Below, in pieces: positions 1-41,029 of a stretch of 41,029 bases of DNA. The DNA is from Weeksellaceae bacterium (GTDB lineage: Bacteria; Bacteroidota; Bacteroidia; Flavobacteriales; Weeksellaceae): NCBI GenBank assembly GCA_022701545.1, contig JAKOOG010000303.1, positions 1 through 41,029 on the forward strand. Direction: 5' to 3'. The notes beneath the pieces are model-generated. The model was not told where the DNA came from, ran no database searches, and was given only the letters and a program-made list of their open reading frames with translations. The position numbers were made by a program, and so were the translations under genes. Position 1 is the stretch's first letter. Every line of letters begins with the position of its first letter.

Positions 1-10
1 ATATATGTGA

Positions 11-33
11 AAAAGCCCACTAACAGGGCTTTT
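11..33 (+). terminator. hairpin AAAAGCCC-loop-GGGCTTTT, probable terminator of a gene left of the window
   Basis: 8-bp perfect stem read in sequence. Confidence 0.6.
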
Positions 34-88
34 AAAGATTAACTCAGATTAAGTTTAATTCAATGGTTACTACGGTCCTGGGTACAAA

Positions 89-126
89 AATCCCCTGAAA
101 TTAAATGATTTCAGGGGATTTTGATT
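89..126 (+). terminator. strong hairpin AATCCCCTGAAAT/ATTTCAGGGGATT followed by T-rich tract
   Basis: 13-bp perfect stem, 6-nt loop. Confidence 0.7.
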
Positions 127-251
127 TTTAAGCTTATTAAAATCCAATACAAGCAATATATCGATGTAATGGCAGTCGTTTTTAGGTAAAAAAATAAATA
201 TTCCCCAACCTACCAATTGTTACTTTTCTTTCAGAATAGATTTTTTAAAAA

Positions 252-476
252 TCACAACATCTTTTTCTCCAGCTTAATCCCGGAAACTTTTTTCGCCAGA
301 TGCGGCTGGGGCAGAGACAGTACGCTCAGAAAAGTAATATGGGTGCGATTTCCATTTTTATCAACTTTTAAAACGATAGCGTTGCAGCACGGAGAAGAAT
401 AAAAATAGTTCTCGTAGCGTGTTCCGCAGACGAGGCATTCGGTAATGATGATTTCTTTTTTTTCCAAATTTTCCAT
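252..476 (-). CDS. small zinc-ribbon-like hypothetical protein
   Basis: ORF of 74 aa with CxxC...CC cysteine pattern (CLVCGTRYENYFYSSPCC). Confidence 0.5.
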   Translation of the reverse strand: MENLEKKEIIITECLVCGTRYENYFYSSPCCNAIVLKVDKNGNRTHITFLSVLSLPQPHLAKKVSGIKLEKKML

Positions 477-547
477 AGTTATTGTGTTATTTAATGTTAT
501 TTCAAAAAGGCATAATAAAACCCTGAACGTTATTCAAAAAATAAAAT

Positions 548-787
548 TCATTCGATCTCATTCTCTACCTGTATCTTGTTCAGCAGAGAAACTTTGTAAA
601 GTGCATCGATAACCGGAGCATCGATCATCCTTCTGTTTTTTACCCTCCTGATGTAAGAAGGATCTTTGGTATTTTCTTTCAGGATCAGATTGACAGAGCT
701 TGTATAATGTGCAGGCAACCATTGATCGATGAAATCAAATTTATCAACGTTTTTTTTCTTTTGGTAGCGATGGATTGTTTTACCCAT
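548..787 (-). CDS. hypothetical protein; start trimmed to MGKTIHRYQ
   Basis: ORF 548..886; the upstream extension is AT-rich and looks non-coding, so the internal ATG at 787 is preferred. Confidence 0.5.
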   Translation of the reverse strand: MGKTIHRYQKKKNVDKFDFIDQWLPAHYTSSVNLILKENTKDPSYIRRVKNRRMIDAPVIDALYKVSLLNKIQVENEIE

Positions 788-831
788 ACAAATAAATGAA
801 TTTTGTTTAACCTTTTTTCGTAATTTTGTGC

Positions 832-847
832 TTGTCCGGCAGGACAA
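832..847. promoter_or_regulatory. inverted repeat TTGTCC-GGCA-GGACAA, candidate operator between divergent genes
   Basis: perfect 6-bp arms in the intergenic region upstream of an HTH gene. Confidence 0.3.
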
Positions 848-949
848 TTTTAAAAACAAATATACAACTATATATTTAAAAAACAATATTTAATTTAAAT
901 TTTAACAATTACACATTGTTTATTTTTAACACAAATTAAGCTACTCAAT

Positions 950-1249
950 ATGAAAATTTACGAAAAGATCCGTGAGTACAGCAAGGGAAAAGGTGAAACC
1001 ATGAAAGAAATTGCAGAAAAGTACGGGGTAACGCCGCAGGCAATCCAAATGTATTTTTCAGGAAAAAATGCGATGCCCCTCAACTTTTTGGTTTGGTACA
1101 TCGAAGAACATCCGGAAATAGATTTGTATGCACTTTTCAGCAAAGAGCATAATCAGATTGTTTCCGAACCAAGAGCCGAATACCATAAGAAATACAGAAA
1201 GCAGCATGTAATCGACCGGATCATCAGCATCCTGGAAGAGGAGCTTTAA
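950..1249 (+). CDS. helix-turn-helix (XRE/CI-repressor-like) DNA-binding protein
   Basis: N-terminal TMKEIAEKYGVTPQAIQMYFSGKNAMP resembles an HTH. Confidence 0.7.
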   Translation: MKIYEKIREYSKGKGETMKEIAEKYGVTPQAIQMYFSGKNAMPLNFLVWYIEEHPEIDLYALFSKEHNQIVSEPRAEYHKKYRKQHVIDRIISILEEEL

Positions 1250-1513
1250 ATACAATTCACTGTTTCATTCTGAAATTCAGGAAAATATTTGCCGGAAAAA
1301 GAGTTGGGAAACTGCTTTTCCGGTTTTTTTATGATCGCCAGACAGCAATCCCATAGCAAATCAGCAGTCCGGATTTGTAAGATTCTCACTTATTCGAGAA
1401 GTTCTATTCAAATTATTTGTTATCGGCACCTAAATTATTTTACTTCTTTTCACAATTTATTTATCTTCGCTTTTCAAAAAAGTCTTATTAATTTGCTTTA
1501 AGAAATAGTACGT

Positions 1514-2014
1514 ATGCCACTCAGCTCGCACAAACTGATTCCAATGACCGATTTCGTTATCGAGTATTACTCTCATGAGGGATATGCAGATTTGCAGACC
1601 CTGAAATTGATGAATAATTACGCAACCTTACTAAAAAAACCGCTGATGTTAAGTATGTTTGTACCGGTAGATGAAAACGGAAATATTCTTAAGGAACCTA
1701 AGAATTATGCTTCCTGGAAATCGCTGAAGCACAATAAAAAAGGATCTGGCAGCAGTGGAGAAAATACGGTGTTCGAAGAATATAAAGTATACCAGAAAGC
1801 TGAAAGGAAATGCCTTTTTGAGGGTTTCAAAATTGCTTATAATGGCTATTCGGTTGTAAGAATTATCGCCGATTATAACGAATCTATAGAATTATCATTT
1901 AGTAAAAATGAAAGATTGTTTCAGAATTTTGACGACATCGAATCTTTGACTTATTTCAATGAAATATATCTGAATAATGCTGCCCTGAAGAAAATCGGAA
2001 TCCAGGGTTCGTAA
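1514..2014 (+). CDS. hypothetical protein, 166 aa
   Basis: ORF only; real start may be internal Met (MTDFVIEYY). Confidence 0.6.
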   Translation: MPLSSHKLIPMTDFVIEYYSHEGYADLQTLKLMNNYATLLKKPLMLSMFVPVDENGNILKEPKNYASWKSLKHNKKGSGSSGENTVFEEYKVYQKAERKCLFEGFKIAYNGYSVVRIIADYNESIELSFSKNERLFQNFDDIESLTYFNEIYLNNAALKKIGIQGS

Positions 2015-2015
2015 A

Positions 2016-2144
2016 TTATTTTATGAAATGATCTTCGTTGATCAGCGAAATAAACTCTGATATACTGTTGTTAGAATTTGAAAAGAAAGAAAGCTTTTTA
2101 ACAACTTTCTTAATTACCGGTAAATTAAGGATTTGCTTTGCCAT
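2016..2144 (-). CDS. candidate small ORF, 42 aa (MAKQILNLPVIKKVVKKLSFFSNSNNSISEFISLINEDHFIK)
   Basis: translated by hand; below the ORF-track cutoff; TAAATTTTG-like motif upstream. Confidence 0.35.
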   Translation of the reverse strand: MAKQILNLPVIKKVVKKLSFFSNSNNSISEFISLINEDHFIK

Positions 2145-2270
2145 AACAGATGTTTTTATAATAAAATGACTTCAGGACTACAAAATTTATAGGGCTATTC
2201 CTATCTTAAGTCTCTTATTCTGAGTAAACAAAGTCTGTACCCATTTTCAAAATCAGTCAATAATTAACAC

Positions 2271-2299
2271 AAAAAAATCGTATTTATCATACGATTTAA
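2271..2299 (-). terminator. hairpin AAATCGTA/TACGATTT with T-run on minus strand
   Basis: 8-bp stem; poly-A on the plus-strand left side. Confidence 0.5.
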
Positions 2300-2433
2300 A
2301 TTTCTTTACCGGTTGTATTAAATCACTTAAAACCTTCAATTTCCTCAGATCAGGCCAGTTTTACTGAAAAATGGCAAACTCAGGCTGTACATTGCTGAGG
2401 GTTAAAAAAAATTTAAAATTAATTTATATTGAG

Positions 2434-3732
2434 TCAGCCTTTTACGGCCTTTCCATATACTTCTAATGCTCTCTTCCGGGCAAAAGTATGTTCGACGACA
2501 GGTTCGGTTTTCATATCTTCTTCGCTAAGCCACTTTCTGATGTATTTCTGATCTTTATCGAATTTTTTTGTCTGCTCGGAAGGATTGAAGACCCTGAAAT
2601 ACGGGGCAGCATCACAGCCACATCCTGCAGCCCACTGCCAGTTCCCGTTATTGGAAGACAATTCGTAATCCAGGAGTTTTTCCGCGAAATAAGCTTCCCC
2701 CCATTTCCAGTCGATCAGCAGGTGCTTGGTGAGAAAACTGGCAACGACCATCCGGATCCGGTTGTGCATAAATCCCACTTCATTCAGCTGCCGCATACCT
2801 GCATCCACAATCGGATAGCCTGTTTTGCCTTCACACCACTGCTTAAATTCTTTCTCATTATTCCGCCACTGGATGTTTTCATATTTATCTTTGAATGGAC
2901 GGTTCACTACTTTCGGGAAATGATACAAGACCTGCATGAAAAATTCCCTCCAGATGAGCTCATTCAGCCAGACCTCATTGTTTTTCAAAGCATACTGCAC
3001 ACATTTTCGTACAGAGATGGTCCCGAAACGGAGCGCGACACCAAGATGCGTCGTATGATCCATTCCTGGATAATCCCTGTATTTATCGTAATCTTCAATG
3101 ATTGATTTTTTCAGGGCCGGCTTTTCATCTTCAATATCGGTTTTTTCAAATCCTATGTCCTTCAGCTCAGGAAATTTAGGGGGAGAATAGGATAAGAACT
3201 GAGCAAAATCGGTGGTATAATTTTCGATTTTATCGGATTTCAGGACTTCTTTCCATTTTCTGGAATAAGGAGTATAGACGGTGTAAGGCTTACCGTCTTT
3301 TTTGGTAACGTCATCTTTGTGGAAAACCACCTGGTCTTTAAAGGATTTCAGCTGGATATTTTTCTTTTCCAGGAAACCGGCCACTTCTTTATCACGCTTT
3401 ATCGCTTCCGGCTCATAATCTTCATTGCAGAAAACCGTATCGATCTCAAAATCTTTCGTCAGCTTTCTGAACACTTGCATTGGCGTGTCCTGAAATGTTG
3501 TCAGACCGCTTTTGTGCTTTTTCAGTTCTGCATGCATGCCTTTCAGCGCGCGATGGAAGTAATCTACCCTTTTATCGGATTTGTTTTCCAGCTTATTGAG
3601 AATTCCGCTATCGTAAATAAATACGGGCAATACCTTCAATCCGGATTTCAGGGCTTCGGAAAGTCCGCAATTGTCTTCCAGCCTCAGATCCCTCCTGAAC
3701 CAGAAGATGTTTATTTTTTGCTTTTCAGGCAT
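2434..3732 (-). CDS. phrB: cryptochrome/deoxyribodipyrimidine photo-lyase family protein
   Basis: FWFRRDLRLEDN N-terminus, WREFFMQVL, TGYPIVDAGMRQL, MHNRIRMVVASFL, NNGNWQWAAGCGCDAAPYFRVFNP motifs. Confidence 0.93.
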   Translation of the reverse strand: MPEKQKINIFWFRRDLRLEDNCGLSEALKSGLKVLPVFIYDSGILNKLENKSDKRVDYFHRALKGMHAELKKHKSGLTTFQDTPMQVFRKLTKDFEIDTVFCNEDYEPEAIKRDKEVAGFLEKKNIQLKSFKDQVVFHKDDVTKKDGKPYTVYTPYSRKWKEVLKSDKIENYTTDFAQFLSYSPPKFPELKDIGFEKTDIEDEKPALKKSIIEDYDKYRDYPGMDHTTHLGVALRFGTISVRKCVQYALKNNEVWLNELIWREFFMQVLYHFPKVVNRPFKDKYENIQWRNNEKEFKQWCEGKTGYPIVDAGMRQLNEVGFMHNRIRMVVASFLTKHLLIDWKWGEAYFAEKLLDYELSSNNGNWQWAAGCGCDAAPYFRVFNPSEQTKKFDKDQKYIRKWLSEEDMKTEPVVEHTFARKRALEVYGKAVKG

Positions 3733-3737
3733 ACTGC

Positions 3738-4208
3738 TTATTTTTGATTGAACATTTTCTCCAGAATCCCGTAGCGGTAATCAAAGATACCTTCCACCTT
3801 TTTCTTCACCATGATACCATGGGCTACTTCTCCCAGGAAACCCAGCGGCAATTCGTAATCTACCGTATCTTTCATCAAAACCCCATGTTCATTCTCAATA
3901 AACTCATGGAAATGATGCCACAGCTTGTACGGCCCTTTCTTCTGGAAATCCGTAAAACTCTTCCGGTCGTCGACGTGAATGATTTCGGTCTGCCATTTCA
4001 TTTTAATCCCGAATAATGGCGACACGAAATAATCAATGGTCATTCCCTCATAAATTTCATCATTTTCAAATTGTGTCAGCACAATGAAATTCATTTCTTT
4101 CGGGGTTATTTTGGAAAGATTGTTGGCAGAAGAGAAAAATTTCCAGGCAGTTTCGATATCACAGTTGAGCTGCTGTTCACGGTAGAGACGGTGTTTCATG
4201 TATTTCAA
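3738..4208 (-). CDS. SRPBCC (START/Bet v1-like) family protein
   Basis: AWKFFSSANNLSKITPKEMNF and overall pattern; 5 bp upstream of the photolyase start. Confidence 0.75.
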   Translation of the reverse strand: MKYMKHRLYREQQLNCDIETAWKFFSSANNLSKITPKEMNFIVLTQFENDEIYEGMTIDYFVSPLFGIKMKWQTEIIHVDDRKSFTDFQKKGPYKLWHHFHEFIENEHGVLMKDTVDYELPLGFLGEVAHGIMVKKKVEGIFDYRYGILEKMFNQK

Positions 4209-4516
4209 ATTTTTATCGGATTGAGTTATACAAAAATCAGACTAAACGGGGCAGGAAATTTTCAATGCCGGAAAATAACCGCAATTACCTTAGGCTTTTG
4301 AGGTAAAGTTGGAAATGATCAGCTTTTTCGTATAAGGGTTATTGAACACAGAGTGCTTTAAGTTTTCTTTGAAAAGCTTTTGTTTTAAATTTCATAAAGC
4401 TATTTCACTTAATAAAGAAAGCAGAGGTTTAGATCTTCTTTGATTTGATACATACACTTTTAATACAAAATTTGCTTGATCCGTAAAATCTGCAGGTGAT
4501 TAATCAGGCTTTAAAT

Positions 4517-5167
4517 TTAATTATAAATCCACATCAGCACCGGTTTTTCGGACTTTTGAAGCATCGGATCGATTTGTCTCATCGCGTTGTTGGAAACGGT
4601 CGGACAGCCCCATCCTTCAGGCGAACCTTTTGGAAAAACCTCCGCGTCACTCATCAGATTCCAGGAATGAAAAACAATAAACCTTTCCAGCGCATTGCTG
4701 TTGGTTTCTTCCAGGCCGTGCATCAGATATTTCACATGGATTCCCCATTCGCTGGATCCCCGTTCCTGAAGTTTGTATTTTCCCAGTGAAGAAAGATGAC
4801 TGCCATCTTCATTACTGAATTCCGGACGTTCTCTTGAGGCGTCCTTGCTCCATGGGTTTTGGCCACAGCCATGTCCGACCAGATATTCTCCGGTAATTTT
4901 ATTTTTTTCAAAATTCCAGATGAACAATCTTTTCACGCCCGAGTGCAGGCTCATGTCGATCAAAAGACAGAAATCCGTACTGAGGTTTTTCCTTTTGCAG
5001 AACGGCAATGCTTCTTCCGCCTTATTCCTGGTTCTGGCGGAGTCCGCCACGGGGCGTTTTTCATCATTCGCTGATGAGCTGGATAAATTTCCGGAACTTC
5101 CTTTCCGGGATTCCGGCGTGCAGGATAATATAAAGAAAGCTGTAAAAATGAAGCTGAAAATTTTCAC
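4517..5167 (-). CDS. murein L,D-transpeptidase catalytic-domain family lipoprotein (probable GTG start)
   Basis: FILSC lipobox; VGHGCGQNPWS, SSLGKYKL, RFIVFHSWNLMSDAEVFPKGSPEGWGCPTVSN resembles the YkuD-related PF13645 family; GTG at 5167 avoids the overlap that the ATG at 5218 creates. Confidence 0.75.
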   Translation of the reverse strand: MKIFSFIFTAFFILSCTPESRKGSSGNLSSSSANDEKRPVADSARTRNKAEEALPFCKRKNLSTDFCLLIDMSLHSGVKRLFIWNFEKNKITGEYLVGHGCGQNPWSKDASRERPEFSNEDGSHLSSLGKYKLQERGSSEWGIHVKYLMHGLEETNSNALERFIVFHSWNLMSDAEVFPKGSPEGWGCPTVSNNAMRQIDPMLQKSEKPVLMWIYN

Positions 5168-5172
5168 GCCAA

Positions 5173-5856
5173 CTATTTGTAATGAAGGAAAATCCCATAA
5201 TCCGAAGGGGTCCACCATGCCGCTTTCTGCCCTGCAGCCTTTAAGGCATTGTTCGCCCAGGTATTGCAGGTATCCAGGAAGCTGTATTTTCCTTTGGCGT
5301 CATAAAAGGCATCATTGTTTCCGTAAACTGCGTTGGTAGGAACCAGCACATAACTGCCGTTGGCATCCTTATCGAATTTCTCATCAACAAATCTTACCAG
5401 ATCTTTATATTGGTTTTTGCTGATCATGATCCTTTTACAATCATCGCCTTCCTTCATGGTTTTATAATAGCTGCAGTGCATTGCTGATTCGCTCAGCCAG
5501 AATGCCGCTTTGAAAGCCGTCGAAAATTTCAGGTCGGCCCAGGTCGGCGTATCGAGATAAAAGCCTTTGTCGCCCCACCCGATTCCGACATAGTTGTAAT
5601 CGGTTTCTTTTGATTTGGTATTGCTGAACGGGATTTTTGCGCTCCAGTCGTACAGATCGTTTTTTACAGGCATGACAATGTCGGTATGCACGCCGTTGGT
5701 ATAAATGTAAACCGGGATTTCTTTTTTCTGGCCGTCATCCTTGGCAGAAACCTCTATAAAAGGCAGGAAATATCCGGCAGCCACATAGACAACAACGATT
5801 CCGATCAGTATTCCTAATATTTTGAGAATAATCAGTAACATCCTTTTCACATTCAT
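5173..5856 (-). CDS. TIGR02117/DUF2459-like family protein
   Basis: IYTNGVHTDIVMPVKN, YVGIGWGDKGFYLDTPTWADL, NTWANNALKAAGQKAAWWTPSDYGI. Confidence 0.75.
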   Translation of the reverse strand: MNVKRMLLIILKILGILIGIVVVYVAAGYFLPFIEVSAKDDGQKKEIPVYIYTNGVHTDIVMPVKNDLYDWSAKIPFSNTKSKETDYNYVGIGWGDKGFYLDTPTWADLKFSTAFKAAFWLSESAMHCSYYKTMKEGDDCKRIMISKNQYKDLVRFVDEKFDKDANGSYVLVPTNAVYGNNDAFYDAKGKYSFLDTCNTWANNALKAAGQKAAWWTPSDYGIFLHYK

Positions 5857-5901
5857 GTTTAATAATTTAATAAAATTTAATATATAATTTTCGCAAAAGT
5901 A

Positions 5902-5932
5902 TTGGTTTCAATTGAGATTTTTGCTAAATTTA
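5902..5932 (+). promoter_or_regulatory. Bacteroidota-type promoter TTG-N20-TAAATTTA
   Basis: near match to TTTG-N19/20-TAnnTTTG; 21 nt before the small ORF. Confidence 0.4.
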
Positions 5933-5952
5933 AGTACAAATCCATCACAAAT

Positions 5953-6033
5953 ATGCAGAAAAACGCCAAGACAAACAAAAGATTTAAAATCAGGGTAAAA
6001 GTAGCTCCAAAAAGAGTTCAGAAAAAACGTTGA
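5953..6033 (+). CDS. very basic 26-aa peptide MQKNAKTNKRFKIRVKVAPKRVQKKR
   Basis: hand-translated; 8 Lys + 4 Arg, no acidic residue; own promoter-like sequence; absent from the ORF track because of its length cutoff. Confidence 0.5.
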   Translation: MQKNAKTNKRFKIRVKVAPKRVQKKR

Positions 6034-6192
6034 TTTTCGGTGAGCATCTTCCTCCGGAAGTCAATTTTCTTTTTTAGTCATCCCTAAACATCTTCCCCTT
6101 CTTAAAATTAAAATTTTAGGAATGGAATCTCAACCGCCTTTGCCCGGAACTTCAATCTTTCCGGATAAGGCTGTATCCGCAGGAAACAGCGT

Positions 6193-7137
6193 TTAATTTT
6201 TATCCGAAGACTGCTCCAGAAATTCAATATTCCGCTTCAGGCCGGCAAATTTTGTCCGTTTCACCGGGGATTTACGGAAAATTTCCGAGAAAAGCTCCTG
6301 CGTAAGTTCCCGCCATTCCCCCTTTTTTAAATTCTTCAGCATTTCATTCGGCTTGAATTTGCTCTGCTGGTGCGGTGCCGAAAACCGGTTCCACGGGCAG
6401 ACATCCTGGCAGACGTCGCAGCCGAACATCCAGTCATCCATTTTATCTTTAAAATAATCGGGAATAGCATCCTTTAGTTCAATTGTAGCATAGGATATGC
6501 ACTTGCTTCCGTCAACCAGCTTTTCGGAAACGATGGCACCGGTCGGGCAGGCATCAATACACTTCCTGCAGGTCCCGCAATGGTCCGTTGCCGGATGATC
6601 GGGAACTAATTCCAGATCGCAGATAATTTCCGCAAGAAAATAAAAGGATCCGCTTTGCCGGGTAATTAGGTTTGCATTTTTCCCTACCCAGCCGATTCCC
6701 GATTTTCTTGCCCAGCTCCTTTCCAGCACCGGCGCGGAATCCACAAATACGCGGAACCCGAATTCCCCTATTTCCTGCTGAAGCTCTGCAACCATATCCC
6801 TCAGAATGTCTTTGATGACTTCATGATAATCTTCCGCATAGGCGTATTTGGAGATCTTAAAATTTTCAAGCGTCGGAATTTTCTCTTCCGGAAAGTAATT
6901 GTAAGAAAGAGAAATCACAGACTTTGAGCCTTCTACCAGCAATCTCGGATCCAGCCTTTTGTCAAAATAGTTCTCCATGTACTTCATTTCGCCATGAAAA
7001 CCGTTCTTCAGCCAGTTTTCCAAAGGACGGGCATCTTCTTCCAGAAATTCCGCTTTAGATAGCCCACAGCTTTGAAACCCAAAACTTTTGGCCTTGGCTT
7101 TTATCAGCTGTGAAAATCTTTCTGCGGTTGAACTCAT
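6193..7137 (-). CDS. queG: tRNA epoxyqueuosine(34) reductase QueG
   Basis: two 4Fe-4S motifs CGTCRKCIDACPTGAI and CDVCQDVCPWN; RKSGIGWVGKNANLI. Confidence 0.93.
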   Translation of the reverse strand: MSSTAERFSQLIKAKAKSFGFQSCGLSKAEFLEEDARPLENWLKNGFHGEMKYMENYFDKRLDPRLLVEGSKSVISLSYNYFPEEKIPTLENFKISKYAYAEDYHEVIKDILRDMVAELQQEIGEFGFRVFVDSAPVLERSWARKSGIGWVGKNANLITRQSGSFYFLAEIICDLELVPDHPATDHCGTCRKCIDACPTGAIVSEKLVDGSKCISYATIELKDAIPDYFKDKMDDWMFGCDVCQDVCPWNRFSAPHQQSKFKPNEMLKNLKKGEWRELTQELFSEIFRKSPVKRTKFAGLKRNIEFLEQSSDKN

Positions 7138-7145
7138 CTTTTACA

Positions 7146-7175
7146 TTGCAAAACTAAGATTATTTTATAAATTTG
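7146..7175 (+). promoter_or_regulatory. Bacteroidota promoter TTG-N19-TAAATTTG
   Basis: exact TTG / TAnnTTTG spacing upstream of the 7223 start. Confidence 0.55.
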
Positions 7176-7222
7176 CCGCGTTTGAAAAATTCAGACCTCT
7201 AAATATCAGGAAAAATAAAACC

Positions 7223-8443
7223 ATGAAAAAATTCTGTCTGCTTACCGGACTCATCTCTGCCTGCTTCTTCAATGCACAAATTAAATTCGAAAAAGGCTAT
7301 TACGTAACTAATTCAGGACAAAGAAGTGAAGTTTTAATTAAAAATCTGGACTGGAAAAACAATCCCACGGAATTTGAATTTAAAACAAACGAATCTTCGG
7401 ATATTAAAAAAGAAAACATCAAAAATATTCAGGAGTTCGGGATCGATCATGAACGGAAGTATGTAAGAAAGACCGTTATGGTGGATCAATCGGTTGAAAT
7501 CCTGGATAAAATTTCAGAAAAAAAAGAACCGGAGCTGAAAGAAGAAACTGTTTTTCTGAGATATATGGTGGAAGGAAAAGCGAATCTTTTTTATTACGAA
7601 AACAGAGAGATCCGAAAGTTTTTTTTCAATGTTGATCATTCTGATATTACGCCCCTCATCTATAAATCCTACTATCTTACCAATACCCAGATTTCTTATA
7701 ATGAGGATTACAAGAAACAGCTTATTGAAAATCTGAACTGCAACCTGGATAAAAACAGGGTTGAAAGGATCAAATACCAGGGGGATGATTTATCAAAAGC
7801 TTTCATGGATTACAATACCTGTTCTGCTGCCGGTGCCGCTGTAAATTACAATCAGGTGAATGAAAAAAGAGACCTTTTTAATTTAAATATAAGACCGGGA
7901 ATCAATTTTTCATCTTTTGAAACGGTTCTGTCCTCATACTATAATGTGGATGATAAAGTTACGAAATTCGACAGGGAAGCTGCTTTCAGAATTGGATTAG
8001 AGGCTGAATTTCTGTTACCGTTCAACAAAAATAAATGGGCCATCTTTGCAGAACCTACTTTTCAGTATTACAAGACAGAAAAGGAATCTGTGGTTTATCC
8101 GGGACAGTTTTTTGAAACAAAATCGTCAAGAACGGTTGATTATAAATCCATCGAAATTCCGTTCGGGGTTAGACATTATTTCTTTATTAATGACAAATCA
8201 AAAATTTTTGTCAATTTAGCCTATATCTTTGATTTTAATCTTAAATCGGAAATAAAATATGATTACCAGATTCTGGAAATCAGTTCAGGAAATAATGTGG
8301 TCTTCGGTATCGGCTATAAATACAATGACCGGTTTTCAGCAGAGTTCCGTGCCGGTACCAACAGAAATCTTCTGAAAAACTACAATAGCTTCACTTCAAA
8401 TTACCAGACAATGTCTTTAATATTGGGATATACTTTGTTCTAG
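7223..8443 (+). CDS. outer-membrane beta-barrel (PorT-like) protein with signal peptide
   Basis: MKKFCLLTGLISACFFNAQ signal; alternating aromatic strands in the C-terminal half ending in ILGYTLF. Confidence 0.7.
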   Translation: MKKFCLLTGLISACFFNAQIKFEKGYYVTNSGQRSEVLIKNLDWKNNPTEFEFKTNESSDIKKENIKNIQEFGIDHERKYVRKTVMVDQSVEILDKISEKKEPELKEETVFLRYMVEGKANLFYYENREIRKFFFNVDHSDITPLIYKSYYLTNTQISYNEDYKKQLIENLNCNLDKNRVERIKYQGDDLSKAFMDYNTCSAAGAAVNYNQVNEKRDLFNLNIRPGINFSSFETVLSSYYNVDDKVTKFDREAAFRIGLEAEFLLPFNKNKWAIFAEPTFQYYKTEKESVVYPGQFFETKSSRTVDYKSIEIPFGVRHYFFINDKSKIFVNLAYIFDFNLKSEIKYDYQILEISSGNNVVFGIGYKYNDRFSAEFRAGTNRNLLKNYNSFTSNYQTMSLILGYTLF

Positions 8444-8530
8444 GAATAAAAAACCTTGGAAAAACCACTCCTTATCCGTAAAATTTTACGTAATTTCGTT
8501 TAACATTTGAACCATAAAAAACAAAGCAAT

Positions 8531-8830
8531 ATGTCTTTATCAGAAGTTTTAAAATCAGGAAATTATCAGTTAATCGACGTTCGTGAACCCATGGAACTGG
8601 AAATGGACGGATCTATAGAAGGGGCTAAAAACATCCCGCTGGGCGAAGTGGAAGACAGACAGGAGGAGATCCTTTCGATCGAAAAACCGGTAGTGATCTT
8701 CTGCAGAAGCGGAAACAGAAGCGGAAAAGCTCTGGAATATTTAAATACACAGGGACTGAAGGACGGCTACAACGGCGGAGGCTGGGCTGAACTGAAAGCC
8801 ACCATCGAAGCAAATCAGGGAACTTTTTAA
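8531..8830 (+). CDS. rhodanese-like domain protein
   Basis: LIDVREPMELEMDGSIEGAKNIPLGEV ... VIFCRSGNRSGKA active-site loop. Confidence 0.92.
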   Translation: MSLSEVLKSGNYQLIDVREPMELEMDGSIEGAKNIPLGEVEDRQEEILSIEKPVVIFCRSGNRSGKALEYLNTQGLKDGYNGGGWAELKATIEANQGTF

Positions 8831-8862
8831 AAGTTCCTTTTTTTTATCTCAAAATACCGGAT

Positions 8863-9480
8863 ATGAATTTGCAGGAAAGGTTTTCACTTCATTGTCTGAG
8901 ATTTATAAACGACCATCAGCTCATCGAAAGCTTATGGAGAGAAATCGATAAGAAGTATACCGGAACAGGCAGGCACTATCACAATCTGCAACATCTTGAG
9001 CATATGTTTTCCGAGCTTGATGCCGTAAGGGATCACATAGCCGATTTTGCAACCGTCACCTTCTCCGTTTTCTACCATGATGTTGTGTATGATGCCGCTT
9101 CAAAAACCAATGAAGAAAAGAGTGCAGAATTCGCAGCATTGAGAATGAAAAGAATGAATATCGATGAGCGTACAATCGAGAAAGTTTCAGAACAGATTAT
9201 TGCTACGGAAACACATCATCCATCCCATGATCCCGGTACCAGCTATCTCCTGGATGCCGATCTTTCCGTTCTGGGAAAAGACCGGGAAGCCTATCGGGAT
9301 TACACCCGGAAAATAAGGAAAGAATATGCTATCTATCCTGATTTTCTCTACAAACCGGGAAGAAGGAAAGTCCTGCAGCATTTTTTAGGGCTTGAAAGCA
9401 TTTTTAAGACTGATGAATTCAAGAATGCATATGAAGATCAGGCAAGGGAAAATATTAAATGGGAGATTGAAAATTTGTAG
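8863..9480 (+). CDS. predicted HD-superfamily metal-dependent hydrolase
   Basis: YTGTGRHYHNLQHLEHM, FYHDVVYD, ATETHHP, LLDADLSVLG. Confidence 0.85.
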   Translation: MNLQERFSLHCLRFINDHQLIESLWREIDKKYTGTGRHYHNLQHLEHMFSELDAVRDHIADFATVTFSVFYHDVVYDAASKTNEEKSAEFAALRMKRMNIDERTIEKVSEQIIATETHHPSHDPGTSYLLDADLSVLGKDREAYRDYTRKIRKEYAIYPDFLYKPGRRKVLQHFLGLESIFKTDEFKNAYEDQARENIKWEIENL

Positions 9481-9632
9481 GGGTTAAAGTCAAGGGTGAA
9501 TTCTGTTTCGTAGGTGAATGATGAATTTTAAACGGTATTCAATTTAATCAGGATAAAATCCTCGCAACTTAAAGCACAAGACATCAAAACCTCTTGCGGC
9601 TTTGCGCTTACCAAGACTAGCATCATGTAAAA

Positions 9633-9677
9633 ATTCACTATTCACCATTGATAAGCGGAGCGGATTCACTATTCACC
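9633..9677. repeat. two copies of ATTCACTATTCACC, 31-bp period
   Basis: 9633-9646 and 9664-9677 identical. Confidence 0.7.
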
Positions 9678-9687
9678 CATTTATCAT

Positions 9688-10464
9688 TCACTCTTTCAGA
9701 AGGCTGTTGATAAAGCTGCCGGCTTTTTCCAGTACAATTTCCGGAACTTCCTTATGCGGCGTATGTCCGACGTTGGGAATAATCAGTTTTTCTGCTGTTC
9801 CGCTTACCTGCTTAACCGTTTTTTCAATCTGATCCAATGTTCCGTATTCATCGGCTTCTCCCTGAATAAACAACAATGGGGAAGTCACATTCTTTAATAC
9901 ATATTCAATATTCCAGTTTCTGAAACGGCTGCTGAGCCAGATTTCCGTCCACGCCTTTACCATCAATTCTGTTTTATCACCATGGTATTTCGAAAGACGT
10001 TCGGGGAGATTGGTCGTTTTATAGGATTCCCAAGCATTTTTTACACCTTGTACGGTTACCTCCTCCACGAAAATATGTCCGGCCTCACAGATGGCTGCTC
10101 TTATCTTTTCAGGGTATTTTGAAGCGGCAATCAGGACAATGGTCCCGCCGTCGCTGTGCCCGAAAAGGATGGCATCATTTATTTCCAATTCATTCAACAG
10201 ATCATTCAGCACATCGGCTTCGGTTTCCATATAATGATTTTCCCTTTCGTGGGTAGGCATAGGAAAGGATTTCCCATATCCCAGACGGTCGTATGTTAAC
10301 ACATTGCATTGAACCGCTTTCCCTAATTCTGACGGAAAATTTCTCCAGAGCTGAGTGCAGCCTAAGGAATCATGCAGAAAAACAAGGGTCGGCCTGTTTT
10401 TCAATGCATGATCATATTCAGTGTAAAGCTTCTGCCCTTTTACCTCAATAATCCTCCCTTTCAT
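9688..10464 (-). CDS. alpha/beta hydrolase
   Basis: LVFLHDSLGCTQLW, LFGHSDGGTIVL nucleophile elbow, IIPNVGHTPH. Confidence 0.9.
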   Translation of the reverse strand: MKGRIIEVKGQKLYTEYDHALKNRPTLVFLHDSLGCTQLWRNFPSELGKAVQCNVLTYDRLGYGKSFPMPTHERENHYMETEADVLNDLLNELEINDAILFGHSDGGTIVLIAASKYPEKIRAAICEAGHIFVEEVTVQGVKNAWESYKTTNLPERLSKYHGDKTELMVKAWTEIWLSSRFRNWNIEYVLKNVTSPLLFIQGEADEYGTLDQIEKTVKQVSGTAEKLIIPNVGHTPHKEVPEIVLEKAGSFINSLLKE

Positions 10465-10480
10465 CCTGCCTGATATTCAA

Positions 10481-11470
10481 CTATAAGCTTGGGTTCCCTG
10501 CCTGGTTAAACTCTTCCAGTAAATTTCTGAAAACGGTTTCCACCGGTAAGACTTCATCGATCAAAGCCGAAACCTGCCCTATTTCCAGTTCGCCTTCCTC
10601 CATATCGCCTTCAAACATCCCTTTTTTTGCCCTTGCGCGGCCCAGGGAAGCGATAAGCGATTCTTTGCTCCTTCCGGTATTGTAAATTTCTTCAAGCTCA
10701 TTAAAGAACTTGTTTTTAACCATTCTTACGGGCGCCAGTTCTTTCAGCGTCAGATGGGTATCGCCTTCCTGAAGTTCGGTGATTTTGTGTTTCCAGTTTT
10801 CGTGGGCGCTGGCTTCCACGGTAGCCGCAAAACGCGAACCGATCTGAACGCCATCCGCTCCTAAAATCATGGCTGCCTTCATCTGAGAACCCAAAGCGAT
10901 TCCGCCTGCGGCAATCAGCGGTTTTGAAATATGCTTTTTCACATTCGGGATCAGGCAGAACGTCGTGGTCTCATCCCTGCCGTTATGGCCTCCGGCTTCA
11001 AAGCCTTCCGCTACAACCGCATCCACGCCTGCCTCTTCGCATTTCATGGCGAATCTGGTGGATGAAACGACGTGAGCTACTTTCAAACCTTCTTTCTGTA
11101 AGGTTTCCGTGTAGGTTTTAGGGTTTCCGGCAGAGGTAAAAACGATCTTCACGCCTTCTTCCAGAATTATGCTGATGACTTCATCCAGATTCGGGTACAG
11201 CATGGGAACATTTACCCCGAAAGGCTTGTCCGTTGCCTGCCTGCATTTGCGGATGTTTTCCCTTAGTACATCGGGATACATGCTTCCGGCACCGATCAGG
11301 CCCAGTCCGCCGCAATTGGAAACCGCCGAAGCGAGCTTCCACCCGGAATGCCAGATCATCCCGGCCTGGATGACCGGGTACTGAATGCCAAAGAGTTGGG
11401 TAATTTTATTCTGTTGCGACTGCATGTCGTGAAGCTTTTTTGCTGAATTGAAATCTATAAAACTGCTCAT
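10481..11470 (-). CDS. nitronate monooxygenase / NPD-like FMN enzyme
   Basis: YPVIQAGMIW, VVAEGFEAGGHNGRD, PLIAAGGIALGSQM, GADGVQIGSRF. Confidence 0.88.
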   Translation of the reverse strand: MSSFIDFNSAKKLHDMQSQQNKITQLFGIQYPVIQAGMIWHSGWKLASAVSNCGGLGLIGAGSMYPDVLRENIRKCRQATDKPFGVNVPMLYPNLDEVISIILEEGVKIVFTSAGNPKTYTETLQKEGLKVAHVVSSTRFAMKCEEAGVDAVVAEGFEAGGHNGRDETTTFCLIPNVKKHISKPLIAAGGIALGSQMKAAMILGADGVQIGSRFAATVEASAHENWKHKITELQEGDTHLTLKELAPVRMVKNKFFNELEEIYNTGRSKESLIASLGRARAKKGMFEGDMEEGELEIGQVSALIDEVLPVETVFRNLLEEFNQAGNPSL

Positions 11471-11516
11471 GTTGTAAAAATAATAAAAACCCCGGTTATC
11501 AGACTGTTTTGCATAA

Positions 11517-11544
11517 AAAAACCTTCAGAAATTCTGAAGGTTTC
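11517..11544 (-). terminator. hairpin ACCTTCAGAA/TTCTGAAGGT
   Basis: 10-bp perfect stem just after the 11548 stop on the minus strand. Confidence 0.75.
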
Positions 11545-11547
11545 GGT

Positions 11548-12918
11548 TTATTTTTTTACTGAATCTTTTTTCCAGTTTCCTTTGAAACTACAGGAGTCGT
11601 AGCGGCTGTCGATGGAAATGAATGTAGTTGGAAGTTTTGAATTTACATACTTTTCAACCATTTCATTCTTTTTCTTGTTCAGCGCCATCTGCTTGATTCT
11701 GTCATAATCCGTTTCCAGTGTAATTTTGTGTGCAGGGATTACGTCTTCTATTTTAATGATCTTTACCACTTTTCTCTTTCTTTCGTCTTCATCATCAAAA
11801 GCGGTCGTGATATCCCCTTTATTCAGACCTGCCAATTCATAGCTGATGGTTCCCGGAAGGGTTTCTCTTTCAATTTTGTTGGAACCGTCTGCCCCCGGAA
11901 TTACCCCGGCGTTGAATTTGGTTCTTTTATCGTCAGAAAATCTGAAAGTGGCATCTTTAAAAGTCATTTTTCCGTTTTGGATCAATCCCCGGATGCTGTC
12001 CAGTTTTGCTTTTGCGGTTTTCATTTCTTCATCCGTCGGTGTTGCCATCAGAAGAATATGTCTTGCATCATAGATTTTACCCGACTTTTTTACCAGCTGA
12101 ATGATATGGTATCCGAATTCCGACTCGATCGGTTCTGAAATCTCCCCTTCCTGAAGATTCAGTGCGGCTGCCTCGAATGGCTTTACCATCTGCCCTTTGG
12201 AAATATTTTTCATCAAACCTCCGTTTGAAGCCGATCCCGGATCTTCGGAATAGATTCTTGCCTGGCTTTCGAATGTTTCTCCGCCTTCGATGTCTTTTTT
12301 GATTTTCTTCAGCTTGTTGATCAGTTCGTCTTTATGGGCTTCCGTCAGCTTAGGGAACATCATGATCTGGGATAGGGAAACCTCATCCTTAATTTCCGGC
12401 AGCTGGGTTTTGAACATATTGTAGAAATCCGTAACTTCATTAGGTGTAACATCTGCCTTCTCCGTGATCCTCTGGTATTTTGCCTGCCCGTAATACTGAT
12501 CTGCATCAATTTTTTCGATGGCATTTTTCATTTCAAACCCATTTCTGAACTTATAGGCAGCGAGCATCGCTTTTTCGTCCGGGAACTGGGAAAGCAACTG
12601 CTGGTATTTTGCATTGGCCTGCTCCTTAATAGCTGCCGAGCGGTTTTCGATCAGAGTATCTTTTTTTGCTTCGTAAACAAGGAATTTATTGTTAAGAAAA
12701 TTTTCTAAAAACTCACACTTATCGATGTTAGAAGCTCCCTGCTGCTTTGCATAATTCATCTGCTCGTTTACATCGGACTCCAGCACTATTTCATCACCGA
12801 TTACAGCAGAGATCCCATCCACTAAATCTCCTTTTTTCAGCTGTGCGTCCATCGTATTTACGCCGAACAGCAGGATGAAAATTCCAAAAAGAAAAGTGAT
12901 CTTAAGTTTATTTGTCAT
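11548..12918 (-). CDS. SurA-like periplasmic peptidylprolyl isomerase
   Basis: signal peptide; two parvulin-like stretches (ARIYSEDPGSASNGG...EFGYHIIQLVK; ARHILLMATPTDEEM). Confidence 0.88.
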   Translation of the reverse strand: MTNKLKITFLFGIFILLFGVNTMDAQLKKGDLVDGISAVIGDEIVLESDVNEQMNYAKQQGASNIDKCEFLENFLNNKFLVYEAKKDTLIENRSAAIKEQANAKYQQLLSQFPDEKAMLAAYKFRNGFEMKNAIEKIDADQYYGQAKYQRITEKADVTPNEVTDFYNMFKTQLPEIKDEVSLSQIMMFPKLTEAHKDELINKLKKIKKDIEGGETFESQARIYSEDPGSASNGGLMKNISKGQMVKPFEAAALNLQEGEISEPIESEFGYHIIQLVKKSGKIYDARHILLMATPTDEEMKTAKAKLDSIRGLIQNGKMTFKDATFRFSDDKRTKFNAGVIPGADGSNKIERETLPGTISYELAGLNKGDITTAFDDEDERKRKVVKIIKIEDVIPAHKITLETDYDRIKQMALNKKKNEMVEKYVNSKLPTTFISIDSRYDSCSFKGNWKKDSVKK

Positions 12919-13006
12919 TTTACTATTTTAAACAAGTTGCAAATTTAGAATTCTTAATGAATTACACTAAATTTTTTATTATAAATATTTCTTAAAAGAA
13001 AAGTAT

Positions 13007-13930
13007 TTACCGGAGTTCCACGTCGAAAGTCGTCAGTTCTTTGAATTGCCTCAACCTTTCGAACACATCGGCTTCGCTTACTTCCTGAATTCTTTCCGTT
13101 CCGAATTTTTCAACGGTGAAGGATGCCATTGCAGAGCCTACGATTAAGGCAGATTTCATTGTATCAAAATCAAATTTCCCTTTTTTCGCGAGATAAGCGG
13201 CAAAACCTCCGGCGAAGGTATCTCCGGCTCCGGTAGGATCGAAAACATCTTCCAGAGGCAATGCAGGAATCGCAAATACTTTATTGTCGTGGAATAATAG
13301 AGCTCCGTGCTCTCCTTTTTTGATGATTACGTATTCCGGACCCATTCCGTGGATCTTTTTAGCGGCTTTTACCAGCGAATATTCTCCCGAAAGCTGTCTT
13401 GCCTCTTCGTCATTAATGGAAATAACGTCTGTTTTTGCAATCATTTCCATTAAAGTTTCCAATGCGGAATCCATCCAGAAATTCATGGTATCCAGGATAA
13501 CCAGCTTCGGACGGTTGTGCATTTTTTCCAATACGGAAAGCTGTACGCCCGGGTGAAGATTCCCCAGTAAAAGGATTTCTGCATCCTGCATGGAATCCGG
13601 GATTTTCGGATCAAAGTTTTCCAGCACGTTTACTTCCGTTGCCAGGGTGTCTCTTGTATTAAGATCGTTGTGGTATTTTCCTGCCCAGAAGAACGTTTTC
13701 CCTTCTTTTACAATTTCGATTCCTTCAATATTAATGGCTCTTTCCGTAAACATATCCAGATGTTCCTGATTGAAATCCCCTCCTACTACAGAAACGATTC
13801 CGGACTTAACGCCCAAAATGGATGAAGTGATCCCGATATACGTGGCTGCACCCCCTAAAATTTTATCTGTTTTCCCGAATGGCGTTTCGATTGCGTCGAA
13901 CGCAACACTTCCTACAACTAAAAGTTTCAT
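13007..13930 (-). CDS. PfkB-family sugar/nucleoside kinase
   Basis: GGAATYIGITSSILG, VIIKKGEHGALLF, DPTGAGDTFAGGF. Confidence 0.9.
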   Translation of the reverse strand: MKLLVVGSVAFDAIETPFGKTDKILGGAATYIGITSSILGVKSGIVSVVGGDFNQEHLDMFTERAINIEGIEIVKEGKTFFWAGKYHNDLNTRDTLATEVNVLENFDPKIPDSMQDAEILLLGNLHPGVQLSVLEKMHNRPKLVILDTMNFWMDSALETLMEMIAKTDVISINDEEARQLSGEYSLVKAAKKIHGMGPEYVIIKKGEHGALLFHDNKVFAIPALPLEDVFDPTGAGDTFAGGFAAYLAKKGKFDFDTMKSALIVGSAMASFTVEKFGTERIQEVSEADVFERLRQFKELTTFDVELR

Positions 13931-13958
13931 ATTTTTTTCAAAGTATTATAAAAGTCAA

Positions 13959-14516
13959 TTATTTTTTCCATTCAAAGGTGTCGAGCAGGTGCTTCATATC
14001 TTTTTTGATATAGTCTACTGCAGGAGCCAGTGAATCAGGCTTCGGCCTGGTGTTGAAATATAAGTAAGCCGTCACGAAATGCTTCGTGCTGTCTGTGATG
14101 TAAAACTGAAGATTGGATGCGCTCTGGCCTTTCAGCTCGTAAAAGTTTCCGTATACCTTTCTGTCCGGGTATTCAAAAGATTTTGTATCGATGGCGCTGG
14201 CCTTGATGGTATGCTCGTACACCATTTTTTCCGCTTCCTTGATATGATCTGCAAAATCATTCTGTATCGGATAATACGTAACGAAGATCTTGGCTTTCAT
14301 TTTCGGATAGTTCAGATAGTACCAGCACGGTTTTTTGGCATCCGTAATCTTTGCAAAATCAGAATATTCAAAGGTATAATTACAGTTGTTTTCAAATTTG
14401 CGGTACTGAGGCTTCGGATATTCCAGGCGGAGCTCTCCGTAGGGCTTGGGCACCGGATCTTTTCCACACGACACCAAAAGCAGGGCTACAAAAATAAAAA
14501 TCGCGTTTTTAAACAT
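13959..14516 (-). CDS. gldD: gliding motility lipoprotein GldD
   Basis: LLLVSCGKDPVPKPYGELRLEYPKPQYRKF lipobox and GldD-like N-terminus. Confidence 0.85.
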   Translation of the reverse strand: MFKNAIFIFVALLLVSCGKDPVPKPYGELRLEYPKPQYRKFENNCNYTFEYSDFAKITDAKKPCWYYLNYPKMKAKIFVTYYPIQNDFADHIKEAEKMVYEHTIKASAIDTKSFEYPDRKVYGNFYELKGQSASNLQFYITDSTKHFVTAYLYFNTRPKPDSLAPAVDYIKKDMKHLLDTFEWKK

Positions 14517-14950
14517 TTTGCAAAAGTACAAATTAGATTCCAGATTTCGGAAGACAAATTTCAGCATTTCAGGGTTTTGAATTTAATACCAATACTGCTT
14601 TTGAACACAGAGCGCACAGCGTAATTTTTACTGCTGACTGCTTTTAGTCCACAGAGCCATTTCACCTGGAAGAGACCGCGAAGAGGAATTTTTAGCACCT
14701 CAGTTATTTTTAATCTTTCCGAGGTTCTTTTAATACTCCATTTAAATCCCTACGGGAGTGGCAAATGGGATGGCTATATTTCAAAACCCGCATTTTCAGA
14801 CATCTCTGTCATTGAATGCGTCGAACCTTTTATTTCCATTAGGAGTCTAACCCTGAATCTTTCCGTAATTTCTCCTGTATTCTGTTGAGATTCCTGCATT
14901 ATAAAAAAGTGAGACCACAGCCAGGGAGAAAAGTTTCCGTTGATGTATGA

Positions 14951-15997
14951 TTACAAGAACCGGTAGGCTTCTTCATAATTGTTGATATACGTTTCCAAGG
15001 GTTTTGGAAACGATTTTTCGTGGGACGCTTCTACATTGGTAACCAGATAGTTGTTTTCAGCGATGAAACCGTTCCAGGCTTCTTCGGAACTTACTTCTAC
15101 GTTATAAATTTCAATGCTGAGGTTTTTGTGGGTCAGTTTATGGCTTACCGTTTTTACGCCTACCGTGAACGGTACCAGCGCATCGGAAATCTCAGGCGGA
15201 AATTCAAACAGTTTTTTCCAAATGAAATCATCTTTTCGCTGCTGAATCAGGAACTGGCCGTTTCTGTGGACGAAGTAATATTTTAATTCGAGGTCTTTGG
15301 CTTTTATTTTTTTGGCTTTAACAGGAAATTCGGAGACTTTGTTCATGGAGAAAGCCAGGCAGTCTCCATTTAAAGGGCATTCCCGGCAAAGCGGATTTTT
15401 GGGTTTACAGATTTCGGAACCCAGATCCATCATGGCCTGATTGAAATCGCCCACCTCATCCGGTAAAATGAGATGCGCCAATTCCGAAAAGTAATTGAAA
15501 GCCCTTGAATTGGAAATGTCGAAACCGTCCGCAAAAACACGGCTTAAAACACGATAGAAATTCCCATCCACCGCTGGAATCTTTCCATTGAAGCAGATGC
15601 TGGAAACTGCCGCCGCCGTGTATTTCCCGACTCCTTTCAGCTTTAAAATCTCTTCGTATTCATGAGGAAAACTTCCGTGGTAGTCGTTCATGATCTGCCG
15701 AGCAGCTTTATGAATATTGATCGCCCGCGAATAATAGCCCAGGCCTTTCCAATACAGCAGCACTTCATCTTCTTCGGCTTCTGCCAGTGTCTTCACATCC
15801 GGAAATCTGGCAACAAAATTATTGTAATGTCCTAAGCCCTGACTGATTCTGGTCTGCTGGAAGACAATTTCGCAAATCCATATTTTATAGGGATCTTTGG
15901 TCTGTCTGAAAGGCAAATCTCTGGCATTTTTTCCGTACCAGATGAGAAGTTTATTGCCGATATGCCTGAAGTCCGGCTCCTTATTTATGTTTTCCAA
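14951..15997 (-). CDS. mutY: A/G-specific adenine glycosylase MutY
   Basis: WICEIVFQQTRISQG, LKGVGKYTAAAVSSICF, VDGNFYRVLSR, Fe-S cysteines CKPKNPLCRECPLNGDC. Confidence 0.95.
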   Translation of the reverse strand: MENINKEPDFRHIGNKLLIWYGKNARDLPFRQTKDPYKIWICEIVFQQTRISQGLGHYNNFVARFPDVKTLAEAEEDEVLLYWKGLGYYSRAINIHKAARQIMNDYHGSFPHEYEEILKLKGVGKYTAAAVSSICFNGKIPAVDGNFYRVLSRVFADGFDISNSRAFNYFSELAHLILPDEVGDFNQAMMDLGSEICKPKNPLCRECPLNGDCLAFSMNKVSEFPVKAKKIKAKDLELKYYFVHRNGQFLIQQRKDDFIWKKLFEFPPEISDALVPFTVGVKTVSHKLTHKNLSIEIYNVEVSSEEAWNGFIAENNYLVTNVEASHEKSFPKPLETYINNYEEAYRFL

Positions 15998-16123
15998 AAT
16001 TTCTAATCGTTATTCAGATATTCCGACAGTCTTAACACCAAGCTGATAAATTGGATTTTACAGCAGATAGCGAGCATACAGCGTCTTAATGTGTCAGAAT
16101 TTAAATATTGCAAAGATAATGCT

Positions 16124-16576
16124 TTATTGTTCAGGTTTTACCGAATAGACCGGTGCTGCTTTCAGCCATTGGTATTTCAGATTCATCGGCTTCGCGATAA
16201 AACGGTAGCCCTCCAGTTTTTTGAGATAGGTATAAGACGTAGAATCACGGCGGAACATCAGCCGCTGGCCGGAAAGAAACTGAAATGGAAAAGTCACCAG
16301 CGAATCCCTTGTGGTCTTAAGCACTTTCCCTGAATTTACCCGGTAGATAAAAATAGATTTGCCACGTCCGGAAGACTGATCAACCAGCTGAATATCCGAC
16401 GAAGAAACCACCATGTCACTTTCATCAAAACACTCCTGCGGCTTCATGATGTAGGCTTTCCCCTCCTGCCTTTCGTCGGCAAAAAGATCAATTTTATGAT
16501 TCTGATGAAGGTTCTTTTCTTCACAGCCCACCAATCCAATAAGTACCGGCAAAAAGTACAGCAGCTTTCTTTCCAT
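16124..16576 (-). CDS. small lipoprotein of unknown function
   Basis: MERKLLYFLPVLIGLVGCEE lipobox. Confidence 0.65.
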   Translation of the reverse strand: MERKLLYFLPVLIGLVGCEEKNLHQNHKIDLFADERQEGKAYIMKPQECFDESDMVVSSSDIQLVDQSSGRGKSIFIYRVNSGKVLKTTRDSLVTFPFQFLSGQRLMFRRDSTSYTYLKKLEGYRFIAKPMNLKYQWLKAAPVYSVKPEQ

Positions 16577-16602
16577 AATAATTTTGATAATTTGGTAGAA
16601 AA

Positions 16603-16628
16603 AAACCGATGTGAAATTCCATCGGTTT
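16603..16628 (-). terminator. hairpin AAACCGATG/CATCGGTTT after tssC
   Basis: 9-bp perfect stem. Confidence 0.65.
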
Positions 16629-16644
16629 TATATGTTAGTTAAGA

Positions 16645-18009
16645 TTAATCCTGAAGATATTCAGCGTCCCATTCGTTACCGTCATCTCCTTTATGACCGT
16701 CCAGTTTAATCACAAAACTCTTGGTAGGGAAATAAGGCGTTAAACGGATATCCAGCCAAACGCGGTCTTTGTTTACTTTGTCCTGCTCGAAACGAACGAT
16801 TTTGAATTTTTCGATCAGCTTGTCCGGACCTTTGATTCCGTCCAGGAATGTTACGATCTGCCTTCTTAAGTCGTCTTCATTCTTAGCGTTCCAGTTTTCG
16901 AAAGCTCTTCTGTTCAGGAAGTCCAGCAACACTTTTGTTACATAATCGAATACACGAACCACTGAATAAGTCTGAAGCCCGATATTGTCTCCGGTGAATA
17001 ACGTTTTGGCAGAGAATGCCATAATTTTTCCGTATTCGTTTACCATCGGTACCAATCCCATTTTTTCAAGCTGGGAAATTTCGCTTTTCTTCAGCTCGAA
17101 TTTCACGGCATCCACTTCATTGATGTTTCCGTGCTTCTTACCTGCTGCTACCTGAGACATCAGGGTTTTGTGGATTTTTCCGGCTAATGAAGTGGAAGGC
17201 GGAAGTTCTACATTTTCCTCTTCTCCTACTTCTTCGGCTTTTCCGCGGCCTACCAGCCAGTTACAGGTCATAATAACATTACTTCTGTGCAGCTCGCCTC
17301 CGGTAAGGTTGGCGGAATGAAATAAATCTACCACGTCATCCGGCTTGTCAAGATTGGCGAAATCCGTAATCATCATCACTTTATTTTCATTACAGATTTT
17401 TGCCCATTTTTCAATGACTTTATTGGAACCCAGATATCCCGGAACGGCAAGAATGGAATAATTATCTCTAAGGTCAAGACGGTCGTAGTAGTTTTTGAAT
17501 TCTTCTGCAACGGCATCGATAAACAACGGATTATCAAGGTCTGAAACCTGATCCAGGCTTGCATTGACAATGCTTACGTTGTCAACTTTATCCAACTCCG
17601 TATTTTTATAGAATTGGGCAACCGTTCTGTAATTGGTTTCCAGTAACCGAACGGCATCGAGCGTATTTTTAAGATTGGATTTTAAATTCTGATCGGCGGC
17701 CTGCGCTTTGGATTTACAGGTGTCTGCCATTTTATCTGCAGATTCGTTGCCTTCCAATAAGTCTACCCAAAGGTTGATCTTTTGAAGAAGCTCTTTTCGT
17801 TCATCTGCTTTGTTGCTGTCATTAAGGAAAATCTCCTTTCTGGCTTTTCTGGTGGGATTCATGTTTGCGATGCCGTCTACAACGGATTCTACAAAACCAA
17901 AACCACCTATTTTATTAAGTTCGGCAAGCGGATTACCTTTGGGCTGGCCTGCGTGTTGTTGCTGCCCCTGCTGTTGCTGGTTTTCAGCTGCCTGTAATTT
18001 ACTGTCCAT
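16645..18009 (-). CDS. tssC: T6SS(iii) contractile sheath large subunit TssC (DUF5458-like)
   Basis: Bacteroidota TssC-like layout (FVESVVDGIANMNPTRKARKEIFLND..., C-terminal WLDIRLTPYFPTKSFVIKLDGHKGDDGNEWDAEY). Confidence 0.8.
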   Translation of the reverse strand: MDSKLQAAENQQQQGQQQHAGQPKGNPLAELNKIGGFGFVESVVDGIANMNPTRKARKEIFLNDSNKADERKELLQKINLWVDLLEGNESADKMADTCKSKAQAADQNLKSNLKNTLDAVRLLETNYRTVAQFYKNTELDKVDNVSIVNASLDQVSDLDNPLFIDAVAEEFKNYYDRLDLRDNYSILAVPGYLGSNKVIEKWAKICNENKVMMITDFANLDKPDDVVDLFHSANLTGGELHRSNVIMTCNWLVGRGKAEEVGEEENVELPPSTSLAGKIHKTLMSQVAAGKKHGNINEVDAVKFELKKSEISQLEKMGLVPMVNEYGKIMAFSAKTLFTGDNIGLQTYSVVRVFDYVTKVLLDFLNRRAFENWNAKNEDDLRRQIVTFLDGIKGPDKLIEKFKIVRFEQDKVNKDRVWLDIRLTPYFPTKSFVIKLDGHKGDDGNEWDAEYLQD

Positions 18010-18029
18010 GATTCGTGTAAGTCTTTAGA

Positions 18030-18476
18030 TTATTTTTCAAGTTCTTGTGCCACTTCTTTCAATACATCGATGAAGGCAGCTCTGGTCTGATCATTCTCGA
18101 GCATATTGCGCAGAATTTTGTTGGTTTTCAGCTGGCGTACGATTTTATTGTACTGCTCCTGCTCTATGCTCAGCTGCTGTAGGTAGTCTGATTTCTGCGT
18201 AAGATTTCTGGGAGTGAAGTCTGCAAGGTTCTGAAAACGGAACTCTTCTTCTACTACATTACCGTCTTCCGTTTCGTGCTGAACGTGTACAGAAGGCTGG
18301 AAATGTCTGAAGACGTCGTCCACGGTTTTTAATCCTGTTACAATTTCAGGAACGTAAGATTCTTCTGTTGTAAGCTGGCTCACTATCAGTGACTTATTCT
18401 CCTGAATCTGCTGGATAGCTTCATTAGCGTCTACTTTTACTTCGTTTCCGCCAACGCCATAATTAAACATTGCCAT
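18030..18476 (-). CDS. tssB: T6SS(iii) sheath small subunit TssB-like
   Basis: MAMFNYGVGGNEVKVDANEAIQQIQENKSLIVSQLT...; immediately upstream of tssC; MAMFNYG start preferred over the ATG at 18578. Confidence 0.75.
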   Translation of the reverse strand: MAMFNYGVGGNEVKVDANEAIQQIQENKSLIVSQLTTEESYVPEIVTGLKTVDDVFRHFQPSVHVQHETEDGNVVEEEFRFQNLADFTPRNLTQKSDYLQQLSIEQEQYNKIVRQLKTNKILRNMLENDQTRAAFIDVLKEVAQELEK

Positions 18477-18676
18477 ATTGTTGTTATTTTGAGATTTCTT
18501 ATTTTGGTGTTCATTGTTTTTATCAGCATCAAATAACTGACCAATCCAATGCTTAAATTTAAAAAAAAACTGTAACATAAAAAATTTTGTTAAGATTTTT
18601 CTTGAAATATTATTTACCGGGCCAACATCAGTTGAAAACCGATATTTACGATATCACTAAACTAGGAAAAATAAAT

Positions 18677-18705
18677 AAAAAAACGCATCATTTTGATGCG
18701 TTTTT
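18677..18705 (-). terminator. hairpin ACGCATCA/TGATGCGT with T-run
   Basis: perfect stem just downstream of the M13 peptidase stop. Confidence 0.75.
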
Positions 18706-18731
18706 CATTTCTAACAATTTTCCGGCTTTTT

Positions 18732-20831
18732 TTACCAGATTTTTATTCTGTCCTGAGGCGCTTTATACATTTTATCACCCGGCTTGATATCGAATGCTTT
18801 GATGAAAGAATCCTGGTTGACCAATGGCCCGAACGCTCTGAAAACGCCCGGTGAATGCGGATCGGTCTTCACCTGGTTGGTCATATACTGATCGGTGGAT
18901 TTTGTTCTCCACACGGTTGCCCAGCTCATGAAAAACCGCTGATCCTGTGTGAAACCGCTGATCGGCCCCGGATTGCCGTGGTCTTTCAGGTACATCTGAA
19001 GTGCATCGTAGGCAACGGCAACTCCTCCTAAATCTCCGATATTTTCACCGCTGGTAAATTTACCGTTCACAAAACTTCCTTTTACCGGTTCGTAAGCACT
19101 GTACTGTGCCGCGAGCTGGGCTACTTTCGCATCGAAGTTCTTACGGTCTGCATCCGTCCACCAGTTGTTCAGATTGCCATCTCCGTCGAATCTGGAACCG
19201 CTGTCATCGAATCCGTGAGAAATTTCATGGCCGATCACCGCACCTATTCCGCCGAAGTTTACCGCAGCATCTGCATTCGGGTTATAGAACGGAGGCTGCA
19301 GGATGGCTGCAGGAAAAACGATTTCGTTGTTGGACCCGCTGTAGTAAGCATTCACCGTCTGCGGAGTCATTCCCCATTCTGATCTGTCCACGGGTTTTCC
19401 TATTTTATCCAGACTTCTCTGATACTGCCAGGCAGACACATTCTGAAGGTTTGAATATAAGGTAGCCCCTGCTTTCGGAGCCTCCACTTTCAGTTGGGTG
19501 TAATCTTTCCATTTATCCGGATAGGCAATCTTTACCGTAAATTTCGACAGTTTTTCCTGGGCTTTTACCTTGGTTTCCGGAGACATCCAGTCCATATCGT
19601 TGATGTGGGTCTTGAATGATTTCAAAATATAATCGATATACGTCTCCATCTGCGCTTTGGCTTCAGGCGTGAAGTATTTCTCAACATAGAGTTTTCCGAA
19701 AGCTTCTCCCAAAACACCGTTCACCAGGGAAAGCCCTCTTTTGTTCATCGGACGCTGTTCTTTCTGGCCCTGAAGATATTTGGAATAGAAATCGAAGCGG
19801 ATCTGCTCCAGGTTTTCATCCAGGTTGCTGGCATTGCCGTTAATCAAATGATATTTCAGGTAATCTTTCAGCAACGGCAGGTTTTTCTGCGTCAGGAACG
19901 AATCCATATTCTGGTAATATTTCAATTCGCCGACAATCACGCGGTCGGTATTGACGCCTGCGTCTTTCAGGTATTTCGGAAGATTGATATTCTTCACCAA
20001 AGCCGGCAGTTCGGATACGTTTTTAGGATTGTATCGTAAATTGGCATCCCTGTTCTGCTCAAGGGTTAACAGGTAATTGGCCAGCTGCTTTTCAAAATCC
20101 ACTACGTTTTTGGCTGCAGCATCCGCATTTTTATAATTCAAAACGCCGAAAAGTTTCCCGACATATCCCTGGTATTCTGCCAGGGTTTTGGTATTGGCTT
20201 CGTTCACTTTCTGGTAGTAATCTCTTCCCAATCCAAGATCCGGACCACCAAGATATACGGCATTCATGGTAGAATTCTTCATATCGGCTCCTACTCTCCA
20301 TCCGTAGAAGGAGTTATCGCCTACTTTTGTTGCCTCCAGCAAATATTTCTGTAGGTCGTTCAGGTTTTTGATGGCATCGATTTTCGCCAGGTCTCCTTTG
20401 ATCGGACTCAGGCCTTCAGAATTTCTTTTCCCGGTATCCATGAAAGAGGCATAAAGATTCTGGATTTTCTGGCCTTCGGAACCTGCCGGATACGATTCGG
20501 ATAAAATTTTATTTAAAATATCCAGGGAAGCGTCGTCCACATTTTCCCTCAACGCATTGAAAGATCCCCAGCTCGCCTTATCGGAAGGAATCTGCGTGGT
20601 TTTCACCCAGTTTCCATTGACGTAGCTAAAAAAGTCATCCTGCGGACGTACGGATTTATCCATATAGGCTAAATTCAGTCCTTCTTCTTTAATTTCTTCT
20701 TTCTTTACCGGCTCTGCAGTGACCTCCTTTGTCATTTCCGGTTTCCGGGCCTCTGCTGTTTTTGCCGTACCACACGAATGTAAGAATACCATTCCCGAAA
20801 AGGCAAGTATTCCGATATTTAGCTTTTTCAT
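18732..20831 (-). CDS. M13 family zinc metallopeptidase, lipoprotein
   Basis: FLHSCGTAK lipobox; IGAVIGHEISHGFDDSGSRFD HExxH; GENIGDLGGVAVAYDAL. Confidence 0.95.
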   Translation of the reverse strand: MKKLNIGILAFSGMVFLHSCGTAKTAEARKPEMTKEVTAEPVKKEEIKEEGLNLAYMDKSVRPQDDFFSYVNGNWVKTTQIPSDKASWGSFNALRENVDDASLDILNKILSESYPAGSEGQKIQNLYASFMDTGKRNSEGLSPIKGDLAKIDAIKNLNDLQKYLLEATKVGDNSFYGWRVGADMKNSTMNAVYLGGPDLGLGRDYYQKVNEANTKTLAEYQGYVGKLFGVLNYKNADAAAKNVVDFEKQLANYLLTLEQNRDANLRYNPKNVSELPALVKNINLPKYLKDAGVNTDRVIVGELKYYQNMDSFLTQKNLPLLKDYLKYHLINGNASNLDENLEQIRFDFYSKYLQGQKEQRPMNKRGLSLVNGVLGEAFGKLYVEKYFTPEAKAQMETYIDYILKSFKTHINDMDWMSPETKVKAQEKLSKFTVKIAYPDKWKDYTQLKVEAPKAGATLYSNLQNVSAWQYQRSLDKIGKPVDRSEWGMTPQTVNAYYSGSNNEIVFPAAILQPPFYNPNADAAVNFGGIGAVIGHEISHGFDDSGSRFDGDGNLNNWWTDADRKNFDAKVAQLAAQYSAYEPVKGSFVNGKFTSGENIGDLGGVAVAYDALQMYLKDHGNPGPISGFTQDQRFFMSWATVWRTKSTDQYMTNQVKTDPHSPGVFRAFGPLVNQDSFIKAFDIKPGDKMYKAPQDRIKIW

Positions 20832-20944
20832 TTAAATATATTTTGATTTACACAAACTTACCAAATATACAAAATTATGTTAATTAGATATTTGGTAAAC
20901 ATTCAGCATGGCGTTGAAATTTTAATAAGATATTGGAAAAAATG

Positions 20945-21025
20945 CTTCGAGAACCTCAGCATGACATCCCTGATACTAACTTTTTAAAGGAATTTTACAG
21001 CACTTTTATACTGAGGTTCTCAAAG
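20945..21025. repeat. imperfect inverted repeat CTTCGAGAACCTCAG ... CTGAGGTTCTCAAAG
   Basis: 14/15 complementary arms separated by 51 bp. Confidence 0.6.
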
Positions 21026-21069
21026 AATATATTTAATCAAAAACCATTAAATTAGTTATATTAAAACAA

Positions 21070-21097
21070 AAAAACCGCTCATTTCTGAACGGTTTTA
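21070..21097 (-). terminator. hairpin AAAACCGCTCA/TGAACGGTTTT
   Basis: stem with one mismatch downstream of the second M13 gene. Confidence 0.6.
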
Positions 21098-21114
21098 ATA
21101 TTTTAATCTGATGA

Positions 21115-23142
21115 TTACCAGATTTTAATTCTGTCTGCAGGAGCTTTGTATAATTTATCTCCTTGTTTTACGTCGAATGCTTTGTAGAAAGCGTCAACGT
21201 TTGTTAACGGACCGAAACTTCTGAAATATCCAGGAGAATGCGGATCGGTTTTCACCTGATTCACCATATATTTTTCGCTGGATAAAGTTCTCCAGACGGT
21301 TGCCCAGCTTAAGAAGAATCTCTGATCCTGAGTATATCCGCTGATCGTCCCCGGATTTCCTTTGTCTTTCAGGTACATCTGCAGGGCGTCATAAGCGATG
21401 TTTACTCCTCCTAAATCGGCAATGTTTTCACCGTTGGTAAAGGTTCCGTTGACGAAAGTCCCTTTTACCGGCTCATATTTATCATATTGTGCAGCCAGCG
21501 CTTTGGTTGCTTTTTCGAAGTTGGCTTTGTCTTCCGGCGTCCACCAGTCCACCAGGTTTCCGTCGGCATCAAACTGTGCTCCGGAATCATCGAATCCGTG
21601 GCTCATTTCGTGACCGATCACCGCACCGATTCCTCCGAAATTCACCGCAGCATCCGCTTTAGGATTGAAGAACGGCGGCTGAAGGATGGCCGCAGGGAAA
21701 ACGATCTCGTTGTTTACCGGGTTGTAATAAGCATTTACGGTCTGCGGCGTCATTCCCCATTCCGATTTATCCACCGGTTTCCCGATTTTCGCAAGGTCTT
21801 TGTTGTACTGCCATTCCGTAATGTTCTGCAGGTTGGAATACAGGTTTCCGCCTTTGGATTCAGGAACGATGGTTAATTTGGAATAATCTTTCCACTTGTC
21901 CGGATAAGCTACTTTTACCGTGAATTTGTTTAATTTCTGCATGGCTTTTTCCTTGGTGGTGGAAGACATCCAGGCTAAATTATTGATGTGGACAGCGAAA
22001 CTTTTCTTTAAATAATCGATCAGTTCCACCATCTGCGCTTTAGCTTCTGCAGGGAAATATTTTTCAACGTATAACTTTCCGAATGCTTCACCCAACGTAC
22101 CATTGATCAGCTCAAACCCTCTTTTGTTAAGGGCTCTCTGCTCCTGCTGGCCTCTCAGGTATTTACCGTAAAAAGCAAACTTCATGTCTCCGATCTTTTC
22201 GCTTAGGTAAGAAGCACTTCCGTGGATCATGTGGAATTTAAGATAATCTTTGATCACAGGAAGATTCTGTGTATTGATGAATTTATCCAGATTCTTATAA
22301 TAGCCCAGTTCCCCGATGATCACTTTATTTTCGTTTACCCCAACTTTCTTAAGGTAAGCCGGAAGGTCTACATTTTTTACCAGGGCAGAAAGCTCAGCCA
22401 TGGTTTTCGGGTTATACTGAAGGGTATTGTCACGGCTCTGCTCATTGGTAAGATAAGTCTTAGCGATGCTTTTCTCATAATCCACAATACCTTTTGCAGC
22501 CGCATCCGCGTTTTTATATCCTAATTCCTTCAGCATGGAAGCCACATATTTTGTGTATTCCGCCAAAGCCTCGGTATTCTTTTCGTTTACTTTCTGGTAG
22601 TAGTCTCTTCCCAATCCTAATGAAGCATCTCCTAAGTACACTGCATTCATTTTGGAATCTTTAAGATCTGCATCTACACCCCATCCGTAGAAATTATTCT
22701 CTCCTTCTTTCGTTACGGAAATTAAATAATTCTGAAGATCATTAACGCTTTTGATGGCGTCGATTTTATTCAGGTTGGCCTGGATCGGCTTGATGCCGTC
22801 TGCATTTCTTTTGGCCATATCCATATAGGACGCATAAAGATCCTGGATTTTTTTACCTTCTGTTCCGTCGGCAAATTTATCTTTCAGAAGCGAGTTCAGG
22901 ATCGTCATGGAATTGTTGTCCGTATCGTCAGCCAGTTTGTTGAAGCTTCCCCAAGTCGGTTTATCGGAAGGAATTTTGGCAGTCTTCATCCATGTTCCGC
23001 TCACAAAGCTATAAAAATCGTCCTGCGGACGTACCGATTTATCCATCAGGCTAAGGTCCAAGCCTTTATCCGTCGCCTGAGCGTTCACTGTCTGTGAACA
23101 GATTCCCCCCAATAAAAGCAGGGAAAGCGTTAGTTTTTTCAT
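21115..23142 (-). CDS. M13 family zinc metallopeptidase, signal-peptide form
   Basis: IGAVIGHEMSHGFDDSGAQFD; clear paralogue of the adjacent gene; signal peptide without lipobox. Confidence 0.95.
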   Translation of the reverse strand: MKKLTLSLLLLGGICSQTVNAQATDKGLDLSLMDKSVRPQDDFYSFVSGTWMKTAKIPSDKPTWGSFNKLADDTDNNSMTILNSLLKDKFADGTEGKKIQDLYASYMDMAKRNADGIKPIQANLNKIDAIKSVNDLQNYLISVTKEGENNFYGWGVDADLKDSKMNAVYLGDASLGLGRDYYQKVNEKNTEALAEYTKYVASMLKELGYKNADAAAKGIVDYEKSIAKTYLTNEQSRDNTLQYNPKTMAELSALVKNVDLPAYLKKVGVNENKVIIGELGYYKNLDKFINTQNLPVIKDYLKFHMIHGSASYLSEKIGDMKFAFYGKYLRGQQEQRALNKRGFELINGTLGEAFGKLYVEKYFPAEAKAQMVELIDYLKKSFAVHINNLAWMSSTTKEKAMQKLNKFTVKVAYPDKWKDYSKLTIVPESKGGNLYSNLQNITEWQYNKDLAKIGKPVDKSEWGMTPQTVNAYYNPVNNEIVFPAAILQPPFFNPKADAAVNFGGIGAVIGHEMSHGFDDSGAQFDADGNLVDWWTPEDKANFEKATKALAAQYDKYEPVKGTFVNGTFTNGENIADLGGVNIAYDALQMYLKDKGNPGTISGYTQDQRFFLSWATVWRTLSSEKYMVNQVKTDPHSPGYFRSFGPLTNVDAFYKAFDVKQGDKLYKAPADRIKIW

Positions 23143-23404
23143 TATAATTACAATTTTTACAATAAGTGTAACTTTTCTCTAATTCGTTACTTTTGATGAA
23201 AACAAATTTAGTTAAATATTAAAACCTGTTCCCATTTAATCTTTTAAATTTCGATCCTGCTTCGCGCTTTCGGTCACAAAATCAAATATTTTTAAGAGAT
23301 TTGTTTCTTAGCCGCTTCAGCCTGATGAATACCAGTATGCCTATTACCAACATTTATATTTCCATTGTTAAATTCATGATCCTACGATGCAGATACCACC
23401 GTGC

Positions 23405-26400
23405 TTATGGTGTTGAGATTTCTTTTACGTTTCCTGTCCTTTTCAGGAAACCCCACGACTGCATCTCCCCTTTCAGTGCTCTTCTCAGGCTTCTGAACAG
23501 GACAATGTACATCAGCCATCTATAGCCGAATCTCTGCGGAATTACATACAGCAGATTAGCAAGTTTCTCCCGCTGCATGATAAAGGCAATGAAGGCCAGT
23601 GAAGCATCTACCAGAAGGAAGATTAAATAATACCCGAATATTTTTCCGCCATTTCCCGATAAAAGACCGAAAAACATGATAAGATCGGCCATCGGCGAGA
23701 AAAACGGAATGATGTACTGGAACAGCAGAATATTCGGCATCGCCCATAATCCCAAGCCTTTGAATTTAGGATTCAGGAAAGTCTGTCTCTGTTTCCAGAA
23801 CATCTGCATAATGCCATAGGTCCATCTGAAACGCTGCTTTAAAAACTGCTTTACACTTTCCGGTGCTTCGGTAACGGCTACTGCCCGGTTTTCGTTCGCT
23901 ACGGTATATTCTTCCCTCAGGATTTTTACCGTAATGTCGCAGTCTTCCGCCAGCGTATCGGAAGAATAGCCGCCCACTTCTTCGACAACGGATTTTTTAA
24001 AGGCTCCGATCGCTCCCGGAATTACCGTGATCGCATTAATGTTGGCATATGCCAGCCGGTCGAAGTTCTGGCTGGTCGTATATTCGATCGACTGCCATTT
24101 CGTGAGCCAGTTTACCGTATTTCCGACTTTTACATTCCCTGCCACCGCGGCAATTTTATCATCCGGTGCAGAATTTAAAAACCGGGCGATTAAATATTTC
24201 ACTGCATTCTGTTCCAGTTTGGTATCGGCGTCAATGCAGACCACATATTCCGCATCCGTTTCAGAGATCCCGAAATTCAGAGCCGTGGCTTTCCCTCCGT
24301 TTGTTTTACTGAAAATTTTAAGTTTAGGGTTGCCGGAAAAGGCTTCCGTGGCTTTTTCATAGGTTGAATCTTTGCTTCCGTCGTCTACCATGATCACATC
24401 AAAATTCGGATAAGTCTGCTTCAACAGGTTGTTTAATGAAGAAACAATATTCACTTCTTCATTGTAAGCCGGTACAATAATCGAAACTTTTGGGTAGGAT
24501 TCCAATATTGGGAAGACCCCTAATTTTTTCTCTCTTTTTCTTTCTTGAAAAGCCCAGTACAGCATGATGAACAGCCTGATCAGTCCCAACCCGATAAAGA
24601 TCGTAAACAGGGCCACCAGGAAATGGCTGATCCCGTAAATAACCGTTGCCAGGATGAGGTTCAGCTGCATCACATAATAAGCTTTTGTCTTCGGAACTTC
24701 GGGCATCAGTTCGTTTTTACTTTTATGCAGAATGCTGGTAAGGTTGGTGAAGTGGTATCCCTGTTTCTGTAATGCAGGAATAAGAACCTTCAGTGCCTTC
24801 ACCGTTTCTTCGCGGGTATCGCCGCCTGCGTCGTGAAGAAGAATGATGTTTCCCCGTTCCGCTTTTACTCCCGCCATTACCCTTTTTATAATTTCATCGG
24901 CTTTTATCCCGGGCTGCCAGTCTTCGGGATCAATGTTTTCACCGATATCCAGGTAATTCTGCTGCCTGGCCAAAGCTACGGGAATGATTTCCTCTGAAGT
25001 CGTCGGCTCGGAATCCGCATTATACGGGGCTCTGAAGAGGATGGTGCTGTGTCCGGTAATACATTCGATCAGAAGCCGGGTAAGTTTCAGTTCCAGCAAA
25101 GCCCTTTCCGGGCTTACCTTCGCCACATTTTCGTGGGTAAAGGTGTGGTTTCCTATTTCATGGCCTTCACGGTAGATCCTTTTCACCAGCGGAAGGTTTT
25201 TCTCTGCATTTAAACCTACCAGAAAGAAAGCCGCCGGAACATGGTATTTTGAGAGGACATCCAGGACCTGTGGCGTATACGTCTCATCCGGGCCGTCGTC
25301 AAAGGTGAGCACCAGTTCTTTCTGGGGGGCTCCGCCATACTTTCTCACTTCATAGGAACTCGGATAGGTAATGTAATTTTCGTCGGTAATAATTTTTTCT
25401 TTCGGATCGATTTCCAGGGCAATCTTTCCGTCATGCGGGGTATTCAGTACATCCAGCACTTCACCGTCGCCGATATAATCCACCATGGTCTGCCCTTTTA
25501 CATTTTCCAGCAATTTTAGGTTTAATTTTGAAAGCCCTGCAGAGGTCAGGTCTTTATCATAAAAACTCCAGATCCGGCTATCTTCGCTCCCCAGTCTCCA
25601 AAGTGCAGTTCCGGCCAACGGATATTCCGAGGAGAAGCGCATCGTATTAAAGATAGACGCGGCATCGTTGAAAAATACGGTATGGGTATAATTCTTTGAA
25701 TCGGTATACGAATAATTCAGGTTGAAGGTATTGTCATCAAAATTGATTTTCGCTTTACTGGCGCTTGCTTTGGTGATCGCCTGCATATAGGTTACGGAAC
25801 TGTTGTCGTCTTTATTGGTACTCCAGTCGTATCCGTAGGCCCCCAGTCCTAAAATGATTTTTTCGGGGGCTGTTTTTGCTAAAATTTTCCCGGTCTGCGC
25901 CTCGATCCACTTCTGGGACGAAACCGGCCCGGCATCGCTGTCGGCAGAATATTCATCATAGGCCATCAAGACAAAATAATCGACATACGGATTCAGTTTT
26001 TCAACATTGTAATCGTCATTATCCGTCATGATATCCATGGAGACCAACAGTTTATTCTGCCTGAAAGTTCCCGAAAGCTCCTTCATAAAAGCGATCAGGT
26101 TTTCATCGGAATCCAGGTTCATATCCTCGAAGTCGATGTTGATTCCCTTAAAATGAAGTTTCTGGCACTGCTGTTTCAGCTTCTGAATAAGCTGCGTTCT
26201 TTTGCGGGGATCTTTAAGAACCTTTCCCAATCCTTCCGAATGGAATTCCTGATTGGAATTATTGCTGAGAATCGGCATCGTGGCGATCCCTGTTCTTCTG
26301 ATGACCTTGTATCCTTCAGGATCCACATTCGTTTTAAGGTCACCGGTTTTGGGATCCAGGAAAAACCATTCCGGGAACACCAGGTTGATGTGTCTGATGT

Positions 26401-26803
26401 TTCTTTTTAAAGACATCAGAGACTGCGGATCCCATGCTACATAAAAGGCAGAACGGATCCCGCCGGGAAACTGGGACCAGTTGCGGTTCTGGTTTTTCAG
26501 CCTTTCCGCTTTTGCTTTCTGGATTTTGGCCAGATTGGTATGGATGTTTTTTTCAGAAATAAAACTTCTGAAACCCTTGTATTCTTTAGATATTTTATTC
26601 TCCTGAAGATAAGGCTTGCTGGCAGTAATTACTGCTTTATAATCCTCTTTGAAAGGTATTTTCGGACTTCTGCCGAATTTCATCATCAGACCTAAAGCCA
26701 GAAAAAGCAATACGGCAACGAAAATAAAAATACGGCTGCCCCACTGCACATTTCTCCAGCGTTTTTTGTTGTCGGTCTGAAAGATCTGTCTGGAATTTTC
26801 CAC
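23405..26803 (-). CDS. trifunctional membrane protein: GH18-like domain, polysaccharide deacetylase (CE4/NodB), family 2 glycosyltransferase
   Basis: GINIDFEDMN (GH18 DxxDxDxE-type); LTFDDGPDETYTP...GNHTFTHE (NodB); VSIIVPAYNEE, CIDADT, LAEDCDIT, QRFRW (processive GT2); flanking TM segments. Confidence 0.92.
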   Translation of the reverse strand: MENSRQIFQTDNKKRWRNVQWGSRIFIFVAVLLFLALGLMMKFGRSPKIPFKEDYKAVITASKPYLQENKISKEYKGFRSFISEKNIHTNLAKIQKAKAERLKNQNRNWSQFPGGIRSAFYVAWDPQSLMSLKRNIRHINLVFPEWFFLDPKTGDLKTNVDPEGYKVIRRTGIATMPILSNNSNQEFHSEGLGKVLKDPRKRTQLIQKLKQQCQKLHFKGINIDFEDMNLDSDENLIAFMKELSGTFRQNKLLVSMDIMTDNDDYNVEKLNPYVDYFVLMAYDEYSADSDAGPVSSQKWIEAQTGKILAKTAPEKIILGLGAYGYDWSTNKDDNSSVTYMQAITKASASKAKINFDDNTFNLNYSYTDSKNYTHTVFFNDAASIFNTMRFSSEYPLAGTALWRLGSEDSRIWSFYDKDLTSAGLSKLNLKLLENVKGQTMVDYIGDGEVLDVLNTPHDGKIALEIDPKEKIITDENYITYPSSYEVRKYGGAPQKELVLTFDDGPDETYTPQVLDVLSKYHVPAAFFLVGLNAEKNLPLVKRIYREGHEIGNHTFTHENVAKVSPERALLELKLTRLLIECITGHSTILFRAPYNADSEPTTSEEIIPVALARQQNYLDIGENIDPEDWQPGIKADEIIKRVMAGVKAERGNIILLHDAGGDTREETVKALKVLIPALQKQGYHFTNLTSILHKSKNELMPEVPKTKAYYVMQLNLILATVIYGISHFLVALFTIFIGLGLIRLFIMLYWAFQERKREKKLGVFPILESYPKVSIIVPAYNEEVNIVSSLNNLLKQTYPNFDVIMVDDGSKDSTYEKATEAFSGNPKLKIFSKTNGGKATALNFGISETDAEYVVCIDADTKLEQNAVKYLIARFLNSAPDDKIAAVAGNVKVGNTVNWLTKWQSIEYTTSQNFDRLAYANINAITVIPGAIGAFKKSVVEEVGGYSSDTLAEDCDITVKILREEYTVANENRAVAVTEAPESVKQFLKQRFRWTYGIMQMFWKQRQTFLNPKFKGLGLWAMPNILLFQYIIPFFSPMADLIMFFGLLSGNGGKIFGYYLIFLLVDASLAFIAFIMQREKLANLLYVIPQRFGYRWLMYIVLFRSLRRALKGEMQSWGFLKRTGNVKEISTP

Positions 26804-26890
26804 GATTTACACTTTTGGTTTATGAATTACAAAAGTCGTGAAATATCTGCTTGTCTTTAATTAAAAAAATATTAAAATCGAACGTTACAT

Positions 26891-28141
26891 TCAGTTATTA
26901 ATAAGAATTCCAACCAAATCCTGAATTATCTTCTGTGAAACGAAATACATGAAATCCAGCCTTTCCAGATGGGGCATATACAATTTCGAAGTCACTTCCT
27001 GATCGTGCACACGGACCGTATAAAAAACCGTTCCCACCTCATTGCCGTCCTCTCCTTTTCCGGGTCCCGCCACACCTGTTGATGACAGTGAAATATCGGT
27101 GCCGAATAATTTCTGACAGCCCGCAGCCATTTCCCCCGCTACCTGTTCGCTGACCACCGTAAACGCTTCCACCGTTTCTCTTTTTACTTTGAGGATACCG
27201 ATCTTCTTTTCGGTGGCATACGGAACGATTCCGCCAAGGAAGTAGCTGGAGCTTCCCGAAACCGAGGTAATCATTTTCGCAAGCTCTCCTCCGGTGCAGC
27301 TTTCTGCTGTAGAAATTGTAAGCTTTCTCTCCGTTAAAATCTCGGCAAGAATCTTCTCGATCTTGTCTTCGGAGGTAGCAATGACGTTATCTTTAATTAT
27401 AGGCAACAGTTTACGGATTTCTTCTTCCAGCTGCTGTTGCAAAACCGGTTCATTTTCTCCGGTTGCCGTTAAACGTAATTTGACCCTTGTTCCAACCGGC
27501 AGGTAAGAAAGAGCCAGATTTGACGGCAAAGCCAGTTCCCAGGCTTCGATCATATCCGCCAGAATGCTTTCAGGGATTCCCACTACGGAAACAATTCTGG
27601 TTGAGATGTAATTCAGGCTGAATTTCTCATGCAGATACGGAATAATCTGGTCTTTGATCAGCGGTTTTACTTCATACGGAACCCCGGGAAGGCTGAAGAG
27701 TAATTTCCCGTTCTCTTCCATCATGGTACATGGTGCCGTACCAAAGTGGTTCTGGAACACCCTGGATTTTGTAGGAACAAATGCCTGTTCTCGGTTTCGT
27801 TCCAGAATTTCCAGACGGCCGCGCTTTTCCATATAGGCTTTCAGATGATTGAAGGTGACCTCATCGAGGGCAAGCTCGTCATTGAAAAATTCGGCGATGG
27901 CTTTTTTGGTTTTGTCATCCCGGGTCGGCCCCAATCCGCCGGTGGTAATGATCACATCTCCGGTTTTAAAAGCTACTTCTATAGTCTCTTTGATGGTTTC
28001 AATTTCATCGGAGATCGTAAAGATCTGTGAAACTTTTATACCGATGTTTTTGAGTTCGGCGGCAATAAAGTTGGAGTTGGTATCTACGGTATTTCCGGAA
28101 AGGATTTCATCACCTATGGTAATCAGAACAGCATTTTTCAT
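26891..28141 (-). CDS. cinA: CinA family protein (MoCF-like + PncC amidase domains)
   Basis: ITIGDEILSGNTVDTNS, TTGGLGPTRDD, STAESCTGGELAKMIT, SSTGVAGPGKGED. Confidence 0.93.
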   Translation of the reverse strand: MKNAVLITIGDEILSGNTVDTNSNFIAAELKNIGIKVSQIFTISDEIETIKETIEVAFKTGDVIITTGGLGPTRDDKTKKAIAEFFNDELALDEVTFNHLKAYMEKRGRLEILERNREQAFVPTKSRVFQNHFGTAPCTMMEENGKLLFSLPGVPYEVKPLIKDQIIPYLHEKFSLNYISTRIVSVVGIPESILADMIEAWELALPSNLALSYLPVGTRVKLRLTATGENEPVLQQQLEEEIRKLLPIIKDNVIATSEDKIEKILAEILTERKLTISTAESCTGGELAKMITSVSGSSSYFLGGIVPYATEKKIGILKVKRETVEAFTVVSEQVAGEMAAGCQKLFGTDISLSSTGVAGPGKGEDGNEVGTVFYTVRVHDQEVTSKLYMPHLERLDFMYFVSQKIIQDLVGILINN

Positions 28142-28255
28142 ATAATAAAGATCGAAAAAAATTTCTTCACAAATGACGGAAATTTCCGTTGGCCGGGCAA
28201 TATAAATTGATTTTTTCTATTTTTGACGGAAATTGTTTAAAACTAGTATTACAGT

Positions 28256-28732
28256 ATGTCTAAATATGATGATGCTTCATGGCATTACGGCGGAGATTTT
28301 CCTGAAGAACTTTCTGAAAACAGCGGCGCCACCCACACCGGAATGTTCCTGAACTGGTGTATCAATAAAGGCCTGATCTCAGAAGCACTGAAAGAAGACG
28401 CAACAGAAGAAATTGAAATGACCAGACGCCGCGAAATGACGGGTGCCGAATTTGTAATGGAATGTATGGACGGAAAGTTTTCGGAATATGACCTGAATGA
28501 TATGGGAAATGCCTTTGCGCAGGATTATTACAAGGACGAAACCGATTTTGGAAACCGGTTCAGCTCATTTGCGGATGATTACGTAAATCTTTTTGATATG
28601 AAAGCCGAGGAAAACGATTACGAATATGAAACCTTCTATCATATTGAAGATACTTATGAAAACTATGATCTGATGAAGCAGGTAATCGATCACCGTTTCG
28701 AGGAGTGGAAGGAATATAAAGGTCTGAATTGA
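28256..28732 (+). CDS. DUF7832-like hypothetical protein, acidic
   Basis: KYDDASWHYGGDFPEELSENSGATHTGMFLNW signature; family name recalled, not searched. Confidence 0.65.
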   Translation: MSKYDDASWHYGGDFPEELSENSGATHTGMFLNWCINKGLISEALKEDATEEIEMTRRREMTGAEFVMECMDGKFSEYDLNDMGNAFAQDYYKDETDFGNRFSSFADDYVNLFDMKAEENDYEYETFYHIEDTYENYDLMKQVIDHRFEEWKEYKGLN

Positions 28733-28756
28733 AGTAATCACCTCAACACATGAGTC

Positions 28757-28842
28757 TTAACACATGAGAAACATAAGATTTTAGGATTCCAGCTTTGAAA
28801 ATATTTTAGAGCACATGCGATAGAAAATCAGAGATTTTCTTT
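28757..28842. repeat. dispersed intergenic repeat (family A copy 1): TTAACACATGAG...AAAATCAGAGATTTTCTTT
   Basis: both segments recur at 37743-37881. Confidence 0.6.
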
Positions 28843-28857
28843 GATTATCCGCTCTGC

Positions 28858-28937
28858 TTGTCACTCCGTAGGAATCCGGATATAGTATTAGCAAAATGTA
28901 TGGAAAGATCCGTGTCTTGATTTTTACGGAATGACAA
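28858..28937. repeat. intergenic element (family B copy 1) with terminal inverted repeats TTGTCACTCCGTA / TACGGAATGACAA
   Basis: 12/13 complementary termini; 51-bp core homologous to 29046-29096. Confidence 0.65.
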
Positions 28938-29045
28938 AAACAGTGGCAATTAATTCTTCTGTAAAAAAGTTATCGACAAAAATAATACTTCAAGCTTCTC
29001 ATTGACTGTGTTGAATCTACGGTTTCCGCAAGAATCTCAATTAAA

Positions 29046-29096
29046 TATTAGCGAACCGTATGAAAAGATTCTCATCTGGACTCCTACGGAATGACA
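29046..29096. repeat. intergenic element (family B copy 2 core)
   Basis: 39/51 ungapped identity to 28886-28936 by hand count. Confidence 0.6.
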
Positions 29097-29115
29097 GAGC
29101 TTATGGTAATCTCAC

Positions 29116-29655
29116 TTAGTCATGCTTTACCCAGATCAGTTCATCGGTATTGTAGCCTGCGCTTTTTGCTTTTGCAAGAAACCTCTGCTTAATACTGTCG
29201 GGAATTTCTTTGGTCCGGGAAAGGATCCACAGGTATTTTAGATTATTTCCCATGATTAAGGCGTATCGGTAATTGTCATCGATGTCAACGACGTTATAGC
29301 CTGCCCAGATCGGCTTAAAAAACGAAACTTTTAACCGGGCTTCGCTTTCACCATTTACGAATCGTGCTTCACCGGTGGATTCTTTCCATTCTTTTTTAAC
29401 ATAGTTGTAGCCTCTGTTGTCAACTTTAATGGTTCCGTCCGGATTTTTGGAATAAGTGGCTGTTACGTTATCCATATTCTTTTCGAATTTATAATCGAAC
29501 CGGGCAATTTCGTACCATTGGCCAAGATATTGATCGGCTTTGAAATTCTGAACGGCTTTGACACCTTTCGGAATCCCTACGGAACAGGAGTTTAAAATCA
29601 TCAGCCCTAAAATCCCCAACGAAACAGGAATGGCCATTTTCTTCAGCATCTTCAT
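29116..29655 (-). CDS. lipocalin family lipoprotein (Blc-like)
   Basis: LNSCS lipobox; YLGQWYEIARFDYKFEKNM; LWILSRTKEI. Confidence 0.92.
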   Translation of the reverse strand: MKMLKKMAIPVSLGILGLMILNSCSVGIPKGVKAVQNFKADQYLGQWYEIARFDYKFEKNMDNVTATYSKNPDGTIKVDNRGYNYVKKEWKESTGEARFVNGESEARLKVSFFKPIWAGYNVVDIDDNYRYALIMGNNLKYLWILSRTKEIPDSIKQRFLAKAKSAGYNTDELIWVKHD

Positions 29656-29726
29656 AACAGACTATTTTTGTGGTATCCTGGATTCTTCAAAAATAATGCC
29701 TGAAAAGAATTCCTGGTTTACTGCTT

Positions 29727-30461
29727 TTAGGAAAAACCTTTCAGGAAGTTGTCCCTGAAACTTCCGGAGACTTCAATCTCGGTATTATCGGAAAGGGTCA
29801 CGGTTCCGCCCTTATGATATGATTTTACAAAATGGGTATTGATGATGTGTGAACGGTGAACCCGTACGAAAGGATTTTCCAGCAAATCGTCGAAATGTTT
29901 AAGAAAGCGGCATACCATTTTTTTGGAACCGTCCGTAAGATACACCTGGGTGAAATTTCCGTCCGCCTGCAGCCTTACGATGTCTTCCGTTTTCACGACA
30001 TCAAATCCCTGCAGTGTCGGAAGGATCAGCTGCTGCTTTTCGGGTTTTACCTTTAAGTTTTCAAGCAGGATCTTGTTCCGGTTGAGCGCTTCTTTATTCT
30101 CAATGCTTTCCGCTGCTTTGTTTACCGCCACAATTAGCTCCTGGATATCGATGGGCTTCAGAATGTAGTAGCTCGCCGATTTGTTCAGGGCCTGTAAAGA
30201 ATATTGTGAAAATGCGGTAATAAAAATCGTTTCATAGGAAAAATCTTTGGTTGCTTCGAGCACATCAAAGGCATTCCCGAAAGGCATTTCCACATCCAGG
30301 AATACAAGCTGCGGCTGTTGGTCGGCAATTAAAGGGACGGCTTGTTTGATGTTTTCCGCTTCCCCCAGAATTTCAACCTGCGGGCAGTATTTGGTAAGGT
30401 AGTTTCTCAAAACCTCTCTTGCGATCAGTTCATCGTCTACGATGACGGCTTTTATTTTCAT
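29727..30461 (-). CDS. LytTR-family response regulator
   Basis: receiver VDDE/LFLDVEMP/KP; C-terminal LytTR domain FVRVHRSHIIN. Confidence 0.93.
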   Translation of the reverse strand: MKIKAVIVDDELIAREVLRNYLTKYCPQVEILGEAENIKQAVPLIADQQPQLVFLDVEMPFGNAFDVLEATKDFSYETIFITAFSQYSLQALNKSASYYILKPIDIQELIVAVNKAAESIENKEALNRNKILLENLKVKPEKQQLILPTLQGFDVVKTEDIVRLQADGNFTQVYLTDGSKKMVCRFLKHFDDLLENPFVRVHRSHIINTHFVKSYHKGGTVTLSDNTEIEVSGSFRDNFLKGFS

Positions 30462-30632
30462 TTAGGTTTATTTATACAATCCATTGGAAACTTCAGGGTT
30501 TTGTACGATGTTTTTGAAGTGATAAACTCTTCGATCCCCTTTTATTTCCTTATTTTTTATCTGAGATTTTTTTGTTTTAACAATAAGATTTTTAAATAAA
30601 AAAACCTCTGATTTTTTTATCATTTTCAGACC

Positions 30633-32411
30633 TTAGATTAAATTTATTTTTAAAACAACCAAAACGCCTGAACTTTTCTCTTTGTCCTTGATGGAGCAGC
30701 TGATTTCTTTTTTATAAAGATCATTCAGCAGCGCAATCCGCTCCAGTGTATTTGTCATGCCGCGGCCTTTCCGGGTTTTCTGGTGTTCGGTCTTTTGTTT
30801 TTTGCTTTCTTCAATACCGATGCCGTTGTCTTCGATCGTGATTTTCAGGTATTGGTTTTCTTTCTCAAAACGCAGGGTTAAAAATCCTTTGGTCGATCTG
30901 TACCGCAATCCATGCCAGACGGCATTTTCCAGAAATGGCTGTATGAGCATTCCCGGAACTTTCAGGCTTTGGGTATTCAGACTTTCATCCACATCAATTT
31001 CGTAGTCGAATTTATCGGCGAAGCGTGTCTTTTCCAGTGCCAGGTAATTCTGCAAAAGGTCGAGCTCCTGCTGAAACGGGATAAAGTCTTCCGTAGAATT
31101 TTCCATCACGCCGCGCATCAGTTTTGAGAATTTGGTCAGATATTGGTTCGCTTCCAGTTCATTATTGGTGGCAATAAAATGGTTCACCGAATTTAAGCTG
31201 TTAAAGATAAAATGCGGATTCATCTCCCGCCGAAGTGATTGGAGCGCAATCTTTTTATTCTTGATCTGAACCTTTTTCAGCATTCTGAAAATGAAAACAA
31301 CAAGTCCTGTTAAAATCAGTAAGGCTGCAAGCAGGCTGTAGTTAAAAACATTTTTCTTACGGATCAGCTCATCCTTCAGCTGTTTTTCTTTTTCCAGCTG
31401 GCTGATTCTCTGTTCGGTATCCTCAAGAATTTTTTCGTCAACAAGGCTTTTGTCTTTAGCAACGAGTCCGGGCAGCTTTCGTAAAAAATCGCGGTATAAA
31501 TGTATGGAAGCATCGGTATTTTCGGAAACGTCGTAGAGGCTGTCAAGCGTTTGTACACTCTTCCGGGCTTCCAGAGTGTGGCCTTTTTCGAGGGCAATTC
31601 CATATGATTTTTTCAACAGCCCGATCGCTTCTTGCGGATCATTTTTCTTAATGTAAATATCTGCCAGCTCGCGGATCTGCTCGACTTCCTTTTCAGAATT
31701 TTCTTTAACGAAACTTTCTTTTAAAACATTCTTCTTGGCTTCAATGGCTTTATCAAACTTCCTGTTGTCTACATAGAAGTCGGTTAATTTCTGATTGATC
31801 TCCAAAGCCTGCTGCGGGGCTTCCTTTTTAGAAATTTTATAGGCATTGGTAAGGTTCGCCTCTGCTTTCGGGATGTTGTTCTGCTGCATATTCACATCGG
31901 CCATCTGGCTGTAACTTGCTGCCAGTGCCCCGTTATCTTTTTCCTTTTCATTCAGCTGGATATTGCTTTGGATGGCTTCCTCCTTTGCTTCGGGAGAACC
32001 GACGGAAAGCCGGGTCACATCATTGGAATTAAGGGTCCGGCTTTTAAGCGGACTCACTTCCGCTGCCCTGCCGTAGTTGCTGATGGCCGGAGCAATCTTA
32101 TTCTGTTTTTCTTGTGACTGAGCCAGCTTACGGCTCGTCTTTTCGATATTGGGCCGGTCATTTAATTTTTCGTAAATGGTTTTAGCTTTGGTGTAATATT
32201 CTTCGCTCTTGCGGAAGTTTCCGTCCTTAAAAAAGGTTTCACCGATGTTGTAGTAGGAATCGGCTTCTGCATATTCGTCTTTGATATCAACCGCCCTTTC
32301 AAGCTTTTTGGTCTGCATCCGCACCTCTCCTGCAACATTATTGCTTTGGGAATAAGCTGTATTTCCAAAGATCACTGAAAAGAAAACGGTAAAAAGTCGG
32401 AGCATTTTCAT
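30633..32411 (-). CDS. TPR-containing sensor histidine kinase (LytS/His_kinase PF06580 type), signal peptide and one TM
   Basis: MKMLRLFTVFFSVIFGNTAYSQ signal; TPR-like helices; TM; LRREMNPHFIFNSLNSVNHFI; IEDNGIGIEES. Confidence 0.92.
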   Translation of the reverse strand: MKMLRLFTVFFSVIFGNTAYSQSNNVAGEVRMQTKKLERAVDIKDEYAEADSYYNIGETFFKDGNFRKSEEYYTKAKTIYEKLNDRPNIEKTSRKLAQSQEKQNKIAPAISNYGRAAEVSPLKSRTLNSNDVTRLSVGSPEAKEEAIQSNIQLNEKEKDNGALAASYSQMADVNMQQNNIPKAEANLTNAYKISKKEAPQQALEINQKLTDFYVDNRKFDKAIEAKKNVLKESFVKENSEKEVEQIRELADIYIKKNDPQEAIGLLKKSYGIALEKGHTLEARKSVQTLDSLYDVSENTDASIHLYRDFLRKLPGLVAKDKSLVDEKILEDTEQRISQLEKEKQLKDELIRKKNVFNYSLLAALLILTGLVVFIFRMLKKVQIKNKKIALQSLRREMNPHFIFNSLNSVNHFIATNNELEANQYLTKFSKLMRGVMENSTEDFIPFQQELDLLQNYLALEKTRFADKFDYEIDVDESLNTQSLKVPGMLIQPFLENAVWHGLRYRSTKGFLTLRFEKENQYLKITIEDNGIGIEESKKQKTEHQKTRKGRGMTNTLERIALLNDLYKKEISCSIKDKEKSSGVLVVLKINLI

Positions 32412-32450
32412 AAAACAAAGATATACATATCTGTCATTTGCCGAAAACAA

Positions 32451-32481
32451 TTCACCAAGTGGAAACGGAGACTCACCAAGT
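32451..32481 (+). promoter_or_regulatory. LytTR-type operator: TCACCAAGT x2 at 21-bp pitch
   Basis: TCACCAAGT at 32452-32460 and 32473-32481, upstream of TAATTTTAC (32510-32518). Confidence 0.7.
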
Positions 32482-32536
32482 CTGCCGTTTTTCTCCGCGG
32501 TTCCGAAACTAATTTTACGGCAGAATTTTAAATTTA

Positions 32537-33487
32537 ATGATCATGAAAAATTTTTTACCGCTGGCTGCGGCTTTATGCTTTCAACTTTCTTTTTCACAGG
32601 TTTCCGGGAATATCAATTACAGAAACCGGACCCAGTACCCGGAAAACAATATCAATGTAGCAGATCCCGTTACCGCTCAGAATGTTAACGAAAACATCAT
32701 CAGCATAAAGGGCCTGGCTAATGTGAAGGCAGAAGAATATGTGGCTATATTCAGCATTACCCAGGTTGCGGAAAGCGCTGAAGAAGTGAATGACCTGATC
32801 GACCACCGCATCAACAGTTCGCTGGAGCGCATCAAAACAAGAAAAGGAGTCGAAACCTATGTAGACATGATTTCCTTTGTGCCCGTTTATCAATATAATG
32901 TTGATAAGAAAACGTCAAGCAAAAGAACCTACAACGAGGTGCCGGCCGGATTTGAGCTGAAGAAAAACATCCATATTAAATTTACCGATCCTTCGCAACT
33001 GAACGATTTTATATCCATTTTATCCAAGAATGAAATCTATGATCTCGTACGCGTCGATTATTTTGCCGGTCATATGGAAAGCATCAAAAAAGAGCTGATC
33101 CGTAAAGCCAGTCAGGCATTACAGGAGAAAATCGTAAACCTTGAGAATCTGTTGGGTGAAAATTTCGGAACAGCAGAAAAAAATGTGAGCGATGGCTTCA
33201 GGGTGACCCTGCCTACGGAAATGTACCGGTCCTACGAAGCATACAACAGTTCTTCACTGGCCCTGACGAAGCTTTCCAATGTCAATCAGGCTGCTAAATC
33301 CGTCACTTCTTATTATCAGCCGGTTCTGGACAAAGAATTTGATTTTGTCATTAATCCTGTGATTCACGAACCGGTTATCCAAGTAATGTACGAGATCAAA
33401 TTAACTGTTAAAAGAAATTCCGGACAAGGGAAAGTACCGGAACCGAATTCATTTAAAAAAGAAAAGAAACGGTTCAGGTTATTTTAG
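32537..33487 (+). CDS. SIMPL-domain (DUF541-like) exported protein
   Basis: signal peptide; ISIKGLANVKAEEYVAIFSITQVAESAEEVNDLID; related in plan to 34089..34763. Confidence 0.75.
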   Translation: MIMKNFLPLAAALCFQLSFSQVSGNINYRNRTQYPENNINVADPVTAQNVNENIISIKGLANVKAEEYVAIFSITQVAESAEEVNDLIDHRINSSLERIKTRKGVETYVDMISFVPVYQYNVDKKTSSKRTYNEVPAGFELKKNIHIKFTDPSQLNDFISILSKNEIYDLVRVDYFAGHMESIKKELIRKASQALQEKIVNLENLLGENFGTAEKNVSDGFRVTLPTEMYRSYEAYNSSSLALTKLSNVNQAAKSVTSYYQPVLDKEFDFVINPVIHEPVIQVMYEIKLTVKRNSGQGKVPEPNSFKKEKKRFRLF

Positions 33488-33596
33488 GGCCCGCTTACGA
33501 AAAAGCTGCTGCTCTTTGTATCAAAATTTTAATATTAATTGAAATTCTGTTAACAGTCAACCATTTAGCATTAAGTACATTTGTTTAAAACCAATC

Positions 33597-33956
33597 ATGA
33601 TTATGAAAAAACACCTTTATCTTTTGGGATTATGTGCTTTATTCCTGCACAGCTGCTCGTTTCTGGAGCAGAGCGATTTTATGGAAACGAAGATCATTTC
33701 GAGCAACCTCAACGAAAAGATCATCTATAAATATTACCAGACGGGAATTCACGATTATAAAGTCGATTTTTATTCTGTAGATCATTTGGGATCCATCAAA
33801 TTGTTTGAGCATGATATCAATGATGTACTGTTGCCTTCCAACACCTACCATATTTCCGAAAGCAATGATGAGCTGGTTATTAAGACGAAACTTTTTCCGG
33901 AGGCGAGGAAGCTCGTTACCCGCAGCGGGAAATCGATTATTTTAACGAACCGGTAA
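33597..33956 (+). CDS. small lipoprotein of unknown function
   Basis: LGLCALFLHSCSFLEQ lipobox. Confidence 0.65.
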   Translation: MIMKKHLYLLGLCALFLHSCSFLEQSDFMETKIISSNLNEKIIYKYYQTGIHDYKVDFYSVDHLGSIKLFEHDINDVLLPSNTYHISESNDELVIKTKLFPEARKLVTRSGKSIILTNR

Positions 33957-33990
33957 ATCATTGTAGGAACTGTTCTTCTATTTCAGCCGC

Positions 33991-34021
33991 TTCACCAAGT
34001 GAAACCTGCTTTTCACCAAGT
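33991..34021 (+). promoter_or_regulatory. LytTR-type operator: TTCACCAAGT x2 at 21-bp pitch
   Basis: 33991-34000 and 34012-34021, upstream of TAATTTTAC (34049-34057). Confidence 0.7.
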
Positions 34022-34088
34022 TTCAGGACATCCGTTTTTTATTCTGTGTAATTTTACAGTAGAAATTTAAAATTAAAAACAGGAAATT

Positions 34089-34763
34089 ATGAGATTGAGA
34101 CATTTTTTACTGATCGGATTACTGATATTCGGAGGTCTGATCAATGCCCAGGAGATTAAAAAGAATTTTATTGAAGTAACAGGCGTTGCCGAAATGGAAT
34201 TGGAACCGGATGAGATTATCTTCAATATCGGAATTAAAGGCGACAATAAAAATCAGCTTGCCGACAACGAAAAACAATTGTTTGAGATCCTGAAGAACAA
34301 CGGTGTGAAAAACGAAGACATCAAATTCAAATCGATGTACCAGAATATTTATTCCAAGACCAAAGTCTTCACCAAAAGTCTTGAGTTTAAAGTGACCAAA
34401 AATACGAATATGGGAAATCTGTTTGAAAGCCTGAACCAGAAATGGGTAAGCAGCATCAACATCAGCGAAATTAAAAATACCAAAATCGCCGAATTCAGAA
34501 AAACCGTAAAAGTAAATGCTTTGAAAGCAGCCAGAGAAAAAGCGGGCTATCTGTTGGAAAGTATCGGTAAGAAATTGGGAAGTCCCCTTGAAATTGTAGA
34601 AATGGAAGATTATACCAGCGATACGGTCCTTCCGATGGCTTACAGAAGCAAAGTGGCCAATGTTCAGCTGGAAGCTGCTGATGCAAGCGTAGATTATTCC
34701 TTCGAAAACATCGATAATATCAAGCTGAAATACAGCATCAAAACAAAATACGAAATCCTATAA
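34089..34763 (+). CDS. SIMPL-domain (DUF541) exported protein
   Basis: signal peptide; IEVTGVAEMELEPDEIIFNIGIKGDN; ALKAAREKAGYLLESIGKKLGSPLEI. Confidence 0.88.
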   Translation: MRLRHFLLIGLLIFGGLINAQEIKKNFIEVTGVAEMELEPDEIIFNIGIKGDNKNQLADNEKQLFEILKNNGVKNEDIKFKSMYQNIYSKTKVFTKSLEFKVTKNTNMGNLFESLNQKWVSSINISEIKNTKIAEFRKTVKVNALKAAREKAGYLLESIGKKLGSPLEIVEMEDYTSDTVLPMAYRSKVANVQLEAADASVDYSFENIDNIKLKYSIKTKYEIL

Positions 34764-34815
34764 GATCATTAAAGTGGTTGCTGAGCAAGCTCATGCACTA
34801 TTTATTGAAGTGGTG

Positions 34816-34846
34816 AACCCGTAGCCGGCCGGCTACGGGTTTTTTC
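34816..34846 (+). terminator. perfect palindrome AACCCGTAGCCGG/CCGGCTACGGGTT plus T-run
   Basis: 13-bp arms, no spacer between the arms. Confidence 0.85.
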
Positions 34847-34990
34847 ATCTGGAAATTCATCAGATTTCAGATAAACAGCCACATTTTTTACCGGAAAAAA
34901 GATATTTGTACTTACGATTCACCAAAAGATAAATATTGGTTTACTTTTTGTTATCAACCTAAAACTAAACCACTTTAATAAATATACGAT

Positions 34991-35371
34991 ATGATAACGA
35001 TTATTTCAGAAGCTCCGGAGAATGTTGCCGCTTTCAGCGCAACGGGGGATGTAACAAAAGAAGATTTTCAAAATCTGGTACTTCCTCATGTAAAGAGAAA
35101 GGTAGATGAGTACAATGAACTGAATTATTTGTTGTATTTAGATACGGATCTTGATAAATTTACGATGGGTGCGTGGCTGCAGGATGCTTTTTTAGGACTA
35201 AAGAATTTAACCTTGTGGAACAGGGCCGCCATTGTAACGGACAAAGAAGGAGTGCAGAATTTCACTGATATTTTCAGTGTGGTGATGCCGGGAGAATTTA
35301 AGTCCTTCCCTAAAGGAAACCTGTATAATGCTTTGTACTGGTGCAAAAACGGGAATGAAGTAGAAGCGTAA
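34991..35371 (+). CDS. SpoIIAA-like (STAS-related) protein
   Basis: LLYLDTDLDKFTMGAWLQDAFLGLKNLTLWNRAAIVTDKEGVQNFT. Confidence 0.8.
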   Translation: MITIISEAPENVAAFSATGDVTKEDFQNLVLPHVKRKVDEYNELNYLLYLDTDLDKFTMGAWLQDAFLGLKNLTLWNRAAIVTDKEGVQNFTDIFSVVMPGEFKSFPKGNLYNALYWCKNGNEVEA

Positions 35372-35395
35372 ACAGCTTATTATAAAAACAACTGA

Positions 35396-35425
35396 GGACT
35401 GTCTTTTTAGGCAGTCTTTTTTTTT
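35396..35425 (+). terminator. hairpin GACTGTC/GGCAGTC followed by T9 run
   Basis: stem with one wobble and a long T tract. Confidence 0.65.
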
Positions 35426-35437
35426 AGGTAAAATTGA

Positions 35438-35466
35438 AAAGGCTGCCCTGAGCATGGACAGCCTTT
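35438..35466 (-). terminator. hairpin AAAGGCTG/CAGCCTTT downstream of MFS gene
   Basis: 8-bp stem. Confidence 0.55.
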
Positions 35467-35473
35467 ATTTGTA

Positions 35474-36676
35474 TTATTGATCACAGGAAACACATTCCGC
35501 AGCCCTATCATTATCATGTAATTTCTGCGAAGCATACAGCTGTTTGTACCTGAAAGCGATTACCAGGCCGATGAGCGTCATTCCTACCCCGACCAAAGAC
35601 GGATAGTTGTAGGCATACCCTTTTTGCAAAGGAATCCCTCCCAAAAATGCCCCCATGGCATTGGCACAGTTGAAGGCGGCCTGCATAAAAGCTGCTGCCA
35701 TCATCTCGCTTTTCGGGGCTGCCTTCATCATCATGATGTTGATCGGTGCCGCTACCGACATGGATAAAGCCCCGCAGATGAAGGTTAATACCAAAGAAAT
35801 GATTTTATATTCCGATAAGAAAAATACACCTCCTAATGAAAACATCATCAGAGTCATCAGCAGGACACAGGTTTTTTCAGGATTAAGCCTGTCCGACAGG
35901 TATCCGCCGACCAGGTTTCCGACCACCATTCCCGCGCCGGCAAGAATCATCACATAAGCCATCTGGCTTTCTTTAATCCCTGAGACGATGGTCATGAGCG
36001 GAGTAATATAGCTGAACCAGGTGAAAAGACCGCCGAAACCGATGGCCGTAATCATCAGAACCAGCCATGCCTGTTTTCTTTTAAGAAATTTCATCTCTTC
36101 CATGAAACGGGTGTCCTGATTGGTTTCCAGTACCGGAAGCCAAAGCTTTAGAAACAGCAGGGCCAGCAATCCGATCACCGAAACAATGGCGAAATACCAC
36201 CTCCAGTGGAAGGTATGACCGATATACGTTACCAAAGGAACCATCGCGAGGTTGGCAATGGTAAGCCCTGTAAACATCAGGGAAATATAGAATGCCTCTT
36301 TGCCTTTGGCCGCCATTCTGGTCGCCACTACAGTTCCCACTCCGAAAAATGCACCGTGTGGAAGCCCCGAAAGGAAACGGATGATCATCATGGTCGTATA
36401 ATCCGGCGCAACAGCTGATAAAGCGTTGAATACGGTAAAAATCATCATCAGGGCAATCAGAACCTTCTTCGGGGGGAACTTCACCGAATAACCGATCAGC
36501 AAAGGTGCACCGACCACTACCCCGAAAGCATACGCCGAAATCAGGTGTCCCGCTTCGGGAATACTGATGCCCAGGCTTCTCGCCATATCGGGAAGCAGTC
36601 CCATAATGGTAAACTCGGTGGTCCCGATTCCCAGTCCGCCGATGGCCAGCGGTATAATTCTTTTATCTATCTTCAT
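35474..36676 (-). CDS. MFS transporter (AraJ/drug-efflux-like)
   Basis: LAIGGLGIGTTEFTIMGLLPDMARSLGISIPEAGHLISAYAFGVVVGAPLL; about 12 hydrophobic helices. Confidence 0.9.
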   Translation of the reverse strand: MKIDKRIIPLAIGGLGIGTTEFTIMGLLPDMARSLGISIPEAGHLISAYAFGVVVGAPLLIGYSVKFPPKKVLIALMMIFTVFNALSAVAPDYTTMMIIRFLSGLPHGAFFGVGTVVATRMAAKGKEAFYISLMFTGLTIANLAMVPLVTYIGHTFHWRWYFAIVSVIGLLALLFLKLWLPVLETNQDTRFMEEMKFLKRKQAWLVLMITAIGFGGLFTWFSYITPLMTIVSGIKESQMAYVMILAGAGMVVGNLVGGYLSDRLNPEKTCVLLMTLMMFSLGGVFFLSEYKIISLVLTFICGALSMSVAAPINIMMMKAAPKSEMMAAAFMQAAFNCANAMGAFLGGIPLQKGYAYNYPSLVGVGMTLIGLVIAFRYKQLYASQKLHDNDRAAECVSCDQ

Positions 36677-36817
36677 TGTATTGCCGTTTAAGGTATTTTT
36701 CAAAGTGCAAAAGTCGACAGAATTTACCGGTTATACTTTAACGGGAATGATGTAAATTTGTTCTGTATTAACAATTTTAATTAAATTTAAATTAATTATT
36801 AATCAAAAGAGAACCTA

Positions 36818-37672
36818 ATGAAAATCCAAAAGGAGATTATTGAGTTTGAAGAAGGCAAATCTTTCAAGCTGTTTTCACCATCGCTTAAAAACTGCTTTTT
36901 CTGGCACTACCATCCGGAAACGGAGCTGGTTTACGTAGAAGCAAGCAACGGCATCCGCCACGTGGGAAAAAACATTTCAGATTTCAAAGACAGCGATCTT
37001 CTGCTGATCGGGTCCAATGTCCCCCATCTCAATTTTGATTATAAAATCCAGACGGAATGCAGGCAGCTGGTCCTGCAGATGCGGGAAAATTTTCTTCAGG
37101 ACTTTATCTTTTCCGTTCCTGAATTTGAAAAAATCAAGGAATTACTGGACCGCTCCTATCTGGGTCTGTCATTTTCAGGAAAAACCAAAAATACGGTTGT
37201 TGAAAAACTGCACCGGATGAAAAATGAAAATTCTTTCGGGGCTTTTATGGGGCTGATCGAAATTTTACAGATCCTCGCCCAGTCTGATGAGGTAAAAGAG
37301 CTGAATACCGAAGACACCAGGATCAAGTGGTTCCTGAACGATAAGATCCGGATGGGAACGATTTACGATTATATCCATGAAAATTACGACAAGGCTCCCA
37401 ATGTGAATGTAATTGCTGAAAATGTGAATCTCAGCACTCCGGCTTTCTGCCGTTATTTCAAGAAGCAGACCAACATGACCTTCACCGATTTCGTCAACAA
37501 TTACCGGATCAATCAGGCCAAATTGCTGTTGCTCCAGAATTCAGGGATCACGGAAGTCTGCTTCCAGGTGGGTTTCGAAAGCCTTTCTTATTTTAATAAG
37601 CTGTTTAAAAAATACATCGGCGAAACGCCTTCCGCTTTTAAGAAAAAACATTTAAGCAGAATAGCGCATTAG
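36818..37672 (+). CDS. AraC-family transcriptional regulator
   Basis: cupin-like N-terminus; C-terminal FCRYFKKQTNMTFTDFVNNYRINQAKLLL...VGFESLSYFNKLFKKYIGETPSAFKK. Confidence 0.93.
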   Translation: MKIQKEIIEFEEGKSFKLFSPSLKNCFFWHYHPETELVYVEASNGIRHVGKNISDFKDSDLLLIGSNVPHLNFDYKIQTECRQLVLQMRENFLQDFIFSVPEFEKIKELLDRSYLGLSFSGKTKNTVVEKLHRMKNENSFGAFMGLIEILQILAQSDEVKELNTEDTRIKWFLNDKIRMGTIYDYIHENYDKAPNVNVIAENVNLSTPAFCRYFKKQTNMTFTDFVNNYRINQAKLLLLQNSGITEVCFQVGFESLSYFNKLFKKYIGETPSAFKKKHLSRIAH

Positions 37673-37742
37673 TCATACAATTACCTGCATTTTTTTTACC
37701 ACAAACCGAAGGTTCGACGAAGTCAAAAGTCACAAAAGCCTT

Positions 37743-37881
37743 TTAACACATGAGTCACATAAGACTTAGTTTCATGCTTTGTATATACTTTTAAAACACA
37801 TCAGGATGAAATCTCGGAGAGGTTCGCCGATTCATTTATTAAATCATAAAAATACCTGAGGCAAAATCAGAGATTTTCTTT
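37743..37881. repeat. dispersed intergenic repeat (family A copy 2)
   Basis: TTAACACATGAG (37743-37754) and AAAATCAGAGATTTTCTTT (37863-37881) shared with 28757-28842. Confidence 0.55.
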
Positions 37882-37974
37882 AGTATGATGCTTAATTACT
37901 GTTCAGTGGCTGAGCGAAGCCGAAGCCACTTCATTATCTATAAAAATCTACATAAATCTGTAGTTAAAACAAAA

Positions 37975-37999
37975 AAATCGCTCCAAAACTGAAGCGACT
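37975..37999 (-). terminator. hairpin TCGCTCCA/TGAAGCGA with T-run on minus strand, after lipA
   Basis: 8-bp stem with one mismatch. Confidence 0.6.
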
Positions 38000-38003
38000 G
38001 TAT

Positions 38004-38870
38004 TTAATGAATATGTTTTTCTGCGTGATAGGAACTTCTTACCAACGGCGAGCTTTCCACATGCCTGAATCCAAGGCTTCTGGCAAAATCCCCGAATTCA
38101 TCGAATTCTTCCGGGGTAATGAATTTTTTTACCGGAAGATGCTTTTTGGTCGGCTGTAAATACTGGCCTAAAGTAATCACGTCCACATCTGCATTTCTGA
38201 TGTCTTCAATCGTCCGGAAAACTTCATCCTTCGTTTCACCCAAACCGAGCATTACTCCGGTTTTGGTTCTTCGCTGTCCGGCTTCTTTCAGATATCTCAG
38301 GACTTCAAGGCTTCTTTCGTATTTGGCCTGAATTCTTACTTCTCTCGTCAAACGTTTTACCGTTTCCATATTATGGGAAATCACTTCCGGAGCTACATCC
38401 ACCAATCGGTCGATATGTTTGGTAATTCCCTGGAAATCCGGGATCAGGGTTTCCATGGTTGTTCCCGGAGAAATCCTTCGTACGGCATTCACCGTTTCCG
38501 CCCAGAGAATAGACCCCATGTCTTTCAGATCATCGCGGTCTACGGAAGTCAAAACGGCATGCTTGATCTTCATTAATTTGATGGAACGGGCTACCTTTTC
38601 GGGTTCATCCCAGTTTACATCCATCGGTTTTCCGGTTTTCACGCCGCAAAATCCACAGCTCCGGGTACAGATGTTTCCTAAAATCATGAAAGTTGCCGTT
38701 CCTTCACCCCAGCATTCCCCCATATTCGGACAGCTTCCGCTCTGGCAAATGGTGTTTAATTTATATTTGTCGACCAAAGTTCTCAGTTCCCTGTAATTCT
38801 TTCCGGTAGGAAGCTTTACGCGGATCCATTTTGGTTTCTGAACGGTTGTATCCTGAACTAAATTCTCCAT
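38004..38870 (-). CDS. lipA: lipoyl synthase
   Basis: [36 protein letters not shown]. Confidence 0.97.
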
Positions 38871-38978
38871 TTATTTCTCAAATTGAGGTTCAAAGTTAGT
38901 GATTTTTTTATCGAAACAATCAAAGAGCGGGATTGATGAAACACATAATTTTGTAATTTTAAAGTTTAAATTTAAATT

Positions 38979-39611
38979 ATGAAGACAGTATTTTGCCTGA
39001 CGCTGATGTTCCTCAGCACATTTTCTTTCGCACAGAAAGAATTCCAGCCTGAAGGCTCAACCATTATGGAAACGGTGGACGGTGATTTGGACGGTGATCA
39101 AATTCCGGAAAAAGTCATTGTTTATAATACAAAGGATACTGCTGAATATGGAAATATCCGTGAGATACAGATCCTCAAAAAAAACAATGGAAAATGGGCC
39201 ATTCTGGAAAAATCCAGAAATGCTGTTCTCAAAAGCGGGGACGGCGGAATGATGGGTGATCCGTATCAGCAAACCGAGATCCGGAAAGGAATCCTGATGA
39301 TTACCCAGGCCGGAGGAAGCAGCTGGAAATGGGGCTACACCGATAAATACCGGTTCCAGAACGGCCGTTTTGAGCTGATCGGCTATTCCTCAAGCGGTGG
39401 AAAACCCGAAGAATACTGGACGGATATTGATTTTAATCTATCGACCGGCCAATTAACTTTTGAAAAAGAGGTTGAAAATACCAAAGAGTACGGAAAATCA
39501 CAAAAGGAAACGTTGATAAAAAAAGGATTGAAAATAAATCTTCAGAACAGGAATCAGGAAAAACGCAGGGAAATTCTTCTGCCCAAAACGAAAGAGAAAG
39601 TTTATTTGTAA
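38979..39611 (+). CDS. secreted hypothetical protein with DxDxD calcium-loop-like motif
   Basis: signal peptide MKTVFCLTLMFLSTFSFAQ; DGDLDGDQIPEKVIVYNT. Confidence 0.65.
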   Translation: MKTVFCLTLMFLSTFSFAQKEFQPEGSTIMETVDGDLDGDQIPEKVIVYNTKDTAEYGNIREIQILKKNNGKWAILEKSRNAVLKSGDGGMMGDPYQQTEIRKGILMITQAGGSSWKWGYTDKYRFQNGRFELIGYSSSGGKPEEYWTDIDFNLSTGQLTFEKEVENTKEYGKSQKETLIKKGLKINLQNRNQEKRREILLPKTKEKVYL

Positions 39612-39640
39612 TTTGATGTCTGCTGCGTGGTTGATGAATA

Positions 39641-39679
39641 AATAAACCTAATGGATTTCAAAAACCCGTTAGGTTTATT
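39641..39679. terminator. bidirectional hairpin AATAAACCTAA/TTAGGTTTATT between convergent genes
   Basis: 11-bp perfect stem. Confidence 0.7.
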
Positions 39680-39685
39680 ATTGTT

Positions 39686-40246
39686 TTAATTATCTTCAAA
39701 CTCATTGTTCTTTAACAGTTCTGCCAATACTTTTTTGGCACGCATCACCCGGACTTTGGTATTGGCGACTGAGATTCCCAGCTCTTCGGCGATTTCCCTG
39801 ATGCTTTTTTCCTCAAAAAACCGCAACCTGATAATATCCTGGTAGTTGGCATCCAGTGATTCTATGGTTTTGATGATCTTTTTCTGCTCTTCTTCGGAGA
39901 TCATCAGTTCTTCAGGGGATTTTGCATACTGGTTTTTCACCTCATCCAGATTTTCGGTCGGATCCTGGTTTTCCCGGGATTTTTTTCTCCAGAAGTCGAT
40001 AATGGTATTCTGGGCAATCGTCAGCACCCAGGTCTTAAACTGGAAATGCGGATCGTACATATCCAGCTTGGAAAGAACTTTGGAAAAAACATTGACCGTA
40101 ATTTCATCGGCATCATTTTCATCATGAATCTTCTTCATCACAAAAGAAAAGACATCCACCCAAAAGATGTTGATGAGCCTGGTCTGGGCCTTCTGGTCTT
40201 TTTCCTTTGCCTTACCGATGAGCTGGAAGAGTTGTTCGTCGTTCAT
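39686..40246 (-). CDS. ECF-type sigma-70 family RNA polymerase sigma factor
   Basis: DADEITVNVFSKVLSKLDMYDPHFQFKTWVLTIAQNTIIDFWRKKSREN; LRFFEEKSIREIAEELGISVANTKVRVMRAKKVL. Confidence 0.93.
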   Translation of the reverse strand: MNDEQLFQLIGKAKEKDQKAQTRLINIFWVDVFSFVMKKIHDENDADEITVNVFSKVLSKLDMYDPHFQFKTWVLTIAQNTIIDFWRKKSRENQDPTENLDEVKNQYAKSPEELMISEEEQKKIIKTIESLDANYQDIIRLRFFEEKSIREIAEELGISVANTKVRVMRAKKVLAELLKNNEFEDN

Positions 40247-40436
40247 TACAAACAAATATAGCTGATTTTGACGGATGCACAAAAAGCTCCGTAAAGATGG
40301 TGCTTAAAAACTGTAAATGAAAATTTTCAGCGCATCGGCAATTTGGGAGATAAACGCTAATCTCTTATCCGCTTTTTCCACCTACTTTACCACTGAATTT
40401 CTTATCTTTGCACCTTAAATTTTAAAGCAGAACCTA

Positions 40437-41029
40437 ATGAACTCTTTTATTGAAGAACTGAAATGGCGCGGTCTTTTTGCCGACATGATGCCCGGAACGG
40501 ATGAACAACTGGATAAGGAAATGACAACAGCCTACATCGGTTTTGATCCTACTGCAGATTCTTTACATATCGGAAGTCTTATCCAGATCAAAATCCTGGC
40601 GCATTTTCAGCAGCACGGCCACAAGCCGATTGCGTTGGTAGGAGGCGCTACCGGGATGATCGGTGATCCTTCGGGAAAATCTGCTGAAAGAAACCTGCTG
40701 GATGAAGCAACACTTTTTCATTATGTGGACTGCCTGAAAAACCAGCTTTCAAGATTCCTGGATTTCTCGGGAAGCGAGCCGAACAAAGCGGAACTGGTTA
40801 ACAATTACGACTGGATGAAGAATATTTCTTTCCTTGATTTTGCGAAAAATGTAGGAAAAAATATTACCGTTAATTACATGATGGCCAAAGATTCCGTAAA
40901 GAAAAGATTTTCCGGGGAATCGGGAGCTGACGGGATGAGCTTTACTGAATTCACCTATCAGCTGATCCAGGGATACGATTTTTTACATTTATACCAGAAC
41001 AATAATGTCAAGCTCCAGATGGGAGGCTC
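40437..41029 (+). CDS. tyrS: tyrosyl-tRNA synthetase, truncated by window end
   Basis: hand translation [51 protein letters not shown]; not in the ORF track because it has no stop in the window. Confidence 0.92.

Follow-up and report, generated by a model that had tools for sequence, protein, structure and literature searches.

A conserved paired direct repeat as the likely operator of a LytTR two-component system next to SIMPL-domain genes in Chryseobacterium

Introduction

LytTR-domain response regulators mostly bind upstream of the -35 element and activate transcription, and their sites normally consist of two repeats of 9-11 bp separated by spacers of 11-13 bp (PMC4847170, PMC11347149). 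These regulators share no common consensus sequence, so the letters of a motif cannot by themselves identify the protein that binds it (PMC4847170). Among the closest described systems are BtsSR (YehUT) and YpdAB of E. coli, in which a LytS-type kinase is paired with a LytTR response regulator and two direct repeats with a pitch of about 21 bp stand upstream of a few promoters, giving a small local regulon (PMC4847170). In S. aureus, the LytTR regulator of AgrCA uses paired direct repeats upstream of the divergent promoters P2 and P3 and is autoregulated (PMC4227749).

Bacteroidota genomes are rich in LytTR regulators, and in a limited literature search we found no worked-out operator for the type that is paired with a TPR kinase. 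The locus analyzed here, from a Weeksellaceae bacterium, resembles the described systems in its kinase type, regulator family and repeat geometry, and its regulator carries the sequence FVRVHRS, a local form of the FhRhHRS motif of AgrCA (PMC4227749). We found no prior description of the motif or the regulon in the open-access literature.

Results

We analyzed a window of 41,029 nucleotides, the whole stretch of contig JAKOOG010000303.1 used in this study. The features of the locus are as follows.

29116-29655, minus strand: Lipocalin_2 lipoprotein gene, behind the regulator gene on the same strand, possible operon member
29727-30461, minus strand: LytTR response regulator (Response_reg and LytTR), proposed binder of the repeats
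30633-32411, minus strand: histidine kinase with predicted signal peptide, TPR repeats, one transmembrane segment and a LytS-type His_kinase domain (PF06580)
32416-32423, minus strand: TATCTTTG, putative -7 box for kinase-regulator transcription, separated from the site by 28 bp and from the kinase ATG by 4 bp
32452-32460, plus strand: half-site 1a, TCACCAAGT, between the kinase and SIMPL1 genes
32473-32481, plus strand: half-site 1b, TCACCAAGT, 21 bp from 1a
32510-32518, plus strand: TAATTTTAC, TAnnTTT-type box starting 28 bp past the site, putative -7 element for SIMPL1
32537-33487, plus strand: SIMPL1, SIMPL-domain protein (PF04402), proposed target 1
33597-33956, plus strand: small putative lipoprotein with an LHSC lipobox, no Pfam or NCBIfam match
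33992-34000, plus strand: half-site 2a, TCACCAAGT
34013-34021, plus strand: half-site 2b, TCACCAAGT, 21 bp from 2a
34049-34057, plus strand: TAATTTTAC, box starting 27 bp past the site, putative -7 element for SIMPL2
34089-34763, plus strand: SIMPL2, with a SIMPL domain (PF04402), the second proposed target; its gain and loss in the genus follow the regulator

Domain matches agreed with the gene identities proposed in the first-pass annotation. The regulator exceeded the cut-offs for PF00072 (59 bits) and PF04397 (45.2 bits), the TPR-containing kinase matched PF06580 (78 bits) and has an NPHFIFNSLN box, and both proposed targets belong to PF04402. The kinase and regulator genes are adjacent in the window, and the pairing is kept across the mapped loci. 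The lipocalin gene stays with both in loci where the targets are split off (L082, L084 and L092), and its membership of the regulator's operon is possible. In five loci (L075, L078, L079, L080 and L006) an open reading frame of 237-241 aa lies between the regulator and kinase genes; where it was read (L075 and L006), it encodes an exported protein of no Pfam family.

Re-derivation of the coordinates placed the two pairs of TCACCAAGT exactly where they had been reported, at 32452/32473 and 33992/34013, both with a pitch of 21 bp. They are also the only pairs in the window, as had been claimed: even with up to 3 mismatches allowed, the pattern TCACCAAGT-N12-TCACCAAGT matched nowhere else. Dinucleotide shuffling of the window gave a mean of 0.03 expected paired matches, and none of 100 shuffles contained two. 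Taken singly, half-sites with 1 mismatch were as frequent as expected by chance. The search of the whole genome (3.81 Mb in 408 contigs, 87% complete), which had been proposed as a check, confined the exact pattern to these two pairs and revealed no scattering. Three further matches, each with 3 mismatches, look like chance, the reversed-pattern control yielding five of that kind. With repeats of 9 bp and a spacer of 12, the pairs fall within the range given for LytTR sites.

We then looked for the motif in related genomes. Allowing up to 2 mismatches, it was found in 96 of 100 genomes of the same genus (Chryseobacterium), usually in clusters of 2-5 same-strand copies spanning a few kb and nearly always at the kinase-regulator locus, and the reversed-pattern control over the same 100 genomes gave almost no matches. 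The few off-locus matches in the genus carry 2 mismatches each and lack the flanking SAAA letters. The fetched loci contained 82 forward-strand matches and 0 reverse ones, the loci having been oriented by their sites beforehand. Among exact half-site pairs lying within 80 bp of each other, the pitch was 21 bp in all 54. The consensus operator reads TTCACCAAGT-SAAA-N7-TTCACCAAGT. In an alignment of the 34 sites that have a TAnnTTTAC box, column identity was 0.93-0.94 in the half-sites and 0.89 in the SAAA that follows, against values of 0.30 for the upstream flank and 0.35 for the remaining spacer. The repeats together with this flank pattern are a phylogenetic footprint, footprinting of this kind having been among the checks that the first-pass annotation proposed; the failure of conservation near SIMPL orthologs that it had named as a possible refutation did not appear, the motif being kept throughout most of the genus and at promoters. 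These observations support the repeats as a conserved regulatory site whose geometry matches that of LytTR operators.

An inverted-repeat reading was also considered. The first copy contains a partial dyad, TTCAC-CAA-GTGAA. We retained the direct-repeat reading because the base that creates the dyad varies between G and C from genome to genome, and no dyad is present in the second copy. An off-locus near-match, TTACCAAGTGAAAGTGNGCAATTACR, recurs in three genomes (G241:C11:594861, G347:C1:163699 and G358:C6:204875) irrespective of the presence of the regulator, and is perhaps conserved coding sequence.

The distance between the repeats and the promoters is also conserved. Both pairs had been reported to lie 28-29 bp before TAATTTTAC; the motif and its placement were borne out, but the measured distances are 28 and 27 bp. 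For 46 of 56 Chryseobacterium sites, 9 of 10 sites from other genera and 21 of 22 more distant ones, a TAnnTTT(G/A) box starts exactly 27-28 bp past the site. In Flavobacterium, the sigma-A -7 consensus is TAnnTTTG and sits at -12 to -5 (PMC9723704), which would place the operator at roughly -70 to -40.

The first pair starts 40 bp ahead of the kinase ATG (32411), in line with the distance first proposed. On the kinase side of the site, most loci have TATCTTTG, or TTACTTTG, which is one base shorter, at a distance of about 28-30 bp. Nine Chryseobacterium sites lack a forward box, and all nine adjoin the kinase gene; barring cases unclear by eye, they have a kinase-side TATCTTTG or TTACTTTG box. 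Because all of them stand beside the kinase gene, these sites appear to be kept for the kinase operon itself, and because a TAnnTTTG-like box persists there without a divergent promoter, the kinase-regulator operon is likely to be autoregulated through the first site. Among the proposed targets, both SIMPL genes are supported, and the system's own operon is probable. The site is oriented opposite to the kinase promoter, an unexpected arrangement given that a direct repeat is asymmetric. The kinase gene starts as TATCTTTG-TTTT-ATG (32409-32423, minus strand), an arrangement common to most Chryseobacterium loci. Since TTTTATG directly follows the -7 box, the kinase-regulator mRNA may be leaderless or nearly so.

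The motif was then compared with the distribution of the regulator, orthologs being defined by at least 64% identity (the next paralogs reach at most 45%). Across 150 genomes of the family, 21 contained both regulator and motif, 2 the regulator alone, 3 the motif alone and 124 neither. The motif was therefore present in 21 of 23 genomes with the regulator ortholog versus 3 of 127 without it (Fisher p ~2e-20, relatedness ignored; none of the co-inheritance counts takes phylogeny into account). Each of the three motif-only genomes has one chance-like match. The two regulator-only genomes, G132 and G177, hold the most distant orthologs in the family and have no motif at 1 mismatch; in G132 a 2-mismatch version is in place, and in G177 there is none. 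Within the genus, the motif occurred in 16 of 16 genomes with the regulator versus 0 of 5 without it, and the presence of SIMPL2 follows the same split. In a further genus genome without the motif (G074), the best relative of the regulator is a 39% paralog. A second genus from another family, presumably Flavobacterium, had the motif in 12 of 12 genomes with the regulator versus 1 of 7 without; the lone match belongs to a different type, which two other genomes also contain.

The same association is seen where the locus has been rearranged. In the split loci (L081/L082, L083/L084 and L092/L093), one site remains with the kinase-regulator pair and another with the distant target. A search that tolerated up to 3 mismatches against the Chryseobacterium motif found the same promoter layout beside regulators 57-70% identical in other families and orders (L136-L149 and, in Chitinophagaceae, L018). 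All six loci of paralogous LytTR regulators (L150-L155) had no site. The repeats are thus kept or lost together with the neighboring LytTR regulator, which supports this regulator as by far the best candidate for the protein that binds them.

The genes behind the site varied among genomes. Elsewhere, the genes directly behind sites encode SIMPL1, SIMPL2, a DUF4139/DUF4140 protein or a vWA-like protein of 390-400 aa; others encode another vWA protein, a SnoaL-amidohydrolase, a rhodanese or proteins of no assigned family. Most of these proteins have apparent signal peptides. Across genomes, the vWA protein recurs most widely as a target, and SIMPL1 comes next. The name of a SIMPL regulon, given in the first-pass annotation, is therefore too narrow, as other genomes put vWA, DUF4139, amidohydrolase or rhodanese genes under the site. 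SIMPL1 as the fixed partner of the site was ruled out: its close relatives in other Bacteroidota with no regulator on the fetched stretch, some of these stretches being short, have no site (L009-L014, L016, L017, L019, L020 and L023). Most genus genomes have the motif and no close SIMPL1. Several genus genomes (G014, G019 and G033 (L015)) have a SIMPL1 gene interrupted by stops or frame changes and keep the repeats. The stable core is the kinase, the regulator and the operator.

Discussion

Our results suggest that the repeats are the operator of the neighboring LytTR two-component system, which would likely activate SIMPL1, SIMPL2 and the kinase-regulator operon; we put the probability of this reading at roughly 0.87. 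The sensor kinase, whose TPR domain is predicted to be periplasmic from the signal peptide and single transmembrane segment, would phosphorylate the LytTR regulator. Two LytTR domains would then bind cooperatively to the 9-bp direct repeats, which are two helical turns apart and face the same side of the DNA. The bound region, about -70 to -40, would lie just upstream of the sigma-A promoter, and binding would most likely activate transcription. In the window, SIMPL1 and SIMPL2 would be the targets, the former perhaps together with the downstream gene for the small lipoprotein. No site precedes the lipoprotein gene in the window, so that the gene is predicted to be transcribable only from the first promoter. 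The first site would also serve the divergent kinase-regulator operon, producing autoregulation, and the regulon would be compact and local. What the analysis establishes is the repeats with their geometry and promoter spacing, their conservation and their inheritance together with the regulator; binding, activation, the signal and the physiological role are what we infer. Because the target proteins are exported, a function in the envelope is suggested, and such a role would be reasonable. Of the first-pass reading, the regulatory part is well supported, and the emphasis on SIMPL genes and the functional account are supported in part.

The direction of control is the part of this reading most open to an alternative, in which the bound regulator is a repressor of the targets or has opposite effects at the kinase and SIMPL promoters. 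The reversed orientation of the site relative to the kinase promoter would fit this, and LytTR repressors are known, such as CoxC, whose operator overlaps the -35 element (PMC11347149). Here, however, a gap of 27-28 bp to the -7 box puts the end of the site at about -40, upstream of -35, where most LytTR regulators activate. This position and the usual behavior of the family favor activation over repression (PMC11347149, PMC4847170), and we consider a repressing or opposing action unlikely.

The identity of the binding protein leaves less room. These genomes are rich in LytTR paralogs and other regulators, any of which might recognize the repeats and leave the LytTR regulator linked to them by position alone. 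Against this, motif and regulator are gained and lost together, the motif accompanies both the regulator and the distant targets in split loci, and the geometry of the repeats is that of LytTR sites; another binder therefore seems very improbable. That the repeats are chance or mobile sequence is hardly conceivable. The chance-level frequency of single half-sites would agree with it, but two paired matches were found against the 0.03 expected, and the pattern is kept in 96 of 100 genus genomes, at promoters and with variable spacer letters, so that genus-wide conservation and the site alignment refute it.

Taking the operator reading further, the locus might represent an undescribed envelope-stress response of Bacteroidota, in which an old TPR-kinase/LytTR pair and a well-kept operator, partly a single bidirectional site, are combined with changing exported targets (SIMPL, vWA and DUF4139 proteins). 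We offer this only tentatively. Strong comparative evidence allows the operator, the partner pair and the targets to be assigned from sequence. The predicted response to one signal would also provide a functional handle on the exported SIMPL, DUF4139 and vWA protein families.

Comparison with individual known proteins gave no equivalent. BtsR was the best NCBIfam match of the regulator, but the score for NF008677 (99.1 bits) is below the curated cut-off of 246, and the regulator was rejected as a BtsR (YehT) equivalog. SIMPL2 shares its domain with YggE, the SIMPL-domain oxidative stress defence protein of E. coli; its match to NF008299 is weak (29 bits, far below the curated cut-off of 249), and the function is not transferable. 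In F. johnsoniae coevolved with Burkholderia, all five lines were mutated in a LytTR regulator or the kinase listed next to it, FJOH_RS09515/09520 (PMC10197871). The mutated codons fit none of the twelve orthologs examined, and for that reason the identity of that pair with the present system is not established.

Compared with AgrCA, one site is shared between divergent genes here rather than one serving each promoter, the motif differs, and no peptide pheromone genes were seen near the locus in the window. Compared with BtsSR and YpdAB, the motif also differs, and the targets here are exported SIMPL, vWA and DUF4139 proteins, whereas there they are transporters. The sensor in those systems is a multi-pass pyruvate sensor, and here it is a periplasmic TPR domain. 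The system is, on solid grounds, an uncharacterised example of an established type of LytTR regulatory circuit.
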